Assembly (NCBI GenBank): GCA_021818445.1
Contig: JAKAEB010000016.1
Location: 1-64,000 of the forward strand
Direction: 5' to 3'
DNA from: Planctomycetota bacterium
GTDB taxonomy: Bacteria; Planctomycetota; Phycisphaerae; WQYP01
DNA: 64,000 nucleotides
The position numbers and the translations under genes are program-made. Within the stretch, counting starts at the first letter, position 1. Each line of letters starts with the position of its first letter. Under the pieces are notes generated by a model. It was not told where the DNA came from, made no database searches, and saw only the letters and a program-made list of their open reading frames with translations. This document shows, piece by piece, positions 1-64,000 of the stretch.

Positions 1-102
1 ATCTGTGCCTGGGGCGAGAAGTGATAATGTGGCAGCTTGCCAGTCCGGCACACATCCAGCAGGCAGACGCCAACTTTTAGTGGCACGATCGCCCATCTGA
101 CG

Positions 103-996
103 TTACGCCGTCGCCAGAGAGACTTCACGCTCTTTATTAGTCGCTGGCATTGGTGTGGCCGCGATGGTCAATGGATGGAATTTATGAATTTCAATGACGC
201 CGTTAAATATCTTCAGCCACGTTGACGGCAGTTCTGTCCAGCAGCCACTATTGACATATTCCACGGCGTGCCGCTGTTTGCGAATGGCATGATGCGTATG
301 ACCACAGATGACCACATCACACTGGTGATATTTGGCGTGGGCGGTGGAACGATCTTCCACCTTATCGAGACAATGGAGAAAAATTTTAGATCGCGATTTT
401 GCGAGGCGTGCGACATAATGCCGCCTGTCGAGTTTTTGCAGCGTGTTGTAGGCAACGTCAGCGAGCCAGGTAAGAACCGGGTGATCATCGATAAAATCAT
501 CAAAACGGTGGCCGTGAAGAACCATCATCCTCCGCCCGCCGGAATTGAAAATATATTCGTCGTGAACCTCAACGCCCAGCAAGTGCGAAATGATCTCGGC
601 CGGTCCGTCATGGTTTCCACATGTCCAGATAACTTCCATTTTATCTGAAAGGCGGCGCAGCATTGAAAGCACCTTCCAATGTGTTTTTTTAAGACGCCGA
701 AAATCGATGGAATCAAATACATCACCATTAATTATGAGTCGACGCGTTCGAATAACCTGATCGGCCACCAATTCCAGAAACTGTGTAATCAAGCGTGCCT
801 GGCAATTTTCGCTGCCGAGATGAAGGTCTGAGATGACCAATGCGTCGGCTATTTCACATTCATGAGAACTGGCTCGCATGGGCGGGTGCTGCTCACTGCG
901 ACGGGAAAAATCGAATATCGTCGGCACCAATGATCTTGAGGCGCTATAAGGCTCATCGCTTCGTGCATGGTCCAAGGCGTGGAGTAAATATTCCAT
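103..996 (-). CDS. LpxH-like metallophosphoesterase (UDP-2,3-diacylglucosamine diphosphatase family)
   Basis: Calcineurin-like phosphoesterase resembling LpxH, which cleaves UDP-2,3-diacylglucosamine to lipid X and UMP in lipid A synthesis at the inner membrane. All metal-binding blocks are visible: SDLHLG (about residues 56-61), NGDVFDS (90-96), GNHD (127-130), VLHGHRFD (159-166) and CGHTHH (231-236). The protein is 297 aa from the outer start, against about 240 aa for E. coli LpxH. Roughly 39 N-terminal residues precede the conserved core, and an internal Met (ATG at 879) is a fair alternative start; neither has a clear Shine-Dalgarno. It runs in the same direction as ftsH but is separated from it by 187 bp. 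A different phosphodiester substrate cannot be excluded from sequence alone. Confidence 0.8.
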   Translation of the reverse strand: MEYLLHALDHARSDEPYSASRSLVPTIFDFSRRSEQHPPMRASSHECEIADALVISDLHLGSENCQARLITQFLELVADQVIRTRRLIINGDVFDSIDFRRLKKTHWKVLSMLRRLSDKMEVIWTCGNHDGPAEIISHLLGVEVHDEYIFNSGGRRMMVLHGHRFDDFIDDHPVLTWLADVAYNTLQKLDRRHYVARLAKSRSKIFLHCLDKVEDRSTAHAKYHQCDVVICGHTHHAIRKQRHAVEYVNSGCWTELPSTWLKIFNGVIEIHKFHPLTIAATPMPATNKEREVSLATA

Positions 997-1183
997 ATCT
1001 ACCCACTATTTTAATGGTCGATCATTGCCACCGTTTGAGCGATTCGGTAAGAACTTATGAAGACGAACGTCGGGCGACAAGCGCGGGGCGTGGCAGGCAG
1101 CCCCATCTGCAAGAGCGCCAAGCGCCTCTCCGACTGACAAAGTCGGCAGTATCCAGCGATGAGAAAAGTTAGTGCCCCCGTCT

Positions 1184-3214
1184 TCAGCTTGGTTGGGGAA
1201 TCATTTCCGGGCCAGAGTCACCCTGCGACCCCGTAACAGGCTTGTCGCCAATGCGACGCTGCTGCTCCTGAGCAAGCAGGTCGCTGACGGTCGGCTTGCT
1301 AAGCAGTTGGCCGGTCATAATACGTTTAACGTCCTCGGCATCCAAGGTTTCGTATTTCAGCAGCGCATCTTTCAGATTTGTAAGCTCACTAACTTTTTCA
1401 TTAAGCAGTTTGTGGGCATCATCATACGCGGCTGTGATGAGACGATGCACTTCAGCGTCAATAAGTTCGGCGGTCTTTTCACTGTAAGGCCGACTGCTGG
1501 GGAAAAACCCTGCCTCGCTATCATGGTTGGAAAACAGTATGGGGCCGAGCGCGTCGCTCATGCCCAGTTCGCAGACCATTTCGCGGGCAATTTGGCTGGC
1601 CATGCGAATATCCTGGCTGGCCCCGCTGGAAATTTCATTGCTGGGCATGGCCTCGGCAATCCGGCCGCCAAAAAGAATGCGTAATTGCGCTAATAAATAA
1701 TTACGGCTGTGAAACAGCCGATCTTTTTCCGGCAGCGAGAATGTCGCACCGCCGAAATTGCCACGTGGAATAATGGTGACTTTATGGATCGGATCGGCGG
1801 CTGGCGTAAAATACTGCACCACGGCGTGGCCCGCCTCATGCCAGGCGGTGAGAACACGCTCTTCTTCGTCGATTTTGCGGCTGCGATGTGCTTTGCCGAA
1901 GCGAATCTTGTCCCGTGCTTCTTCCAGATCGGCCATTTCGATGGCGTCGCGGTTAAGCATGGTGGCAATCAGGGCGGACTCATTTACCATGGCGGCCAAT
2001 TCCGCTCCGCTGAACATGGGTGTCTGGCGGGCGATCCGCAGTAAATCCACATCGCCGGCCAACTTAACCTTTTTCGCATGCACCTTCAAAATTTCATAAC
2101 GACCTTTGATGTCGGGCAGAGGAACGGCCACTTGGCGATCAAACCGGCCGGGCCGGGTGAGCGCCGGATCAAGCACGTCCGAACGATTGGTGGCAGCAAT
2201 GACAATCACCTGATCATTGGTATCGAAGCCATCCATCTCCACCAAAATGGCGTTGAGTGTTTGCTCACGTTCGTCATGACCACCGGTGCTGAAACCGTTG
2301 CCGCGCCGGCGGCCAACGGCATCAATTTCGTCCAGGAAGATGATGCAGGGCGAGCTTTCCTTGGCGGTTTTAAACAAGTCTCTAACGCGCGACGCGCCGA
2401 CGCCGACAAACATTTCCACAAAGTCGGACCCGCTGATGGAAAAGAATGGAACTTCGGCTTCTCCGGCGATGGCCTTGGCCAGCAGCGTTTTACCCACGCC
2501 GGGTGAGCCAATCAGCAGGACACCGCGCGGAATGCGCCCGCCGAGGCGTTGAAAGCGTTTGGGATTACGCAGGAATTCGACAATCTCAGTCAGCTCTTCC
2601 TTGGCCTCATCGATGCCGGCCACATCGCTAAAAGTGACATTCGTGTGCTCTTTTGAAAGCATCCGATGGCGTGATCGGCCAAAATTACCAAGCATGCCAA
2701 TGCCACCGCCTCCGCCCCGCAGATTGCGGAAGAAAAAGAAGTAAATGACGCCAAACACCAGCAAATAGGGCAGCACATCTTCGGCCAGAATAATCCACAG
2801 TTGCGATCCAGGCGGGGCCGATTTGTAGCGTACAACCCCGTAGCGATCCATCTGATCAACCAGCGTCTGCCAACCGCGTCCCACCAGCGCCATAGGCGGT
2901 TGGCGCGTGACCATTTTCAGCGGTGCGTTGGCCGGGCTGCCGGCAATGGCATTTTTAAGCGAAAACGTGATTTTGCCATCATTTTTGAATAAAACGGTCT
3001 TTACGTTCTTCTGCACCAGTTGATTATGAAATTCGCTGTAAGGTACAGATGTTACGCTCGGCCCGAGCGGATGGAGCCATATCAAGAGCAGCAACCCACC
3101 ACCGACAATGATCATCCACCACATCATGCCGCGATTGAGACGCACGTTATTATCGCGTCCCGGCTTGTTGGACGGGTTGGGATTATCCGGCCCGGGGGCC
3201 TCTGGATCTGGCAT
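1184..3214 (-). CDS. ftsH: ATP-dependent zinc metalloprotease FtsH
   Basis: Membrane-bound AAA+ protease that degrades misfolded and short-lived membrane and cytosolic proteins; in enterobacteria it also controls LpxC. The 676-aa protein shows two N-terminal membrane segments (about 32-48 and 139-162) around a periplasmic domain. Then come Walker A GSPGVGKT (about 236-243), Walker B DEID (295-298), the SRH region [20 protein letters not shown], and the zinc site HEAGH (459-463). The start at 3214 is chosen because GAGG lies just upstream of this ATG; an upstream in-frame ATG at 3262 would add 16 atypical residues. The N-terminus after the start is rich in Pro and Asn. Family assignment is certain. 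Confidence 0.97.
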
Positions 3215-3466
3215 TTCATACCTCGAATCACTTATCGTGCATCGTGACCATGTCACGAGCAAACACCACTAAGTATAGAGGTTCAGCGGTTAAAAATACA
3301 GAAGACTTGACTTTTTTTGAAATCTCCAAATTTACACTTGCATCGACACCCCAAAGGTCGTATAACGGAGTCCGAGAAACTGGCTTGCCTGCGACTTGAC
3401 CGCCCGACTTAAGCCAATCGGGATAAATACCAATTTGGCTCCTCTCTCTACTAAAAGGAGCTTGCC

Positions 3467-3712
3467 ATGCACCTCGACACGCCTGAATCAATCAGTTCCG
3501 GTAAGTCTGCGCCTCGCGTTTTGGCCAAGATATCGTTTGACCGGCCCGCCGCAAATATTGGTGGGCACACCGATGAGGGGGACGGTCTATCGATGTCGCC
3601 GTTCAGCGGAGCACGCACCTACGACCGGGACAGCAGTCCCGTGGCAGTGACGGAAGGCATCGACCCGGATGCGCACGCTGCGGATTGCTCATCGGAATAT
3701 TTTCTAGGTTGA
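3467..3712 (+). CDS. Candidate small hypothetical protein (81 aa)
   Basis: An 81-codon ORF that begins seven bases after a very good ribosome binding site (AAAGGAG at 3453-3459), which is the main reason to list it. The product is acidic and polar, rich in Asp, Ser and Gly, with no membrane segment, no signal peptide and no motif I recognise. It sits alone in a 1.2-kb gap between ftsH and the sugar-isomerase-like gene. It may be a real small gene or a chance ORF in decayed sequence. Confidence 0.35.
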   Translation: MHLDTPESISSGKSAPRVLAKISFDRPAANIGGHTDEGDGLSMSPFSGARTYDRDSSPVAVTEGIDPDAHAADCSSEYFLG

Positions 3713-3806
3713 GGATGTTCCATACGCGGGCGGCGAGCGGCTGACCGTGCGATGAGGGATTCGGTACCTCCCTGTTCGCATAAGGAGGAGGATTGGGGAA
3801 ATTAAC

Positions 3807-3929
3807 ATGCGTCGGTTCTCGATCAAATCGGGGTTAATCGGTTTCATTGCGTGCGTAATCTGCACCCGGGCGAGCTTCGCAAATTCAGGATTCTGTCCAG
3901 GTAATAGCGGAACTGCGATGTGTCGGTAA
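3807..3929 (+). CDS. Candidate 40-aa secreted Cys-containing peptide, possibly a truncated gene
   Basis: A 40-codon ORF with signal-peptide character: basic start MRRFSIK, then a hydrophobic stretch GLIGFIACVIC and a possible signal-peptidase site after ASFA. It contains four Cys residues. AAGGAGGAGG lies upstream, though about 15 bases from the ATG. The last dozen codons and the stop lie inside a dispersed repeat (3892-3977), so the ORF may be the 5' stump of a longer exported protein interrupted by that element. No function is proposed. Confidence 0.3.
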   Translation: MRRFSIKSGLIGFIACVICTRASFANSGFCPGNSGTAMCR

Positions 3930-3977
3930 TGCCCCGGATGCAAGGCGTCGGGCCGACGGCGACTCTGGGATGAGTCG
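3892..3977 (+). repeat. Dispersed ~85-bp repeat, copy 1
   Basis: Copy 1 of an element also found at 29733-29817 (plus strand) and, in its core only, at 57161-57201 (minus strand). The shared core reads AATGCCCCGGATGCARGGCG. Copies 1 and 2 are collinear from TCTGYCCAG through CGGCRACTCTG and differ at roughly one position in six. GCCC and GGGC segments flanking the centre could form a short stem. There is no coding capacity common to the copies. Confidence 0.75.
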
Positions 3978-4132
3978 AAGAACGCCGCATCATCGCCAAA
4001 CTAACGTGAGTTCGGGATCAGAAATCACGATTTCTATTGAATTCCAGAGATTTCCCCGCAACTGTGCAAAGAGTCGTAGAAAATAGAGCGCGTATTTTCG
4101 AGGTAGGGCGCGCAATGCCGAAGCATTTTTGA

Positions 4133-4182
4133 CGCGCGTGCACCATGCACGCGGCTAAATGGGGTGGTGGATGTGAGGCGGC
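4133..4182 (+). repeat. Hairpin repeat (GCTAAATGGGG family), isolated copy
   Basis: A perfect 8-bp inverted repeat, CGCGTGCA-CCA-TGCACGCG, is followed directly by GCTAAATGGGGTGGTGG. Nearly the same unit recurs at 46681-46733, and degenerate relatives of the GCTAAANATGGGG tail lie at 46788, 46866 and 46930. It falls in the gene-poor gap 3215-4395. Confidence 0.7.
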
Positions 4183-4395
4183 TGGCAACGTGTACGCATC
4201 GCCATCGGTGCCGCAGACATCGCGCCATTTGCTTCGGCGAAACATGCAATGCCTTCGAGAAAACGCAAATTACAACAACCCTTATCCCGAACTCACGTCA
4301 AATTATTATCTCATTCGGTGAATCGTCGGTTGAACGCACCGAACTGGGGTCTGCGCCGCCCGCGGGCCAGGCTGATTCCGCTTGGGTACCCGTGA

Positions 4396-5853
4396 TCAGA
4401 CCACTTGGTGCGTTTCAATTCCAAGAAGATGCCCGAGTTTTTCAATCTTAGCGCCCACATGGCCAATGCCCGCTGCGCAGTGGTGCGCCGGGCCGTGGGC
4501 GTTCCACGCCTCCATAAAATGTCTGACCCCACCGGGGACTTTGTAACGGCTGTTGGTGTTGCCAATTTCCAGTATTGGGCCAGGCACCGACTCGACGTGC
4601 GCATAGATGAGTTTTAATTTTCCACCGCCCGTCTGCACCACGGAGAGCAATGTAACCGGCCCATGTTTAACCGACATCTCCACCGATAAACCGCGCCCCA
4701 CCTTGCCGTGATACACCTGCAGGGGGCGCACCTTGGTTTTGCCCTGGGCAATGGCGATATGCCCCGGTCCGTCATGCCCCATCAACAATATATCATCATT
4801 AAAGTCGACACCGTAATATTCGGTAAATGATCCGCCGACACCCAGAGTGTCCATTATTTTCATGGCCTGGATATTGGCTATCTCCATCTCGCCGGCCACG
4901 GGGATTCCCCGGGCCGTCAGCAGCGAATTGCCCAGAATAATGGAGCTGATGGCGTCTTCATTTTCCGCACTGCCCGTGCCCATGTGGTAATATGCCATGG
5001 AACCAAGGCCATGCCGATCGACAAGTCGATCCAGTGCAAGGCTGGTGCGGGCTGCGCGGGCCAATTCGTGCGATGGGCAATCGGGTTGCACGTCAAAAAC
5101 GTCGTAGAAGTGCTGTACCCGTTGCTGAATGTCGGCATCGGAGATGGCGGCTCGCAGTGCGGCGAGTTCATCCACTTCAAGCATTTCAATATGTCCGCCA
5201 AATGTTCCCGCGTGCAGAGTCAGATCGCTGTAGATATCCAGCATGCCGCCGTAGTAGTGCCCCATCAGGCCAAGGCGGTTGTGCTCCAGCGTATGCGTCA
5301 CTTTTACGGCGTCCAGCCATTGATCAATTTGCGTCCAGACATGCGGATCATTTTCCAGCGTGCCGGTGATCTGGTGAAATGCGATGCCACAGCGATTAAA
5401 TACATTGGCAATTTCCGGCATCGGACAGGCCGAACACCAGGCCAGCCACTCGCCGGTCATCGCGGTCCGATCACGCGAGGCATTGAACCTGGCGTAATCC
5501 AGCGCCGCTCCGGGAGACAGATTCAACAATACCACCGGAACCCCCGCACGCCGCACCACTGGTAAAACCGTGGCGGACAGGGCGTAGGTTGTTACATACA
5601 AAAAGATGATGTCCACATCCGCCCGCCGAAATTCATGCCCTGCCTCCATCGCACGCTGCGGATGGTCCACGAGGCCCAGATTGACAAGTTCCACGTCCGG
5701 CCGTGCCAGCCGATTGGCCACCAACTGGATGTATGACTCCAGTCGGTCCTTGAGTCCTGCAAATTGCGGCCAGTAGGCGTCGAGTCCAATGCCGAAAAGA
5801 CCAATTCGGGGCAGGCTAAACGACCGATTTTCCGATGGGGTTGAAGATTTCAT
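4396..5853 (-). CDS. L-arabinose/L-fucose isomerase-like protein
   Basis: A 485-aa protein with the layout of the L-fucose/L-arabinose isomerase superfamily. An N-terminal Rossmann-like part begins LPRIGLFGIGLDAYWPQF. A middle part carries LGLMGHYYGGMLDIYSD, and a C-terminal part includes the conserved stretch GMEIANIQAMKIMDTL-like (here GEMEIANIQAMKIMDTLG) and GHDGPGHIA. These enzymes interconvert aldoses and ketoses with Mn2+. The true substrate is unknown, and family members in planctomycetes are often annotated only by similarity. The start at 5853 is supported by GAGG seven bases upstream; an outer start at 5898 adds 15 Arg/Leu-rich residues. It is divergent from infC. Confidence 0.7.
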   Translation of the reverse strand: MKSSTPSENRSFSLPRIGLFGIGLDAYWPQFAGLKDRLESYIQLVANRLARPDVELVNLGLVDHPQRAMEAGHEFRRADVDIIFLYVTTYALSATVLPVVRRAGVPVVLLNLSPGAALDYARFNASRDRTAMTGEWLAWCSACPMPEIANVFNRCGIAFHQITGTLENDPHVWTQIDQWLDAVKVTHTLEHNRLGLMGHYYGGMLDIYSDLTLHAGTFGGHIEMLEVDELAALRAAISDADIQQRVQHFYDVFDVQPDCPSHELARAARTSLALDRLVDRHGLGSMAYYHMGTGSAENEDAISSIILGNSLLTARGIPVAGEMEIANIQAMKIMDTLGVGGSFTEYYGVDFNDDILLMGHDGPGHIAIAQGKTKVRPLQVYHGKVGRGLSVEMSVKHGPVTLLSVVQTGGGKLKLIYAHVESVPGPILEIGNTNSRYKVPGGVRHFMEAWNAHGPAHHCAAGIGHVGAKIEKLGHLLGIETHQVV

Positions 5854-6066
5854 TCGTGTCCTCAAAAGCAAATATCGTCCTGCTGCCGTCGCTGGCAAGC
5901 ATTCAGTCCGGCCGCTTACGGGCCTGGCCTATGCAGCAGGGGCCATTGGCGGTGCGCAGCCATGGATTGGTGCCCTGGCACCTGAGTTGGTATCTTCACA
6001 CTGGTTGGTATCCTCGACAAGGGTAAAAAAATATTCCCGCCGTTGGACCAACGAAAACATTGTGCT

Positions 6067-6095
6067 TTGACGCCGCACCGTCTGGCGTGCATAAT
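6067..6095 (+). promoter_or_regulatory. Sigma70-type promoter for infC
   Basis: TTGACG (6067-6072) and CATAAT (6090-6095) are separated by exactly 17 bp, a near-consensus -35/-10 pair, about 48 bp before the infC ATT start. This would give a short leader with the ribosome binding site AGGAG at 6130-6134. Confidence 0.65.
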
Positions 6096-6142
6096 CAGAC
6101 GGCAAGCGTTGGTTTGCAAGCGGTTTTTTAGGAGCTTTTGCC

Positions 6143-6658
6143 ATTAGTCAGCACGGGTTGCGGTGTAACGAACAAATCCGAATCGCCAAAGTTCGTCTTA
6201 TTAACGAAGATAATACTCAAGCCGGTATCGTCCCTACCATTGAGGCACTACGCTTGGCACGCGAGGTGGGGCTTGACCTCGTTGAGGTATCGCCTCAGGC
6301 CGACCCCCCAGTCTGCCGCATCATGGATTACGGCAAATGGAAATACAAACAGCGTAAGAAAGAACAAAAATCGCACTCGGCACCGCACCAGCAGCTTAAA
6401 GAGTTGCGGATTCGTAGCGTAAAGATCGATCAACACGATCAGGTAACTACGCTTAATAAGGCCAAAAAATTTCTTGAAGATGGGCACAAGGTGCAATTCA
6501 ACCTGATGTTCCGCGGTCGAGAGATGCACCACGTGGATTTGGGCCGCCAGATTTTAGATCGCTTCCGCACCGACTTGGAACCACTTTCCAAGGTGGAACG
6601 CGAGCCTCGCCTTGAAGGCAAGCGCATGATCCTGATTCTTACGCCCAAGCGCGGTTGA
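6143..6658 (+). CDS. infC: Translation initiation factor IF-3 (ATT start)
   Basis: IF-3 binds the 30S subunit, prevents premature 50S joining and proofreads the start codon-tRNA pairing. The 171-aa product has the usual N-domain (LRCNEQIR, then VRLINEDNTQAGIV), a lysine-rich linker, and a C-domain with VKFNLMFRGRE-like sequence (VQFNLMFRGREMHH) ending LILTPKRG. The best start is ATT at 6143, eight bases after AGGAG; it gives the normal ISQHGLRC-type N-terminus seen in other IF-3 proteins. A later in-frame TTG at 6158 would cut into the conserved region. AUU is the well-known start of E. coli infC and is the basis of its autoregulation. The usual partners rpmI and rplT do not follow. Confidence 0.96.
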   Translation: MSQHGLRCNEQIRIAKVRLINEDNTQAGIVPTIEALRLAREVGLDLVEVSPQADPPVCRIMDYGKWKYKQRKKEQKSHSAPHQQLKELRIRSVKIDQHDQVTTLNKAKKFLEDGHKVQFNLMFRGREMHHVDLGRQILDRFRTDLEPLSKVEREPRLEGKRMILILTPKRG

Positions 6659-6707
6659 CGCCTGCCCCCGTGGCCCGTAACCGCGGCCCGGGGCTGAATG
6701 GAGGCGA

Positions 6708-7940
6708 ATGTCCTCTATCCCCCCTGCCAAACCCAATGCTGGCTACCCCATACCCAAACCATGGCGGCGGATGGCTCGTCTCCTTTGGTGGATACTATCA
6801 ATCCTCGTTCTGGCCTCGTCATCGATCTGGCTTAATCTCGGCGGCCGAAGCCTCATTGCTTCGGACACTAAACTCGGCATTGGGTATTACCTGCTGACAT
6901 TCAGCTTTCTGTTTCTTCTGGGGTGGCTTCTGACTACCACTCCCCGCGACGCCATCAAGCTGCCTATCTGGCTCAGCGATGCAATTATCGCATTCCTGGC
7001 GCTACTGATATGGCTTTTGCGCTGGCGCGCGGGTTGCGGTACCGTTAATAAATCTTTAACTACCGGCCAAATTACATGGTATCTCTTTTGTGCCCTGCAG
7101 ATTGGTTCAGTCATTTTGGCGCTGGTATTTTTGCGTGCGGCCAAGCGCAGTCCATGGTGGGCATGTCTCACACTTTTTGTACCAATTTACGATGCCATTT
7201 CCGTTTTCTCATCGCCAGAACTTATCTGGACGGCGCTGCTGCTCGATTTACTGCTGGCAGGTTTTATCTTCTGGCTGAAACGGAAAAACCTTGGCGGCCT
7301 GATCTGCCTGTCGCTGGCGGCGGGCATATTTCCTCCCGCGCTGCTGCTTTTTCCGCTTCTAAAGGTGGGCACGCCACCGTCCGCGTATCCCCCACCCCGT
7401 CGGCCGATTTGGCTTATGGCGATCGCGGCCATTTTGCCCATGGCCACTATGTGGTGTTTTTGGGGGGCTAATATCATCCCGGGTGCAAACCCATGGTGGT
7501 GGACCGCCGCTATTGAACCATCGATGATTGTTCGATTAGGCCCGAGGGCAATGACCTTCTATGCACTGGTGCTGATTTTGCTTTGGACGTGGGTGCTGCG
7601 TGTTGCCCTTACGTCCGCGCCGCATCCGCTGAGCGCCATTCGAGCTGCCATTTTATTTTTCATGCTGACGGCGGTGGCAAATCCTGTTCAAGAATTGCCG
7701 GGAGTATGGGTTGTGCTTGGCCTTTCATGTATAGCATGGACAACCAGCGCGTGGACGGCGATTTTTTTATTTCTGCCGCTGGTAATCCTCGACCATCAGC
7801 ATCCCTTCACCCATGATTTCGCATGGCGGGCGGTGGTGAATGTACCTTATATTTCCATTGTGTTGGTACTGCTGGTGCGTGATATCTTCAAGGTGCCCTC
7901 CGATGCAGCCATCGCGAAGGACCGGATGCCGCCAGTTTAA
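6708..7940 (+). CDS. Polytopic membrane protein, possible GT-C-type glycosyltransferase
   Basis: A 410-aa very hydrophobic protein with about ten predicted membrane helices, starting with WWILSILVLASSSIWL and including FSFLFLLGWLL and LLLDLLLAGFIFWL. It starts four to five bases after GGAGG, 49 bp downstream of infC on the same strand. The size and helix pattern resemble polyprenyl-phosphate-dependent mannosyltransferase-like (GT87/GT-C) proteins. However, I cannot see the acidic catalytic motif expected in an early periplasmic loop, so function stays open. It ends five bases before the convergent EAL-domain gene. Confidence 0.55.
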   Translation: MSSIPPAKPNAGYPIPKPWRRMARLLWWILSILVLASSSIWLNLGGRSLIASDTKLGIGYYLLTFSFLFLLGWLLTTTPRDAIKLPIWLSDAIIAFLALLIWLLRWRAGCGTVNKSLTTGQITWYLFCALQIGSVILALVFLRAAKRSPWWACLTLFVPIYDAISVFSSPELIWTALLLDLLLAGFIFWLKRKNLGGLICLSLAAGIFPPALLLFPLLKVGTPPSAYPPPRRPIWLMAIAAILPMATMWCFWGANIIPGANPWWWTAAIEPSMIVRLGPRAMTFYALVLILLWTWVLRVALTSAPHPLSAIRAAILFFMLTAVANPVQELPGVWVVLGLSCIAWTTSAWTAIFLFLPLVILDHQHPFTHDFAWRAVVNVPYISIVLVLLVRDIFKVPSDAAIAKDRMPPV

Positions 7941-7945
7941 TTATT

Positions 7946-9913
7946 TTATACTACTGATCTTGCGGCCCATTTGCGGGACCAGTGTTCAAATTCCTGTACG
8001 TCCACCGCCCGGCTGTATCGGAATCCCTGTAACGCATCGCACCCGTTGCCGCGGAGAAAATTTTCCTGTTCCATGGTTTCAATGCCCTCGGCGGTCACTT
8101 CCAGGTCCAGCCGGTGCGCCATATTGACAATGGCATTGAGGAGTTTGATGGCGGCCGGCTGAGGAATGCCCCGGACAAATGACCGATCCACCTTTAACCG
8201 ATGCGCGGTGATTCGCTGTAAATAACCCAATGATGCATATCCGGTGCCAAAGTCATCAATGGCTACCGATAAACCCATGCCGCCGAGACGGCTGATGACT
8301 CTTTCTGCCTCTTCGTGCATCAATACGCCTTCTGTCAACTCCAGTTCCAGCAGATCGGGTGGCAATCCGCTGCCCGTCATGGCACTTTCCAATTCGGAAA
8401 AAAATGTGGCTTCGCGACATTGCTGGGCGGACACGTTCACACTTACGCGAAGTTCCAGCCCATTTTGCCGCCAAGCCTCTGCCTGAATGCATGCCTGCTG
8501 CAATATCCACGCTCCCAACGGACGGATAAATCCGGTGCGTTCCGCCAAAACCAGAAACTCTCCCGGTGGCAGCATCCCCAGCGTTGGATGCCGCCATCGA
8601 ACGAGTGCTTCAGCACCGGTGAGTCGCATGGATTTGGCATCGAGGATGGGTTGATAAAAAATGCAGAATTGGCCATCGGCGAGCGCCCGATGAAAATCAT
8701 TGCGCAATTGCGTTTGCGTCGACATTTGTGATGTCGTGCGGTCATGATAAAACGCGACACGGTGGCGGCCTTCAATTTTCGCTTTTACTGCCGCATGTTT
8801 AGCCGTGTCCAATAAATGTTCACGGTTTTTGGCATCCTCCGGAAAACACGAGATACCTACGCTGATACCCACGGATATTGTCACCTGGTCGAGAACCACC
8901 GGCAGACTCATTGTGTCAATCATGCGGTGGCCCATTTCCGCCATATCGCCTTCCTCGGCGACATTGGCCATGACTACCGCAAATTGGTCATCTCCAAGAT
9001 GTACCACCAGATCATCCGAGCGGGCGGTAGTCCGCAGGCGCAGGGCAGTTTCACGCAGCACCTCATCGCCAGCGTGTTTCCCGTAGCGCCGATTAATCTC
9101 ATCAAATCCGTCCACGTCCAGCAGCAGCAGCGTGACCTTTCCTCCCTCGCGTCGCGCCCAGTTGAGGTGGTAAACCAGCCAATCCATCAGCAGTTCGCGG
9201 TCGGGGAGACCTGTAACAGGCATACGCCGCTGCGGAGAATTGATCATCCTCACGAGACGACGCTTCCAGCGTAATTTGCGCTGTATAAAGTAATAGGCAA
9301 GGCTAAGCACCAACAGCAATGCGAAAGAGAACAATATGTTTAAACGCTCGGTCGATCCGAGCCGTAATTTTGCCCGTGCCAGTTCGGTACCCAATTTGTG
9401 CTGGTACTTCACGCGAATGGCGGTGAGTTCCCGCCGCAATACATCCATGTCTTTTTTGCCTTGATTGTCATCGACGATATAGGCGGCGGCTTTGAAGCCC
9501 TTCCCGTTGCGCAGGCGGATGGTTTCACGGAGTTCAGCGAGTTTGGCGGCGGTCGTCGTGCGTATCTGCTCGATGAGGGAAACATCGGCACGGTCCCGGG
9601 GCAAATCACGCGCCAAGTGACCTATGTCGGTATACACCCGTCCGACGCCCATAGCGTAGGGTGCCAAGTATGATTTTTCGCGGGTGATTAGATAGCCACG
9701 TTGGCCGGTTTCCGCATTTTGTAAATCTGCAAGTACCTGCATGCAGGTTTGCACAATGGTCTGGTCATGGTAGATGCGCTCCTGCGCTTTTAAACCCGCC
9801 ACATCTTTATGCACGGCAAGCAGGCCCAAAGCGATGATGGCACATGCCAAGACGGCGACGACGGTAAAAATGGTCTTCTCCAGAGAGGGGGCGAAGGATC
9901 GTTTCAACCGCAT
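7946..9913 (-). CDS. CHASE3 - degenerate GGDEF - EAL c-di-GMP signalling protein
   Basis: A 655-aa membrane sensor. It has an N-terminal helix (about 15-35), then a CHASE3-type periplasmic domain with the typical NAETGQRGYLIT stretch, a second helix (about 195-213), a GGDEF-like domain, and a C-terminal EAL domain. The cyclase signature is changed to GDDQF, so cyclase activity is unlikely. The EAL domain keeps EALVRW, VNVSAQQ, LELELTEGVL, IDDFGTGYASL, LKVDRSFV and TAEGIET, so c-di-GMP phosphodiesterase activity is expected. The ATG at 9913 lies eight bases from GGAG; a TTG two codons upstream is possible. The gene is monocistronic and convergent with its neighbour. Confidence 0.88.
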   Translation of the reverse strand: MRLKRSFAPSLEKTIFTVVAVLACAIIALGLLAVHKDVAGLKAQERIYHDQTIVQTCMQVLADLQNAETGQRGYLITREKSYLAPYAMGVGRVYTDIGHLARDLPRDRADVSLIEQIRTTTAAKLAELRETIRLRNGKGFKAAAYIVDDNQGKKDMDVLRRELTAIRVKYQHKLGTELARAKLRLGSTERLNILFSFALLLVLSLAYYFIQRKLRWKRRLVRMINSPQRRMPVTGLPDRELLMDWLVYHLNWARREGGKVTLLLLDVDGFDEINRRYGKHAGDEVLRETALRLRTTARSDDLVVHLGDDQFAVVMANVAEEGDMAEMGHRMIDTMSLPVVLDQVTISVGISVGISCFPEDAKNREHLLDTAKHAAVKAKIEGRHRVAFYHDRTTSQMSTQTQLRNDFHRALADGQFCIFYQPILDAKSMRLTGAEALVRWRHPTLGMLPPGEFLVLAERTGFIRPLGAWILQQACIQAEAWRQNGLELRVSVNVSAQQCREATFFSELESAMTGSGLPPDLLELELTEGVLMHEEAERVISRLGGMGLSVAIDDFGTGYASLGYLQRITAHRLKVDRSFVRGIPQPAAIKLLNAIVNMAHRLDLEVTAEGIETMEQENFLRGNGCDALQGFRYSRAVDVQEFEHWSRKWAARSVV

Positions 9914-10261
9914 GTCCAATGCTCCGGGACAAGACTAAGATCGACCGGGTCCCTCCGCATGGATATATTATTCGCAAGTATGTATTGATTGCAAACAAAA
10001 AATTGGTGTTTTCCCCGCGCGCTGGCGTGATAACGCGGTCATCTGCGTTCCGGCCACCACAAAAAAATGTTTTTGGGGCCTGTCGCAAGGGCAACGCCTC
10101 GACGGATTTCCCCCCCCCATAGGCACCGGCAGACCCGTTGGAATCGCTCGCCCCGCACGCGGGTCAGCCTCAAATTCCCCCCCCCCGCGCATAATTGCTT
10201 TTTGCAATTCACCGCCATGCCGGGTTTGCCCGGACGAGCGCTTGGCCCAGCCGTGCCAATG
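9914..10261. other. Intergenic region with C-tracts
   Basis: About 350 bp between two minus-strand genes. It contains two C-homopolymer tracts (near 10111 and 10181) and otherwise GC-rich sequence. I see no convincing ORF, promoter or terminator. Homopolymer length could be a sequencing-error hotspot. Confidence 0.5.
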
Positions 10262-11035
10262 CTAAACCGGCCGAATGGCCACCCCATTTTCCCGCAGATA
10301 ATGCTTTAGATCAGGTATCAGGCAGGTGCGAAAATGAAAGATCGACGCCGCCAGCGCCGCATCCGCTTTGCCCTCGGTAAGCACTTGGAGCAAATGCTCA
10401 GGCTTACCGGCACCACCGCTGGCCACCACGGGAATTTTTACAGCCTCACTGACGGCCCGCGTCATTTCCAAATCATACCCCTCCAGCGTGCCGTCGGCGT
10501 TCATTACATTGAGCACAATTTCGCCGGCTCCGCGCGACTCCGCCTCCCGCACCCAGGGTAATACCTCCCGCCCCGTGCCCACCCGCCCGCCATTGACAAA
10601 TACTTCCCATTTTTCCGCACCGTCCGGTTGCCGCACCCGATTGGCATCAAGCCCCAGTACGGTTGCGCAGCGTCCGAATTTGCGGGATATTTCTGATATT
10701 AAGTCCGGTCGCCGAACGGCGCTGGAGTTAATACTCACCTTTTCCGCGCCCGCCTGAATCAATGCTGTCGCGTCTGCAAGCTCGCGGATGCCGCCGCCAA
10801 CGGTGATCGGCATGAATACCGTTTCCGCCACGCGACGCACCACATCCGCCATAATTTTTCGCCCTTCGTGACTGGCGGTAATGTCGTAAAATACCAGTTC
10901 GTCGGCACCGGACTGGTCATAAAATTTCGCTTGCTCCACCGGGTCGCCAGCGTCGACATGATCAAAAAACCGCACGCCCTTGACCACCCGCCCGCCGTCT
11001 ACATCCAAACACGGAATAATTCGCTTTGCCAGCAT
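10262..11035 (-). CDS. hisF: Imidazole glycerol phosphate synthase cyclase subunit HisF
   Basis: Together with HisH, HisF converts PRFAR and ammonia to imidazole glycerol phosphate and AICAR (histidine and purine link). It is a 257-aa TIM barrel beginning [19 protein letters not shown] with the catalytic Asp near residue 11. The second catalytic Asp is in LGLDANRV, and the phosphate loops are [13 protein letters not shown] and VVASGGAG. hisH, hisA and the other his genes are not adjacent; hisB and hisC lie 22 kb away. No Shine-Dalgarno is obvious before the ATG. Confidence 0.96.
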
Positions 11036-11139
11036 GCAATTATGGTAGGCGGATTTAATCTTTTTTGCGAGTGTCCGCTATGATCATATGCTTGTTATGC
11101 GCGGCGGTGACCGCACCATTGAAAGGTATTACGGCAAAG

Positions 11140-11703
11140 ATGATACGTCGAGCCATGGTTTCGGATGTTCCTAAAATTGCGGACCTCATCGCCTCGTTTG
11201 CAAGTTCCGGCCAGATGTTGTTTCGCTCGCATGCAGAACTGTATGAAACCATCCGCGATTTTTTTGTTTATACGCTCCAACCTGACGACGTTGTGGTTGG
11301 CGTTTGCGCGGTGGAAATCGTCTGGGCGGATTTGGCTGAAATTAAAAGTTTGGCGGTTAACCCATCATTTTCAGGCCGGGGCATTGGAAGGCAATTGGTG
11401 CAATTTGCAGTGGATGACGCGTTGGCGATGAAAATCCAGCGGGTTTTTGTGCTTACTTATAAGCAGCAATTTTTTCAGCACCTCGGCTTTTCAGTTGTGG
11501 ATAAATCGCAGCTTCCGCTCAAAGTTTGGGGTGATTGCCTCAAATGCCCCAAAAATAAGTCGTGCGATGAAATTGCGATGGTACGGACGCTCCTGCCAGC
11601 GCCCGCCGTGTCAGAGCCAATGCCCGACGCCCTCGCCGACCGCCTCTATGAGGTTCCCACGCCGTTGGTCAAAATTAATATCGTCGGCAGGTCATCGGGA
11701 TAG
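11140..11703 (+). CDS. Short ArgA-type N-acetyltransferase (GNAT fold)
   Basis: A 187-aa GNAT acetyltransferase resembling stand-alone N-acetylglutamate synthases, the first step of arginine synthesis. Acetyl-CoA-binding motif A is visible as SLAVNPSFSGRGIGRQLVQF (core GRGIGRQLV), followed by VFVLTYKQQFFQHLGF. The late segment WGDCLKCPKNKSCDEIAM matches the Cys-containing block typical of short ArgA enzymes. The ATG at 11140 (start MIRRAMVSDVP) is chosen because the GNAT fold begins there; an upstream TTG at 11065 would add 25 residues. It is divergent from hisF and convergent with ispA (41-bp gap). Confidence 0.8.
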   Translation: MIRRAMVSDVPKIADLIASFASSGQMLFRSHAELYETIRDFFVYTLQPDDVVVGVCAVEIVWADLAEIKSLAVNPSFSGRGIGRQLVQFAVDDALAMKIQRVFVLTYKQQFFQHLGFSVVDKSQLPLKVWGDCLKCPKNKSCDEIAMVRTLLPAPAVSEPMPDALADRLYEVPTPLVKINIVGRSSG

Positions 11704-11744
11704 GGGCACGAAAATGCAGGACGAGCAGCGGAACCGGCGGCGAA

Positions 11745-12671
11745 TTATTTATCGCGACTGGCTAAGGCATGCACCACCACCGATAGTGGCTCCGCGGCCG
11801 GGCCGAGTTGGGCCAGCGCATGTTCGGCTAATTTTTGCTGACGAGTCAGTTCTGCCCTGGTTTGTTCCACGCCCAGCAGTACCGGATAGGTGAGTTTACC
11901 GATGTCGGCATCTTTGCCGGTCTTCTTGCCCAGATGGGCGTCTGAGCTGGTCACATCCAGCAAGTCGTCCACAATCTGAAACACCAATCCCACCGCCTGT
12001 CCCAGATCATCAAGAATTTGCAACTGATCGGCGCTGGCGCGGGCCGCTATGCCGCCCATTCGGCAAGCCGCGCGGATGAGGGCACCGGTCTTCAAGCGAT
12101 GAATCCGCTGCAGGCTTTCCAAATCGGCGGCTTGCGAGTCCACATGCTTCAGTTGGGGGTAGCAGGTATCTAATATCTGGCCGCCAATCATTCCGGCTGG
12201 CCCGGTTGCACGCGAAAGTTCGAGAGAAAGCTTCACAGCCATTGACGGATCGGCGACGCACTCGGCTAGAAGTTCAAAGGCCATGGTATTCATTGCATCG
12301 CCGGCCAGAATCGCCACCGCGTCCCCATAAACTTTGTGGTTGGTGGGACGGCCGCGCCGCAGGTCGTCATTATCCATGGCGGGCAGGTCGTCATGCACCA
12401 GCGAAAAGCAATGGATGAGTTCCAGCGCTGCCGCCGCTGGCAGTGCTTCATCAATGGTACCGTCCACCGCTTGGGCACATAGAATTGCCAGCGCCGGCCT
12501 AACACGCTTGCCAGGGCCAAACAAGCTGTATTCGATCGATTCTTTCAGCAGGGCAGGCACACCCTGGCGCGAAGCGATAAAATTACGCAGGAAAGCATCC
12601 GTGCGCAGCGTCGTGTTTTGGAGGATTGCCCGGTAATCGAGCGTTTGCATTTGCACCATAGCGTCAGACAT
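11745..12671 (-). CDS. ispA: Polyprenyl (farnesyl/geranylgeranyl) diphosphate synthase
   Basis: Trans-prenyltransferase that condenses isopentenyl diphosphate with allylic diphosphates for quinone, carrier-lipid and sterol or hopanoid supply. The 308-aa protein has the first Asp-rich motif HDDLPAMDNDDLRRG, the GDAMNTMAFELL region, and the second Asp-rich motif FQIVDDLLDVT. The short-chain (C15/C20) class is suggested by length and the HCFSLVHDDLPAMD context. AAGGA lies six bases before the ATG. Chain length cannot be fixed by eye. Confidence 0.93.
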   Translation of the reverse strand: MSDAMVQMQTLDYRAILQNTTLRTDAFLRNFIASRQGVPALLKESIEYSLFGPGKRVRPALAILCAQAVDGTIDEALPAAAALELIHCFSLVHDDLPAMDNDDLRRGRPTNHKVYGDAVAILAGDAMNTMAFELLAECVADPSMAVKLSLELSRATGPAGMIGGQILDTCYPQLKHVDSQAADLESLQRIHRLKTGALIRAACRMGGIAARASADQLQILDDLGQAVGLVFQIVDDLLDVTSSDAHLGKKTGKDADIGKLTYPVLLGVEQTRAELTRQQKLAEHALAQLGPAAEPLSVVVHALASRDK

Positions 12672-12879
12672 CTATTTCCTTCCGACCTGTCAATGCCCTG
12701 ATTATAAAGCAGAGGCGGGTGCTCTGTCACACTTCCGTGGCGGTAGGATTATCGATGGCTCTGCCCGGCTATTAGATTCAGCGGATATTGAGGCTGGTCT
12801 TTTTTTATCTCGCGCGATGTTTGGGGCAAAGACGGTAAACTTCACCAGAGCGCAGCGGTGTAATCGGGAGAACCATGTA

Positions 12880-13887
12880 GTGGATGCCAATTCCAAATCG
12901 GACTCGCCAGATTTGCTGGCGACGCAGAAAAGGCCATCAGAAAATCAGGACCGTTTATCCCCGTCGGTGCCAAGAATGCGGCATTATTTCGGCCGACGGG
13001 CCAACGCTTTTATGCAAGCGGTGGCTATTGGATGCCTTCCGTTGGCCTATTTTATTGCCTGGTTTGTCACGTGGGGTTTTTGGGCATTTGCCCGAAGCGC
13101 CCGCGCCAGCAGTTACGATTATCTACGCCGTATCGACCCGGACATTTCGTCACTCGCCCTGAGGTGGCGGTCACATCGGCACTTTTATGAATACGCGATG
13201 TCTTTAATTGACTCCAGCATCGTATTGACCGGCCATGGCGAAAGATTTTCCCTCACCTGCCCCGACAAAGATGCACTTTATCGCGCGGCCGAATCACCGG
13301 GTGGTTTGCTGATTATTACCGCCCATGTGGGGACGATCGAGGTGGTAGCGCCACGCCTTTCGCAACTTTTGCACAATCGCAAGGCCTATTTTGTCATGTA
13401 TCAGGATATGTCCGATGCAACCGAGCAATTTCGGTCTGAAAACTGGCAGGGCCTCCAGCCATTCGGCATTATCAATTCCATGGACCCGATTTCGGCCGGA
13501 ATTCAAATTGCGAAAGCACTGATGGCCGGTGACGTGGTCGGGATGCGGGCTGACCGTAAGGTCTCGGGCAAAAGCATCGGTGCGGATGTACTTGGTCAGC
13601 CGGCGCAGCTTCCGCATGGCCCTTTCATGGCGGCCGTTGCCACCGGTGCAACGGTTGTTTTTGCCTTTGCCTTCCGTACTGGACATTGCGCTTATGAATT
13701 GCACGTAAGCGAACCGCGAAGCTACGGATGTCAAGACATCGACGATAAGCCAGCCATGATTGAAAAGGCGGCGCGGGAATTTGCAGCGGCGTTGTCCGCC
13801 GCAGCGCGCTCATACCCCAATCAATGGTTTAATTTCTATCCGTTTTGGCTTTCAGCCAGCGATCCGGAAAAATCTAAAATTAATTGA
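12880..13887 (+). CDS. LpxL/HtrB-type lipid acyltransferase
   Basis: Lysophospholipid acyltransferase-like protein of the lipid A late-acyltransferase family. The catalytic HX4E motif is present (AHVGTIE), and a membrane segment (IGCLPLAYFIAWFVTWGFWAFA) lies upstream of it. Later blocks include MRADRKVSGKSIG and LPHGPFMAAVATGATVVFAF. The GTG at 12880 is preferred because GGGAG lies nine bases upstream; an ATG at 12817 has no ribosome binding site. The gene ends inside the convergent hotdog gene, with a 52-bp overlap. The neighbouring acyl carrier protein and dehydratase-like genes suggest a shared acyl-transfer pathway; the acyl acceptor is unknown. Confidence 0.78.
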   Translation: MDANSKSDSPDLLATQKRPSENQDRLSPSVPRMRHYFGRRANAFMQAVAIGCLPLAYFIAWFVTWGFWAFARSARASSYDYLRRIDPDISSLALRWRSHRHFYEYAMSLIDSSIVLTGHGERFSLTCPDKDALYRAAESPGGLLIITAHVGTIEVVAPRLSQLLHNRKAYFVMYQDMSDATEQFRSENWQGLQPFGIINSMDPISAGIQIAKALMAGDVVGMRADRKVSGKSIGADVLGQPAQLPHGPFMAAVATGATVVFAFAFRTGHCAYELHVSEPRSYGCQDIDDKPAMIEKAAREFAAALSAAARSYPNQWFNFYPFWLSASDPEKSKIN

Positions 13888-14231
13888 TCGCGCAGGCGCA
13901 ACGTCGCTTCACAGGCAAACCCGCCGGCGGCATGGGGTTGGATATGGATATCAACATCCAGCACGTCGCCGGGTAACACGGGATGATAAAATTTGGCCCA
14001 ATCGATGGTTTTAAACTCCAGCGCGTGGCCGCCGGCCATTAACGTGTCCAAAATTAAATTCAGCAGGCAATAGCCCGGGGCAATCGCATCGCCTGGAAAG
14101 TGCCCCTGAAAGACCGCGGCGGTGGAAGGAAAATGCGCTCGGGCACCGTAACTGCCGGACGACGTGTCGCGCCTCAGGTTGGAAAGCACCGCCCCTGAAA
14201 GGGGCACCCAATTGACCGGCCCGCCACTCAC
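13836..14231 (-). CDS. FabZ-like hotdog protein lacking the catalytic Glu
   Basis: A 131-aa single hotdog domain. The central segment FQGHFPGDAIAPGYCLLNL matches the FabZ/FabA substrate loop GHFP..PxxPG, but the catalytic Glu that should follow is not there and no HRPPF-like His motif is visible. It overlaps the upstream acyl carrier protein gene by four bases (ATGA), so the two are translationally coupled. Its 3' end overlaps the convergent acyltransferase gene by 52 bp. It probably acts with, or dimerises with, the second hotdog protein encoded just upstream, which has the complementary half of the active site. Confidence 0.7.
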   Translation of the reverse strand: MSGGPVNWVPLSGAVLSNLRRDTSSGSYGARAHFPSTAAVFQGHFPGDAIAPGYCLLNLILDTLMAGGHALEFKTIDWAKFYHPVLPGDVLDVDIHIQPHAAGGFACEATLRLRDQLILDFSGSLAESQNG

Positions 14232-14491
14232 GCTAGCCCCGTCTTTATTTTGATGTAATCCGCCAATGAGCCGATGGTTGTAAGGGCGGATCGCGAGGCG
14301 GGATCTTTTTCATCCAGACGCACGGTAAAATGCTTATCCAGAAGCACGGCGATTTCAAGGGCATCAACGGAATCAAGCCCCAGCCCGCTTTTACCAAAAA
14401 TGGGCGTACTGGCGTTGATACTGGAAATCGGCAATTTAAGCCGCAGATTTTTATGCAGCAGTTCGATCAACTTAGGTTCAATATCAGACAT
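14228..14491 (-). CDS. Acyl carrier protein
   Basis: An 87-aa acyl carrier protein. The phosphopantetheine attachment motif is GLDSVDALEI with the modifiable Ser at residue 41, set in a four-helix pattern (IELLHKNLRL, ALEIAVLLDKHF, SLADYIKIKTGL). It is more basic than the housekeeping FabF-linked ACP and is encoded away from any fabD/fabG/fabF genes. The start codon lies inside the end of the upstream hotdog gene (8-nt overlap) and the stop overlaps the next gene (ATGA), so all three form one translational unit. Its role is probably specialised acyl or hydroxyacyl delivery. Confidence 0.88.
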   Translation of the reverse strand: MSDIEPKLIELLHKNLRLKLPISSINASTPIFGKSGLGLDSVDALEIAVLLDKHFTVRLDEKDPASRSALTTIGSLADYIKIKTGLA

Positions 14492-14900
14492 TCGGCCTTC
14501 CATGAGAAAGATACAATTTGCCAATGCATACCGTTTGATTGTTAATTTTTGCCGAACCGGAGCAAAGCGTTTTTCCATCGAAATCCATGACGTGCTCGAC
14601 TCTAAGTTCAACCGTGAACGGAGGGGGTGGCAATGGGTGGAATTCAACATCACGCATCTGTGCCAACCGCAGACGGCCGGTGGTATCGACGAAGTGCCGC
14701 GTCCGGCTGGCGGCGTAGCAGGCGGCCGTCTGCGCGAGCATTTCAAGCAGCAGCGTTGGCCTGAATGGCGGCTCCCGTCCCGACAACACAGGGCCGGGAA
14801 TATACTTGCTTGCGACAGCGACAGTGGCGCTTTCCAAATGAGCTTCATCCAACCAAAGGGCCGGCGGCTTGTGTGGTATGCTGTCGACTAAATTGCTGAT
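14484..14900 (-). CDS. FabZ/ApeP-like hotdog dehydratase; possible ATC start
   Basis: Hotdog 3-hydroxyacyl-ACP dehydratase-like protein. IPHKPPALWLDEA carries the conserved His of the HRPPF motif, and LLLEMLAQTAACYAAS carries the conserved Glu. The GHFP loop is degenerate. No ATG, GTG or TTG lies near the expected N-terminus. A strong GGAGGT (14908-14913) sits seven bases before an in-frame ATC at 14900, which would give a normal 138-aa domain. The only other in-frame starts (GTG at 15113, or a TTG inside that stretch) add Pro-rich sequence unlike the family. Translation is coupled to the ACP gene. Product family is fairly sure; the start is not. Confidence 0.65.
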   Translation of the reverse strand: MSNLVDSIPHKPPALWLDEAHLESATVAVASKYIPGPVLSGREPPFRPTLLLEMLAQTAACYAASRTRHFVDTTGRLRLAQMRDVEFHPLPPPPFTVELRVEHVMDFDGKTLCSGSAKINNQTVCIGKLYLSHGRPNV

Positions 14901-15191
14901 TCCTGCGACCTCCAGACTTTTCCCGCGTGTTAGACTATAACCGGTGAAGTCGCGGAGGTGTACCTCGCAAGGTTGGCGGAAATGCGCCCGATGGCATTGG
15001 GCATGATGTGGCGATCCGGGGGGGCGATGGCCCGGCTTCGGCGGCAGCCAAGCGGATGAATGCAAGGAACCGGCGAGTAGAGCGTTTATGCCCGAAGACG
15101 CGTAGGGGGTCACCTGAGGTAATCGTCTGGGTTTGCGATGGGTGGCGGAGAGCCGAAATCTGCGGGGTGGTGAACTAGTGAGGTTGGCAAA

Positions 15192-16013
15192 ATGAACAAG
15201 GAAATGCTTAAAGACCCCCGGTTTATCAAATTATCCGTGGCAGGCGTTGTCTTCTTGGCGGCCGTGGTGTGGCTGGCCCTGCACATTGGCGACTTTTTCG
15301 GTCCGCCACCCAATCGTGTGGTGGCATATTACCAGTACACGCGCACCGCGTCGCGCTTTCAGCGGTGGCAGCGATTCCGGCGAGGAGCGCAAGCAGCCGC
15401 AGCCCCAAAGCCCCGGCTCATATATGAATTTGCGGGTAAAGATGACCGAATTCAATTGGTTAAACATCCCGAGGACCCAAAGATCAGTCTTATGGTTGTG
15501 GAGTTGCCGCCACGCGGCAACGGCGATTGGCGGCGTCGACACCCGAAATGGCTTAATTCGGTACTGAGCATCAGCGATCCTGTGCAGCAGGCGCTGACGT
15601 TTGCTTCTTTGCGAGGCTCGCAGGCCGTCCGGTTTTGGCTGATAAGTTGCGGGGCAAGTACCGCCTCGTTGGCAGAGGCGAAAAGTGCGGCGACCAATTT
15701 TGATACCAGCCGGGCCTTGTTGCTGACGCAGGAACACGAGGGGCTTGTCCATCCGCACCTGCTGAAAAAAATCGAGCACGATCTGGCCGTATTTCTCAAG
15801 ATGCCCGGTGACCCGGTAACCAATCCGGCCCGGCAGCAAATGGCCCGAAAAATCTACCGCGAGGGCAATAAGTTTTACAATGAACTTGAGCAAAAGCAGA
15901 TGAAATATACGCGCCGGTTCGCCCAAGCCATCGAGCAAAATCTCTCCGACAAGGTCAAAGCCCGCATTACCAACCGAATCGACCGCATCCTGTCGCGGTT
16001 CAAAAAGGGGTAA
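15192..16013 (+). CDS. Hypothetical single-pass membrane protein
   Basis: A 273-aa protein with one N-terminal membrane segment (FIKLSVAGVVFLAAVVWLALHI), a short Pro-rich turn, and a soluble part rich in Arg and Lys that ends in a helical, probably coiled segment (KFYNELEQKQMKYTRRFAQA). GAGGT lies seven bases before the ATG. I do not recognise the family. It lies 54 bp from the convergent glnB gene and about 290 bp from the hotdog-ACP unit; no functional link is evident. Confidence 0.6.
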   Translation: MNKEMLKDPRFIKLSVAGVVFLAAVVWLALHIGDFFGPPPNRVVAYYQYTRTASRFQRWQRFRRGAQAAAAPKPRLIYEFAGKDDRIQLVKHPEDPKISLMVVELPPRGNGDWRRRHPKWLNSVLSISDPVQQALTFASLRGSQAVRFWLISCGASTASLAEAKSAATNFDTSRALLLTQEHEGLVHPHLLKKIEHDLAVFLKMPGDPVTNPARQQMARKIYREGNKFYNELEQKQMKYTRRFAQAIEQNLSDKVKARITNRIDRILSRFKKG

Positions 16014-16067
16014 CAGCCGGATGCCAACCCCATCAGAATCACCCGGTGCCCATGCGCAGGGGCAAGG

Positions 16068-16421
16068 TTAAATCGCGTTGCCGCCTTCGTCGCCGTTGCT
16101 GATACGGATTACATTTTCTAATGGCAGAACAAATATCTTGCCGTCGCCAACCTGTCCTTTGCCCCCCGGCCCGCTGCGTGCACCGGCTTTAATCGCCTCA
16201 ATGGTGGGTTGAACAAATGCTTCGTTGACTGCAATTTCCAGTCGAACCTTGCGGATCAAATTTACGTGCATGGCCTGACCGCGAAAATATTCCGTATGCC
16301 CTTTCTGACGCCCATATCCCTGCACATCGCTTACCGTCAGGCGAAACACTTCAACCGCTGAAAGGGCCTGCTTCACCGCTTCCAGCCGAAAGGGTTGTAT
16401 AATCGCGACAATTAATTTCAT
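16068..16421 (-). CDS. glnB: PII nitrogen regulatory protein (Met at residue 51)
   Basis: Trimeric PII signal protein that senses 2-oxoglutarate and ATP/ADP and gates AmtB or nitrogen enzymes. The 117-aa sequence starts MKLIVAIIQPFRLEAVK and has the T-loop base GYGRQKGHTEYFRG and the B-loop end GDGKIFVLPLENVIRI. Residue 51, the Tyr uridylylated in proteobacteria, is Met, and residue 49, phosphorylated Ser in cyanobacteria, is Gln. Control by either modification is therefore unlikely. There are extra Gly-rich residues before the B-loop, and the C-terminal IRIRTGE reads IRISNGD. It follows amtB by 90 bp on the same strand, the usual amtB-glnK pairing in reverse order. AGGAG is present seven bases upstream. 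Confidence 0.93.
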   Translation of the reverse strand: MKLIVAIIQPFRLEAVKQALSAVEVFRLTVSDVQGYGRQKGHTEYFRGQAMHVNLIRKVRLEIAVNEAFVQPTIEAIKAGARSGPGGKGQVGDGKIFVLPLENVIRISNGDEGGNAI

Positions 16422-16510
16422 ATGGCATCTCCTGTATTAAATCCGATTTTTATTCGGACAATATATAAACCATCACGCCCATACCAACGCCGACCCGGCC
16501 TGCACCCGGA

Positions 16511-17938
16511 TCAGGAATCGGCGGGTGAGACAATGGCGGCTTCGGGCAGTGCGCCAATATCCCAGGCCGCCTCACCGTGGATACCCAAGTCCAGTCCTTC
16601 GACCTCCACCACCTCGGGTACCCGCAGGCCAATTGTTACCTTGACAATCCAACCAATAACCAGGGTGCCGACCGCCACGAAGGCGACCGTGCTTACCGCC
16701 GCCAGCAACTGTATTAAAAATTGATGACAATTGCCCTGTATCAGTCCCCGCACGCCATTGACGGCCGCCACCGCAAAAAGCCCGGTGAGCAGCATGCCCA
16801 GAAAGCCTCCCACGCCGTGGACGCCAAATGCATCGAGTGAATCGTCGTAGCCCAATCTGGCTTTAACCTGTACCGCCAGATAGCATGCCCCTCCAGCCAG
16901 AATGCCGATGATCGGAGATGCCCAGATGGCTACAAACCCGCAGGCCGGTGTGATGGCCACCAAACCCGCCACAATTCCCGAGGCCAGACCCAAGGTGCTC
17001 ATGCGCCGGTGGTGGACATATTCCGCCATGTTCCACGCAAAGCCGGCTGCGGCTGCCGCCACCGTGGTGTTTAGAAAGGCGATCCCCGCCAGGCCGTCCG
17101 CCGCCCCCGCTGAGCCTGCGTTGAAACCGTACCAGCCGAACCAGAGTATCCCGGCTCCCAGCAGTGTTAACGCCAGCGAACTTGGCTGCAACACATGATG
17201 GGGGTAGCCTTTTCGCCGGCCGATGAGTAACGACAGCATCAAACCGCCGACACCCGATGCAATCTCCACCACGGTTCCACCGGCAAAATCTGCCACATGG
17301 AGTTGATCCAGCCATCCGCCGCCCCACACCCAGTGAACCAGCGGGTCGTAGATGAATGTCGTCCAGAGCAGAACGAAAAGAATGAATGAACTGAATTTCA
17401 TTCGTTCCACGATTGACCCCGCGATGACGGCGGGAGTAATCATGGCAAACATTGCTTGAAACATACAGAAGACGGTTTCTGGAATGTAATGGCCACTTTG
17501 GGGTACCGCGTGGTGCGGGCCAACGCCCAGCAACAAAATATCCGCGGGATTCCATCCAATAATTCCCCCGTGGTCCTTCCCAAACCCCAGCATGTATCCA
17601 AACAGAATCCATTGCAAAATTATCAGCACAAGGGCGGAGTAGGAGTGCATCATGGTGGCGAGCACATTTTTTTTACGCACCATACCTGCATAAAAGAGCG
17701 CCAGACCGGGGATCATAAACATTACCAGCGCGGTCGATGCCATCATCCATGCGGTGCTGCCGGTGTCTATTTTGACCACCGGCAACTTGGCATGCGGCAG
17801 CGACGCGGCTACGCACGGTCCACCCGTCGCCATGCAAACGGCGACAAACAACAGCAGAAGCGTCAGTGTGCTTAAACGGCCAAACGAGAGCCTTCGCCGT
17901 GAACGCATAAAATCAGTGGGCAAAAGCCTCAAAAACAT
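16511..17938 (-). CDS. amtB: Ammonium transporter Amt (Glu/His pore pair)
   Basis: Amt/Mep/Rh family channel of about 475 aa with a signal peptide (MRSRRRLSFGRLSTL, then a hydrophobic run) and about 11 membrane helices. Typical blocks are MVRKKNVLATMMHSY, GYMLGFG, AVIAGSIVERMKF, DFAGGTVVEIASG, LWFGWYGFNAGS, ATTVAAAAAG-like and DAFGVHGVGGFLG. At the first twin-His position (E. coli His168, normally GGTVVHI) this protein has Glu (codon at 17263-17265); the second His is kept in FGVHG. The start at 17938 follows GGAGG by ten bases; 17986 and 17908 are alternatives. The glnB gene lies directly downstream. Confidence 0.93.
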   Translation of the reverse strand: MFLRLLPTDFMRSRRRLSFGRLSTLTLLLLFVAVCMATGGPCVAASLPHAKLPVVKIDTGSTAWMMASTALVMFMIPGLALFYAGMVRKKNVLATMMHSYSALVLIILQWILFGYMLGFGKDHGGIIGWNPADILLLGVGPHHAVPQSGHYIPETVFCMFQAMFAMITPAVIAGSIVERMKFSSFILFVLLWTTFIYDPLVHWVWGGGWLDQLHVADFAGGTVVEIASGVGGLMLSLLIGRRKGYPHHVLQPSSLALTLLGAGILWFGWYGFNAGSAGAADGLAGIAFLNTTVAAAAAGFAWNMAEYVHHRRMSTLGLASGIVAGLVAITPACGFVAIWASPIIGILAGGACYLAVQVKARLGYDDSLDAFGVHGVGGFLGMLLTGLFAVAAVNGVRGLIQGNCHQFLIQLLAAVSTVAFVAVGTLVIGWIVKVTIGLRVPEVVEVEGLDLGIHGEAAWDIGALPEAAIVSPADS

Positions 17939-18402
17939 CGCCAATTTTCCTCCAGCCTGCCTCAGCAACGCTGCATAATTAAACATCTATTCACGTTAAT
18001 GCTCAATATTGCGGCTATTCAATTAAGTATGCCGCATATAAAGGCAATAATGCCGTGGAATTATCAATAACTGGTCACATAAAAGCAAACATGATGACAA
18101 ATGAGGCGAATCATGCTCGTGTTAGTAGACTGTATCGGGGGCATGGGGCCTGTCCGGGTAATGACGGGGACTGTAGCAGCATGGATTTTGGCGGGCATCA
18201 GGAAGCGGGGACGAGGGCGGTTGATCGCTACCACCTTGATTGTCTGCAGGTGGGCGAATCAGCCGCTTGTTGCCATTTCCGTTGTGACAATTACCCGATT
18301 ATCGGGTTATACTCCCCACCAGCGGCATGATCATCTGTACCTCGGGTGCAGCGCCAATAGATCGCTTGGTCGGCCGAAGGACACATTTTTAGGAGCCTCG
18401 TG
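17939..18402. other. Divergent intergenic region with inverted repeats upstream of amtB
   Basis: A 460-bp region between divergent amtB and a secreted-protein gene. Near amtB there is TGCGGC (18010-18015) paired with GCCGCA (18031-18036), and the palindrome GGCAATAATGCC (18043-18054). Both lie 70-120 bp before the amtB start, where a leader structure or operator would be expected. I see no clear sigma54 -24/-12 site. The rest shows no gene. Confidence 0.4.
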
Positions 18403-20196
18403 GTGAGACAAAAACGGATAAATTGCATGGCCCAGGTATTAACGATTTCGGCGGCGTGCATAGCCGCGACCAGCGGTGCAGTTTTTGCCGCCGCCCCCAT
18501 GATTCAGTACGTTCCCCAAAATGCCATCCTGTTTGTAGGATTGGCCGGTAAATTGCCGCAGTGGCCGGGCTATCAGGGTTCCAATGCGCAGAAATTAATC
18601 AGCGAAAGTCCGCGCTTGCAAAAGCTTCTCAAAAAAATTGAAACCCCTAAAACCGCTGGCGACACGGCGGCGAATTCTTCATTTGTTTTTGGCTATCCTA
18701 TGGCACTTTACCTCACGAGTTTCAAGGGTGTAAAAGACGGCAACCCGGACGGTAATTTGGGTATTGTAATTAATGCCGGCAGTCATTGGAAACAGGTATT
18801 AAAACAGATCAGTTGGAATGGTAAACTTGTCCCCAATGAGAAACGCGGCCATGTGGGTGGATTGGTGTACGATATTATCCAACCGACGCCCAATGAAATG
18901 CAACTGCTTAAAAAAGATGCGGGCGGCAAAGACTTGGCGACCAATCCACAATACCAATCGATGGCGGCGGGGCTGGGCGACGTGTCGGCCAATGCGTGGT
19001 ATGTGGATATGCCAGAACTCAGCGCTGATTTATTAAATGCCCACTACCCTGCCAAGTTTGACGGTTTAATGCCCATGATGCGAAACGTTTACAAAGGTAT
19101 TGGCCTGAATAATTACACAGCCATTGCCGGCGGCGGTGGCTTTGTGGGGAAGAACTACGCCTACCATATGGACGCAGCCATGGTAAAAGGTGGCCATAAC
19201 GGTGTCGCAGGCCTCAAACAAATGCTCTCACTGGTGCCTGAAAATGCCGCGAGTGTGGCAACTTATCATTTTGATCTTGCTGCCATTTATAAATCACTTA
19301 TCAATGTTGGAAAGCGAGCCGGGTTTGCTGCGAAGATCAAACAGGGCGTGACACAGGCTGGCACATTGGCAGGAATCAGTCTGCGTCGCGATGTGATTGA
19401 TGCACTCGGCGGGCGTTGGGTGGACTTCAGTATCCCGACTTCGGCGGGATCTTATGCAACAGTGACTGAAAGCGTCCTGCGCCACCCGAATAAGGTATCC
19501 AATTCACTTCAGTCTATCGCGCCATTAGCGCTCATGGCTATTAACGCTGCGCGGCAGCAGAAAAACCCCAACGCACAGCCCATTACGCTGACAACCACCT
19601 CCGCAGGTAAGGATACCATCTACAGCATTCGCGGCAGTGGGTTTGTATGGTGCATTACCGGCAAACGTTTACTCATCGGTTCATCCGTTGGTGTAATCAA
19701 ATCGCAACTTAAAACCCCGAATGCAAGTATCATGGATAATCCCATCTTCTCCGCCGTCTACAAAAAGCTGGCGGCAGATCATGGCTTACACGACATCTCC
19801 TGGGTGGATTCCCGTAAGTTGATTCCCGAGTCGTACCTTTGGCTGATTAAGATTTTTCCGATGCTTGATGCGGCGTACCCGAAGGCATCGGGCATCTTCC
19901 GTGCCAGCAATATGCCGAAACTCAGCCTGCTGCAAAAATATATGCAATTTTCCAACAGCGCCCAGTGGTATACCCGGCACAACTGGCAACTGGCTATCCA
20001 TTCATCGCTGCCCGAAGGCGACTTATTGACCCCGCAGTCCGGTGCTTTTATGACGCAGTTATCCAATCCCCTGGTTGGAAAGCTGATGACGGTGTTTGTA
20101 ATAAGCGCTTTGACTTTTCGGGAGGCAGTGCCGGCGACGACACCTCAAAACCCTGCACAACAGCAGCCGGCACCTGCACCGGCAGGCACGCCGTGA
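18403..20196 (+). CDS. Large secreted hypothetical protein
   Basis: A 597-aa exported protein with a signal peptide (MAQVLTISAACIAATSGAVFA inside the first 30 residues) and a mature start APMIQYVPQNAILFVGLAGKL. The mature part is rich in Ala, Gly, Lys and Asn with alternating beta-like segments. It ends in a Gln/Pro/Ala tail (QQQPAPAPAG) that looks disordered. The early PQNAILFVG segment is reminiscent of DUF3352-type periplasmic proteins, but I do not claim membership. The GTG at 18403 is favoured because AGGAG lies seven bases upstream; a GTG one codon earlier is possible. The gene stands alone. Confidence 0.7.
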   Translation: MRQKRINCMAQVLTISAACIAATSGAVFAAAPMIQYVPQNAILFVGLAGKLPQWPGYQGSNAQKLISESPRLQKLLKKIETPKTAGDTAANSSFVFGYPMALYLTSFKGVKDGNPDGNLGIVINAGSHWKQVLKQISWNGKLVPNEKRGHVGGLVYDIIQPTPNEMQLLKKDAGGKDLATNPQYQSMAAGLGDVSANAWYVDMPELSADLLNAHYPAKFDGLMPMMRNVYKGIGLNNYTAIAGGGGFVGKNYAYHMDAAMVKGGHNGVAGLKQMLSLVPENAASVATYHFDLAAIYKSLINVGKRAGFAAKIKQGVTQAGTLAGISLRRDVIDALGGRWVDFSIPTSAGSYATVTESVLRHPNKVSNSLQSIAPLALMAINAARQQKNPNAQPITLTTTSAGKDTIYSIRGSGFVWCITGKRLLIGSSVGVIKSQLKTPNASIMDNPIFSAVYKKLAADHGLHDISWVDSRKLIPESYLWLIKIFPMLDAAYPKASGIFRASNMPKLSLLQKYMQFSNSAQWYTRHNWQLAIHSSLPEGDLLTPQSGAFMTQLSNPLVGKLMTVFVISALTFREAVPATTPQNPAQQQPAPAPAGTP

Positions 20197-20244
20197 GCCA
20201 AACCCGATTGCTGTTGAACTTCGTTCAGTTGCGAGAACACTGAA

Positions 20245-20718
20245 TCAAGGCGATTCCGGATCATTGGCGCAGCGCTCTATGTGCTCCATTGGATAGTGTG
20301 GTCCGTTCGTGCTACGCATGCCCGGGCAGCGGACGGCGGCGTTTGCCCAGCTTTGCTCGCTTTGGATATTTTGCTTCCAGAATGGCCACGTGCGGCATTG
20401 TGTGGGGCGCACCGCATAAATACTGCATTTGGCTTTTCCGTCGGCACGCTCTAAAAAAATACAGTCAAAATTGGCATGTTCGGTCAGGCTGATACCACCG
20501 GGCAACTGCCGCAAATATTTTCGGGCAAACGTTTCGATGTCCAGTCCCAAAAACTGGCTGATCTGCAGAATGTCATGATCCGACACCCAGACATAACCCG
20601 GCCCTCCGGAGCAGCAATTGCCGCACTGCGTGCAATTAAAATACAGTCCCTTTTCGTACCAAGGTGCCGGCGGTTGGCCAAAAATACTCAGTTTATGTCG
20701 TAGCGACTTTTTCTTCAC
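20245..20718 (-). CDS. YkgJ-family zinc/iron-chelating Cys-cluster protein
   Basis: A 157-aa protein of the YkgJ (CxxCxxCC) family. The signature FNCTQCGNCC follows a short N-terminus. It is followed by VSDHDILQISQFLGL, CIFLERADGKAKCSIYAVRPTQCRTWPFW and a last Cys in VRCPG, giving eight or more Cys for metal binding. The biochemical role of the family is not settled; some members act in Fe-S or methylation contexts. The start is GTG with no good ribosome binding site. It is convergent with the secreted hypothetical gene. Confidence 0.88.
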   Translation of the reverse strand: MKKKSLRHKLSIFGQPPAPWYEKGLYFNCTQCGNCCSGGPGYVWVSDHDILQISQFLGLDIETFARKYLRQLPGGISLTEHANFDCIFLERADGKAKCSIYAVRPTQCRTWPFWKQNIQSEQSWANAAVRCPGMRSTNGPHYPMEHIERCANDPESP

Positions 20719-20953
20719 AGACGAATCTTAATGCAATCTATCGGCAGTTAACAACGGCGTTTGGTTTTTCCGATTCAAGAAAAAGCCCACTCGCGCCGTT
20801 TTAACTTCCCTCATGACGTTGCGATGGCGAAGCGACAGGTTTAGAACACTCCGGCCGGCCATGCGAGAGTCCGGCATAGACTCGTCAGAGAATATCTTTA
20901 TGCGCTTTGACGCGCCGGCATCTTTTACGGTGGTGTTCACCTGTGCGCAGGTT

Positions 20954-20970
20954 ACAATCACTGTGATTGT
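20954..20970. promoter_or_regulatory. Palindrome ACAATCA-CTG-TGATTGT, candidate operator
   Basis: A perfect 7-bp inverted repeat with a 3-bp centre, 61 bp before the first PLDc_N mini-gene. The size and spacing fit a dimeric repressor or activator site. The regulator is unknown. Confidence 0.4.
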
Positions 20971-21031
20971 GGAGTGTGGGCAACCTGTTGTTTCGCCCCT
21001 GCCGGAGTCTTTTTTACAGGGAGTACACGCC

Positions 21032-21208
21032 ATGGGACTTTTGTGGCTTCTCATATCCATTGCCGAACTAATATTATTTATCTACTGCATCATCGATATT
21101 ATTGGCAAGGCGAAATCGACCGGCTGGAAGGTATTGTGGGTTGTCGTCATCCTGATATTTCCGGTGATCGGCTCGATCGTGTACATCCTGCTTGGTAAGA
21201 ATTCCTGA
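21032..21208 (+). CDS. PLDc_N-domain small membrane protein, copy 1
   Basis: A 58-aa protein with two membrane helices, LLWLLISIAELILFIYCIIDII and VLWVVVILIFPVIGSIVYILLG. They are joined by a short basic loop GKAKSTGWK and end in GKNS. This is the phospholipase D N-terminal (PLDc_N) pattern found alone in many short bacterial proteins; no PLD catalytic HKD motif exists here. AGGGAG lies a few bases upstream of the ATG. It forms a tandem pair with the next gene. Confidence 0.8.
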   Translation: MGLLWLLISIAELILFIYCIIDIIGKAKSTGWKVLWVVVILIFPVIGSIVYILLGKNS

Positions 21209-21303
21209 TTCAGCGGTCACTCCGGCGATGCCGAAATCGCACGGCCGTATCCAATCGTCTGCTCTGCCCGCCTATACGTCTATTCCGGAAGGATGGTGAC
21301 TCT

Positions 21304-21495
21304 ATGCTTCATATGATTTTTTTTCTGCCCCTGATGATCTTCGGATTTATCGTTCTGCTGATTCAGATTGCCTGCCTCATCAGTGTAGCGACCAAACCGA
21401 AAGATGCCGGTTGGAAGGTGGTATGGGCGCTGATTATCCTGTTTTTTCCATTGCTGGGCAGCCTGATTTATATCCTGGTGGGCAGAAATATTTAG
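21304..21495 (+). CDS. PLDc_N-domain small membrane protein, copy 2
   Basis: A 63-aa paralogue of the preceding protein. It has helix 1 FFLPLMIFGFIVLLIQIACL, loop KPKDAGWK, and helix 2 VVWALIILFFPLLGSLIYILVG, ending GRNI. The shared GWKVVW/GWKVLW and FP..GS..YIL.G pattern shows a recent or maintained tandem duplication. GGAAGGA lies upstream. It is 95 bp from copy 1 and convergent with the histidine phosphatase gene. Small PLDc_N proteins have been linked to envelope stress or antimicrobial peptides in other bacteria, but no function is assigned here. Confidence 0.8.
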   Translation: MLHMIFFLPLMIFGFIVLLIQIACLISVATKPKDAGWKVVWALIILFFPLLGSLIYILVGRNI

Positions 21496-21554
21496 CAACC
21501 GTGGTGCGGCAGCGTTTCCGTCATTGGCCGCATGGAGAGGTCCATTCATCCCCC

Positions 21555-22235
21555 CTACACAGACGGCGTACTCGCGGTGTCTTCCGCCACCTTGCCCGAA
21601 AGCACGCCAGCATCAAACAGCCCCGTCAGATACCAGCCATCTTTACGCGGCTCAACGATCACAATCAGGCCGTTCGTAAGTGGAAAACGCCTCGGCGTTC
21701 CCGTCGGTAAGCCCAGGATGTGCCAGATTACATGTTTCATCACGCCGCCATGTGAAACGGCCAGCACGTCGGCACCCGCATGCTGTTTTGCCATCTTCTC
21801 GAGTATTGCCGAAACTCTTTGCCAAAGGTGTTCATCGCTTTCCACCCCTGGCACACCCGTCCAGTCCGCCAAATCACCATACTCCACCAACCGACTACCG
21901 TTGGCGGTTCGGGCAGTTCGAACTTCCTCCCACGTTTTACCCTCAAATTCGCCCAGATCGCGCTCGCGCAATTCTGGCGTGGTGGATACCGCAATCCCCA
22001 ACTGTTCACCAATTACATGGGCGGTCTGGCTGGCACGCGGAAGATCGCTTGCGTAAACCGCCGCAAACGGCGTATTGCGGCGCGTTTGCGCGAGCCAGTC
22101 CGCCAAAAATTTGGCCTGCGCGTACCCCACCGCATTAAGCTCGGTGGGGGTATGTCCTTGGATTCTTCGCTGCCTGTTCCAGTCGGTCTGGCCGTGACGC
22201 ACCAGCCAGATACGCGTTGCTGAATCGGTCGTCAT
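21555..22235 (-). CDS. Histidine phosphatase (phosphoglycerate mutase-like)
   Basis: A 226-aa member of the branch-2-like histidine phosphatase group (GpmB/CobC type). The catalytic RHG box is in WLVRHGQTDWNRQRRIQGH, and the second His is in VSHGGVMKHVIWHILG. Middle conserved parts are ASDLPRASQTAH and ELRERDLGEFEG. Substrates in this family range from 3-phosphoglycerate to alpha-ribazole phosphate and cannot be told by eye. The downstream end faces the PLDc_N pair. The epimerase gene lies 26 bp upstream on the same strand, so the two may be co-transcribed. Confidence 0.88.
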   Translation of the reverse strand: MTTDSATRIWLVRHGQTDWNRQRRIQGHTPTELNAVGYAQAKFLADWLAQTRRNTPFAAVYASDLPRASQTAHVIGEQLGIAVSTTPELRERDLGEFEGKTWEEVRTARTANGSRLVEYGDLADWTGVPGVESDEHLWQRVSAILEKMAKQHAGADVLAVSHGGVMKHVIWHILGLPTGTPRRFPLTNGLIVIVEPRKDGWYLTGLFDAGVLSGKVAEDTASTPSV

Positions 22236-22261
22236 TATTGTTAAGTCTCCATGATATTAAA

Positions 22262-23218
22262 TCAAATGAGGCGGTTTTCCTTCAGCCAGACGATAAAACG
22301 CTGCAATCCTTCGTGCACGTGCACCTTGGGTTCATATCCCAATTCGCGCCGCGCCAGCGAAATATCCGCGTAGGTAATTTTGGGTTCCGACGCCGGCGCT
22401 GGCACGGGATGAATCCGTGCGGACTTACCAAGTATTTTTTCCAGTGTCTTGACGAACTCGGTATTTTCCACCGGATTGCCGCAACCCAAATTAAATATCC
22501 GGTACCCCTTTGGTGTATCGAGCGCTGCGAGAAAACCATCGATGATGTCATCTATGAACGTCCAGTCACGTTTGAGTTTGCCGCCGTCAAAAAGCGTCAA
22601 TTCTCTGCCGGCCAGGATGTCCAATGTCCACTGCCACGGCATCATATCAGGCCGTCCATGCGGGCCGTACACATTAAAAAACCGCAGCACCGTTACCGGC
22701 ATGGAAAAAATGTGACTGTAGGAATGGCCAAAAATCTCCATCGCACGCTTACTTGCCGGATATGCGGCAAGCGGGCGATCAGCCGGTGCGGACTCTGAAA
22801 ATGGCACGGGCGTTGATTGTCCATAAACTGAGCCGGTGGAAGCCAGCAGCATATGAACTGGGCCTTGTCGGCGGGCGGCTTCAAACAGATTTACCGACCC
22901 ATGCACATTTACGGTGGAATACAGCGACGGATTTTTTACGCTGTAGCGAACCGACGCCATTGCGCCTATGTGGGCCACTGCCGAAAATTGATGATCATCA
23001 AATAACCGATTCACGGCCGGGGCATCGCAAAAATCGCAGGCTGCAAAGCTGAATCGTGAATGCTGCTCAAGTGCGTGTAAATTGCGCCGCTTGTGCTCAA
23101 CGGCATAGTAATCATTAAGATTATCCATGCCGACGATCTCATCGCCACGCTGCAACAGTTTGAGGCTTAATCTCGATCCAATAAATCCGGCGGCTCCGGT
23201 GACCAGTATTTTCGCCAT
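22262..23218 (-). CDS. NAD-dependent nucleotide-sugar epimerase (UDP-glucuronate 4-epimerase type)
   Basis: Extended short-chain dehydrogenase of 318 aa. It has the Rossmann motif TGAAGFIGS at the N-terminus, the catalytic YPASK motif preceded by STGSVYGQS, and the family stretch RFFNVYGPHGRPDMMPWQWT, typical of UDP-glucuronate 4-epimerases (CapI/WbnF group). It probably supplies a uronic or other hexose for capsule or lipopolysaccharide. It is followed by the histidine phosphatase and preceded 26 bp away by deoC, all on the minus strand. Substrate assignment is inferred. Confidence 0.85.
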   Translation of the reverse strand: MAKILVTGAAGFIGSRLSLKLLQRGDEIVGMDNLNDYYAVEHKRRNLHALEQHSRFSFAACDFCDAPAVNRLFDDHQFSAVAHIGAMASVRYSVKNPSLYSTVNVHGSVNLFEAARRQGPVHMLLASTGSVYGQSTPVPFSESAPADRPLAAYPASKRAMEIFGHSYSHIFSMPVTVLRFFNVYGPHGRPDMMPWQWTLDILAGRELTLFDGGKLKRDWTFIDDIIDGFLAALDTPKGYRIFNLGCGNPVENTEFVKTLEKILGKSARIHPVPAPASEPKITYADISLARRELGYEPKVHVHEGLQRFIVWLKENRLI

Positions 23219-23244
23219 GCTATGTCAATCCTTCTTACTACCAA

Positions 23245-24093
23245 CTATTCGTGAGGTTTAACCATGCCGGCCTGACGCAAAATATCCACACTTGCCGAGC
23301 AGCCGAGCCGGTCCGCGCCGGCGTCGAGCATTTTGACGGCATCCGCAACCGTGCGGATTGAACCCGAGGCTTTGACTTTCAGCGGGCCGGCGTGCTTCTT
23401 TAACAGCCGCACTGCCTCGACCGTCGCACCTCCGGCGGGATGAAAGCCTGTGCTGGTTTTAACAAAATCGGCACCGCCACTGATGGCCGCCTCACAGCCC
23501 ATGGCAATTTGCTGCTCGCTTAATAAAGCGGTTTCCAATATCACCTTGACGACCGTTTGGCTCCATACGCTTCGCGCCGAGCGTACGACCTCCATCACTT
23601 CCTCGCGGGCATCGGCAATATGGCCGTCAAGCAGCAGGGGCAGAAATATGACCATATCAATTTCGTTGCAGCCATCTTTAACGCAACTTGATGCCTCCAC
23701 CGCCTTCACGGTAGTGCGGTTGGCTCCAAGAGGAAAACCGACGCAGCCCGCGACATTCGGTAATTCTTCGACTGGTCGGTGATGTTGGGCGGCAAGTTCG
23801 GCAAGCGTGTCAGACGCCAGACGCACCCAGCGGGGATTAACACAAACCGCAGCGAACCGATATTCAAAAGCCTGAACCGCCAACTGACGTATGTCCTCCG
23901 CCCTCGCTTCCGCTTTGAGCAAGGTGTGGTCGATGCGCCCGGCCAGTTCGATTGGTGCCAACGGGGAAAGATTACCGTATTGAATACTGATGGCTCCTCC
24001 TTGAGTTTCACAACCTTCCAACGTTCCATGGTTATAAACGATGAGCGGCGGATTTTCCTGCGTCAAACCGGCCGATAATTTTCGAGGTTGCAT
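23245..24093 (-). CDS. deoC: Deoxyribose-phosphate aldolase
   Basis: Class I aldolase that splits 2-deoxyribose-5-phosphate into glyceraldehyde-3-phosphate and acetaldehyde in nucleoside salvage. Conserved parts are IDHTLLKAEA, VCVNPRWV, CVGFPLGANRT, GCNEIDMVI, the Schiff-base segment FVKTSTGF and the proton-relay segment VKASGSIRT. The start at 24093 (MQPRKLSAG) gives 282 aa, with an N-terminal extension of about 50 residues compared with the E. coli enzyme. It is divergent from the UVR-motif gene. Confidence 0.93.
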   Translation of the reverse strand: MQPRKLSAGLTQENPPLIVYNHGTLEGCETQGGAISIQYGNLSPLAPIELAGRIDHTLLKAEARAEDIRQLAVQAFEYRFAAVCVNPRWVRLASDTLAELAAQHHRPVEELPNVAGCVGFPLGANRTTVKAVEASSCVKDGCNEIDMVIFLPLLLDGHIADAREEVMEVVRSARSVWSQTVVKVILETALLSEQQIAMGCEAAISGGADFVKTSTGFHPAGGATVEAVRLLKKHAGPLKVKASGSIRTVADAVKMLDAGADRLGCSASVDILRQAGMVKPHE

Positions 24094-24176
24094 AGATTGA
24101 CCGCCAGCCTGAGGCAGATAATTTTTAAATTGGCAAAATTTATTCAAGTTCCAGATGCAACTTACCATCCATCGAC

Positions 24177-24182
24177 TATAAT
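24177..24182 (+). promoter_or_regulatory. Consensus -10 (TATAAT) before the UVR-motif gene
   Basis: A perfect TATAAT lies 55 bp before the ATG at 24238 in an AT-rich divergent region shared with deoC. I find no good -35 at the correct distance, so the promoter is only tentative. Confidence 0.4.
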
Positions 24183-24237
24183 CCTCTTAGCGTACCTCGA
24201 TGATCTGTTTGTTCTGAAAGGTCGGGAGGATTGTGCC

Positions 24238-25137
24238 ATGCGACGACACACTGAAAACTCTACGAATTCCAGCGGAGTCGATATTTCTGCGGCTCTGACG
24301 GGTTGGAGTTATCAGCCTGGCGAGGTGAATGTCCGCCAGATACGTGGTGATGACGGACGACGAAAGATTCAACTCCGCCTCGACCTTGGATTACTGCAGA
24401 TGGAAACCACCGGTCGCCCCGATGGAAAGAAGCCCCATAACTGCGTGAGCGAACTCGACTACCAACTCCGCCGCAAGCGTGCCTTCGAGCGAAAACATGA
24501 ATCGGCGGCACCGTTCCAGATTTCCCATGCGGATGTTCGGGCGCTGCGGGAAGAATCTGGCATGTACTACCATCGATATGTATCATTTTTTGTGCTGGGG
24601 AACTATCGGGCTGTCATTCGAGATACCCAGCATAACTTGGACATACTCGATCTTTGTCGCACATCGGCGCGCAACCCGCATGATCGTCACGCATTGGAAC
24701 ATCACCGCCCGCATGTGCTGATGATGCAGGGGCGGGCAAGGGCCTGTGCGGCGCTGAAACAAGGATATATGGGTTCGGCACTGGCGTTTTTACGCGGGGC
24801 GCTGAAACAAATCGAACAGTGCATCTCGCGTGAGTCGCACCAACCGGTCGACATTAAATTCTCGGCCGAGGCCCGCATACTGATGCACCTGATTCAGGAT
24901 ATCAAGCGCCAGCTTCCGACCGACCCGCGCGAGGAGCTCCAGCAGTTGCTCAACAAGGCTCTGCAGAGTGAAAATTTTGAAGAGGCAGCCGCTCTGCGTG
25001 ATCAGATCATGGCCATGGAAACGATGTGCAGTGTAGAGCGTCCATCCGAACCCGCTAAACCGGCCCGACGCACACGGTCCAATTCACCCCCCAACCCGGA
25101 TACCCGCCCACCGCAGAATCCGCACGGGGATGAATGA
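24238..25137 (+). CDS. UVR-motif (UvrB/UvrC) domain protein
   Basis: A 299-aa soluble protein of unknown function. The only recognisable unit is a C-terminal UVR helical hairpin, LLNKALQSENFEEAAALRDQ, the UvrB-UvrC/McsA interaction motif. It is followed by a Pro/Arg-rich disordered tail. Upstream, KIQLRLDLGLLQMETTGRPDG and the Tyr/His-rich YYHRYVSFFVLGNYRAVIRDT form a conserved-looking core. The ATG at 24238 follows GGGAGGA by about seven bases; an earlier ATG at 24088 overlaps deoC and is unlikely. It could be a stress-response adaptor; no partner is encoded nearby. Confidence 0.7.
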   Translation: MRRHTENSTNSSGVDISAALTGWSYQPGEVNVRQIRGDDGRRKIQLRLDLGLLQMETTGRPDGKKPHNCVSELDYQLRRKRAFERKHESAAPFQISHADVRALREESGMYYHRYVSFFVLGNYRAVIRDTQHNLDILDLCRTSARNPHDRHALEHHRPHVLMMQGRARACAALKQGYMGSALAFLRGALKQIEQCISRESHQPVDIKFSAEARILMHLIQDIKRQLPTDPREELQQLLNKALQSENFEEAAALRDQIMAMETMCSVERPSEPAKPARRTRSNSPPNPDTRPPQNPHGDE

Positions 25138-25391
25138 TGTCAGCCAGGCTCGAAATCCGTACGGCACAGAGATGGCCCCTTTGCACAAAATCCTGCCCAG
25201 CCGATTGAAGTGAGTTGCTGCGATATTCGCATTGGGCTGTCGTTTAATGCCCAGGGTACGCCGGTCGAAGAACTCGGATGCCGCAACGATCATAACGCTT
25301 ACCCGCCCTGATGCCGCCTGAAGGGCAACGCCTGTCCCTTTCGCCACACCGTTTTTTGCAGTATCGTGAAAACAGGTTTCAGGAGCGTTTG

Positions 25392-25886
25392 ATGGCAACC
25401 AATCCGCTGGTAGGTATTATCATGGGTAGTCGGTCTGATTTGCCCACGATGCAGCACGCAGCCGACATGCTAAAACAGTTTTCTGTCGCGTATGACATGC
25501 GGGTGGTTTCGGCGCACCGGACGCCGCATGCAATGATCGAATATGCCAGTGGGGCAAAAGACCGGGGCATTAAAATCATCATAGCCGGCGCTGGCGGGGC
25601 GGCCCATCTACCCGGAATGGTGGCTGCGGCCACCACTTTGCCGGTACTGGGTGTGCCGATTCAAAGCCGGGCGCTGATGGGCATAGATTCATTGCTGTCT
25701 ATCGTGCAAATGCCGGGCGGCGTGCCAGTAGGCACGTTAGCTATTGGCGATGCAGGTGCAAAAAATGCCGGCCTGCTGGCAGTTTCGATACTGGCGATCA
25801 ACGACGCCGACCTCGCGGCCCGGTATGCCCGATGGCGCGATGCCAACACGCAATCGGTTTTGGAGAACGCACACATTGACGGCTGA
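25392..25886 (+). CDS. purE: N5-carboxyaminoimidazole ribonucleotide mutase
   Basis: Class I PurE of 164 aa that converts N5-CAIR to CAIR in purine synthesis. The conserved sequence is complete: [57 protein letters not shown] and [13 protein letters not shown]. The start ATG at 25392 has AGGAG six to seven bases upstream. The gene overlaps the start of purK. Confidence 0.96.
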
Positions 25887-27060
25887 ACGTAACAACGCAC
25901 ATTTAATCAATCCTTCGTCCCAAGAGCAGCCATCGATCTGTATTCTTGGCGGCGGGCAACTTGGGGCGATGCTTTGCGAAGCGGCCAAAAGAATGGGGTA
26001 CTTTGCCATCTGCATTTCGCCGGATAGCAATGATCCCGCGGCACGCTGGGCGGATCGGCATATTAAGGGAGACCCGAGCGACCCACTGCTGGTCCGGTCG
26101 GTAAGTGAGGGGGCCGCCGCTATTACGGTTGAAGCGGAAAGCATCGATCCGGCGGCCCTGAGTCAGAATAATTTTCATGGCGTTATTTCGCCGGGCGTTG
26201 AGGTGCAGCGGATCGTACAGGATCGGCGTCTGGAAAAGACATTTCTTGCGGAGCATGGTCTGGCGGTCGGGCCATTTCGCCTGGCCGAGACGCTGGACGA
26301 TTTCCAGATCGTGATTGCCGACATGCTGAAATCAAGTGAAAAGGTGGTTGCCAAGACAGCTCGGGGCGGTTACGACGGACGCGGTCAGATATGGCTCAAC
26401 TCGGCCGATCAGATTCAATCGGCATGGCGATCGCTGGGGCAGGTGGCAGTCGTGGTGGAATCGGCGGTGGACTTTATCGCAGAGATATCGGTGATAACAG
26501 CCCGAAATCAGCGCGGCGACAAATGCGTGTTCCCGGTGCTGCAAAACGAGCATCGCAATGGAATACTATTTCAAACGCAGATACCGGCGCCGCAACCGCT
26601 GGACGTTATCCGCACCGCACAGGAACTGGCGGTGGAGACTGCCGATGCACTGGGGCTTGTGGGCCTGCTGACGGTGGAGATGTTTGTATTAGCGGATGGC
26701 CGGGTATGGATTAACGAATTGGCGGCAAGGCCACATAATTCAGGGCATGTAACCATGCGTACCGCCTCCCGATCACAATTTGAGATGCATGTGTGTGCGA
26801 TGATGGGTCTGCCGCTGGTACCGGTTAGTTTAATCACACCCGGTGTTATGACTAATTTATTGGGCGACCTGTGGCTTCACGGGGAGCCGCCACTGGACAA
26901 TGTGCTGTCGGAAACGACTGCCAGTGTGCATCTATACGGTAAAAGCCCGCGGCCCGGGCGGAAGATGGGACACATGATCCATGTGGCACCGACGCTGGGC
27001 GAGGCCAAGGCCGCCGCCGACCGGGCGTTCTCAAGTCTGAATCAGCGGGTATCACCGTGA
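25876..27060 (+). CDS. purK: 5-(carboxyamino)imidazole ribonucleotide synthase
   Basis: ATP-grasp enzyme making N5-CAIR from AIR, ATP and bicarbonate. The 394-aa protein shows [13 protein letters not shown], the ATP-grasp loop [47 protein letters not shown], and ends near NLLGDLW and KMGHMIHV. The start is TTG at 25876, overlapping the purE stop by 11 bp with GGAG ten bases before; no ATG exists near the conserved N-terminus. The product of PurK is the substrate of PurE. Confidence 0.94.
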
Positions 27061-27182
27061 TCTCGCCCCGGCAATTGAGGCAAGCTGTCCGCCGCCTTGA
27101 GGCCACGCTGTCCGGCGGCATTAAGGGCAGACGTCTGATATCGCGCTGGCGCAGGTTGCGCGCTGGTATCACCGATTCGTAA
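27057..27182 (+). CDS. Candidate 41-aa basic protein overlapping purK
   Basis: A 41-codon ORF whose GTG overlaps the purK stop (GTGA), so it could be translated by coupling. The product is Arg-rich and probably helical (RQLRQAVRRLEATL, then SRWRRLRAG), with no family recognised and no ribosome binding site of its own. After it, to 27311, no further feature is visible. Confidence 0.3.
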   Translation: MISPRQLRQAVRRLEATLSGGIKGRRLISRWRRLRAGITDS

Positions 27183-27311
27183 CCACGCACTTAACAACGG
27201 TACTGCCGGTGTTTTTCAATTGCCGACTACCGGGGAGGCGGAACGGGGATTGTTGCTCCCGCTGACGCAGCGACGCACCCGGCGATGAACAGGATATTAA
27301 ATATCCGGGCG

Positions 27312-27872
27312 CTATTGCGTTCCGCCGGCTAATCTGCGCTGCACAGCGGCCATGATTGCATCAGGCTCGCTCATGCGCCCCTGACCTACCGTTCGGCATG
27401 CCTGCCAGCCGCTTTCCGGGCCAATCATTTCTACCCCCCACTCACGGAGTTGCCGGACATTATTTTGTGTGGCAGGATGAACCCACATTCCCTCATTCAT
27501 GGCTGGTGCCATCAGCAGTTTTTTGATTGGGGCCGCCAAAAGCAGCGCGCTGACCAGGTCATCCGCCAAGCCGTTGACTAACTTGGCCAATGCATCCGCC
27601 GTGGCGGGTGCCACTAAGATAACGTCCGCCTCGGAAGGTAATTGAATGTGCCGGGGTTGAGCAGCATCGGTGGGATGATCCCAGATATCAAGATAGACTT
27701 TGCGGCCGGTGAGGGCCTCAAAAGTGGCGGGGCCGACAAACTTTGCAGCCGCCGCCGTCATGGCGACGTCAACGCGAAGGCCGGCCTGAGTCAGCGTGCT
27801 GGCGAGACCTGCTATTTTATAGGCCGCGATACCGCCAGTGACGCAAACTAGTATTTGACCGCCATGCGCCAT
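27312..27872 (-). CDS. coaC: Phosphopantothenoylcysteine decarboxylase (CoaC domain only)
   Basis: Flavoprotein of the HFCD family, 186 aa, corresponding to only the N-terminal half of bifunctional CoaBC. It makes 4'-phosphopantetheine in CoA synthesis. Visible parts are VCVTGGIAAYKIA, VDVAMTAAAAKFV, VAPATADALAKL, the PAMN motif in MAPAMNEGMW, and the flap Cys in WQACRTVGQGRM. No CoaB (ligase) domain follows; the ORF stops normally. The ATG at 27872 has AGGTGG five bases before it. It is last in a minus-strand run with rpoZ, gmk and yicC, a grouping seen in many bacteria. Confidence 0.9.
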   Translation of the reverse strand: MAHGGQILVCVTGGIAAYKIAGLASTLTQAGLRVDVAMTAAAAKFVGPATFEALTGRKVYLDIWDHPTDAAQPRHIQLPSEADVILVAPATADALAKLVNGLADDLVSALLLAAPIKKLLMAPAMNEGMWVHPATQNNVRQLREWGVEMIGPESGWQACRTVGQGRMSEPDAIMAAVQRRLAGGTQ

Positions 27873-27915
27873 GAGAACCACCTAATGGAGTTTGGCCGAG
27901 ACCGAATGGGGCTGT

Positions 27916-28152
27916 TTACTCCCGGCCCAAAGCTTTATTGGGCGGGGTGACGTTGCTTTTGTCATAGTCAATCTGAATTTTGCCTTGGAGAATTTCGTCC
28001 AGAATAACTTCCAGCACGGGCCGCCCATTGCGTTCCACCAAGGGCCTGGCACCACCAATAATTTCGCGCCAGCGATGCTGCACTAAAGCGCAGAGCTTAA
28101 AACGGCCGCCCAGTTTATGGACAATTTCATCACTCTTAATAGCTTCAATCAT
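27916..28152 (-). CDS. rpoZ: RNA polymerase omega subunit
   Basis: A 78-aa omega-type protein: IKSDEIVHKLGGRFKLCALVQHR corresponds to the conserved helix that braces beta-prime, ending in KIQIDYDK. It lies between gmk and coaC, a conserved neighbourhood. GGAG lies nine bases before the ATG. Divergence from proteobacterial omega is high, so the context carries part of the call. Confidence 0.82.
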   Translation of the reverse strand: MIEAIKSDEIVHKLGGRFKLCALVQHRWREIIGGARPLVERNGRPVLEVILDEILQGKIQIDYDKSNVTPPNKALGRE

Positions 28153-28167
28153 AACAGTGGCTCCAAT

Positions 28168-28773
28168 TTATTGTTTGGCGGAGTTCGTCCCGCCATGCGA
28201 CATCCTCGCCGACTGGGCTCCGCGAATAAATGCTGTAATATCTCGCACCGTCTGGTCCACATTTTCATTGACGACCATACAGCGGTAGCCGTCAAAACTG
28301 CGGGCAAATTCCATTTCCCGCTGCGCCTCATCCAGACGCCGCCGAATGACATCGGGTTCATCGCGTCCCCGACGCTCCAAGCGTCGTTGCAGTTCCGGCA
28401 AGGACGGCGGCAAAATGAACACACCAAGTGCATCGGGGAATGTCGCAGCTATCTGCCGCCCGCCATGCACATCAATTTCCAACAGCACCAGCCGTCCGGA
28501 ACCCAAAGCCTCTTCCACCGGACGGCGTAACGTGCCGTACCAGTTTCCGAACACGTTAGCATATTCTAAAAATTCATTTTTTTCAATTCGACGCTTAAAT
28601 TCCCCCTCGTCAACAAATTCGTATCGTTTGCCATGCTGGTCTTGCGCCTTTGGCGGGCGGGTAGTGGCGGAAAGGGCAAATTCCGCGGGCAATTCCTGAC
28701 TTAGCCGCAGGCATACCGTGGATTTACCCACGCCCGACGGTCCGGATATAAAAATGAGCTCACCCACTGGCAT
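28168..28773 (-). CDS. gmk: Guanylate kinase
   Basis: Phosphorylates GMP to GDP. It shows the P-loop SGPSGVGKSTV, the GMP-binding TTRPPKAQDQHGKRYEFVDE and FLEYANVFGNWYGT, and VLLEIDVHGGRQIA. About 201 aa from the ATG at 28773; a GTG at 28797 is an alternative start with eight more residues. It is placed directly before rpoZ and after yicC. Confidence 0.96.
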   Translation of the reverse strand: MPVGELIFISGPSGVGKSTVCLRLSQELPAEFALSATTRPPKAQDQHGKRYEFVDEGEFKRRIEKNEFLEYANVFGNWYGTLRRPVEEALGSGRLVLLEIDVHGGRQIAATFPDALGVFILPPSLPELQRRLERRGRDEPDVIRRRLDEAQREMEFARSFDGYRCMVVNENVDQTVRDITAFIRGAQSARMSHGGTNSAKQ

Positions 28774-28821
28774 CGCCTGAATTATATGCCTCCGCACCGC
28801 GAGGAAAATGTGACAGGTACC

Positions 28822-29715
28822 TCATTCAACATTCTGCACCTGTTCTTTAATGCGATCAATACACCCCTTTATTTGTACGACCCAGCGGGTAATTTGCCCA
28901 TCGCTGCATTTAGATCCCATCGTGTTGGCCTCCCGCAGCATTTCCTGGGCGATAAATTCCAAGGTTCGGCCGACCTGGTTGGATTTGCCAGCCACCTCCA
29001 CGAAATGATCGAGATGGCCAAAGAGCCTGGATATCTCTTCGCTGATGTCGGACCGATCGGAAAAGAGGGCTACTTCGCGCAGCAGATCCGAATCATTCAA
29101 CGACATTTTGGCATCGCTGACCAATTGATTAACCCGCAATTTAAGACGTTCGTGGTATTGCCGACTCACGCTCGGTGCCTGCTTACGGATGGCTTCGGCG
29201 GCACTTCGTATCTCATCAACGTGCTTGAGGAGATCCTTCCAAAGTGTCTCACCTTCGCGCTGGCGCATCTGCAGCATGTGTCCCATCGCTTCAACCGCCA
29301 ACGCGACGATCATCTCACGACAGGCGAGTTCCTCTTCCGTGGAGATGGTGCGGCTTTGGCATGCGCCAGGCAAATTTAATATCTGGCCCAAATCCAGCGT
29401 ACAATGAATACCCGATGCCTTACATTCTTCGGCGGCTGGCGACAAAGACCTGATGTAGTGCGACACCACATCCTGATTGACCTCGGCGGCTTGATTGGCT
29501 GCGGCGGTGCTCAGCGCCACATTGACGCTGATGGACCCGCGCTCCACACGCTGTCTGATGATGCTTTCAAGGTCGACTTCACATGCGGAAAAAGCTTCAG
29601 GCAGGTGGAGTGTGATTTTGATGGACCGGTTGTTGACCGATTTAACTTCCACCTGGCATGAACAGGCCGCACTCTCTTTGACCGCCCTGCCGTAACCTGT
29701 CATGCTGTTGATCAT
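28822..29715 (-). CDS. yicC: YicC-family endoribonuclease
   Basis: A 297-aa protein of the YicC/YloC family, recently recognised as endoribonuclease-like and often found beside gmk. The N-terminal MINSMTGYGRA, the VEVKSVNNR and the C-terminal GRTLEFIAQEMLREANTMGSK blocks are the family signatures. The ATG at 29715 follows AGGAGG by four bases. Further upstream in-frame codons fall inside a dispersed repeat and are not used. The operon order yicC-gmk-rpoZ-coaC is conserved across many phyla. Confidence 0.94.
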   Translation of the reverse strand: MINSMTGYGRAVKESAACSCQVEVKSVNNRSIKITLHLPEAFSACEVDLESIIRQRVERGSISVNVALSTAAANQAAEVNQDVVSHYIRSLSPAAEECKASGIHCTLDLGQILNLPGACQSRTISTEEELACREMIVALAVEAMGHMLQMRQREGETLWKDLLKHVDEIRSAAEAIRKQAPSVSRQYHERLKLRVNQLVSDAKMSLNDSDLLREVALFSDRSDISEEISRLFGHLDHFVEVAGKSNQVGRTLEFIAQEMLREANTMGSKCSDGQITRWVVQIKGCIDRIKEQVQNVE

Positions 29716-29732
29716 CTGACCTCCTGTAGGAG

Positions 29733-29817
29733 TCTGCCCAGCTAATAGCATAGCTGCGATACGCCCGAAATGCCCCGGATGCAGGGCGTCGGGCCGGCGG
29801 CAACTCTGTGCCAATCG
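29733..29817 (+). repeat. Dispersed ~85-bp repeat, copy 2
   Basis: Collinear with copy 1 at 3892-3977 from TCTGCCCAG to CGGCAACTCTG. It occupies most of the gap between secG and yicC, 18 bp before the yicC start, and so would lie in the leader of yicC if transcription comes from its own promoter. Confidence 0.75.
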
Positions 29818-29844
29818 TTATCGGCCACCGCTGCCAGCGTCAGG

Positions 29845-30273
29845 TTACGGCTTGGTGGTTGCCGATTTTGGGGGCAACTTGGTCGAATGCTTTACCGACA
29901 ACGCACCGGCGGATTTACCGGCTGATGCCCCCAGGGCCGTTTTGGCGGTGTGGCTGGCAGTCTTGCTTGAGGACGCGCCTGCACCGGCGCCAGGGGCTGG
30001 CGATTTCTGCGTTGCCGCCGAAGTGGTAATCGCCGGAAGCCGCGTCGATCCGACCCGCCAATTAAGGATGAATGCGAGCAGCAGAAACACCACAAAGATA
30101 ATGACGGTGGCAGCCGTGAATACGTCGCCGGTTTTGGTTCCGAAGGCCGATCCGCCTCCACCCGCACCGAAAGCACCCACCAGCCCGCCACCACGTCCCC
30201 GCTGGAGGAGCACGATAAATATCATCAATACGCTGATGAGGACAAAAACAATCGTCAAAAAAGTGTTAAGCAT
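29845..30273 (-). CDS. secG: Protein-export membrane protein SecG with long Ala/Ser-rich tail
   Basis: Small SecYEG subunit of 142 aa. Helix 1 is [21 protein letters not shown], then the conserved [17 protein letters not shown] loop with [15 protein letters not shown], and helix 2 [14 protein letters not shown]. After the second helix a tail of about 60 residues rich in Ala, Ser, Lys and Thr follows; E. coli SecG has no such tail. GGAAAG lies seven bases before the ATG. It sits between tpiA and yicC on the minus strand. Confidence 0.92.
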
Positions 30274-30353
30274 TTATCAACTTTCCAATATATCTACGGC
30301 CTCGCCACGGTTCGTTCCGCCGTTGCCGCGCCACATATTTCGGTGGCGGCGTC

Positions 30354-31121
30354 TTAACTTTTTTCTGCGGCCTGAATAATGCCGACAAATTCATCGACGA
30401 TCAGGCTCGCACCGCCCACCAACAAACCGTCAATATCCGGCTTTGCGAGCAGTTCGGCGGCATTGGCTTTTTTAACCGAGCCACCATATTGAATGCGAAT
30501 TCGGTCGGCCAGTTCCGGCGAGAGCAGTTCAGCCAGTCGAGCCCGGATAAAGGCATGCGTCTCCTGGGCGTGGTCCGGGGTAGCAGTCTGCCCGGTGCCG
30601 ATGGCCCAAACCGGTTCATACGCAATAACGAGGTGCCCCATGGCGATCACGTCATGCGATAAATTGGCCAGCCCCGTCTTGAGTTGATGCAGGATTACTT
30701 CGGCCGCTTTGCCGCTGTTGCGTTCTTGAAGCGTCTCGCCCACGCAGTAGATACCGACCAGTTTCTCGGATGTTGCCGCAATCAGTTTTCGGTTAAGTAC
30801 GGCGTCGGTTTCGTGGATGACGTGGCGGCGTTCACTATGGCCGACAAGCACATGCGAAACACCCAGCTCCAGAAGCATTTCCGTGCTGACCTCACCGGTA
30901 AATGCCCCGGATTTTTCAAAATAGACATCCTGTGCACCGAGCAGCAATTGCGACTTGCTGATGACCTGCGCCACGGCGTCAATGTGAATAAATGCGGGGA
31001 TAAGTAAAACCTGGGCTTTCGCCGATTTGGGAACTTTATGCAGGACTTCACTCGCCAAAGTGACGCTTTCTGCCTTGCTGAGGTTCATCTTCCAGTTACC
31101 GGCAATGAGTTTTGTCCGCAT
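30354..31121 (-). CDS. tpiA: Triosephosphate isomerase
   Basis: Interconverts DHAP and glyceraldehyde-3-phosphate. The 255-aa TIM barrel has Lys in AGNWKMN, the electrophilic His in VGHSERR, the catalytic Glu in AYEPVWAIGTG, and the phosphate loops YGGSVK and LVGGASL. The ATG at 31121 follows GAGAGG by about seven bases; an outer start at 31136 adds five residues. secG follows on the same strand, as in many bacteria. Confidence 0.97.
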   Translation of the reverse strand: MRTKLIAGNWKMNLSKAESVTLASEVLHKVPKSAKAQVLLIPAFIHIDAVAQVISKSQLLLGAQDVYFEKSGAFTGEVSTEMLLELGVSHVLVGHSERRHVIHETDAVLNRKLIAATSEKLVGIYCVGETLQERNSGKAAEVILHQLKTGLANLSHDVIAMGHLVIAYEPVWAIGTGQTATPDHAQETHAFIRARLAELLSPELADRIRIQYGGSVKKANAAELLAKPDIDGLLVGGASLIVDEFVGIIQAAEKS

Positions 31122-31165
31122 GAATAGGCCTCTCAAATATTAAAACAATGACGGTCGTGGTGCCG

Positions 31166-32227
31166 TTATACCTGCACCGGCGCCAGCACCGGTACGTTGC
31201 AAAATTCTCTGCCCAGAGTTGCGGCCAGACGTTGTAATATACGTACCATGTCTGCAAACTGATCGGGCAGCAGGGCTTGTGGTCCGTCGCACATGGCTTT
31301 GCTTGGGCAGTCGTGTACTTCCACCATAATGCCATCGGCACCGGCGGCAATACCGGCCTGCGCCAGGGCAGGAACAAATTCGCGCACGCCGCTGGCGTGG
31401 CTGGGATCGACAATCACCGGCAGATGGCTGGTCGCCTTAACCACCGGAACGGCCGAGATATCAAGGGTGTAGCGTAGTGCCGTTTCAAAGGTTTTAATCC
31501 CGCGCTCACACAAAATAACCTGGCGGTTGCCCTGGCTAAGGACATATTCCGCACTCATAAGCCATTCCTGAATAGATGCCGCCATGCCACGTTTGAGCAG
31601 GACGGGCTTGCGCGTACGCCCCACTTCAAAAAGAAGGTTGAAGTTCTGCATATTGCGGGCACCAATCTGGAAAACGTCGGTGTATCGCTCAATGACCGAT
31701 ACATGCCGCGTATCCATCACCTCTGTAATAACTGGCATATTGTTTTCACGTCCGGCATCGCGCAGCCAGCGCAGAGCGTCTTCACCATGCCCCTGAAAGC
31801 TGTACGGGCTGGTGCGCGGCTTGTATGCCCCACCACGCAGTACCGCCGCACCCGCAGATTTGATCTGCCGCGCTATCGTATGGACCATCTCTTCATTTTC
31901 ACACGCGCACGGGCCGGCAAACATAAGGCATGAGCCGCCACCAATTTTCAGCGTGCCCGACTGTGGACAGGGTATTTCTACCACGCTGTCAGCTTTGTGA
32001 AATTCGCGGCTGGCGAGTTTGTAAGGCTTCATGATCGGCAGGACCTGTTCCACACCCACGATGGAAAGCAGGTGTTCCTTGTCGATCTTGGCCTCTTCCC
32101 CCACCACTCCGATTACTGTCCGGAACTGCCCCTTTGACAGATGCGCCTGAAGCCCAAGGGTTTCAATTTGCGAAATGATATCCTGCACCAGTGCTTCACC
32201 GGCGTCCGGCTTTAAGATAACGATCAT
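31166..32227 (-). CDS. aroF: 3-deoxy-7-phosphoheptulonate (DAHP) synthase, AroI-beta type
   Basis: First step of the shikimate pathway, joining erythrose-4-phosphate and PEP. The 353-aa protein has an N-terminal ferredoxin-like regulatory domain (MIVILKPDAGEALVQDII) of about 70 residues, as in the Thermotoga-type enzymes that are feedback-sensitive. The catalytic barrel shows AGPCACENEE, LRGGAYKPRTSPYSFQG, QIGARNMQNF, VLLKRGM, LCERGI and VDPSHASG. AGAGGT lies nine bases upstream of the ATG. Confidence 0.94.
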   Translation of the reverse strand: MIVILKPDAGEALVQDIISQIETLGLQAHLSKGQFRTVIGVVGEEAKIDKEHLLSIVGVEQVLPIMKPYKLASREFHKADSVVEIPCPQSGTLKIGGGSCLMFAGPCACENEEMVHTIARQIKSAGAAVLRGGAYKPRTSPYSFQGHGEDALRWLRDAGRENNMPVITEVMDTRHVSVIERYTDVFQIGARNMQNFNLLFEVGRTRKPVLLKRGMAASIQEWLMSAEYVLSQGNRQVILCERGIKTFETALRYTLDISAVPVVKATSHLPVIVDPSHASGVREFVPALAQAGIAAGADGIMVEVHDCPSKAMCDGPQALLPDQFADMVRILQRLAATLGREFCNVPVLAPVQV

Positions 32228-32503
32228 CTACAGGTAACCTCTACGATTCATAACTCACACGGATGCCGCCAAATGGCTTACACCGCCTGATTCAAGCCCA
32301 AAGCATCTCCAACCGGACGCCATCCGTTCTCGCCCAGCCTTCCCCTGTGGGATCAATTGGTGTAAGCATACGCCGAAGCGGTTCGCCCAACCAAACCAGT
32401 ATTATCCCGGAAAACACTCATTTTTCCACCCACACAGGGGCAGGCCGCTTTGGCAGGGGCGTGGCGAACTTTTTCGGCCCGCCCGGAGGTTCAACCGGTT
32501 GTT

Positions 32504-33109
32504 TTACAACACCCCTTTGGTACTCGGTATGTCGCCATTGTGTGGATCGATCGCTATCGCTTGCCGCAAGGCTTTGGCCAAAGCCTTGAATACGGCCTCG
32601 GCGATGTGGTGGCTGTTGGACCCGTAGGGCACATTGACATGCAAATTCATACCCGCTGTATTGGATAACGACCGGAGCGATTCATGCACCAGTTCCACAT
32701 CAAATTCCCCAATTTTTGGGGTTGGGAACCGCACGTTAAACACAAAGGCCGGTCGGCCCGATAAATCGAGAGCCACATTGGCCAGTGCATCTTCCATCGG
32801 AACGCTGGCCCAGCCGTAGCGATAAATGCCGCGTTTTTCGCCCAGGGCGTCGGCCAGTGCCCCACCCAGTACCAGCGAAACATCTTCCACCGTATGATGG
32901 GCATCAATATGCAGGTCGCCAGTGGCTTTAACCTCAATATCCATCATGGAATGCCGGGCAAGATGATGCAGCATGTGGTCGAAAAAACCAACGCCTGTCT
33001 GCACTCGGGCCTCGCCGGTGCCATCCAATTTAAGCGCCAGGGCGATGTCGGTTTCGCGTGTTTTGCGGTTTGAACGCGCCTGACGCAGATTGCCGGGGTT
33101 GTTTGCCAT
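32504..33109 (-). CDS. hisB: Imidazoleglycerol-phosphate dehydratase
   Basis: A monofunctional 201-aa HisB with the metal-binding motifs FFDHMLHHLARH and DAHHTVEDV, and the later SLRSLSNTAGMNLHV and SNSHHIAEAVFKALAKALR. It dehydrates imidazole glycerol phosphate in histidine synthesis. Its ATG overlaps the hisC stop by one base (TAATG), so the genes are coupled. No phosphatase domain is attached. Confidence 0.97.
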   Translation of the reverse strand: MANNPGNLRQARSNRKTRETDIALALKLDGTGEARVQTGVGFFDHMLHHLARHSMMDIEVKATGDLHIDAHHTVEDVSLVLGGALADALGEKRGIYRYGWASVPMEDALANVALDLSGRPAFVFNVRFPTPKIGEFDVELVHESLRSLSNTAGMNLHVNVPYGSNSHHIAEAVFKALAKALRQAIAIDPHNGDIPSTKGVL

Positions 33110-34194
33110 TATGCCTTCCTTTGCGACGCCATATCATGGCCGGAAATTATCCGACCCAACGCCCTTACGAGCGCTGCGTTTTCAGCGGGTTTTCCAACCG
33201 TAATGCGCAGTTTATCCTGCAAGCCGGGCAGATTAAAGTATCGCACCAGGACACCATCGGCCTTGAGCCGGGCGTACAAATCGGGAGCTGAAAAACCGGC
33301 AGGTACGGCAGACAGGACAAAATTACTAAAACTTTCAGGCCCGGAAAAGCCCATCTCACTTAACGCCCCGCGAAGCCAATCGCGCTGATCAATCACTTTG
33401 GCCCACGTTTGGCGGGCATAGGCCTGATCTTCCAGCGCCGCCGTCGCCGCCGCAATGGCAACGGCATCGCACGGATAGCTGTCGCGAATCTTATAGAACT
33501 GGTCCAATAATATCCGTTGGGCAATTCCGTATCCGAAGCGCATACCAGCCAAGCCGTAACCCTTTGACATGGAGCGGAGCAAAATCAGGTTGGCATGTTT
33601 CTTAACCAGCGGCAAAGCGGAGTACGGCGCAAAATCCACATACGCCTCGTCAATCAGCACCACGCCGTTGAACGATTTAATAATTCTGTCGAGCGCGTCA
33701 ATGTCCGTCAGAGTACCGGACGGCGCATTGGGATTGACAATCACAAGCAAACGGGCGTTGACGGAGTATATTTCGTCGGGCACATTCCATGTCGAGCCAA
33801 CTACGCGATACGGCAACGCCTCAACCGCAGCCCCTATGCCAGCGGCCAGAACGGGGTATAGCGAATAGCTCGGTTCCAGAAAAGCCACGCGATCACCCGG
33901 CAGCAGACAGGCACGAAATATAACCGAAAGGAGTTCATCGCCACCGTTGGTTGCCATGATCCAATCGGCAGGTACACCGTGAACGCGGGCGGCCGCTTCA
34001 CGAAACAAACGTGCATCGGGAGACGGATAACGGCGCAACTGCTCGTCGGTAATTTGGGCGATCGCCGCGCGAACCAGCGGCGAAGGCGGGTAAGGATTTT
34101 CATTCGTATTGAGTTTGATGATGGAAAGCGATTCGGGCTGCTCACCGGGGGTATAGCCCGCCATGTTTTGCACATTTATGTTGACTAAAGTCAT
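33109..34194 (-). CDS. hisC: Histidinol-phosphate aminotransferase
   Basis: A PLP-dependent fold-I aminotransferase of 361 aa. It has the N-terminal IKLNTNENPYPPSP, NGGDELLSVIFRA, NPNAPSGTLT, VLIDEAYVDF, the PLP Lys in LRSMSKGYGLAGMRFG, and a C-terminal Arg region. It converts imidazole acetol phosphate to histidinol phosphate. It is upstream of hisB with a one-base overlap; hisF is separate in this window. Confidence 0.95.
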   Translation of the reverse strand: MTLVNINVQNMAGYTPGEQPESLSIIKLNTNENPYPPSPLVRAAIAQITDEQLRRYPSPDARLFREAAARVHGVPADWIMATNGGDELLSVIFRACLLPGDRVAFLEPSYSLYPVLAAGIGAAVEALPYRVVGSTWNVPDEIYSVNARLLVIVNPNAPSGTLTDIDALDRIIKSFNGVVLIDEAYVDFAPYSALPLVKKHANLILLRSMSKGYGLAGMRFGYGIAQRILLDQFYKIRDSYPCDAVAIAAATAALEDQAYARQTWAKVIDQRDWLRGALSEMGFSGPESFSNFVLSAVPAGFSAPDLYARLKADGVLVRYFNLPGLQDKLRITVGKPAENAALVRALGRIISGHDMASQRKA

Positions 34195-34583
34195 AAGTCG
34201 TATAGATACCTGACAAACAAAAAGCCGCTGAACCGCATAAATTGCGGCCCCCGTGGTGTATTGTAATGTATCGCATCATCGCTGCCGATGGATCGGGCAA
34301 GCCGGAATTTCAGCTCTTAAAAATCTTCGCGCCAAAACGCTGCCAGAACGCATGTAAATGGCCGAAACGGCTTTCGCCATCGGGCATGCGTCCATTGGCC
34401 GGGCAATTCGGCCGTTCGACGGGATTGACCACTGTACTGATTCCCCTTTGCCACAGATTCAAATGAATGTCATCCTTGACCGTATGAACAGGATTATCTA
34501 GCATAGCCGAAGTTGGGCCGAGATAACGTCCGGTACCTTGGCGGATGAATAGTTCTTTGATCGGGAAGGGATCAGCAGCTCTT
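34195..34583. other. Divergent region between hisC and pgk
   Basis: About 390 bp. A short perfect hairpin CCGCA-TAAAT-TGCGG is at 34233-34247. A 64-codon minus-strand reading frame (34310-34504, beginning MLDNPVHTVKDD) has protein-like composition but no ribosome binding site and no family I know. I list it only as a possibility. Confidence 0.3.
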
Positions 34584-35774
34584 ATGGCAAAAAAAACAGT
34601 CAGTGCGTTGGCAGTCAGCGGTAAAAAGGTATTGGTTCGGGTCGACTTTAATGTCCCGCTGGATGACCATCTGGCAATTACGGACGACCGCCGGATCGTT
34701 GCCGCCCTGCCCACGATTAAAAGCATCATTGATCGCGGTGGCATGGCTATTTTGATGAGCCACCTGGGTCGGCCGAAAGGTGGCCCCGAGGCTAAATACT
34801 CGCTGAAACCCGCCGCCGAACACCTGGCCAAACTGTTGGGCAAACCGGTGCAGCTAGCGCCAGATTGCATCGGTGAAAAGGTACGTCAAATGGTTTCAGC
34901 ACTGAAGCCGGGTGATGTGCTTGTGCTGGAGAACACGCGTTTTCACAAGGGCGAGGAAAAGAACGATCCTGCGTTCGCCGGTGAGTTGGCGGCTTTGGGC
35001 GATCTGTATGTAAATGATGCCTTTGGTACAGCCCACCGTCAGCATGCTTCGACCTACGGCGTACCAGAAAAATTGGGGCCGGGCCGACGCGTGATCGGCC
35101 TGCTTATAGAGAAGGAACTCAAATTTTTGGGCCAATCGCTGGATCATCCTCAGCGTCCATTTATTGCAATTTTGGGTGGAGCCAAAGTATCGGACAAGAT
35201 CGCCGTGATCGAGAATCTGCTATCCAAAGCGGACCATGTGCTGATTGGAGGGGCGATGGCCTATACATTTTTCCTGGCACAGGGCAAAAAAGTAGGCCAG
35301 TCGCTGTGTGAGAAAGATAAAGCACCTCTGGCCAAATCACTGCTCGAAAAGGCGGGCGGCAAGTTGGTTCTGCCGGCGGACACAGTGGTTGCCACAGAAA
35401 TGACCGATCAAGCCAAGACCAGCGTGGTAGCTGGCGACATCCCCGACGGCATGGAGGGTTTTGATATAGGCCCAGCTACAGCCAAGCGATATGCCGAGCT
35501 TATTTCCGCCGCCAAAACCGTGGTATGGAATGGGCCAATGGGCGTTTTTGAGAAAAAACCTTTCCAGAACGGCACGCGCGTAGTGGCCGAATCGATGGCG
35601 GCCATCACCGCCCATGGGGCGACGACCATCATAGGTGGTGGCGATTCGGCGGCAGCCATTGAGGAATTTGGGCTTGCGGATAAGGTATCACATGTTTCGA
35701 CCGGGGGCGGTGCGAGCCTCGAATTTTTGGAAGGCCGAGGATTCGCCTGTCTGGATTTACTGGATAACGCCTGA
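34584..35774 (+). CDS. pgk: Phosphoglycerate kinase
   Basis: Glycolytic ATP-forming kinase, 396 aa. Visible parts are [71 protein letters not shown], and the C-terminal [13 protein letters not shown] and [13 protein letters not shown]. The ATG at 34584 matches the family N-terminus ([10 protein letters not shown]). It is first in a plus-strand run of nine genes; rpe follows after 17 bp. Confidence 0.97.
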
Positions 35775-35791
35775 CTGAGATTGACCACTGC

Positions 35792-36484
35792 ATGAAGAGC
35801 AACGTATTCCTTAAGCCTCCGCATTTGCCGTTGGTCGCCCCTTCGGTGTTGGCGGCAGATTTCGGCCGCATTGCGGAAGAGATAATGGATGCCGAGCGTT
35901 GCGGGGCAGACCTGTTCCACGTTGACATTATGGACGGGCATTTTGTTCCCAATCTGACCATGGGGCCGGATATGGTGCAGGCCATTGGTCGGGCCACCAC
36001 ATTGATGCAGGATGTGCATTTGATGGTGGAACATCCGCAGGATTTTGTCAAGCCGTTTCTGGAGGCCGGGGCGGGGAGTTTGACGTTTCATATTGAGGCA
36101 CCGGGACTGAAAGAATTTGGTGCCTTGGATCTCATCGACCGCATCCATGACGGTGGTGCGACTGCGGGGGTGGCACTGAACCCTGAAACACCCGTGGAGG
36201 CAGTGGAAGGCGTTTTGAATCAAGTCGATATGATTCTGATTATGAGCGTACATCCCGGTTTTACGGGCCAGACATTCATCTCGGAGGTATTGGAAAAAGT
36301 CCGCTGGTTCCGCAATAAACTCGATCCCCGGCAGCGTTTAGAAATTGATGGCGGCATCTCCATTCGTACCGCCCATGAAGCGCTGGAAGCGGGAGCCGAC
36401 GTTCTCGTTGCCGGGGCGGCCATTTTTCGGGCATCCGACCGGGCGAGTACCATCGCCAATTTGCGTGGTGATTATCCGCGTTGA
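35792..36484 (+). CDS. rpe: Ribulose-phosphate 3-epimerase
   Basis: A 230-aa TIM-barrel epimerase between ribulose-5-phosphate and xylulose-5-phosphate. Conserved parts are VAPSVLAADFGR, FHVDIMDGHFVPNLTMGP, DVHLMVEHP, VALNPETPVEAV, LIMSVHPGFTGQTF and IDGGISIRTAHEALEAGAD. It lies 17 bp after pgk and probably shares its transcript. Confidence 0.96.
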   Translation: MKSNVFLKPPHLPLVAPSVLAADFGRIAEEIMDAERCGADLFHVDIMDGHFVPNLTMGPDMVQAIGRATTLMQDVHLMVEHPQDFVKPFLEAGAGSLTFHIEAPGLKEFGALDLIDRIHDGGATAGVALNPETPVEAVEGVLNQVDMILIMSVHPGFTGQTFISEVLEKVRWFRNKLDPRQRLEIDGGISIRTAHEALEAGADVLVAGAAIFRASDRASTIANLRGDYPR

Positions 36485-36541
36485 TAACGAGTCGGTGCCG
36501 GGCAGGAAACCTGATTATTTTTTCGTGAGGACAATAAATTC

Positions 36542-37324
36542 ATGTCGATGTTATCGGGAAAAAAAGCGTATGTTTTCGGAGTACTCAACGAATATTCCAT
36601 CGGCTGGCATATCTCGCAGCAGCTCCATCAGGCCGGCTGCCAGTTGGCGTTTTCACACCTGCCGGGTGAAAAAATTGAACGGCGCGTCGTCAAGGCGGTC
36701 GAACCATTTAAGCCGGCGTTTTTAGCGCCGTGCGATGTCAGCAAGGATGAGGATATTGCGTCGGCATTCATTAAGGCCAAAGAACATTTTGGTACGTTTG
36801 ACTATCTGATTCACTCGTTGGCGTTCGCACCGGCGGAAGCCTTGCACAACCCATTTTTGCAAACCAGCCGGGCGGCATGGAATACGGCACTGGATATCAG
36901 CGCCTATTCCCTGCTGGCGCTGGCGCGTGAGGCGCAGCCGCTGATGAACCCGGGCGGGTCCATCATCACGATGAGTTATCTGGGCGCGGAAAAATTTATT
37001 CCCATGTACAACGTTATGGCGGTTGCCAAGGCGGCGTTGGAATGCACGGTACGTTACCTGGCCGCGGAATTGGGACGGCACGAAAAACAGATACGGGTTA
37101 ACGCGATCAGTGCTGGTGCGATTAAGACGATGGCGGCGCGCGGCATTGGCGATATTGATAAAATGATGGTGCACTATACCGAAAAGGCACCGCTGAAATG
37201 GAATGCCGACGACGCGGCGACTCATGTGGGCAAGACCGCCCTTTATCTGTGCAGCGATCTATCGTCCGGCGTCACGGGTGAGACGATTTATGTCGATGGT
37301 GGTTATAACATTGTGGGATGGTGA
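36542..37324 (+). CDS. fabI: Enoyl-[acyl-carrier-protein] reductase (NADH) FabI
   Basis: Last step of the fatty-acid elongation cycle. The 260-aa short-chain dehydrogenase has the FabI N-terminus GVLNEYSIGWHI, IHSLAFAP, and the catalytic pair Tyr-X6-Lys in MYNVMAVAKAALE preceded by TMSYLGAEKFIP. The C-terminal NADH region is VTGETIYVDGGYNI. Its stop lies seven bases inside the next gene. FabI of this type is the target of triclosan-like inhibitors. Confidence 0.95.
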   Translation: MSMLSGKKAYVFGVLNEYSIGWHISQQLHQAGCQLAFSHLPGEKIERRVVKAVEPFKPAFLAPCDVSKDEDIASAFIKAKEHFGTFDYLIHSLAFAPAEALHNPFLQTSRAAWNTALDISAYSLLALAREAQPLMNPGGSIITMSYLGAEKFIPMYNVMAVAKAALECTVRYLAAELGRHEKQIRVNAISAGAIKTMAARGIGDIDKMMVHYTEKAPLKWNADDAATHVGKTALYLCSDLSSGVTGETIYVDGGYNIVGW

Positions 37325-38418
37325 TAGACAGGACACAAATTTCCAGCGGACCGGGTGCAGCCGCCGACGCGGCCCAGCGTCTACTACGCGGACAGGTGGT
37401 AGCGGTACCCACCGAAACCGTTTATGGCTTGGCGGCGGATGCAACCAACACTGACGGAGTTGCAGCCATCTTCGCGGTCAAGGGCCGCCCGGCGACTAAT
37501 CCACTTATTACTCATGTATTATCGATGGCCGACGCCAGATTGATAACGGGCGCATGGCCCAAAAGCGCAGAGATACTGGCCGCCGCCTTCTGGCCGGGTC
37601 CATTGACGATGGTACTGCCATCTGCCGGAAAGGTGGCACCAGCCGTTTCCGCTGGCTTATCCACCATTGGGGTGCGGGTGCCTGCCCACCCGGTGATGCG
37701 CGAGATACTGGCTCAGGCGAAAATTCCGCTTGCCGCACCCAGTGCCAATCGGTCCGGCCACATATCGCCCACCACCGCCCAGCATGTGTTTGCCGACCTC
37801 GATGGACGCATCGGTTTAATTGTGGATGGAGGCCCGAGCGCCATCGGAATTGAATCGACTGTCGTGGGCTTTCGTGATGAACAGCCAATCATTTATCGCC
37901 CCGGAATCATCACAACCGAGGATATAGACCAGGCCCTCCGGCGTGCCGGGATTAATAATTTACCTGCGACGATCTTCTCTGCGACCGATGGCGCAGCGAT
38001 GCCCAGCCCCGGCTTACTTAGCCGCCACTATGCCCCCGGCCGCCCCACTTATCTGTTTTTTCGCGCGGCCATAAATCGATTTCCACCGCAATGGATGCAG
38101 GTACCGGAAGGTAAACGCCGGGGCGTTATATGCTTTGGAACGCCCACGGATATGCCATTTGAGGCTGACATCATCACGCTGCCTGAAGACCTGTATCATG
38201 CTGCTGGCAGACTTTATTCTGCCATGCATCAATTGGATCGGCCGATGATTGATATGATTCTGATTGAACTGCCCGGCAGCGATCAACTGCCTGCATTGGT
38301 AGTAAACGCCCATGCCGAGCCGAAGGACTGCCATCTGGCGGCACTTTCGGGGATGGCGCGGGTGTTGGCCGACCGTCTGGGCCGGGCTGCGTCCCCTTGG
38401 CCGCGGGTGCCGTCATGA
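37318..38418 (+). CDS. Threonylcarbamoyl-AMP synthase (Sua5/TsaC2 type)
   Basis: Makes threonylcarbamoyl-AMP for the t6A37 modification of ANN-decoding tRNAs. The first ~210 residues form the YrdC domain: VVAVPTETVYGLAADA, AVKGRPATNPLITHV, WPGPLTMVL, VRVPAHPV, APSANRSGHISPTTAQHV and IESTVVGF. The remaining ~150 residues, starting after PGLLSRHYAPG, form the Sua5-specific C-terminal domain, so this is the long (366-aa) form rather than short TsaC. The ATG overlaps the end of fabI; the stop overlaps the alr start. Confidence 0.93.
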   Translation: MVIDRTQISSGPGAAADAAQRLLRGQVVAVPTETVYGLAADATNTDGVAAIFAVKGRPATNPLITHVLSMADARLITGAWPKSAEILAAAFWPGPLTMVLPSAGKVAPAVSAGLSTIGVRVPAHPVMREILAQAKIPLAAPSANRSGHISPTTAQHVFADLDGRIGLIVDGGPSAIGIESTVVGFRDEQPIIYRPGIITTEDIDQALRRAGINNLPATIFSATDGAAMPSPGLLSRHYAPGRPTYLFFRAAINRFPPQWMQVPEGKRRGVICFGTPTDMPFEADIITLPEDLYHAAGRLYSAMHQLDRPMIDMILIELPGSDQLPALVVNAHAEPKDCHLAALSGMARVLADRLGRAASPWPRVPS

Positions 38419-39551
38419 TGCTAAACCCGTGTGGCACGCTGACTTTATCGCGCGAAAGATTTCGTCATAATGTCGCCTTTTTCCGCAGTGTGATTCCGCC
38501 CGGCGCAAAGATTTCTGCCGTGGTGAAGGCCAATGCCTATGGCCACGGCCTGGCATGTACCTTGCAATTACTGACGGAAAATCAGGTGAACTGGTGCAGT
38601 GTTTTTTCACTTTCAGAGGCGGCGGCGGTGCTGCATATCCAGCCATCCATGAACGTGCATGTACTTTGCCCGGTAAGTTTCAACCGTCGCAGGGCACTTG
38701 ATGACGCAGCACCATTCCCTGCAGATCCGGCGATTGCCCGGCAGGTGCACCTGACCATTCAGGATGTCCGCTGTGCAGAATTATTAAACGCCGAGGCCCG
38801 CGCCTCTGGTCAATCCTTACAGGTACAGATTCAACTCGACGTAGGCCTTACGCGACAGGGCTGCGTTCCTGAGGAATTAGGCTCCATCGTGCAGGCCGTA
38901 CGCCGCATGGATCACCTGTGTCTAACAGGCGTATTTGCACACTTTTCGCACGGGGAAACACCCGGCAGTGACATCAGCCAGCGCCAATATGAAACCTTCC
39001 TGAAGTTGACCCGCCCGCTTCGCGAGGATGGCGTATTAACACACATTCATAATTCCGGCGGCGCAATTCGGAATGTGCCCATTCATATTGATCTGGTGCG
39101 CATCGGCATCGGCCTTTATGGCCTGCAACCGAGCATGGAACATGCCATCCAGGAATTGCAACCTGTTGCTGAACTCACGGCACCGGTGGTGACGCTGCAT
39201 CACCGGTTGGCGGGAACCGGCGTGGGGTACGGACATCAATTCATCACCACGCGCGACACGCAAATCGCCATTCTTCCGGTGGGTTATGCCGACGGCTATC
39301 GGCGTGAACTTGGCGGGGTGACCTCCATTCAAATTAACCGCCGCAATTATCCCATCGTGGGGCGCATAAGTATGGATCAAATGGCGGTGGATGTAACCGG
39401 CGGCGATGTTCAGGTGGGCGATGCCGCCGTTTTGATAAGTTCCGATCCGCAATCGGATATTTCAATGGATCGTCTGGCCCAGCGGTGCCGTACCATAGGA
39501 TATGAGCTGGCGACGGGATTGGGCAGCCGTTTGACGCGGGTACTGATATGA
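38415..39551 (+). CDS. alr: Alanine racemase
   Basis: PLP-dependent racemase supplying D-alanine for peptidoglycan. The PLP Lys is in ISAVVKANAYGHG near the N-terminus, and the catalytic Tyr is in GTGVGYGHQFIT. Other blocks are VQIQLDVGLTRQG, HIHNSGGAIRN, VRIGIGLYGLQPS, ILPVGYADGYRREL and ISMDQMAVDVT. About 378 aa from 38415; the ATG forms an ATGA overlap with the preceding stop (38418 ATG is equally possible). Its end overlaps the next gene by four bases. Confidence 0.95.
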   Translation: MMLNPCGTLTLSRERFRHNVAFFRSVIPPGAKISAVVKANAYGHGLACTLQLLTENQVNWCSVFSLSEAAAVLHIQPSMNVHVLCPVSFNRRRALDDAAPFPADPAIARQVHLTIQDVRCAELLNAEARASGQSLQVQIQLDVGLTRQGCVPEELGSIVQAVRRMDHLCLTGVFAHFSHGETPGSDISQRQYETFLKLTRPLREDGVLTHIHNSGGAIRNVPIHIDLVRIGIGLYGLQPSMEHAIQELQPVAELTAPVVTLHHRLAGTGVGYGHQFITTRDTQIAILPVGYADGYRRELGGVTSIQINRRNYPIVGRISMDQMAVDVTGGDVQVGDAAVLISSDPQSDISMDRLAQRCRTIGYELATGLGSRLTRVLI

Positions 39552-40522
39552 AGCCGATTTTTTTTGTCACCAAACCACTACCAGACATTGGCATAGATCG
39601 GCTCCGTAGAGTCGGGGAAGTCCGCATCGGCAAGGCCCAAGGGTCGCTATCGGAAAAAGAAATAGTCGCCGGAGCCGCCGATTGCCTCGGTATGATGGTT
39701 ACGCCCGCCGAGCAGATTACCAAACGTGTTCTGGATCAACTGCCCCAGCTTAAGGCGATCAGCACGTACAGCGTTGGGTTTAATCATATTGACGTTTCCG
39801 AATGCACGCGCCGTGGCATTGGAGTGGGCAATACGCCGGATGTACTTACCGCGGCCACGGCCGAACTGGCGATAACACTGATTTTGTCGGTCGCACGCCG
39901 TGTGATTGAAGGGGATCGGATGGTGCGTGAGGGCCGCTGGCGGGGATGGGAGCCAGTGGATTTTCTTGGCGTGCCCGTAGTTGGCAAGACGCTGGGAATT
40001 GTGGGTGCCGGAAGAATTGGTGGACGCGTGGCAAGGATGGCCGCCGGTGGATTCGACATGCCGATTCTCTATTCGGCGCGCACCGCCAAGCCGGACTTGG
40101 AACGCGACTGCAATGCCCGGCGTGCAGAACTGGAGGATATACTTAAACAGGCGGATTTCGTCTCCATTCACGCCCCGCTCACCGATGAAACTCACCATAT
40201 GATCGGCGAAACCCAACTGCAGATGATGCAGCCGACGGCCATTTTAGTTAATACTTCCCGCGGCCCCTTGATCGATGAACCCGCCTTGATTAAGGCACTG
40301 AAAGATGGAACCATTGCCGGCTGCGGACTGGATGTGTACGAAAAGGAGCCCGACTTGGCACCCGGGCTCGCTGACCTGCCCAACGTTGTACTGCTGCCGC
40401 ATATCGGCAGTGCCACCATGGAAACGCGTTCGAAAATGGCCATTATGGCAGCGGAAAATCTACTTGCAGCCGCAGATGGCAAAAAACCGCCCCACTGCGT
40501 CAATCCAGAAATTTATCCATGA
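39548..40522 (+). CDS. D-isomer 2-hydroxyacid dehydrogenase (glyoxylate/hydroxypyruvate reductase type)
   Basis: A 324-aa NAD(P)-dependent dehydrogenase. Visible are the substrate segment STYSVGFNHID, the Rossmann loop GIVGAGRIGGRVARMA, the catalytic Arg in NTSRGPLIDE, Glu in DVYEKEPDL and His in LLPHIGSAT. The sequence is closest in pattern to glyoxylate reductases (GyaR). It overlaps alr by ATGA. The real substrate is uncertain. Confidence 0.88.
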   Translation: MKPIFFVTKPLPDIGIDRLRRVGEVRIGKAQGSLSEKEIVAGAADCLGMMVTPAEQITKRVLDQLPQLKAISTYSVGFNHIDVSECTRRGIGVGNTPDVLTAATAELAITLILSVARRVIEGDRMVREGRWRGWEPVDFLGVPVVGKTLGIVGAGRIGGRVARMAAGGFDMPILYSARTAKPDLERDCNARRAELEDILKQADFVSIHAPLTDETHHMIGETQLQMMQPTAILVNTSRGPLIDEPALIKALKDGTIAGCGLDVYEKEPDLAPGLADLPNVVLLPHIGSATMETRSKMAIMAAENLLAAADGKKPPHCVNPEIYP

Positions 40523-40625
40523 CATCTCCGATGAGCGAGTCATGCTTGTACCGGCTACCCTGCTTGGTGGAAGGTCAGGCGGTAAATGGCAGATTTTGTG
40601 CGGCAACGTCGGTTATGATGCAGTA

Positions 40626-41780
40626 ATGATTTATCTTGATAACAATGCGACCACCGCCATGGCACCTGCGGTTATTGAAGCCATGGAGCCTTACCTGCGC
40701 GGCATGTATGGCAATCCATCAAGCACGCATCCACTTGGCCAGCAGGCGCGGCAAGCAGTTGAGGAGGCGCGCTATCGCGTGGCGAATCTGCTGGGCTGCG
40801 GCGCATCGGAAATCGTCTTTACCAGCGGCGGCACGGAAGCCGACAATGCCGCCATCTGCGGGGTGCTTCTGGCCCGACCGGATAAAAAGGCCGTCATCAC
40901 CAGCAGCGTGGAACACAGCGCCGTGCGTGAAACACTACATGTATGGGGTAAACGGGGCATTCGCGTGATTGAGATCCCGGTAGACCGCAATGGTCAACTG
41001 GACATGAACCGGTTCTCCGAGGCGCTTTGCGATCCCGACATTGCAGTGGCATCGATCATGTGGGCCAATAATGAAACCGGTGTATTATTTGATATTCCGG
41101 AAATTGCGGCTATTTGCCGGCAGCATAGCGTGCCGCTGCATGTGGACGCGGTGCAGGCGGCGGGCAAAATTCCGCTGGCAATCGGGGGGCTTCCGATTGA
41201 TCTATTGTCGATCAGTGCCCATAAGTTTCATGGTCCCAAAGGTGTCGGTGCCCTTTATGTGCGCCGCAATACGCGCTGGGTACCGATTATTACGGGCGGG
41301 CCACAGGAACGCGACCGCCGGGGCGGTACCGAAAACGTGCCGGGTATTGTGGGTATGGGCAAAGCGGCGGAGTTGGCGCATGCCAGAGTTCAAAATCCGA
41401 GGCATGATGAACATCTGCGCCGCCTTCGCGACCTGTTTGAAGACAAAATACTAAATTCCATTACCGACACCCACATTAATGGCAGCCGCAACGGCCGACT
41501 TTCCAACACGAGTAATATTGGCTTTGCATCCATCGAGGCTGAGGCGATTCTGCTGCTTTTAGCGCAACATGAAATTTATGCCAGCGCGGGTGCCGCATGC
41601 TCGAGCGGATCACTGGAACCGTCCCCCATTTTGCGTGCCATGGGCGTGCCCGATCGCATCGCACATGGCTCCGTGCGGTTTTCGCTATCCCATGAAAATA
41701 CCGAGGCAGACATCAACGCCGCAGTGGACCAATTATCGGATATCATTGCCACTTTGCGGGAGACATTACCTGTGGTTTGA
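40626..41780 (+). CDS. Cysteine desulfurase (IscS/NifS class)
   Basis: PLP enzyme of 384 aa that moves sulfur from cysteine to Fe-S clusters or tRNA thiolation. It has the N-terminus IYLDNNATTAMAPAV, the segment FTSGGTEADNAAI, VDAVQAAGKIPL, the PLP Lys in SISAHKFHGPKGVG, RRGGTENVPGI, and the catalytic loop Cys in ASAGAACSSGSLEPSPIL. The loop length suggests group I (IscS/NifS). The ATG at 40626 is the only start matching the family; its ribosome binding site is poor. No iscU or sufU neighbour is present. Confidence 0.93.
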   Translation: MIYLDNNATTAMAPAVIEAMEPYLRGMYGNPSSTHPLGQQARQAVEEARYRVANLLGCGASEIVFTSGGTEADNAAICGVLLARPDKKAVITSSVEHSAVRETLHVWGKRGIRVIEIPVDRNGQLDMNRFSEALCDPDIAVASIMWANNETGVLFDIPEIAAICRQHSVPLHVDAVQAAGKIPLAIGGLPIDLLSISAHKFHGPKGVGALYVRRNTRWVPIITGGPQERDRRGGTENVPGIVGMGKAAELAHARVQNPRHDEHLRRLRDLFEDKILNSITDTHINGSRNGRLSNTSNIGFASIEAEAILLLLAQHEIYASAGAACSSGSLEPSPILRAMGVPDRIAHGSVRFSLSHENTEADINAAVDQLSDIIATLRETLPVV

Positions 41781-41837
41781 ATGGTTCAACCACGCTGGTG
41801 GGCAAAGGGCAGATGACCAAAGGTGGATGGAGCATTT

Positions 41838-42641
41838 ATGGCACCGATTCGATTGGCAGTTTGCGGAGCAGCGGGCAGAATGGGTCTGCGAATCATGGCG
41901 CTGGCCCTTGCCGAAAAAGATAAATATTTAATCTGCCAGGCGATAGACCGTCCCGGCTCACCCCGGCTCGGCGTGGATATCTCGGCCCATGTGGGCATGC
42001 CGGGCGGCGGCGTCGTTTTTACACCCGACTTGGAGCCGGACTATGACGTCCTGATTGACTTTTCTCATCCCTCGGCACTCTCGGGCAATCTGGCAGTCTG
42101 CCGACAATTTGGCTTGCCCGCAGTCATCGGCACCACTGGCCTATCCCAGAAGGAGATGGATGACATTACCGCTGCCAGCAACAAAATACCCATTTTGCAG
42201 GCCAACAACACCAGTGTGGGTGTGAACTGGCTTGTCGGTATGCTGGGTACCATGGCCAACCAGCTTGGTTCCGATTATGAAATTGAAATTGTCGAGATGC
42301 ACCACAACAAAAAAAAGGATGCGCCGTCTGGTACCGCCCTCACGTTGGCTGAGGCAATCTGCACCGCCACCGGCCGCGACATGCGGACGGACGTTATATA
42401 CGGCCGCCACGGCGACGAGACACCGCGCCAACATGGACAAATTGGCATCCATGCCGTGCGCATGGGTGATGTGGTCGGTGAACATACCGTCTATTTTTCC
42501 ACGGGCGGCGAACGCGTGGAAGTTCGGCATGTGGCGACGAACCGCGATACATTTGCACGCGGGGCCTTGCGGGCGGCTGCGTATTTATTTGGCAAACCCG
42601 CCGGCCGTTATACAATGCGACACGTTTTGCAAATGAGTTAA
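41838..42641 (+). CDS. dapB: 4-hydroxy-tetrahydrodipicolinate reductase
   Basis: Lysine and diaminopimelate pathway reductase, 267 aa. It has NAD(P) binding VCGAAGRMGLRIM, DFSHPSAL, GTTGLSQKE, the active-site motif EMHHNKKKDAPSGTAL, and RMGDVVGEHTVYF. The ATG at 41838 follows GGAG by six bases. It lies between the desulfurase gene and murA on the plus strand. Confidence 0.96.
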   Translation: MAPIRLAVCGAAGRMGLRIMALALAEKDKYLICQAIDRPGSPRLGVDISAHVGMPGGGVVFTPDLEPDYDVLIDFSHPSALSGNLAVCRQFGLPAVIGTTGLSQKEMDDITAASNKIPILQANNTSVGVNWLVGMLGTMANQLGSDYEIEIVEMHHNKKKDAPSGTALTLAEAICTATGRDMRTDVIYGRHGDETPRQHGQIGIHAVRMGDVVGEHTVYFSTGGERVEVRHVATNRDTFARGALRAAAYLFGKPAGRYTMRHVLQMS

Positions 42642-42695
42642 CGCCACACGCGAGGCGGCGCAAAACCGCACAAACATCATGGAGGATAAAAGACG

Positions 42696-43970
42696 ATGGA
42701 TTGTCTGGTAATAAACGGTGGTCATCGACTGCGTGGAACCCTGCGCGTAAGCGGAGCCAAAAATGCGGCCCTACCCATAATGGCAGCAGCACTGCTCGCG
42801 GACGGCCCATCCACCATCGAAGACGTGCCCGACCTGCACGACATACAAAGCCAGATCGATCTACTGAAAATGCTTGGGGCTGAAGTCGTTCGTACCGGCA
42901 GCACCATTCGCATTGAAGTGAAGGACACCGGCAATTCACACGCGCCGTATGACGTGGTAAGAAAAATGCGGGCCAGCATATGCGTTCTCGGCCCGCTGCT
43001 GGCAAAACGCGGCATTGCCAGAGTGTCCATGCCTGGTGGTTGTGCGATCGGCGATCGGCCGGTGGACCTTCACCTGCGCGGGCTTGAGGCGCTGGGTGCC
43101 AGCATTGATCTGGAGAATGGCGATATCGTCGCCAAAGCCAAAAGGCTTCATGGCGGGGCGATTTTTCTGGGTGGCAATTTTGGATCCACCGTTCTGGGTA
43201 CCGCCAATGTCATGAGCGCCGCCACGCTTGCCGAGGGGACAACGGTTATTGAATCCGCAGCTTGCGAGCCGGAGATTGTAGATCTGGCCAACTACCTCCG
43301 CGCCATGGGTGCCAAGATCACCGGCGATGGTACACCACGCATCACCATTGAGGGCGTCACATCGCTTCGGGGTGCATCTCACCGCATCATCCCCGATCGC
43401 ATCGAGGCGGGAACCTTCATGATCGCAGCCGCCATTACCAATGGCGAATTGCAGATCGACAATGTGCGGCCCGACCACCTCATGGCTTTTATTGATAAGC
43501 TGCGGGCCATCGGTGTCATTGCCGAAGAAAGCGGAACGGGAGTGATTGTTTCATCGCAGCGAAACCTTCGTGCCGTAAGTTTAACCACCCAGCCATATCC
43601 CGGTTTTCCGACCGATCTTCAGGCGCAGTTCATGGCGCTGCTTACCACTGCGGACGGCAACAGCATTATTACTGAAAAAATATTTCCCGATCGGTTCATG
43701 CATGTGGCGGAGTTGTCGCGCCTCGGTGCGCGCATCCATCGTGAGGGGCCGACGGTTATTGTGGAAGGGCCGCGTCAACTCATTGGTGCACCGGTTATGG
43801 CCAGCGATTTGCGTGCGTCGGCGGCGTTGGTGCTGGCTGGACTGGCGGCCAGGGATACGACCACCGTAAATCGTGTTTATCACATCGACCGGGGTTATGA
43901 GAAAATTGAATTGCGTCTTAAAGCCGTGGGGGCTGATATCCAGCGCAAAGATGAGAAAGACATTGACTGA
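42696..43970 (+). CDS. murA: UDP-N-acetylglucosamine 1-carboxyvinyltransferase
   Basis: First committed step of peptidoglycan synthesis. The 424-aa protein has INGGHRLRGTLRVSGAKNAALPIMAA and the active-site Cys in MPGGCAIGDRPVDLH (the fosfomycin target Cys is retained). Further blocks are HRIIPDRIEAGTFMIAA, YPGFPTDLQAQFMAL and RASAALVLAGLAARDTT. AGGAGG-like GGAGG lies upstream of the ATG. It ends the plus-strand housekeeping run; repeats follow directly. Confidence 0.97.
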   Translation: MDCLVINGGHRLRGTLRVSGAKNAALPIMAAALLADGPSTIEDVPDLHDIQSQIDLLKMLGAEVVRTGSTIRIEVKDTGNSHAPYDVVRKMRASICVLGPLLAKRGIARVSMPGGCAIGDRPVDLHLRGLEALGASIDLENGDIVAKAKRLHGGAIFLGGNFGSTVLGTANVMSAATLAEGTTVIESAACEPEIVDLANYLRAMGAKITGDGTPRITIEGVTSLRGASHRIIPDRIEAGTFMIAAAITNGELQIDNVRPDHLMAFIDKLRAIGVIAEESGTGVIVSSQRNLRAVSLTTQPYPGFPTDLQAQFMALLTTADGNSIITEKIFPDRFMHVAELSRLGARIHREGPTVIVEGPRQLIGAPVMASDLRASAALVLAGLAARDTTTVNRVYHIDRGYEKIELRLKAVGADIQRKDEKDID

Positions 43971-44017
43971 CATCAGCCTGCGGTTATGTTTTTTCGTGCG
44001 TGCCAAATGAAGCACGT

Positions 44018-44099
44018 TCATCATCCCATTGGCATGAGACCTTGTATCACACGGAGAAGTTGTATTATCGCGCGCAGAGCCACGGAAACACAGAGAGGG
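44018..44099 (+). repeat. CACGGAG/CACAGAG-type repeat, copy A
   Basis: About 82 bp closely matching copy B at 44409-44490. Both run from CATCATSCCA through GCATGARACCTT, CACACGGAGARGTT/GTG and ATTATCNCGCGCAGAGCCAC (core GCGCAGAGCCACGGA). An inverted fragment of the same theme (CTCTGTGTCTC...CTCTGCGCGC) lies at 44368-44397. Confidence 0.75.
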
Positions 44100-44121
44100 G
44101 TACAGCAAAACTAATACATAG

Positions 44122-44139
44122 CACCGGGCTTGCCCGGTG
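44122..44139. repeat. Perfect 9-bp inverted repeat CACCGGGCT-TGCCCGGTG
   Basis: CACCGGGC and GCCCGGTG form a near loopless hairpin in the intergenic region after murA. There is no T-run, so it is not a classic terminator. A similar CCGGGCTTG-centred hairpin lies at 44627-44647. Confidence 0.5.
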
Positions 44140-44408
44140 TCTGCTGCCCGCCAAATCCGCCACCGTGAATCGTGGCCCGTCCGCCATCCGCCAAATGCAC
44201 CAACCACCGGCAAGCCGATGGCTATATAACACCCGCGGCCATGCAAATAATTACCCCGATTCACCGCGAAGTGCGCCGAGGACGCCAAGAAACGCCAAGC
44301 ATATTGGATATGGACCTGCCCAATTGTCGTGATGCGGCCAAAATCGCGAGATCGATCCAGTGCCACAACCTCTGTGTCTCTTTTTCTCTGCGCGCCGAAT
44401 AAACAAAT

Positions 44409-44490
44409 ATCATCATGCCAGCGGCATGAAACCTTATGCCACACGGAGAGGTGTTATTATCTCGCGCAGAGCCACGGAGCCACGGGGAGA
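44409..44490 (+). repeat. CACGGAG/CACAGAG-type repeat, copy B
   Basis: Second copy of the element at 44018-44099, about four of five positions identical. Around both copies are short sequences such as CCGCGAAGTGCGCCGAGGAC (44267-44286) and, in reverse, TCTTTGCGCTCTTGGCGCTC. This type of remnant is often seen as decayed intergenic repeats in environmental genomes. Confidence 0.75.
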
Positions 44491-44626
44491 ATTGAAAAAA
44501 TACGACATAATGCCGCGCCCGGTCTTTGCGCTCTTGGCGCTCCCGGCGGTGCAAAATCGTTTTTCCTCACCGCGAGATTCACAAACTTAACAGTGGAAAT
44601 ATTCGGTATGGGAATGGCCCAGCGAG

Positions 44627-44647
44627 CCGCCGGGCTTGTCCCGGCGG
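44627..44647. repeat. Perfect 8-bp hairpin CCGCCGGG-CTTGT-CCCGGCGG
   Basis: An inverted repeat with a 5-base loop about 110 bp before the 110-aa ORF. Its centre CCGGGCTTG.CCCGG resembles the hairpin at 44122-44139. It may be a repeat-borne structure or a regulatory hairpin. Confidence 0.5.
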
Positions 44648-44754
44648 GTAAACCAATGACGCATTCGTGTGCGAAATATCGCTGCGCCCCCCTTGCACCC
44701 TGCACCCTGGCGCGTTATGTTGCCGGTTATTGATTCCGGTTTTGGGGCCGATGG

Positions 44755-45087
44755 ATGGTCGCAATCTATGAAAAAACTCTGGCCTTCGGTGGTTCCAATG
44801 CAGACGTTTCGGCAACCCCATCCGGCACATCGCAGCTCTGCTATTACTTGGACAGACTCCTCGGTCGGTGGATGGAGCACAAGTATAACAATTCCGGCGC
44901 TAACCAGATCGTGAACGGTACCGTCCAACTGGGCCAAACGATTGCAAGTATCCCGGGCAACATCGCCTCTGCTGTGGAAAACGCGTGGTCTTACGCGGGC
45001 AGTTTATTTTCGGGGCCGACTAACCCTGCACCGGCCGCAGTGGAGGAACCAACCGCGCCTGATGATTTGATGCTTCCTGCGGAGTGA
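44755..45087 (+). CDS. Unknown 110-aa protein coupled to the WG-repeat gene
   Basis: A 110-codon ORF whose stop overlaps the GTG of the next gene (GTGA), which argues that both are translated together. The sequence has a predicted amphipathic helical middle (CYYLDRLLGRWMEHKYN; IASIPGNIASAVENAWSYAG) and a Pro/Ala/Glu acidic tail. No family, signal peptide or membrane helix is recognised. An in-frame stop lies eight codons upstream, so this is not the open end of a longer frame, yet it could be the remnant C-terminus of a larger protein. It sits in a repeat-rich region. Confidence 0.45.
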   Translation: MVAIYEKTLAFGGSNADVSATPSGTSQLCYYLDRLLGRWMEHKYNNSGANQIVNGTVQLGQTIASIPGNIASAVENAWSYAGSLFSGPTNPAPAAVEEPTAPDDLMLPAE

Positions 45088-46295
45088 CCGATCCTATGCG
45101 GCCCAAAAAAAAGAACGGCAGCCAGAGAGAAAGCTCGCGACCGGGCGCGAAGGTCGCGCCAGCGGACGACGAAACGGGTGCCAGCCTCATAGGGTGGTGG
45201 TTCCCATCCGGTAAAGGTGGCTTTGTCAACCGGCGCGGTGAGACGGTCATACCGCCCCGATTCGACCAGATATATCCGTTTGAGGATGGAATGGCGGCGG
45301 TGCAGGTTGGCGGGCGGTATGGAGTCATAGACGTTCACGGCACGTTTCTGCTGCCGCCGAAATTTGGGTTCCTCTCTTATTGCGGCAACGGTTTATGGTC
45401 CTTCGACGAGGCGGGTTTCCGAGGATTGATTTCATCGGACGGCGAGGTTTTAATTCCGCCCGTTTACCGAGTAATTGCCTGTTTCGTCGACGGCATCGGC
45501 AAAGCTCAGTCGCGCGACGGTAATTGGGGATTCATCAATGCCAGCGGGGAGCAGCTTTGCGAATTTTGCTACGACTTCACCGGAGAATTTAGCTGCGGTC
45601 TGGCGAAGGTGGAGGTAGGCCGATCGAACGGCTTTGTGGACAGAAACCTCAAAATAGCGGTTGGGCTTTCGAGGCGACGGTGGTTCTGGCCAAATTTCCA
45701 CCACGGGATGGTGGGGTTCCGCGAGGGGAAGCGGGTCGGGGTCATGGACACAAGCGGGCGGGTGGTTCTCGCGGCGCAGTACACGGATGCTGCGTGGACA
45801 TCGCGTGATCTGATTTGGGTGCGTGGCGAGCGACTATGGGGTGTCACGAATGGGAAAGGAGAGTTCGTGTTCGAGCCGCGGTACAGCCGCCGCCGGAACT
45901 TCACTGAGGGTCTGGCGTGGGTGCGTGTTGGTCGGCTATGGGGTGCCATCAATGTGAAGGGAGAATTTGCGTTTGAGCCAAAAATTGCATCCTGCAGGTT
46001 TTATGACGACACACGCAAGAGGTTTCTCAATGAGGCCCACACAAATCCCATGCCCTACCGTTGCGGCCTTGCGCGGGTCTCGGTCAGACGACAGGGAGAG
46101 TGCCGGCGCGGATTCGTGGACAAGAATGGAGAGTTCAGATTTCCGCCGGTGTTTTCGCATGCCAGCGATTTTGAGGGTGGCGTGGCCCGTGTGATTTTCC
46201 CAGGGCCCAAACGCAAGTGTTACGAAAGGGCCAACCTGATGAACATCGACGGTGAGATAATCATCGGCCCGGAAAAGGGGCGAGTGGTTGGGTAA
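45084..46295 (+). CDS. WG-repeat (WG beta-ribbon) protein
   Basis: A 403-aa protein built of about eight WG repeats, each following a pattern like WGxINxxGExxxxPxFxxxxxFxxGLAxV. Clear examples are GRYGVIDVHGTFLLPPKF, GNWGFINASGEQLCEF, ERLWGVTNGKGEFVFEP, GRLWGAINVKGEFAFEP and RRGFVDKNGEFRFPPVF. Such proteins act as binding scaffolds and appear near secretion and conflict systems; no catalytic domain is present. The start is either GTG 45084, overlapping the preceding stop, or ATG 45096. The N-terminus is very basic and polar (KKKNGSQRESSR). It is convergent with the FtsK-like gene, with 850 bp of repeats between. Confidence 0.8.
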   Translation: MTDPMRPKKKNGSQRESSRPGAKVAPADDETGASLIGWWFPSGKGGFVNRRGETVIPPRFDQIYPFEDGMAAVQVGGRYGVIDVHGTFLLPPKFGFLSYCGNGLWSFDEAGFRGLISSDGEVLIPPVYRVIACFVDGIGKAQSRDGNWGFINASGEQLCEFCYDFTGEFSCGLAKVEVGRSNGFVDRNLKIAVGLSRRRWFWPNFHHGMVGFREGKRVGVMDTSGRVVLAAQYTDAAWTSRDLIWVRGERLWGVTNGKGEFVFEPRYSRRRNFTEGLAWVRVGRLWGAINVKGEFAFEPKIASCRFYDDTRKRFLNEAHTNPMPYRCGLARVSVRRQGECRRGFVDKNGEFRFPPVFSHASDFEGGVARVIFPGPKRKCYERANLMNIDGEIIIGPEKGRVVG

Positions 46296-47147
46296 ATGGC
46301 GATGCCTCCCCATCCTCTCGGGCGAGGGCGGATACACCAAGGCTATGGGACCGGAAGGGTGTCGCAATTGCATCCGGCGCAAGCGGGGTAAATAAGTGAA
46401 CCGCGCAACTGGCCGGGAAATCGCACCGTTCGCCGGGCAGGCGCAGCCCCCCACCGAGCGTGCCCGAGCCAACCACCTTGCGGTTGAGGCCGCCGCGCTT
46501 TCCTGATTTCAGCGGGTTACCATTTGTCGCTCGCCGCGGGCGCTGCCATATTGCATAAATATGGCCGAATTATTGAGGACGGTACCACGGTTGAAGTTAA
46601 TAAAAAACTAATCGGGTGGCGTTCTCGCCTCGGCGCTCGTTGGGTTGAAAACCGGGGCGGCCGGATGGGTCATCCATCACCGCGCGTGCACCATTCACGC
46701 GGCTAAATATGGGGTGGCGGGTGCGAAACCGCCGTTACCGGGGCCGCAATTTGGCATTGCAATTAGCGCCCATCGCCCGGCGATGGCGCTAAACATGGGG
46801 CGTGCGAGGGGATGCAACGCAGCGGGACGGCATCCATGCGGGCGAGACGGCCGCGCTACGACGGCACTAAACATGGTGCGTGCGGTGACCAAATCAACGG
46901 TGGCCACCTTGGCGCATGCGGGCGGCGGCGCTAAAAATGGGGTACGCAGGTAAATGCAATTCGCGGCATCAAAATGGCGTGCGAAGGAATGCGGCGCGGA
47001 GATTATGTAACCAAATCAAACGCCCGATATTGGCCGAATCATGACCATTGGGTGCCCCCGGGCAAGCCAGAGGGATAGGCGAGGACGCTATGTCGAACAT
47101 TCTCGTCGCCAACTTTGCGCCGTTGGCAGTGGAAAAGCCGAGGCCGG
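46296..47147. other. Gene-free repeat region between the WG-repeat and FtsK-like genes
   Basis: About 850 bp without a supported gene. The second half is the hairpin/GCTAAA repeat array listed separately. A 26-codon frame with a fair GAGG site at 47090 (MSNILVANFAPLAVE) runs into the end of the FtsK-like gene and is too short to call. Confidence 0.6.
46681..46985 (+). repeat. Array of degenerate hairpin + GCTAAANATGGGG repeats
   Basis: Four units with a shared tail: GCTAAATATGGGGTGGCGGG at 46702, GCTAAACATGGGGCGTGCGA at 46788, ACTAAACATGGTGCGTGCGG at 46866 and GCTAAAAATGGGGTACGCAG at 46930; a weaker fifth (ATCAAAATGGCGTGCG) is near 46968. The first two are preceded by inverted repeats, GCGTGCACCATTCACGC (46683-46699) and AGCGCC-CATCGCC-CGGCGATG-GCGCT (46765-46791). 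Unit spacing shrinks from about 86 to 40 bp. The same unit occurs alone at 4133-4182. This looks like a small non-coding mobile or REP-like family. Confidence 0.65.
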
Positions 47148-50100
47148 TCACGGCGTTTGTCCCGATTTAATGGCTTGCACTTCCTCCACCTTCGGCAACC
47201 CATAGGGGCGGAATTTTTCAATGGTCCCGTGCTCTTCGCTGCACATCAGCGCGCGATAAAAACCGAGCCGATTGGCGGCGACCGAATCAATGAGCGTGCT
47301 CGAATCAGCGGCGCTCATCTGGAATAATATGCGCTGATCAAATTCGCGGAGCATGGATCGGTCAAACGTGCGTTCAATTGACGCCATAGTATCCACCCAC
47401 GTCAGGACATGGATACCCACCGATGGGCCTTCGCGGATGATTTCCTGAAAGTCCTTGGCGGGATCGGCCTTCTTTTCTTCATCGGCGCTGCCGAGCGAAA
47501 AGCCAAAATCCGATTCAGATTTCCGCAGCATGCGAAAACGCTGAAGGCCATAGATCGCAAGGAAAATGGCCGGTGCGTCGGTTTTCTGATTTTTTTGCCG
47601 CTCGGAGAGTTCCGCATTGATGCCGGCAATGCAACTTTCTATATCGCGCCAGGCCGGTATCTGAATATCGCCGCCCATCATCGACGGCAGTTGCGTGAAA
47701 GCGCCGGCAAGGGGAGAACCCGCCGGCGCACCATCCAGCAGATAAAACGTGGCACCACCGTGGGGATATTGGGCACCCAGCGAGATCAGCATCCAGCTAA
47801 GTACGGCCAGAGCCTGCTCCTCCTGCTGCCCCACCAGCATGACATTGGCCCCACTTTGACGGCGCAGGGTAATCGACACCGGGTCTTTAATGGCAACCGG
47901 CTCGCCCACCCAGGCAAGCGGTTCCATGGGAATCGCATCCGGGGGTGCCGACGTAAGACGTGCCTTGAGCGCTGCATTGGTCTGAACGTCGGCCGGGGCG
48001 TTACCCTCAAAAACAATGGGTGATTGCAGCCGCCAATTCGCGTGCCCATTGCGGGCGGCTTGCAAGGCCCGCTGGCTGACGGCGTCAAGGTAATCATCGC
48101 GCTGCTCATCAGAAAGCCAGGCTACCTGAAATGGACTGTTGGCTTCAATAAGGCCGCCCGCATCGTTATAGATGGCGGCCCCAGGTCGAGAGAGCAGTTT
48201 GGCCGCCGAATTGTTGTCACCCAAAATTAGCTGGGAATCGGCATCGCTGACCTGCAGGGCGATACGCACGGCCATCTGCCCCAACGTGCTGCGGGCCAGA
48301 CCGGAGGTGCCGCCGACGGTTTGGGACCCCAGCAGCAGGTGCACACCAAAGGCGCGACCCTGCCGAACCAATCGATCCAGGAGCAAACCAGCCTGTTGGG
48401 CAAGCGCGTCATCTTCGGTGAAAAATTCCTGAAATTCGTCGATCACAAGCACGGTTCTGGGCATTGGCTTGCCGGTGGTGCGACGATAGGACGGCAGGTC
48501 CTGTACGCCCGCTTCGCGGAACAATTCTCCGCGGCGTGCCAGTTCCGCATCAAGACGTTCTAATACACTTAAACCAAATTCGCGATCGCTTTCAACGGCG
48601 ATAGCGCGGGCATGCGGCAAATGATGGGCCGCGTACGTTTTAAATTCCACACCTTTTTTGAAGTCGATGAGATAAAGTTCAACCTGGTCCGGCGCATACC
48701 ACATGGCCAGATTGGTAATCAGCACATGCAGCAGTGTTGACTTGCCAGAACCGGTTTTTCCGGCCAGCAGGGCATGTTGGGCCACATTTTTACCCAGACG
48801 GAGGGATTGCAAGCGCGTGGCCCCCATGCGACCGATGGAGACGGACAGATCGCCCGTGCTGTCGCCCGTCCACCATTGTGATTCGCCGGGGGCAATGGTT
48901 TCAAAAGGAACCTCGACATGCTGGCTGGCCTTGGCCGCCTTGCCCACTTTATCCAGCAGGGCTGTCATGGTCGATTCCGAGGGAGGGGTGTCAAGCGTAA
49001 GGGGGAATTTACCAAAGACCTCATCGCGCCATTGAAATCCTTCAGATGCCGGGGTGAGAACCACGCAATGCGGAAGCATTTTATCGATTGTGGTGGCCGC
49101 ATCGCCTGACTGCTGGCGTTCACAGGAAAGCAGCACATAAACACCGCAGCGGGCACCGGTCGCCGCGATAGCGTCAAGCCGCCGCAGGGCATCGGGCCCG
49201 AAACCCGAGGGAAAATCTGCAATGACCAGAAACCGGTACGGTTCCGCCAATTCGCCGGCCTGGGCGTTGTAGTCGTCGATTGTTGGAAATTCATTACGTA
49301 AATATTTTTGTATGACTGTTTCCATATGTTCAGTCATGTGCGAGAGGCGCTGCTCGATCTGATCCGGCTGTGTCCAGATACGGCCATTGACGAGGGCGTC
49401 ATCATAATCCGCCAGGCGCATAAACCCGGCAAAACTCTGCCCCAGCCCGACTGGATCAATAAGTGTGAACCGGGCGCGACCGGGCGGAAGACAGGTGAGG
49501 ATACGCAAAATAACCACCCGAAGAAATTCAATCGCCTCCCGACGACCGCCGCGTTCATGAAGCACCGCCAGAGAGGCACCATGCGGAAAGGCCAGTGATG
49601 CCGGTACGGTGAATTCTGGCGGAAACTGCAATTGCACCTGCACATCGGGCGAATCGGAATCAACAATTTGCTTCAGGTTGACGTTCAATCGACCAAACGG
49701 CATCAGATCGGGAAAATCCAAAGGTGCCTGCCAATGGCTCCAATCCGAACTGCCATCCGCAGCGAGTTCGGTGGAACCCGGATTGACGATGGTCGGGGCC
49801 TTAATTTGAGCCAGCCCCGTTTTCAGCCGGTTTTCGAGGTCATTCCAGGCCGATTGACGTTTGGCCTCATTGGCCGCGTTATCCTGCTCGAATTGCCGCT
49901 GGAGGGATTCCATTTCGGTGTGATGCGTCCGCTGAAGTTCGTCTGTTTCGGCGGCGGCCGTGTTGGTTTGCGATTCCATCCGGGCGGCCTTTTCGGTGTC
50001 GGCGAGGGAAATGGCGCGGTCTAATTCCGCCTGGGCAGCGGACAGGCGTGCATTGCGTTTCTCCTGCAATGACTTGATTGTCTGGAGCGTGCGTTGCTTG

Positions 50101-51110
50101 AGACGATCCAATTCAGCCTGACCTTTGTGCCGGGCGGCTTCATAGGCGGATTGAATTTCAGCGCGTTGGGCGTCGGCAAATACCTGCGATGCGGCATGGC
50201 TTTTAGAAAGAGCCTCAATAACCGGAAGCGACGCCATAAAAAGCTGCTTCCTGGCGGAGCGCCGAAGCAGGATGTAACCGATAATTTCCACGACGACCGC
50301 CACCCCAACCGCAATGCCAACGGCTTTTATGTGAATGGTGGAACCGCCCTTCACGAGTTGCGTCACCACTCCCGCCGCACCGCAAAGCGCGAGGCTGAAA
50401 ATAAAGGGCAAAATTCCGGCCATGAAATTGGGAAGCGCCAATTTGCCGATGGACTGTAATTGTTTTTCGGCACTGGCAAGCTCATCAATCATGATTTTCT
50501 GTGCCGCAACGCCGGGGGCAATTTGCGGCTTGGCTTTATCCGGTTCAAGGCCGGGGGGAACCAGGGAATATCGGGAAATCACCTGGGCGGTTTTCTTGAA
50601 GGCATTTTCGATCGCCTCAAGGTGGGTCGCGAGGTCTTTTTTCAGCGATTCTTTTTGCTGCAGCGCACGATTGTGGGCCGCGTCCAGGCCTGTTTCGATA
50701 AGCAGTTTCGCCTCATCATGGCTGGATTTGGTATTTTTTTCCGCGGCAGAGTAATCCCATTGAATGCCTGTGCAAACCTGCTTGTGCTGGCTTTTAAGCC
50801 CATTGATCTGCTTTTCGTGAAGCCGCTCAATGGTATTAAGGTCGGCCTGATGCTTCAGCTTTAGTTCTTCCGATCGGGCGTGAAACTGAGCCTCGGCAGC
50901 CGTCTTTGTGCTGGCGAATTTATCGGCAAGTGTATCGCGAGCGCGGGTAAAGGCTTCAAAAATTTCTGCCTCACGCCGTGCACACTCAGATGCCAGTGAT
51001 ATTAAATCACGCAGCGCATCGCGCTGTAAATCCAATGGTGCCCGGTTGGTGCTGGCAGGGGCGGGAACTGAAGTTGTATCCGGCTGTGATTGGTCGGCTA
51101 ACTGCTGCAT
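47148..51110 (-). CDS. FtsK/SpoIIIE-type (EssC/EccC-like) membrane ATPase
   Basis: A 1320-aa protein resembling the motor of type VII secretion. Its N-terminal part (about 30-200) is charged and coiled-coil-like. Two membrane helices follow (about 226-250 and 262-280), then a second coiled-coil stretch (about 290-460). Three FtsK/SpoIIIE modules come next: a first without Walker motifs (about 530-690), a second with intact Walker A AGKTGSGKST (about 783-791) and Walker B VLVIDEF (about 890), and a third whose P-loop is degenerate (LVGQQEEQAL, about 1093). The ATG at 51110 follows AAAGG closely; an outer start at 51173 runs nearer the upstream gene. It is last in a four-gene unit with two WXG100-like genes. 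No FHA domains are visible. Confidence 0.85.
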   Translation of the reverse strand: MQQLADQSQPDTTSVPAPASTNRAPLDLQRDALRDLISLASECARREAEIFEAFTRARDTLADKFASTKTAAEAQFHARSEELKLKHQADLNTIERLHEKQINGLKSQHKQVCTGIQWDYSAAEKNTKSSHDEAKLLIETGLDAAHNRALQQKESLKKDLATHLEAIENAFKKTAQVISRYSLVPPGLEPDKAKPQIAPGVAAQKIMIDELASAEKQLQSIGKLALPNFMAGILPFIFSLALCGAAGVVTQLVKGGSTIHIKAVGIAVGVAVVVEIIGYILLRRSARKQLFMASLPVIEALSKSHAASQVFADAQRAEIQSAYEAARHKGQAELDRLKQRTLQTIKSLQEKRNARLSAAQAELDRAISLADTEKAARMESQTNTAAAETDELQRTHHTEMESLQRQFEQDNAANEAKRQSAWNDLENRLKTGLAQIKAPTIVNPGSTELAADGSSDWSHWQAPLDFPDLMPFGRLNVNLKQIVDSDSPDVQVQLQFPPEFTVPASLAFPHGASLAVLHERGGRREAIEFLRVVILRILTCLPPGRARFTLIDPVGLGQSFAGFMRLADYDDALVNGRIWTQPDQIEQRLSHMTEHMETVIQKYLRNEFPTIDDYNAQAGELAEPYRFLVIADFPSGFGPDALRRLDAIAATGARCGVYVLLSCERQQSGDAATTIDKMLPHCVVLTPASEGFQWRDEVFGKFPLTLDTPPSESTMTALLDKVGKAAKASQHVEVPFETIAPGESQWWTGDSTGDLSVSIGRMGATRLQSLRLGKNVAQHALLAGKTGSGKSTLLHVLITNLAMWYAPDQVELYLIDFKKGVEFKTYAAHHLPHARAIAVESDREFGLSVLERLDAELARRGELFREAGVQDLPSYRRTTGKPMPRTVLVIDEFQEFFTEDDALAQQAGLLLDRLVRQGRAFGVHLLLGSQTVGGTSGLARSTLGQMAVRIALQVSDADSQLILGDNNSAAKLLSRPGAAIYNDAGGLIEANSPFQVAWLSDEQRDDYLDAVSQRALQAARNGHANWRLQSPIVFEGNAPADVQTNAALKARLTSAPPDAIPMEPLAWVGEPVAIKDPVSITLRRQSGANVMLVGQQEEQALAVLSWMLISLGAQYPHGGATFYLLDGAPAGSPLAGAFTQLPSMMGGDIQIPAWRDIESCIAGINAELSERQKNQKTDAPAIFLAIYGLQRFRMLRKSESDFGFSLGSADEEKKADPAKDFQEIIREGPSVGIHVLTWVDTMASIERTFDRSMLREFDQRILFQMSAADSSTLIDSVAANRLGFYRALMCSEEHGTIEKFRPYGLPKVEEVQAIKSGQTP

Positions 51111-51144
51111 ATTACCTTTATACCAGCAAAATTGACTTACGGCT

Positions 51145-51357
51145 TTATTCGCAATCTCGTTTGACGTTGGCAAGCACTACCGCCATATGATCGATGGCGA
51201 GAGCCGCACCGCGAACATCCGCCTCAAGCGGATCCAAAAAGGATTCCTGAAAGCGGTCGCTGGCCGCATCATTCCAACCGGAATGAATCTGCATCCATCG
51301 GGTTTGAAGCATCTTGTAAGCTTTGATTAACCGCCCTTGGCTTTCATGCACGCCCAT
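51145..51357 (-). CDS. WXG100-like protein, short form (70 aa)
   Basis: A 70-aa protein with two predicted helices around a W-x-D turn, in WMQIHSGWNDAASDRFQESF, the position of the WXG turn in ESAT-6/EsxA proteins, and a helical C-terminal half ending DHMAVVLANVKRDCE. It is shorter than the usual ~100 aa. GGGAG lies seven bases before the ATG. It is 34 bp upstream of the FtsK-like ATPase gene, the usual neighbour of T7SS substrates. Confidence 0.65.
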   Translation of the reverse strand: MGVHESQGRLIKAYKMLQTRWMQIHSGWNDAASDRFQESFLDPLEADVRGAALAIDHMAVVLANVKRDCE

Positions 51358-51432
51358 GAAGGTTCTCCCAAGATAACTAACACTTTTGAAACCGCCTGCT
51401 GCGGGGTTTACCCCACCACACTGCGGCGGAAG

Positions 51433-52410
51433 TCACGTCGGTTCTTTAGCCATATGCACAACAGCGCCGTCCTTTACCCTAACGCGGAAACCGACGGGAA
51501 GTCTCAAAATTAGTTCCCATTTTTCCATCTCGGCGGCATTGGCTGCCAGCAAATCCAGCGGAGCCTTGCCGCAGGAGCGGTGGTCGGGATGATTCTGCAG
51601 AAGAACCCAGCCGCTGTCGTCGGTATCTGCCGCCGCAAGGCGCAGTAAAGTGTACATGGGCGGATTTTCCACCACATCGGGGCAGCAGATTATGGTGTGC
51701 CGGATGTCAACGGGTGTTGAATCGGTACTGGATACCACATCTAAAAATTCCGCGGATATTGTCGGGCAAGCTAACTGGATGGATGAAATATGTCGGGCGT
51801 TTCGTCGCTCCTCGACACCGGGTGGATCAAGCGAGGCGGAGATGGCGGTGGTGAGCAATTCGCCACGGTTGGCAAAGTTACTACCGGCCGAGTCGCTGGC
51901 GGAAATATTGGCATCGGCCGGTGACACGTCCAAATTAACGTAGGCCTCCAACGAGACCATCATGCGATCGAGCTGGTGGACGGCCGCAGGAACCAACGAC
52001 TCTACACTGTGCGACAGGCGTCCAACGGAACCTTTATAGAGTTCGATTTCTTTTTGCAAGGCTCGCGCCCACTTGCGGACATTGGCGAATTTTTCTTCAG
52101 CCTCGGCCATGCGTTGCATGGCGATTTTCAGGGCCTTTTGCTCCTCGACCACGGATTGAGGGCGGCCGGAGGCATCCTTAAATATTTTTTTACTGCGGAG
52201 GGCTTCCTTGGCGCGTTCAAGCGCTTCGTGCCGGATGCGCAGTTGACTTTTCCAGTAGCTGTCCTGTTCGGTTTCCAGCCAGATTACGGTGCGGCGAAGC
52301 TCAGACTCCACATCATCCAGCGACCCGACACACGCTTCCCGAAACTTCCACAATACGCCTTGCAGCTCCCGGAGCAGTTCCAGAGACTGAACATTTGCGC
52401 CTTGTGGCAT
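51433..52410 (-). CDS. Coiled-coil protein of the WXG100/FtsK unit
   Basis: A 325-aa protein between the two WXG100-like genes. The N-terminal ~140 residues are helical and highly charged (RHEALERAKEALRSKK; QRMAEAEEKFANVRKWARAL). A Ser/Ala-rich middle follows, then a beta-rich C-terminal half with HTIICCPDVVENPPM and LPVGFRVRVKDGAVV. The helical start recalls LXG-type or EspB-like T7SS substrates, but no toxin motif is visible. ATG at 52410; a TTG two codons earlier is possible. It begins 10 bp after the first WXG100-like gene. Family unknown. Confidence 0.65.
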   Translation of the reverse strand: MPQGANVQSLELLRELQGVLWKFREACVGSLDDVESELRRTVIWLETEQDSYWKSQLRIRHEALERAKEALRSKKIFKDASGRPQSVVEEQKALKIAMQRMAEAEEKFANVRKWARALQKEIELYKGSVGRLSHSVESLVPAAVHQLDRMMVSLEAYVNLDVSPADANISASDSAGSNFANRGELLTTAISASLDPPGVEERRNARHISSIQLACPTISAEFLDVVSSTDSTPVDIRHTIICCPDVVENPPMYTLLRLAAADTDDSGWVLLQNHPDHRSCGKAPLDLLAANAAEMEKWELILRLPVGFRVRVKDGAVVHMAKEPT

Positions 52411-52420
52411 GGTCAATAAC

Positions 52421-52693
52421 CTACCGTTCGCTGAGATACTTTTCGATCAACTGCGCCTTTTTCATCAGCACCTTCGCATGCTGACTGGATGCCTCCAGAA
52501 AAACTGACAGTGCCTTGGCGGTCTGATCAAATTCTTCGGCAAACTTTTTCTGTTCCTGATCGCGCCATGTGGTCTCCAGAGAACGCATCCTGGCGCTCAG
52601 ACCGGCCATTAAGGTTTGCAAGTCGTTGTTGAACTGATTAAGCCCCTGCGCAAATCGCCGTAGCTCTGATGGGTCAACACTCGCCTTACCCAT
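52421..52693 (-). CDS. WXG100-like protein (90 aa)
   Basis: A 90-aa helical hairpin protein with ESAT-6/EsxA features: helix SELRRFAQGLNQFNNDLQTL, turn ETTWRDQEQKKF (W-R-D in place of W-x-G), helix FDQTAKALSVFLEASSQHAKVL, and no signal peptide. Such proteins are exported as dimers by T7SS or act as chaperones for bigger substrates. GAGGT lies five bases before the ATG. It is first in the unit, next to a tandem 18-bp repeat and the sod gene. Confidence 0.78.
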   Translation of the reverse strand: MGKASVDPSELRRFAQGLNQFNNDLQTLMAGLSARMRSLETTWRDQEQKKFAEEFDQTAKALSVFLEASSQHAKVLMKKAQLIEKYLSER

Positions 52694-52706
52694 AAATTAC
52701 CTCACT

Positions 52707-52742
52707 ATTGCCGGGATACACCGCATTGCCGGGATACACCGC
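52707..52742. repeat. Perfect tandem 18-bp repeat
   Basis: Two exact head-to-tail copies of ATTGCCGGGATACACCGC in the gap between the sod stop and the WXG100-like start, within 15-50 bp of the latter. They could be a paired regulator site for the WXG100/FtsK unit or simple slippage. Confidence 0.7.
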
Positions 52743-52796
52743 TCCTGCGCCGAGGCAGGTCGCCATGCGTGGAGGCCAGCGGCTGGAGCCACATGA

Positions 52797-53432
52797 TTAA
52801 TGAGCCGCTTTGAAGAGTTCGGCAACCTTCGACCAGTTTACCACGCTCCACCAGGCCGCCAGATAGTCCGGCCGGCGGTTTTGATATTTGAGGTAGTAGG
52901 CATGCTCCCACACATCGACGCCGAGAATCGGGGTGCCGGAAAAACCTGCCACGGCATCGCCCATCAGCGGGTTATCCTGATTAGCCGTGGACCCAACGGC
53001 CAGTTTTCCGCCCTTGACTACCAGCCACGCCCAACCGGAACCGAATCGCTTGGCACCTGCGTCGGCGATTTTAGCTTTCAGATCAGCCACCGAACCGAAA
53101 CTGGAATTAATGGCTGAAAGCAACTCGCCGGCTGGTTCGCCACCGCCGCCGTTGCCAGGGGGTGCCATGATCTGCCAGAACATGGAATGATTGGCATGAC
53201 CTCCACCGTTGTTGCGAACGGCTGTGCGAATGTCTTCCGGGACGACGGCCAGATTGGCGATGATTGCGTCGACGGATTTTTTCTCCAGCTCGGGCTTTCC
53301 TTCAAGTGCTTTGTTCAGGTTCGTTACGTAACCCGCATGGTGTTTGCCATGGTGAATTTGCATCGTCTGGGCATCAATTGTCGGCTCAAGGGCTGCAAAG
53401 TCGTAAGGTAATGAGGGTAATGTGAATGCCAT
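52797..53432 (-). CDS. sodA: Superoxide dismutase (Mn/Fe family)
   Basis: A 211-aa superoxide dismutase. It has the N-terminal [13 protein letters not shown], metal His in [20 protein letters not shown], the manganese-type segment GSTANQDNP, and the metal-binding [19 protein letters not shown]. The GSTANQD stretch favours Mn. The ribosome binding site is very strong (AAAGGAGGT, seven bases before the ATG), implying high expression. No export signal is seen. Confidence 0.96.
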
Positions 53433-53565
53433 AAAATGACCTCCTTTAGCTGTTATCCAAGCCCATATTGGGCATCATCCCTGTGGTTGCGACGGTTTAC
53501 CGCCGCGACACCACCCACTTGGGTTATAGTTACAAACCTGCCTATCCGTCAAGCGCCGGGACAAA

Positions 53566-55206
53566 CTATTTGCTGAGATTGTAATTTACAATCATGGATC
53601 CATGACCGAGGCTGACGCTGTTGGCCTGGCCAATCTTCACCGAGGCGGCCTTGCTCCAAACAAACATGTGCGACGAATGTACGCTCCAAATAATGATCTG
53701 CCAATTACCGGGAGCGATGCGAATGGTCTTGGATGAGCCCGGCATAATTTTAATCTTTACCGGTTCCTGCGCGTCGAGCAGAGGGATAATCTGGTTATTG
53801 AAATAATGTCGCAACCGCGCGAGTGATCGGCTGGTGTTGGTACTTACCTGGCTGTTTAAGAATAGTTGCAATATCTCCCACCAAGGCTCCTCATGCGAAT
53901 TGCCGTTGGCGATTAGCTGATTTCCCATGCTGCGCCACTGGCCGGCCTCGGCCGCCGTTGGACTTCCGACTGTGTGGGCGGCGGCATCGGACCATGGTGG
54001 TCTGCTGTTGCTGATAGCGCGGCTGATGACACCCAGGCGTTTGTAAGCCGCCTGCACCAAGCCTCCCACCTTGATCATGCGTATCTGTGCGGGCACGGCG
54101 ACGCCAGTTAGCATGCCAAGCTTGGCATTCGCCTCCACGGTAATTGTTAACTTGGAATTTTCATACGCCAGCTTCGGATAGTCGTGCATGGGCAGCGCCG
54201 CCAGAGTTTTTGCAACACCAGCACCGGCGATCAAACCACGCGCGGTACCCTTTAATTCAATGAAATAGGGCTTTTGCGAAGGTTTCAGAGCGAATATCCA
54301 ATTTTGAATCACCACTCGATGGCCACCCACATGCCGATAGTCGTCAACCACGGCGGAATTAAACGTGAGTTTTTGGAACAGTGCACCATCCCGCAGAAAC
54401 CCTACCGGGTAATATTGGCGACCTTCCGTGGTAACCAATCGCACTTCCGATGGCGTCAGGCGGAAGTAGCCAGAGTCAGATGATATCGCCGGCTGTTTAG
54501 AACCGTGATTCACCTGTGTGCGGACCACAAGGATCTTCTTGCCAGGCATCGGTGGAATATGAAACAGCGACGCCTTGTTATTGGGGATAGTTCCCGCCGC
54601 CAGCACCTTGAGCAGTTCAGGCGATAGCGTTTTGCGGCCAGCATACTGAACGGTATAGCGCAGGCCGTAGAGTTCCTTAAGAAAATGCGGATGGATCATG
54701 GCGAATGCCGGGGAGCCTCCCATGGAGTTTCCGCTGGTCATGTCCCAGATGGATTCAACAAAGCCATCGGGATCAAACCAGATGGATGAAGAACTTCTCG
54801 CCAGACCATTGGGATAACGGTTGAATCCCGCGATGGAGGCGGTAAGCGGAAGCATTTGCGTACCGATCAGAACGGTTCCAATGACGACCAAACCGACAAA
54901 AAAGCCGATAACGCCGGATGTAATTTTGGCCGGCAGCGGGGGCAATTCGATATCATCGCGCACGAGAAAGTCGAAGATGGTGCGGGTGAGGGTAAGCAGG
55001 ACGAAAAAGGTGAGCAAAAACGCCGCACCCCGGGCCATGTCCGGCCACTTGCCGAAGAACTTCGCGACCGCCTCAAAGGTGCCCATGGCGACAATGGAGG
55101 AAATCAGACTGCAAAACAGCAGGATGACGGCGGAGAAGGGCCCCTCGTTGACGAGGAGGAAGGTGATAAGGCCCAGAAATAACAATACAATAATATCAAT
55201 AATCAT
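53566..55206 (-). CDS. CvpA-like membrane domain fused to a large periplasmic domain
   Basis: A 546-aa protein. The first ~140 residues hold four hydrophobic helices with CvpA-family character (MIIDIIVLLFLGLITFLLV; AAFLLTFFVLLTLTRTIFDF; GVIGFFVGLVVIGTVLIGTQ). CvpA is linked to colicin V production and envelope stability. The remaining ~400 residues are mostly beta-rich and presumably periplasmic (GKKILVVRTQVN; VGGHRVVIQNWIFALKPS), without a family I know. The gene follows the GspE-like pseudo-ATPase by 23 bp and so probably belongs to the same transcript. Confidence 0.68.
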   Translation of the reverse strand: MIIDIIVLLFLGLITFLLVNEGPFSAVILLFCSLISSIVAMGTFEAVAKFFGKWPDMARGAAFLLTFFVLLTLTRTIFDFLVRDDIELPPLPAKITSGVIGFFVGLVVIGTVLIGTQMLPLTASIAGFNRYPNGLARSSSSIWFDPDGFVESIWDMTSGNSMGGSPAFAMIHPHFLKELYGLRYTVQYAGRKTLSPELLKVLAAGTIPNNKASLFHIPPMPGKKILVVRTQVNHGSKQPAISSDSGYFRLTPSEVRLVTTEGRQYYPVGFLRDGALFQKLTFNSAVVDDYRHVGGHRVVIQNWIFALKPSQKPYFIELKGTARGLIAGAGVAKTLAALPMHDYPKLAYENSKLTITVEANAKLGMLTGVAVPAQIRMIKVGGLVQAAYKRLGVISRAISNSRPPWSDAAAHTVGSPTAAEAGQWRSMGNQLIANGNSHEEPWWEILQLFLNSQVSTNTSRSLARLRHYFNNQIIPLLDAQEPVKIKIMPGSSKTIRIAPGNWQIIIWSVHSSHMFVWSKAASVKIGQANSVSLGHGSMIVNYNLSK

Positions 55207-55229
55207 AATTTGACGCTCTGCTTAACCGA

Positions 55230-56942
55230 TCAACTTACGTCGCCACCCGAGTAACCAACTCCCGTGGTACTGCTGCCGCTGGCCGAGGTGATTTTTTCGT
55301 CCCGTGACTTCTTTGGACGCTCGCTGCTCAACACCCGGGTGACTTCCTGGATGGATGTGATGCCCAATGCGAATTTGCGTATGCCGTGTTCCACCAGCAT
55401 CATCATGCCGTTTTTCCGGGCGGCGTTGCGTATCTCATCGACCGGACGTCCGCGTGCGACCATATCGCGTATTTCGGGTGTGAGGACCATCACCTCAAAG
55501 AGTCCAGTGACGCCACGATAACCGAGGCTGGCACAGTCCGGGCACTTGACCAGATTACCCTTGGGATCCCGCGCGGGCTGGGTATTGGCCCGGAAGGCCT
55601 GTATCTGGCGGCCCACGGGTAGATTCAGTTTGGCGAGGGTTTCGGCGTCCGGCTGATAAGCTATCTTGCAGGTGGGGCACAACAACCGTACCAACCGCTG
55701 GCAGATAACCGCACGCAGAGGACGGGCAGCCAATTCCTTATCTGGTAACAGCTTTCGCCACAGATCGACAATCGTCGGGGCGTCGGAGCCGGCCCGCAAC
55801 CCGAGATATATGCGGTGTTCACTGGCCGCATATTTGCAAATGACTTCCGCCGTTGCGGCATCGGGGCATTGGCCAACGAGTAAAATATCCGGGTCTTTCA
55901 AACAGATGCTCTGAAGCGTTTTGCTGTGGCTGGCGTTAAGTGCCTGCGGATCGAAAGGCGTGACCGTGATAGATTCAAAGTCGGCACGGGGGTTGGTTTC
56001 AAGCGTCTGGATGCTGCGCGTGTAGGCATCGTGGGCACCAAGAAGTGAATATAGCGTCGTGGTCCGCCCCATGTGCGATGGTGAAGCGACGATGACCAGC
56101 CCGTCGTTATCTTTGGTTATTTCACGAATCGCCGAGAGTTGCTCAGATGATAAACCGATATTATCCAGCGGTATCTTGTAGTTGTCCGAATTACTCATGA
56201 CCAGCGTCAGCTTTTCACCCGCGGTTGTCCCGCTGGTGCGCACGGCCAGAGGTGTCCGATTGTGGGCAGCATCCATCACAATCAGTGAAGACTTTTGCGG
56301 GCGACGACGTTCCTCCAGCGACAGACCGGAAATTAACTTTACCGACTGAATAATGGGTTCAGCGGTACTGCGTTGCATTCCCGATTGCGGATATCCCACG
56401 CCATCAGTGGTGTAAATGACGTCGTACGCCTGCTCGGACGGCACCAAATCGATCCTCTGAGCGCGTGCCTCCATGGCCTGAAAAACCAGATTGTCCAGCA
56501 ACAACAGCCCGTTGTACGCCGGATCATCAACCTTTGGCAGTGGTGCCTGACGTCCCGAACCACTGAGATAAGACAGTGACAGTTGCCCGGCTGATTTTTT
56601 TGCCTGCCGTTGTTCAGCCGTGTTACCGAGTTTGCCCGTGAGCATATCGATGGGGTTCGGCGGCGGACCGAGTTGAGCGACCCGCACCTTGGTGTAGTAG
56701 CCAAACACGGCACCAATTACGACAAGGTTGGCAATGAGTGCAGCGGCAAAATTGGGCAGGAAAATCCACAGCAGGATATTCAAGGCGAGCGAGCCCAGCA
56801 GAATCGACCGCCATATCACCTCATTTTGGTCCGTGAGTTGCTTTAGATCAGTGCTGATCCAAGTGGCGAATTTCGCCCAACCCAGAATGACAACAAAGCA
56901 GATGACCGCAAAAATAAGATTGATATAGATAAAGCCGTGCAT
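55230..56942 (-). CDS. GspE/PilB-like membrane pseudo-ATPase
   Basis: A 570-aa protein with two to three N-terminal membrane helices (INLIFAVICFVVILGWAKF; SILLGSLALNILLWIFL) and a type II secretion/type IV pilus ATPase fold. The sites that should bind and hydrolyse ATP are altered: the P-loop reads SPSHMGRTTTLYS where the family has GPTGSGKTTTLY (Lys replaced by Arg), and the Walker B region DPDILLVGQCPD has Gln in place of the catalytic Glu. The C-terminal four-Cys zinc motif is intact (LCPTC then CPDCASLGYRG). It precedes the CvpA-like gene and follows pilT, 280 bp away. It may be a structural or regulatory subunit. ATG at 56942; a GTG at 56954 is possible. Confidence 0.82.
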   Translation of the reverse strand: MHGFIYINLIFAVICFVVILGWAKFATWISTDLKQLTDQNEVIWRSILLGSLALNILLWIFLPNFAAALIANLVVIGAVFGYYTKVRVAQLGPPPNPIDMLTGKLGNTAEQRQAKKSAGQLSLSYLSGSGRQAPLPKVDDPAYNGLLLLDNLVFQAMEARAQRIDLVPSEQAYDVIYTTDGVGYPQSGMQRSTAEPIIQSVKLISGLSLEERRRPQKSSLIVMDAAHNRTPLAVRTSGTTAGEKLTLVMSNSDNYKIPLDNIGLSSEQLSAIREITKDNDGLVIVASPSHMGRTTTLYSLLGAHDAYTRSIQTLETNPRADFESITVTPFDPQALNASHSKTLQSICLKDPDILLVGQCPDAATAEVICKYAASEHRIYLGLRAGSDAPTIVDLWRKLLPDKELAARPLRAVICQRLVRLLCPTCKIAYQPDAETLAKLNLPVGRQIQAFRANTQPARDPKGNLVKCPDCASLGYRGVTGLFEVMVLTPEIRDMVARGRPVDEIRNAARKNGMMMLVEHGIRKFALGITSIQEVTRVLSSERPKKSRDEKITSASGSSTTGVGYSGGDVS

Positions 56943-57160
56943 TACCACCGCCACGCAAATAAAACAGCAAGAAACGTAATCGGTCCATCCCGACCGCCAG
57001 CGGATGTAAAGTTACCATAGATTGAAAATCTTGCCACTAAACCGTGGCAACCATCCCGGTCCGTCGGGTCAACGCGCCCCGGATAAGCACCGATTGCCGT
57101 GCCTGAGATGCCGGGATTAACAGCAACGGCCGTCCAGATGTTTGCCAACCATCCGAAGCT

Positions 57161-57201
57161 GGACGCCTTGCATCCGGGGCATTTCTGGCACAGCGCAGCT
57201 A
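57161..57201 (-). repeat. Dispersed repeat core, copy 3
   Basis: Minus-strand match to the core of the 3892 and 29733 elements: TAGCTGCGCTGTGCC, then GAAATGCCCCGGATGCAAGG and CGTCC. The flanks are not conserved. It lies 22 bp downstream of the pilT stop, in the gap before the GspE-like gene. Confidence 0.7.
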
Positions 57202-57222
57202 AGCTGATACTTCGAAAGGCTT

Positions 57223-58371
57223 TTAAGTAGCGGTTTTGATACCCTTCATGCGCATACGCAATTCGTCGGGATTGGGCGAAGCTAAGTAGGCCTCTTTTGA
57301 CGCGATGAACTCACTTTGCACCAACTCCGCGAGCATGTCATTAAAGTCAATCATACCCGCGTGTCGCTCGGACCGGATGACCTGCCCCAATTCATTTTCG
57401 CGTCCTTCCAGAATATATTTCCGCACGGATGGAGAGGTAAGCATCACTTCCACAACCGGAACGCGCTCTAATCCGGATTTGATCGACGGCACCAACTTTT
57501 GGAAAATGATGGCCTTCATATTGGTAGCAATGGCCTGTCGAATGTTGGTGTGCATGTCCGGTGGAAATAGCTCCAGCAACCGGGTAATCGCACCGGGTGC
57601 CGAACTCGCATGGATGGTCGAAAACACCATGTGGCCGGTTTCGGCAGCCTGAACGGCAGCTTGAAATGTGTTTTTATCTCGCATTTCGCCGATGAGGATA
57701 ACGTCTGGGTCCTCGCGCATCAGATACCGAATCGCATCGCTGAAGCTCTCAACGTCGAGTCCCACTTCACGTTGATTTATGTATGCCTTTTTATCGACAT
57801 ACAAATATTCGATCGGGTCTTCAATGGTGACAATATGACACGATCGCCGCTCGTTAACCTGCTCAAGCATGGCGGCAATGGTGGTACTTTTGCCGCTGCC
57901 GGTGATACCGGCAAGCATGACGAGGCCCTGTTCGTGCTCGGCAATTTTTTCAAACACGGGGGGTAAATTAAGCTGCGCAAAATTGGGTATCTTGGGGTTG
58001 ATTCGCCGGGCTGCCAGAGAAATCATGCCGCGCTGACGGAAGATATTGACACGAAAACGATCCACGGGCGTGATGGCATAGGCTATATCCAGCGAACCGC
58101 GGTGGGCAAAATCATGCCATTGCTCGGCATCGAGCATCTCTTTGACCATCGACTCAATTTCAGAATTTTTCATCGCGGGTGAACTGGTCTGCATCAGTTT
58201 TCCGCCCTTGCGAATGCGAGGAATGGCATCCGCCTTGATGTGCAAATCGCTTCCTTCTACCTTGGTGACCGCCTCAAAAAACCTATTGATGCGAGGAGTA
58301 GAAGTCCTGACCGACACGTCGCCGCCATTTCCTTCCAGTGATTTTGCCTCTTCCGTTGCTTGATCTGGCAT
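57223..58371 (-). CDS. pilT: Type IV pilus retraction ATPase PilT
   Basis: A 382-aa hexameric ATPase that depolymerises pili for twitching. N-terminal GSDLHIKADAIPRIR, Walker A AGITGSGKSTTI, Asp box TIEDPIEYLY, Walker B REDPDVILIGEMRD and His box HMVFSTIHASSA are all intact, so it is expected to be active, unlike the neighbouring GspE-like protein. The C-terminal RSERHAGMIDFNDML is the AIRNLIRE-region counterpart. GGAG lies seven bases before the ATG. No pilin or PilC gene is in the window. Confidence 0.95.
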   Translation of the reverse strand: MPDQATEEAKSLEGNGGDVSVRTSTPRINRFFEAVTKVEGSDLHIKADAIPRIRKGGKLMQTSSPAMKNSEIESMVKEMLDAEQWHDFAHRGSLDIAYAITPVDRFRVNIFRQRGMISLAARRINPKIPNFAQLNLPPVFEKIAEHEQGLVMLAGITGSGKSTTIAAMLEQVNERRSCHIVTIEDPIEYLYVDKKAYINQREVGLDVESFSDAIRYLMREDPDVILIGEMRDKNTFQAAVQAAETGHMVFSTIHASSAPGAITRLLELFPPDMHTNIRQAIATNMKAIIFQKLVPSIKSGLERVPVVEVMLTSPSVRKYILEGRENELGQVIRSERHAGMIDFNDMLAELVQSEFIASKEAYLASPNPDELRMRMKGIKTAT

Positions 58372-58397
58372 AAGTGCACTCCGTCGTTGAGCCCGAA

Positions 58398-59087
58398 TTA
58401 TAAAACCATATCTTGAAAGCCGCTGAGTCCCAGCGACTCAAGCACATAAAAAGGTTCGGCAAACCGTCGTTTGATGGTTGAGCCGAAATAGCTATTCACA
58501 CTACGTATTTGTTCCAATATCCACCATTGCTCCGATTCATTACGGCCGGTTTCAAACTGCGACTTATAACATTTTATCGCCGAAAGTTTAAGGTCCATCC
58601 GGGCGGAAATATCAATAGAAAAACTGGCCGGGAAATTAAATCGCAGATGACTGCAGAAGTAGTAGATGATTCGCGGTGGGTAATATGGAGCACCGGGGAT
58701 GCGGCTTTTGGTCAGTTTGGCGTCAAAACGCGCATCTTCGGCAATTTGAGTAACCTGGCGATGATCCGGATGTGCATCCTGCCCATAAGGAATAAAGAGA
58801 ATATCGGGACGCAAGATTCGATAAATGGCCGCCACGCGATGTCGCGGTTCGATACCATATTGCACTTCGCGGTTCGTGAGTCCGACTGAGACGCGCTCGA
58901 CACCCAATATCTTAGCCGCCTCAGCGGCTTCGCGCTGGCGCACTTCCGGCGAGCCAAAGGGAGTTGGCTCACCGTTGGTCATATCCACCAGCGTTACGCG
59001 ATGGCCCTGTGAAGCAAGCAGGGCGATGGTACCGCCCATGGCAATTTCCTGATCATCCGGATGCGGTCCGACAACTACAATGTTCAT
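58398..59087 (-). CDS. PIG-L family deacetylase (BshB1-like)
   Basis: A 229-aa zinc-dependent N-acetylglucosaminyl deacetylase-like protein. Zinc motif PHPDD is in VVGPHPDDQEIAMGG and the further His pair in AHPDHRQV. The pattern DMTNGEPTPFGSPEVRQREA is typical of BshB1 enzymes of bacillithiol synthesis, although such a role would need bshA and bshC, which are not here. It may act on another GlcNAc-containing substrate. It lies between gltA and pilT on the minus strand. Confidence 0.85.
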   Translation of the reverse strand: MNIVVVGPHPDDQEIAMGGTIALLASQGHRVTLVDMTNGEPTPFGSPEVRQREAAEAAKILGVERVSVGLTNREVQYGIEPRHRVAAIYRILRPDILFIPYGQDAHPDHRQVTQIAEDARFDAKLTKSRIPGAPYYPPRIIYYFCSHLRFNFPASFSIDISARMDLKLSAIKCYKSQFETGRNESEQWWILEQIRSVNSYFGSTIKRRFAEPFYVLESLGLSGFQDMVL

Positions 59088-59182
59088 TTATTCACGGCCT
59101 GCTTAAAATTTTACGTGCCACAGCAAACGATCAAATGCCCGGCTATAAATGCGGGTAACGGCCGCCGTGGCTTTTTTACCGG

Positions 59183-60313
59183 TCATCGCCGATCCATGGA
59201 AACCCATTTTTGGTTGCGCTCTCCGATATAGTTGGCCCGCGGACGGATGAGTTTGTTCCGATTGTACTGTTCCAGAATGTGGGCGATCCATCCACTGGAA
59301 CGGCTGATGGCAAAAATGGGCGTAAATAAGTCAGATGGAATGTGCAGGTAGTGGTAAACGGACGCACTGTAAAAATCGACATTGGGCTTGAGATTTTTAG
59401 CCTTCACCACCATGTCTTCAATGTCCGTTGACATACGGTACCACTGTTCCTGCCCGGTGAGTTTACCCAGTTGCCGCGACATTTCCTTCAAATGCCGGGC
59501 ACGCGGGTCGCCGTTTTTATACACGGCATGGCCGAAGCCCATTATTTTTTCATGGTTTTCAAACTTGCGTCGGATGTATGGTTCAACCTGTTTTTCGGTA
59601 CCGATCTCATTAAGCATCCGCATAACCTGTTCATTGGCACCGCCGTGCAGAGGACCCTTGAGAGCACAAATTGCCGCGGTGATGGCGGAATGCATATCAG
59701 TAAGGGTACCGGCCGCAACCCGCGCCGCAAACGTACTGGCGTTCAGCTCATGATCCGCATGTAAAATGTACGCCTTGTCCAGCGCCCGGGCGGCAAGCGG
59801 TTCGGGCTGCAATCCTGTAAGCATGTACAAAAAGTTGCCCGCCAGAGTTAAATCGCGTCGCGGAGCGACCGGTGCACGGTCATTGCGTATTCGGTCGTAG
59901 GCCGCCACCACGCTGGCCATCTGCCCCAAAATCCGGATCGCTTTACGGCCATTGGCGGCCGGCGACATATCCTCCGATTCGGCGTCAAACATCGCCATGG
60001 CACTGGCTGCTGTTCTTACGGCTTCCATCGGTGTGGTACGTCTTGGAAAAGCCTTCATCATCGCCAGCAGTCCCTCGGGCAGTTGGGCTTGCTCGGCAAT
60101 CGACAGTCGCAGCGCTTCAAGTTCGTCCCGCTTGGGGAGGCGGCTATTCCAGAGAAGATAGACCACTTCCTCGAAACTCGAGTTCTCCGCCAAGTCATCA
60201 ATGTTGTAGCCACGGTAGCATAACACGCCGTTTTCTATCGAGCAGATGTCTGAATTGAGTGCCACCACGTCTCGAAGACCGTCTGTCGCCTGATTTGCCG
60301 CTGTCTGGTTCAT
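59183..60313 (-). CDS. gltA: Citrate synthase
   Basis: A 376-aa enzyme for the first TCA step. The conserved parts are CYRGYNIDDLAEN, GPLHGGANEQVMRML (His), GFGHAVYKNGDPRA (His), VDFYSASVYHYL (Asp) and the C-terminal RPRANYIG. The length matches Gram-positive/archaeal-type dimeric enzymes. A 2-methylcitrate synthase cannot be fully excluded. AGGAG lies seven bases before the ATG. It is divergent from the zinc-ribbon protein gene. Confidence 0.93.
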   Translation of the reverse strand: MNQTAANQATDGLRDVVALNSDICSIENGVLCYRGYNIDDLAENSSFEEVVYLLWNSRLPKRDELEALRLSIAEQAQLPEGLLAMMKAFPRRTTPMEAVRTAASAMAMFDAESEDMSPAANGRKAIRILGQMASVVAAYDRIRNDRAPVAPRRDLTLAGNFLYMLTGLQPEPLAARALDKAYILHADHELNASTFAARVAAGTLTDMHSAITAAICALKGPLHGGANEQVMRMLNEIGTEKQVEPYIRRKFENHEKIMGFGHAVYKNGDPRARHLKEMSRQLGKLTGQEQWYRMSTDIEDMVVKAKNLKPNVDFYSASVYHYLHIPSDLFTPIFAISRSSGWIAHILEQYNRNKLIRPRANYIGERNQKWVSMDRR

Positions 60314-60607
60314 CTATATTCTCCTACCGAACTCGAACGATGAGATAATACACACGAGATCAATGTTCGTATAGTTTCCCGCAGATATTTTTCAAATTTT
60401 TCCCCGTTACATCAATCCGGCTTGCATGTTTGACCCCCTGGTTTCACGCCCGGGTTGCCCACTGGAAGGTGCCAAAACAGGTTGGTACCGGGGCTGCGGC
60501 TGTGCAGGAAGGTGCTGACTTGCATTTTTTCTGCTCCTTTTCTGCGGCTTTATGTTGGCATATCAGTGCGCTACGGATACACTGATGAATTCGTTAAGAG
60601 GTGAACG

Positions 60608-61372
60608 ATGCCAGAGTTTGTAACCATTCCCGCCCTGTTGAATCTGCACCACACAGATAAGCGTTTGCGCGATACGCGGGAAGGGCTTGAAAATGTTACC
60701 CGTGATCAGAGGGCGGCCGAGGAGCATCTGGCGAACGTTAATGCCGATATCGCCAAAATGGAAACCGAACATCGCGAGGTGCTTGCCCGGCTAGCCGCCG
60801 AGGAACTGGAAGCCAGTAGCAAGTTGCAGCACATTGAAAAAATGCGCAGCGCCCTGAATGAAACCAAAACCAACAAAGAATATTCCGCCATCCTGGTACA
60901 GATATCCGCGGAAAAGGCCTTGGTGGCTGAAATCGAAGGGCGGGCCGAGGGCCTGATGCTTAAGGATCAGGAAATGCAGAAAGCCATCCAAGCCCTTCGC
61001 GAAAAACAACAAAAAGCCATCGAAAATCTTGAATCTTTGCGGTCGTCAAGCGCTGCCAAAGTTGACGAGTTGAATCGGCGGATTGAAGAATTGCTTGCCG
61101 CCCGCGTCGAAGCCGCTCAAAAAGTTCCGGCTGAAGCATTGAAGCAATACGAGCGAATCGCGCAGCGCCATCCGGGAGAAGTGATGGCTCCCGTTGAATT
61201 TGAAGAAGATGACATGGAAAATATCGCCTGCGGCGGCTGCTTTATGGGCTTAAATCGGGAAGATTTGAATCTGCTTCGCGGTCGCGATGAGATACGTCGC
61301 TGCCGCTCCTGCGGTCGCATACTGTATTTTGCCGCAGTGCCAAGTTCTGAAACAAAAAGCACCGCAAAATAA
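60608..61372 (+). CDS. Coiled-coil zinc-ribbon protein (CdsZ/DUF164 family)
   Basis: A 254-aa protein. About 180 residues form a long antiparallel coiled coil (VNADIAKMETEHREVLARL; QIEALREKQQKAIENL-like) and the C-terminus is a zinc ribbon with Cys pairs in IACGGCFMGL and RRCRSCGRILY. Homologues occur widely and are thought to act in RNA or translation-related roles. AGAGGTG lies just before the ATG. It is 40 bp upstream of the RNase HI gene on the same strand, a neighbourhood seen in several phyla. Confidence 0.88.
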   Translation: MPEFVTIPALLNLHHTDKRLRDTREGLENVTRDQRAAEEHLANVNADIAKMETEHREVLARLAAEELEASSKLQHIEKMRSALNETKTNKEYSAILVQISAEKALVAEIEGRAEGLMLKDQEMQKAIQALREKQQKAIENLESLRSSSAAKVDELNRRIEELLAARVEAAQKVPAEALKQYERIAQRHPGEVMAPVEFEEDDMENIACGGCFMGLNREDLNLLRGRDEIRRCRSCGRILYFAAVPSSETKSTAK

Positions 61373-61412
61373 GCGACGTCTGGTAACGACGGCGTATTCG
61401 GGAGCACAATAG

Positions 61413-61883
61413 ATGATGGATGCCGGTTCGCCTATGGGCCAATTTCCGCAATTAGAAATGCAATTTGACGGTGGTTCGCGGGGTAACCCCGGTTTGGCGG
61501 GGATAGGTGTCACGATTACGACGCCCGATGGGGTAATGGTTTACGAATTCGGTGATTGGCTGCCACACGCCACCAACAACGTCGCCGAATACACGGCTCT
61601 GATTCGCGGGGTGCAGGCCGCACGGCAGTTGGGGGCAACCAGACTTAACATTCGTGCAGACAGCGAGTTGGTCGTAAGGCAGATAACTGGTCGCTACCGG
61701 GTTAAAAGCCCCGATCTTAAGCCCCTGTATGCCCAGGCCGTCGCGGAGCTTGCGCGCGTAGCGGATTGGTCGATCTCGCACGTTTACCGCGAATCCAATT
61801 CCCGCGCCGACCAATTAGCCAACATGGCGATGGACCGGCGAAAAAAAATTGAATCCATTGGCACCACCAGCGTAGAACGCTGA
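61413..61883 (+). CDS. Ribonuclease HI family protein
   Basis: A 156-aa RNase H fold. The four carboxylates are present: Asp in QFDGGSRGNPG, Glu in NNVAEYTALI, Asp in RADSELVVRQITG, Asp in ESNSRADQLANMA. It degrades RNA in RNA:DNA hybrids. No hybrid-binding domain is attached. GGGAG lies eight bases before the ATG; a second Met follows directly. A close homologue of the Bacillus YpdQ/archaeal type rather than E. coli RnhA is likely from the GGSRGNPG variant. Confidence 0.9.
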   Translation: MMDAGSPMGQFPQLEMQFDGGSRGNPGLAGIGVTITTPDGVMVYEFGDWLPHATNNVAEYTALIRGVQAARQLGATRLNIRADSELVVRQITGRYRVKSPDLKPLYAQAVAELARVADWSISHVYRESNSRADQLANMAMDRRKKIESIGTTSVER

Positions 61884-61978
61884 ACCTCGGACGCGAACAC
61901 GCGTGTTCATTGGTCTGGTCAATCACCCCTTGGGCCGCCCCATGTCCACCGGCCACTGCTCCTGTATCATAACTGACC

Positions 61979-62998
61979 ATGGCAAACACATCGGCAAAAA
62001 TGGTAGCGGTGTTGGGATGTACCGCGTCGGGTAAATCGGCTTTGGCCGAGGCCATGGCATGTGAATTCCAGCGAATACATCAACGTATGCCGACCATCAT
62101 GGCTGTGGATTCCATGCAGGTTTATCGGGGGATGGATATTGGCACATCCAAGCCATCGTTGGCCGCCCGCCAGCAGATACCGCATGCGATGATCGACGTG
62201 GTGAATCCTTGGGAAAGCTATTCCGCCGCCGAATTCCGGATTGCCGCAAGCCGCATCATTGCCGACCATCAGCAGCGTCAGCAGCCATTGATTATGGTGG
62301 TGGGAACCATTCTTTATTTTAAAGCCTTGACCGAGGGGCTGTTTGCGGGCCCATCTGCGGATACATCGGTGCGGGAAGAACTTGGCCGTATCGCCGATGA
62401 AAACGGCACCGCGGCTTTGCATGAACGCTTATTGCAGGTTGATCCGGTGGCCGCCGAACGCATCCACCGCAATGATCGCCGCCGTCTGATTCGCGCTCTT
62501 GAGGTGCACCGTATAACCGGCAAACCCATCAGCGAATTGCAGCAGCAATGGATAACGGATCGGCCCAAAATCGACATTCCACTGATTGTGGTTGACCGAC
62601 CGCGTGACGAAGCGTCGCAGCGCATCAACCAACGGGTTGGACAAATGATAAAGGACGGCCTGCTTGATGAGGTAAGGCGGCTGACAGCGCAGCGTGAGGG
62701 GCTATCCATGCAGGCTGCACAGGCGGTGGGGTATAAGGAAATGATTGAATACCTCAACCAGACGTGCTCTTTTGACGATGCCGTTGAACGGATCAAAATT
62801 AATACACGTCACCTGGCAAAATTGCAGCGAACGTGGCTGCGGCGCTATGATGCAAGCCATGTCGTCCGGCCCGCAGCCGATCAGCCGGTGGAATCATTTG
62901 CGGCCGATATAATCCGTCAGGTGAATTGGCATACGGCCACGGCAGATGTCAATGCCCCGCCCATCGCGGAAATGAAATCCGTGCAGGGTATTTTCTGA
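61979..62998 (+). CDS. miaA: tRNA dimethylallyltransferase MiaA
   Basis: Adds the isopentenyl group to A37 of UNN-decoding tRNAs. The 339-aa protein has P-loop GCTASGKSALA, DSMQVYRGMDIGTSKP, the HAMIDVVNPWESYSAA region, VVGTILYFKAL, RRLIRALEVHRITG and AVGYKEMIEYL. No ribosome binding site is visible before the ATG, so it could be leaderless or weakly translated. An FGGY kinase gene follows 21 bp later. Confidence 0.95.
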   Translation: MANTSAKMVAVLGCTASGKSALAEAMACEFQRIHQRMPTIMAVDSMQVYRGMDIGTSKPSLAARQQIPHAMIDVVNPWESYSAAEFRIAASRIIADHQQRQQPLIMVVGTILYFKALTEGLFAGPSADTSVREELGRIADENGTAALHERLLQVDPVAAERIHRNDRRRLIRALEVHRITGKPISELQQQWITDRPKIDIPLIVVDRPRDEASQRINQRVGQMIKDGLLDEVRRLTAQREGLSMQAAQAVGYKEMIEYLNQTCSFDDAVERIKINTRHLAKLQRTWLRRYDASHVVRPAADQPVESFAADIIRQVNWHTATADVNAPPIAEMKSVQGIF

Positions 62999-63019
62999 TC
63001 GATTGCAGGAGGTTTTCTG

Positions 63020-64000
63020 ATGCGTGTATTGGCCATTGATGTCGGCTCATCTTCAATTAAGGCGGCTTGGTGCAAAAATGGCAAAGTGAAAACCATTCAA
63101 GACGTGGATACCCCTTCAATGGCGGAAGCACGCTCGGTGGAAATCGACGCCGTAAAATTAATAGCCGCACTCGAAAAGGCCATTGGCGAAGTGATGAAGC
63201 ACCATAAGCATGTTGACGCCATCGCCATTGATACATTGTGTCCGGGCATCGGTTTGGCCGACGCCAGCGGTACACCGCTCACCAATCTTATCACCCATCA
63301 GGACCGTCGGAGCTTTTCCCAGGCGGCGGAGATTGAAAAGCACTTTGGCCGGGATGAGCACCAAAGACTCATCGGCAATCGGCCCATTCCCGGCGGCATT
63401 GGCTCAACGAGCTTGCTCTGGCTTAAGCAAAACCGACTTGATCTATGGAAGAAAAAGCCTCGCGTTATTCAACCCACCACACTTTTGGTGCATCACCTCA
63501 CCGGTAAATGGTGCATCGACGTATCGCAGGCTGCTTTTACCGGCCTCTATGACACCCCCGGCCTTACCGGATGGTCATCGGAAGTGCTGGGCTTTCTCGG
63601 TATCCAGCAAAACCAATTGCCTGCCTTGCTATGGGCGGACGAGGTTGCCGGAACTCTCAAGACTGATATCGCCGCCCGGCTTGGCCTGCCTGAAGGTCTT
63701 CCCGTGTTGCCGGGAATTGTGGATACCAGTGCGGCGGTGATGGCAACGGATTGTCGGCCCGGACGATTGGTGCATAGTTCCGGGTCCAGCGATGTGCTGG
63801 CGTTGGTAGTGGACACATACAAGCCCGCCGACCATGTGCTGTGGCGGCCCCTGGGAACGGGCAAACATGTCAAACCGCGTTGGTTGGCGGTAAGCACCAT
63901 GGCGGCTGGCGGATCAAGTATCAAATGGGTGCGCGATGAATTCTTTCGAGACATCTCGCATAAACAATTTTGGAAATTGCTCGATAAGGTAATTGCAAAG
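63020..64000 (+). CDS. FGGY-family carbohydrate kinase, partial (window end)
   Basis: The first 327 codons of a sugar kinase that remains open at the window edge. The N-terminal phosphate-1 motif is VLAIDVGSSSIKAAW. Further conserved parts are DAIAIDTLCPGIGLAD, THQDRRS, STSLLWLKQN, FTGLYDTPG and SSGSSDVLALVV. The family includes xylulokinase, gluconokinase and glycerol kinase; the specificity cannot be told from this part. AGGAGG lies seven to eight bases before the ATG, immediately after miaA. Confidence 0.9.
   Translation, partial: MRVLAIDVGSSSIKAAWCKNGKVKTIQDVDTPSMAEARSVEIDAVKLIAALEKAIGEVMKHHKHVDAIAIDTLCPGIGLADASGTPLTNLITHQDRRSFSQAAEIEKHFGRDEHQRLIGNRPIPGGIGSTSLLWLKQNRLDLWKKKPRVIQPTTLLVHHLTGKWCIDVSQAAFTGLYDTPGLTGWSSEVLGFLGIQQNQLPALLWADEVAGTLKTDIAARLGLPEGLPVLPGIVDTSAAVMATDCRPGRLVHSSGSSDVLALVVDTYKPADHVLWRPLGTGKHVKPRWLAVSTMAAGGSSIKWVRDEFFRDISHKQFWKLLDKVIAK

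What the first reader, a model, noticed from the sequence alone, without database searches (positions are those of the whole stretch)
47148..52693. Minimal type VII-like secretion unit: WXG100 - coiled coil - WXG100 - FtsK/EssC ATPase
Four minus-strand genes with gaps of 10-75 bp encode two small WXG100-like helical-hairpin proteins, one charged helical protein, and a membrane-anchored triple-module FtsK/SpoIIIE ATPase. WXG100 proteins plus an EssC/EccC-like ATPase define T7SS, but no EssA/EssB/EsaA or EccB/EccD/EccE/mycosin homologue is encoded nearby. In a Gram-negative (diderm) background this suggests either a stripped-down export system using unknown partners, or a different DNA- or protein-translocation role.
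Basis: partly seen in the sequence, partly recalled or inferred. Interest (0 to 1): 0.85.

Follow-up and report, generated by a model that had tools for sequence, protein, structure and literature searches.

The report
Four-part WXG100–ATPase machine of planctomycetes
Next to each other in a planctomycete genome sit three helical-hairpin proteins and a membrane ATPase related to the motor of type VII protein secretion; the same four parts are inherited together across the Planctomycetota–Verrucomicrobiota group, even where their genes have drifted to four different places on the chromosome, so they almost certainly form one machine, although what it moves has not been shown by anyone.

Summary
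[quoted passage not shown] The 90-aa protein is a true WXG100 member, closest to Helicobacter HP0062; the 70-aa protein is its divergent homologue; the helical protein is modelled as a ~70+70-residue hairpin plus an Imm33-like domain. ATPase sequence and model match EccC/EssC best, and the genome has a separate FtsK. Gene order is kept in 58 of 64 testable loci from Planctomycetota, Verrucomicrobiota and Lentisphaerota. In 294 planctomycete genomes the ATPase and the 90-aa gene co-occur 38:1:2:253, even where all four genes lie apart. The ATPase tree follows taxonomy.

It is not a canonical T7SS: no YukD or LXG in the genome, one WXG100 protein, no conserved neighbour. The kind is already on record: a 2012 footnote, the H. 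pylori 'WXG100 secretion system', and a 2024 CoCoNuT-linked module whose coiled-coil protein carries a nuclease. This is the chromosomal, membrane-anchored, toxin-free variant. Most likely an inner-membrane motor works on a fixed hairpin complex, probably exporting the long hairpin; export is inferred, not shown.

The parts
52421..52693 (-). w90: 90-aa WXG100 protein with a W-R-D bend motif (HP0062 type)
   Evidence: PF06013 1.8e-9 above cut-off; HP0062 3fx7 4.6e-14 with profile A1; 63% mean column identity over 36 homologues, W43/D45/E47/Y86/L87 invariant; only WXG100 hit in the genome
51433..52410 (-). cc: 325-aa protein, residues 8-160 one long antiparallel helical hairpin, linker 161-197, residues 198-325 an alpha/beta Imm33-like domain; proposed carrier or cargo of the motor
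   Evidence: AF2 model pLDDT 88; homologues in 90 of 107 loci; PF24719 Imm33-like in 8 of 39 aligned homologues, best 5.6e-11, not detected in this protein alone; no significant PDB fold match
51145..51357 (-). w70: 70-aa short WXG-like hairpin, W28-x-D30 invariant, near-invariant C-terminal Cys
   Evidence: TIGR03930 0.011 alone; profile-profile with w90 E 6.9e-6, P 84.5; alignment A2; Cys within the last 8 residues in 76 of 88
47148..51110 (-). ATPase (1320 aa): coiled coil - two hydrophobic TM segments - coiled coil - three FtsK/HerA-type modules, only the middle one with an intact Walker A
   Evidence: PF01580 8.2e-33; EccCa TIGR03924 6.6e-35 vs FtsK 1.3e-5; Foldseek EccC 4nh0 8.6e-27 vs FtsK 1.6e-10; TM and Walker scan; AF2 model
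48738..48761 (-). The only intact Walker A of the ATPase (GKTGSGKS, residues 784-791, middle module)
   Evidence: Motif scan, inside the PF01580 match
52707..52740 (-). Two tandem copies of GGTGTATCCCGGCAAT (18-bp period) 14-47 bp upstream of the w90 start; possible regulatory site, untested
   Evidence: Two exact copies; 3 matches in the window with up to 2 mismatches against 0.04 expected

Best explanation
A four-part inner-membrane motor complex, distantly related to the type VII secretion motor and ancestral or nearly so in the Planctomycetota-Verrucomicrobiota-Lentisphaerota group. The ATPase (two TM segments; modules degenerate - active - degenerate) is expected to act as a hexamer. A fixed set of three helical hairpins serves it: w90 (HP0062-type WXG100), w70 (short divergent WXG homologue) and cc (very long hairpin, here with an Imm33-like tail domain). 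Most likely steps: w90 and w70 pack against the cc hairpin into a helical bundle (inferred from EsxAB and Lap-LXG complexes); the bundle docks on the ATPase (inferred); ATP hydrolysis in the middle module drives cc across the cytoplasmic membrane or onto its periplasmic face (inferred). In mobile relatives the same cc slot carries a nuclease followed by an immunity gene, which marks cc as the carried subunit. Shown: the parts, their homologies, their conserved order and obligate co-retention, vertical inheritance. Not shown: complex formation, translocation, substrate, direction. Confidence that the four form one machine: about 0.95. Confidence in protein translocation of cc: about 0.45.
For: One machine: order kept in 58/64 loci; co-occurrence of ATPase and w90 in 294 genomes is 38 both, 1 ATPase only, 2 w90 only, 253 neither, with all 22 positive high-quality genomes concordant; in 61 relatives 25/1/2/33. 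Where the operon is broken, single copies of w90, w70 and cc persist elsewhere: 10 of 10 high-quality genomes; complete genome G160 has all four at separate loci. Vertical: tree follows phylum and family; no viral copies. T7-like. cc as carrier: L114 has w90 - helical protein with a WHH/colicin-DNase nuclease - SMI1/KNR4 immunity - 77-aa - FtsK; L112 has w90 - coiled coil with a further C-terminal domain - 113-aa - 76-aa - FtsK (PMC11090510 describes this arrangement with a D-ExK nuclease). Protein rather than DNA substrate: an Hsp70-DnaJ/TPR-GrpE set next to the ATPase in L113 and a DnaK homologue in the H. pylori cluster.
Against: No secretion data for any member. w90 is more conserved (51% between distant loci) than the ATPase as a whole (40%), which fits a permanent machine part better than a secreted effector. 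No outer-membrane route and no membrane partner is linked. The CoCoNuT-linked relatives have no TM segments (L111 and L112 here), so membrane export is not universal in the wider family. The cc C-terminal domain here resembles an immunity-type fold, not a toxin. Most PVC cc proteins have no folded cargo at all.
Confidence: 0.5

Rival explanations
1. A non-secretory protein machine: the membrane-tethered ATPase remodels or polymerises the three hairpin proteins on the inner face of the membrane (stress, envelope or defence response); the hairpins are permanent subunits or adaptors, never exported.
For: w90 is the second most conserved piece after the motor module; single copy and no extra WXG100 or LXG substrates in the genome; toxin-free cc in most members; the 2024 authors argue for a different mechanism in TM-less relatives.
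Against: ATPase architecture is closest to a secretion motor and has TM segments; mobile relatives put a nuclease with an immunity gene in the cc slot, which suggests delivery to other cells.
Confidence: 0.3
2. An anti-phage or anti-plasmid defence unit (chromosomal cousin of the CoCoNuT / TerY-P-linked module).
For: Closest described relatives lie in TerY-P and CoCoNuT defence loci; patchy presence (39 of 294 planctomycete genomes); weak PADLOC ATPase hits to SspH and mad8.
Against: No defence gene is conserved around the PVC loci; no nuclease domain; co-retention when dispersed and vertical inheritance are unlike defence islands; PADLOC hits cover only the generic FtsK motor.
Confidence: 0.15
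3. A DNA translocase or chromosome-segregation motor.
For: Middle module belongs to FtsK_SpoIIIE; EccC and FtsK share a branch apart from this family.
Against: The genome has its own FtsK (871 aa, 213.7 bits); the ATPase scores far lower to FtsK than to EccC/EssC models and by fold; constant WXG100 partners have no role in known DNA translocases.
Confidence: 0.05

Closest known systems
[quoted passage not shown]
   Same: ATPase architecture, WXG100 partner, and lineages: planctomycetes and verrucomicrobia are named. The footnote covers this system.
   Different: The footnote calls them 'mobile versions of T7SS'; the PVC form here is chromosomal, mostly vertical and kept when dispersed. The second hairpin and the coiled-coil protein are not mentioned there.
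EssC-like module of Type III-A CoCoNuTs (PMC11090510)
   Same: Two WXG100 proteins, one without WxG; coiled-coil protein; three-module ATPase with only the central one active; N-terminal coiled coil.
   Different: There the ATPase lacks TM segments, the coiled-coil protein carries a D-ExK nuclease, and the module is flanked by VWA genes. Here: TM-anchored, no nuclease, no VWA or TerY-P.
H. pylori 'WXG100 secretion system' with HP0062 and HP0066 (PMC4978471; HP0062 structure 3fx7, PMC3397514)
   Same: HP0062 is the nearest solved relative of w90 (4.6e-14) and shares the W-R-D bend; linked FtsK/SpoIIIE ATPase.
   Different: The H. pylori cluster includes an HNH/ENDO VII nuclease and a DnaK homologue; neither is in the window unit.
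T7SSa/b (ESX, Ess) and T7SSc-j of Gram-positives (PMC11217815)
   Same: WXG100 protein plus EccC/EssC-type ATPase.
   Different: No EsaB/YukD-type protein in the genome, no linked membrane partners or LXG substrates; one catalytic module only, no third C-terminal domain.
Lap1-Lap2-LXG pre-secretion complexes of T7SSb (PMC10765036)
   Same: Two small hairpins encoded with one long helical targeting protein.
   Different: No LXG homology found; no toxin domain here; the analogy is by layout, not by sequence.

Membership tests
Type VII secretion system | WXG100 protein | tested here: met
   w90 above the PF06013 cut-off; EsxB/EsxA among PDB matches
Type VII secretion system | EccC/EssC-type membrane ATPase | tested here: inconclusive
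   Best matches are EccC/EssC by profile and fold and TM segments are present, but scores are far below the equivalog cut-offs, the last ATPase domain is missing, only one module has Walker A, and the domain tree does not place it with EccC
Type VII secretion system | EsaB/YukD ubiquitin-like component | tested here: not met
   No PF08817 hit in the genome at E <= 0.1; control B. subtilis positive; genome 94% complete
Type VII secretion system | Other membrane partners (EssA/EssB/EsaA or EccB/EccD/EccE/mycosin) | tested here: inconclusive
   No conserved flanking gene family in about 100 loci; not searched family by family across the genome
Type VII secretion system | LXG or further WXG100 substrates | tested here: not met
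   PF04740 none; PF06013 only w90
Type VII secretion system | ATPase-dependent secretion of the WXG100 protein | not testable with these tools
   needs experiment
Gram-negative WXG100 / three-module FtsK unit (PMC3482391, PMC11090510) | Three modules, only the middle active | tested here: met
   Single Walker A in all 13 PVC ATPases scanned; module layout in the AF2 model
Gram-negative WXG100 / three-module FtsK unit (PMC3482391, PMC11090510) | Two WXG100-type hairpins, one lacking WxG, plus a coiled-coil protein | tested here: met
CoCoNuT-linked module in particular | Nuclease fused to the coiled coil, flanking VWA genes, TM-less ATPase | tested here: not met
   cc carries an Imm33-like domain or only a tail; no conserved VWA neighbours; TM segments present
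Gram-negative WXG100 / three-module FtsK unit (PMC3482391) | Mobile | tested here: not met
   Tree follows taxonomy; none in viral contigs; parts kept at dispersed chromosomal loci
FtsK/SpoIIIE chromosome translocase | Is the genome's FtsK | tested here: not met
   Separate 871-aa FtsK at G000:C43 scoring 213.7 vs 97.8 bits

The most novel reading that the evidence does not exclude
A PVC-wide, vertically inherited four-component machine that shares ancestry with the type VII motor but is not a toxin-delivery system: a dedicated membrane motor with an obligate, fixed three-hairpin complex and no separate membrane channel subunits, so the minimal form of T7-type translocation, or a distinct non-secretory use of it, in diderm bacteria.
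Probability: 0.35. Interest if true: 0.75.

Novelty: new variant of a known kind. Interest (0 to 1): 0.52.

Why it matters
Type VII secretion is studied almost only in Gram-positives, and how WXG100 hairpins and their ATPase work without the phylum-specific membrane partners is open. A four-gene unit that stays complete in diderm planctomycetes and verrucomicrobia even when its genes are scattered is a natural minimal set: if it translocates protein, the ATPase and hairpins alone suffice; if it does not, WXG100/EccC-type machines have a second, non-secretory role. The toxin-bearing mobile relatives also suggest how a housekeeping machine and an antagonism or defence module are connected.

Tried and rejected
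Chance or mis-called ORFs: rejected by recurrence with constant lengths and order. Chromosomal FtsK: rejected. Mobile element or virus-borne unit in this lineage: no viral relatives, tree vertical; plasmid relatives are only 28-34% identical. Hidden partner genes near the unit: all-against-all comparison of flanks found no family in more than 9 loci, and none at a fixed position apart from close relatives. P0003 C-terminus as an ADP-ribosyltransferase-like toxin: an early guess from one strand; the alignment and Pfam point to Imm33-like instead. cc as a direct sequence homologue of w90: only P 3.9, E 0.011, so left open. cc against PDB folds: only generic coiled coils. Domain tree to place the ATPase relative to EccC and FtsK: long branches, inconclusive. 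Anantharaman et al. 2012 could not be read; Sutcliffe 2011 is known here only through citation.
Full report
WHAT IS THERE. The window is contig 97 of a 3.7-Mb, 124-contig, 94%-complete genome; its nearest named relatives are Phycisphaerae. On the minus strand, in transcription order: w90 (52693-52421, 90 aa), cc (52410-51433, 325 aa), w70 (51357-51145, 70 aa), ATPase (51110-47148, 1320 aa). The ATG at 51110 matches the N-terminus and the 1320-aa length of the closest relative, L030.

PARTS. w90 is a WXG100 protein (PF06013 1.8e-9) and the only one found in the genome. With a profile of 36 homologues its best solved relative is Helicobacter HP0062 (4.6e-14), followed by EsxB and EsxA. Its bend motif is W-[RQ]-D, as in HP0062 (WRD, PMC3397514). 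It is almost always exactly 90 aa and ends in -YLxxR. w70 alone matches WXG100 only weakly. Its profile aligns with that of w90 on the W-x-D motif (E 6.9e-6, P 84.5), and iterative HMM searches merge the two families. A Cys sits within the last eight residues in 76 of 88 homologues; w90 has almost none (1 of 88). cc has a conserved core of about 165 aa. AlphaFold2 gives two antiparallel helices, 8-76 and 88-160, then a disordered linker and a folded domain 198-325 (pLDDT 88). Foldseek finds only generic coiled coils. In 8 of 39 homologues the extra domain is recognised as Pfam Imm33-like (best 5.6e-11; not in P0003 itself). Most PVC homologues end instead in a hydrophilic tail.

ATPASE. Two hydrophobic segments lie between two long coiled-coil stretches. 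Three modules follow and only the middle one has Walker A (GKTGSGKS in the window), in all 13 PVC members scanned. Profile scores: EccCa 6.6e-35, EssC 3.8e-31, FtsK 1.3e-5. The folded model matches EccC 4nh0 at 8.6e-27 and FtsK motors at 1.6e-10. The genome has its own FtsK elsewhere. A tree of the active domain did not place the family with EccC: EccC joined FtsK/SpoIIIE/TcpA (98/98), apart from the PVC and plasmid ATPases, but long branches make this unsure. So 'EccC/EssC-like' is a statement of similarity and layout, not of clade.

CONSERVATION. 107 loci with a relative of the ATPase were examined; 92 hold w90/w70 genes and 90 hold cc. Of 64 loci with enough upstream sequence, 58 have the complete order. 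Two of the six exceptions are the same frame-shifted locus seen twice, two lack one hairpin gene, and two have a lone ATPase. cc and w70 overlap in 50 of 88 loci, and the median w90-cc gap is 12.5 bp. No flanking gene family is shared by more than 9 loci, so the unit is self-contained. Between distant loci, mean identity is 69% for the active module, 51% for w90, 40% for the whole ATPase, 29% for w70 and cc, and 16% for the coiled-coil/TM part.

CO-RETENTION. This is the strongest new evidence. In 61 relatives: 25 genomes have ATPase and w90, 1 has ATPase only, 2 have w90 only, 33 have neither. In 294 genomes across the phylum: 38, 1, 2 and 253, with the three odd ones being incomplete bins and 22 of 22 positive high-quality genomes concordant (Fisher p 3e-44; relatedness is not corrected for, so the p-value overstates independence). 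In ten high-quality genomes where the ATPase is not next to the full set, one w90, one w70 (the weaker second hits there are the w90 genes) and one cc persist elsewhere. In the complete genome G160 the four genes lie at 0.23, 0.71, 1.94 and 2.66 Mb; in G083 the ATPase is at 5.92, w90 at 2.50 and cc+w70 at 4.30 Mb. Genes that are scattered yet kept as single copies together very probably depend on one another. The ATPase tree follows phylum and family (5 label changes against a minimum of 4), and no relative was found in viral contigs. Inheritance is thus mainly vertical, with many losses.

MOBILE COUSINS. Plasmids hold only distant relatives (28-34%), but these are telling. Helicobacter sp. 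NHP19-012 (L114): 89-aa WXG protein, a 340-aa helical protein ending in a WHH/colicin-type nuclease, an SMI1/KNR4 immunity protein, a 77-aa protein, then the ATPase. Caballeronia (L112): VWA, WXG100, 436-aa coiled coil with a further C-terminal domain (no Pfam hit), 113 aa, 76 aa, ATPase, Card1-like CARF protein, VWA, PP2C, kinase; this is the arrangement described with Type III-A CoCoNuTs. Rhodococcus pseudokoreensis (L113): Hsp70, DnaJ/TPR and GrpE genes in front of the ATPase. The H. pylori cluster likewise includes a DnaK homologue. The cc slot is thus where cargo sits, by gene position (sequence homology of these long proteins to cc is weak), and dedicated chaperones point to protein as the substrate.

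MECHANISM. Best reading: w90, w70 and cc form a helical bundle that docks on a membrane ATPase, whose middle module powers movement of cc across or onto the far side of the inner membrane. Steps shown: identity, homology, co-retention, vertical descent. Steps inferred: complex formation, docking, hexamer, direction, export. The main rival is a non-secretory machine in which the hairpins are permanent subunits; the high conservation of w90 and the lack of toxins favour it, and current data cannot exclude it.

WHAT IS KNOWN. Zhang et al. 2012 (PMC3482391, Table 1 footnote 6) already record solo WXG domains with a three-module ATPase, only the middle one active, in planctomycetes, verrucomicrobia and others, as 'mobile versions of T7SS'. 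A 2023 review says such Gram-negative units have not been confirmed as secretion systems (PMC10765036). The T7SSc-j survey covers Gram-positives only (PMC11217815). H. pylori HP0062/HP0066 and the CoCoNuT module are described. New here: the full four-part composition in PVC bacteria, the TM anchor, the toxin-free cc with an Imm33-like domain, and the co-retention and vertical pattern, which argues against 'mobile' for this lineage. I found no paper on these points in the library searched.

LIMITS. Most relatives are metagenome bins; the Proteobacteria and Cyanobacteria hits (L067, L097, L105) may be mis-binned. The ATPase model lacks the first 120 residues and has pLDDT 78. TM segments come from hydropathy. 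The other T7SS membrane components were not searched genome-wide one by one.

Noticed in passing
window 52707-52740: Two tandem copies of GGTGTATCCCGGCAAT with an 18-bp period just upstream of w90, with a third near-copy at 4702-4717; possible operator.
   Followed up: partly
window 45084-46295: 403-aa WG-repeat protein (PF14903, 9e-52) on the opposite strand just beyond the unit; not conserved next to the unit in relatives.
   Followed up: no
window 53566-55206: 546-aa protein with a CvpA-like (colicin V production) membrane domain at the N-terminus, weak Pfam match, between a superoxide dismutase and a T2SSE-type ATPase gene.
   Followed up: no
L113 5418-8624: Hsp70, DnaJ/TPR and GrpE genes directly in front of a three-module ATPase on a Rhodococcus plasmid; a dedicated chaperone set for this motor family.
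   Followed up: partly
L114 7189-8600: Helicobacter plasmid gene with a helical N-terminus and a WHH/colicin-type nuclease end, followed by an SMI1/KNR4 immunity gene, inside a WXG100-ATPase unit.
   Followed up: partly
L112 5555-20205: Caballeronia plasmid locus with VWA, WXG100, coiled-coil protein, ATPase, Card1-like CARF protein, PP2C and kinase: looks like a Type III-A CoCoNuT extension on a plasmid.
   Followed up: partly
w70 alignment A2 (window 51145-51357): Nearly invariant Cys at the very C-terminus of w70 ([DE]C[ESQG]) with practically no Cys in w90; role unknown (disulfide, metal or lipid attachment are untested ideas).
   Followed up: no
G162:C1 7874000-7892000 (L158, L215): A shorter ATPase (1008-aa frame) with w90 but no detectable cc in a 9.5-Mb single-contig genome; possible reduced variant.
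   Followed up: no
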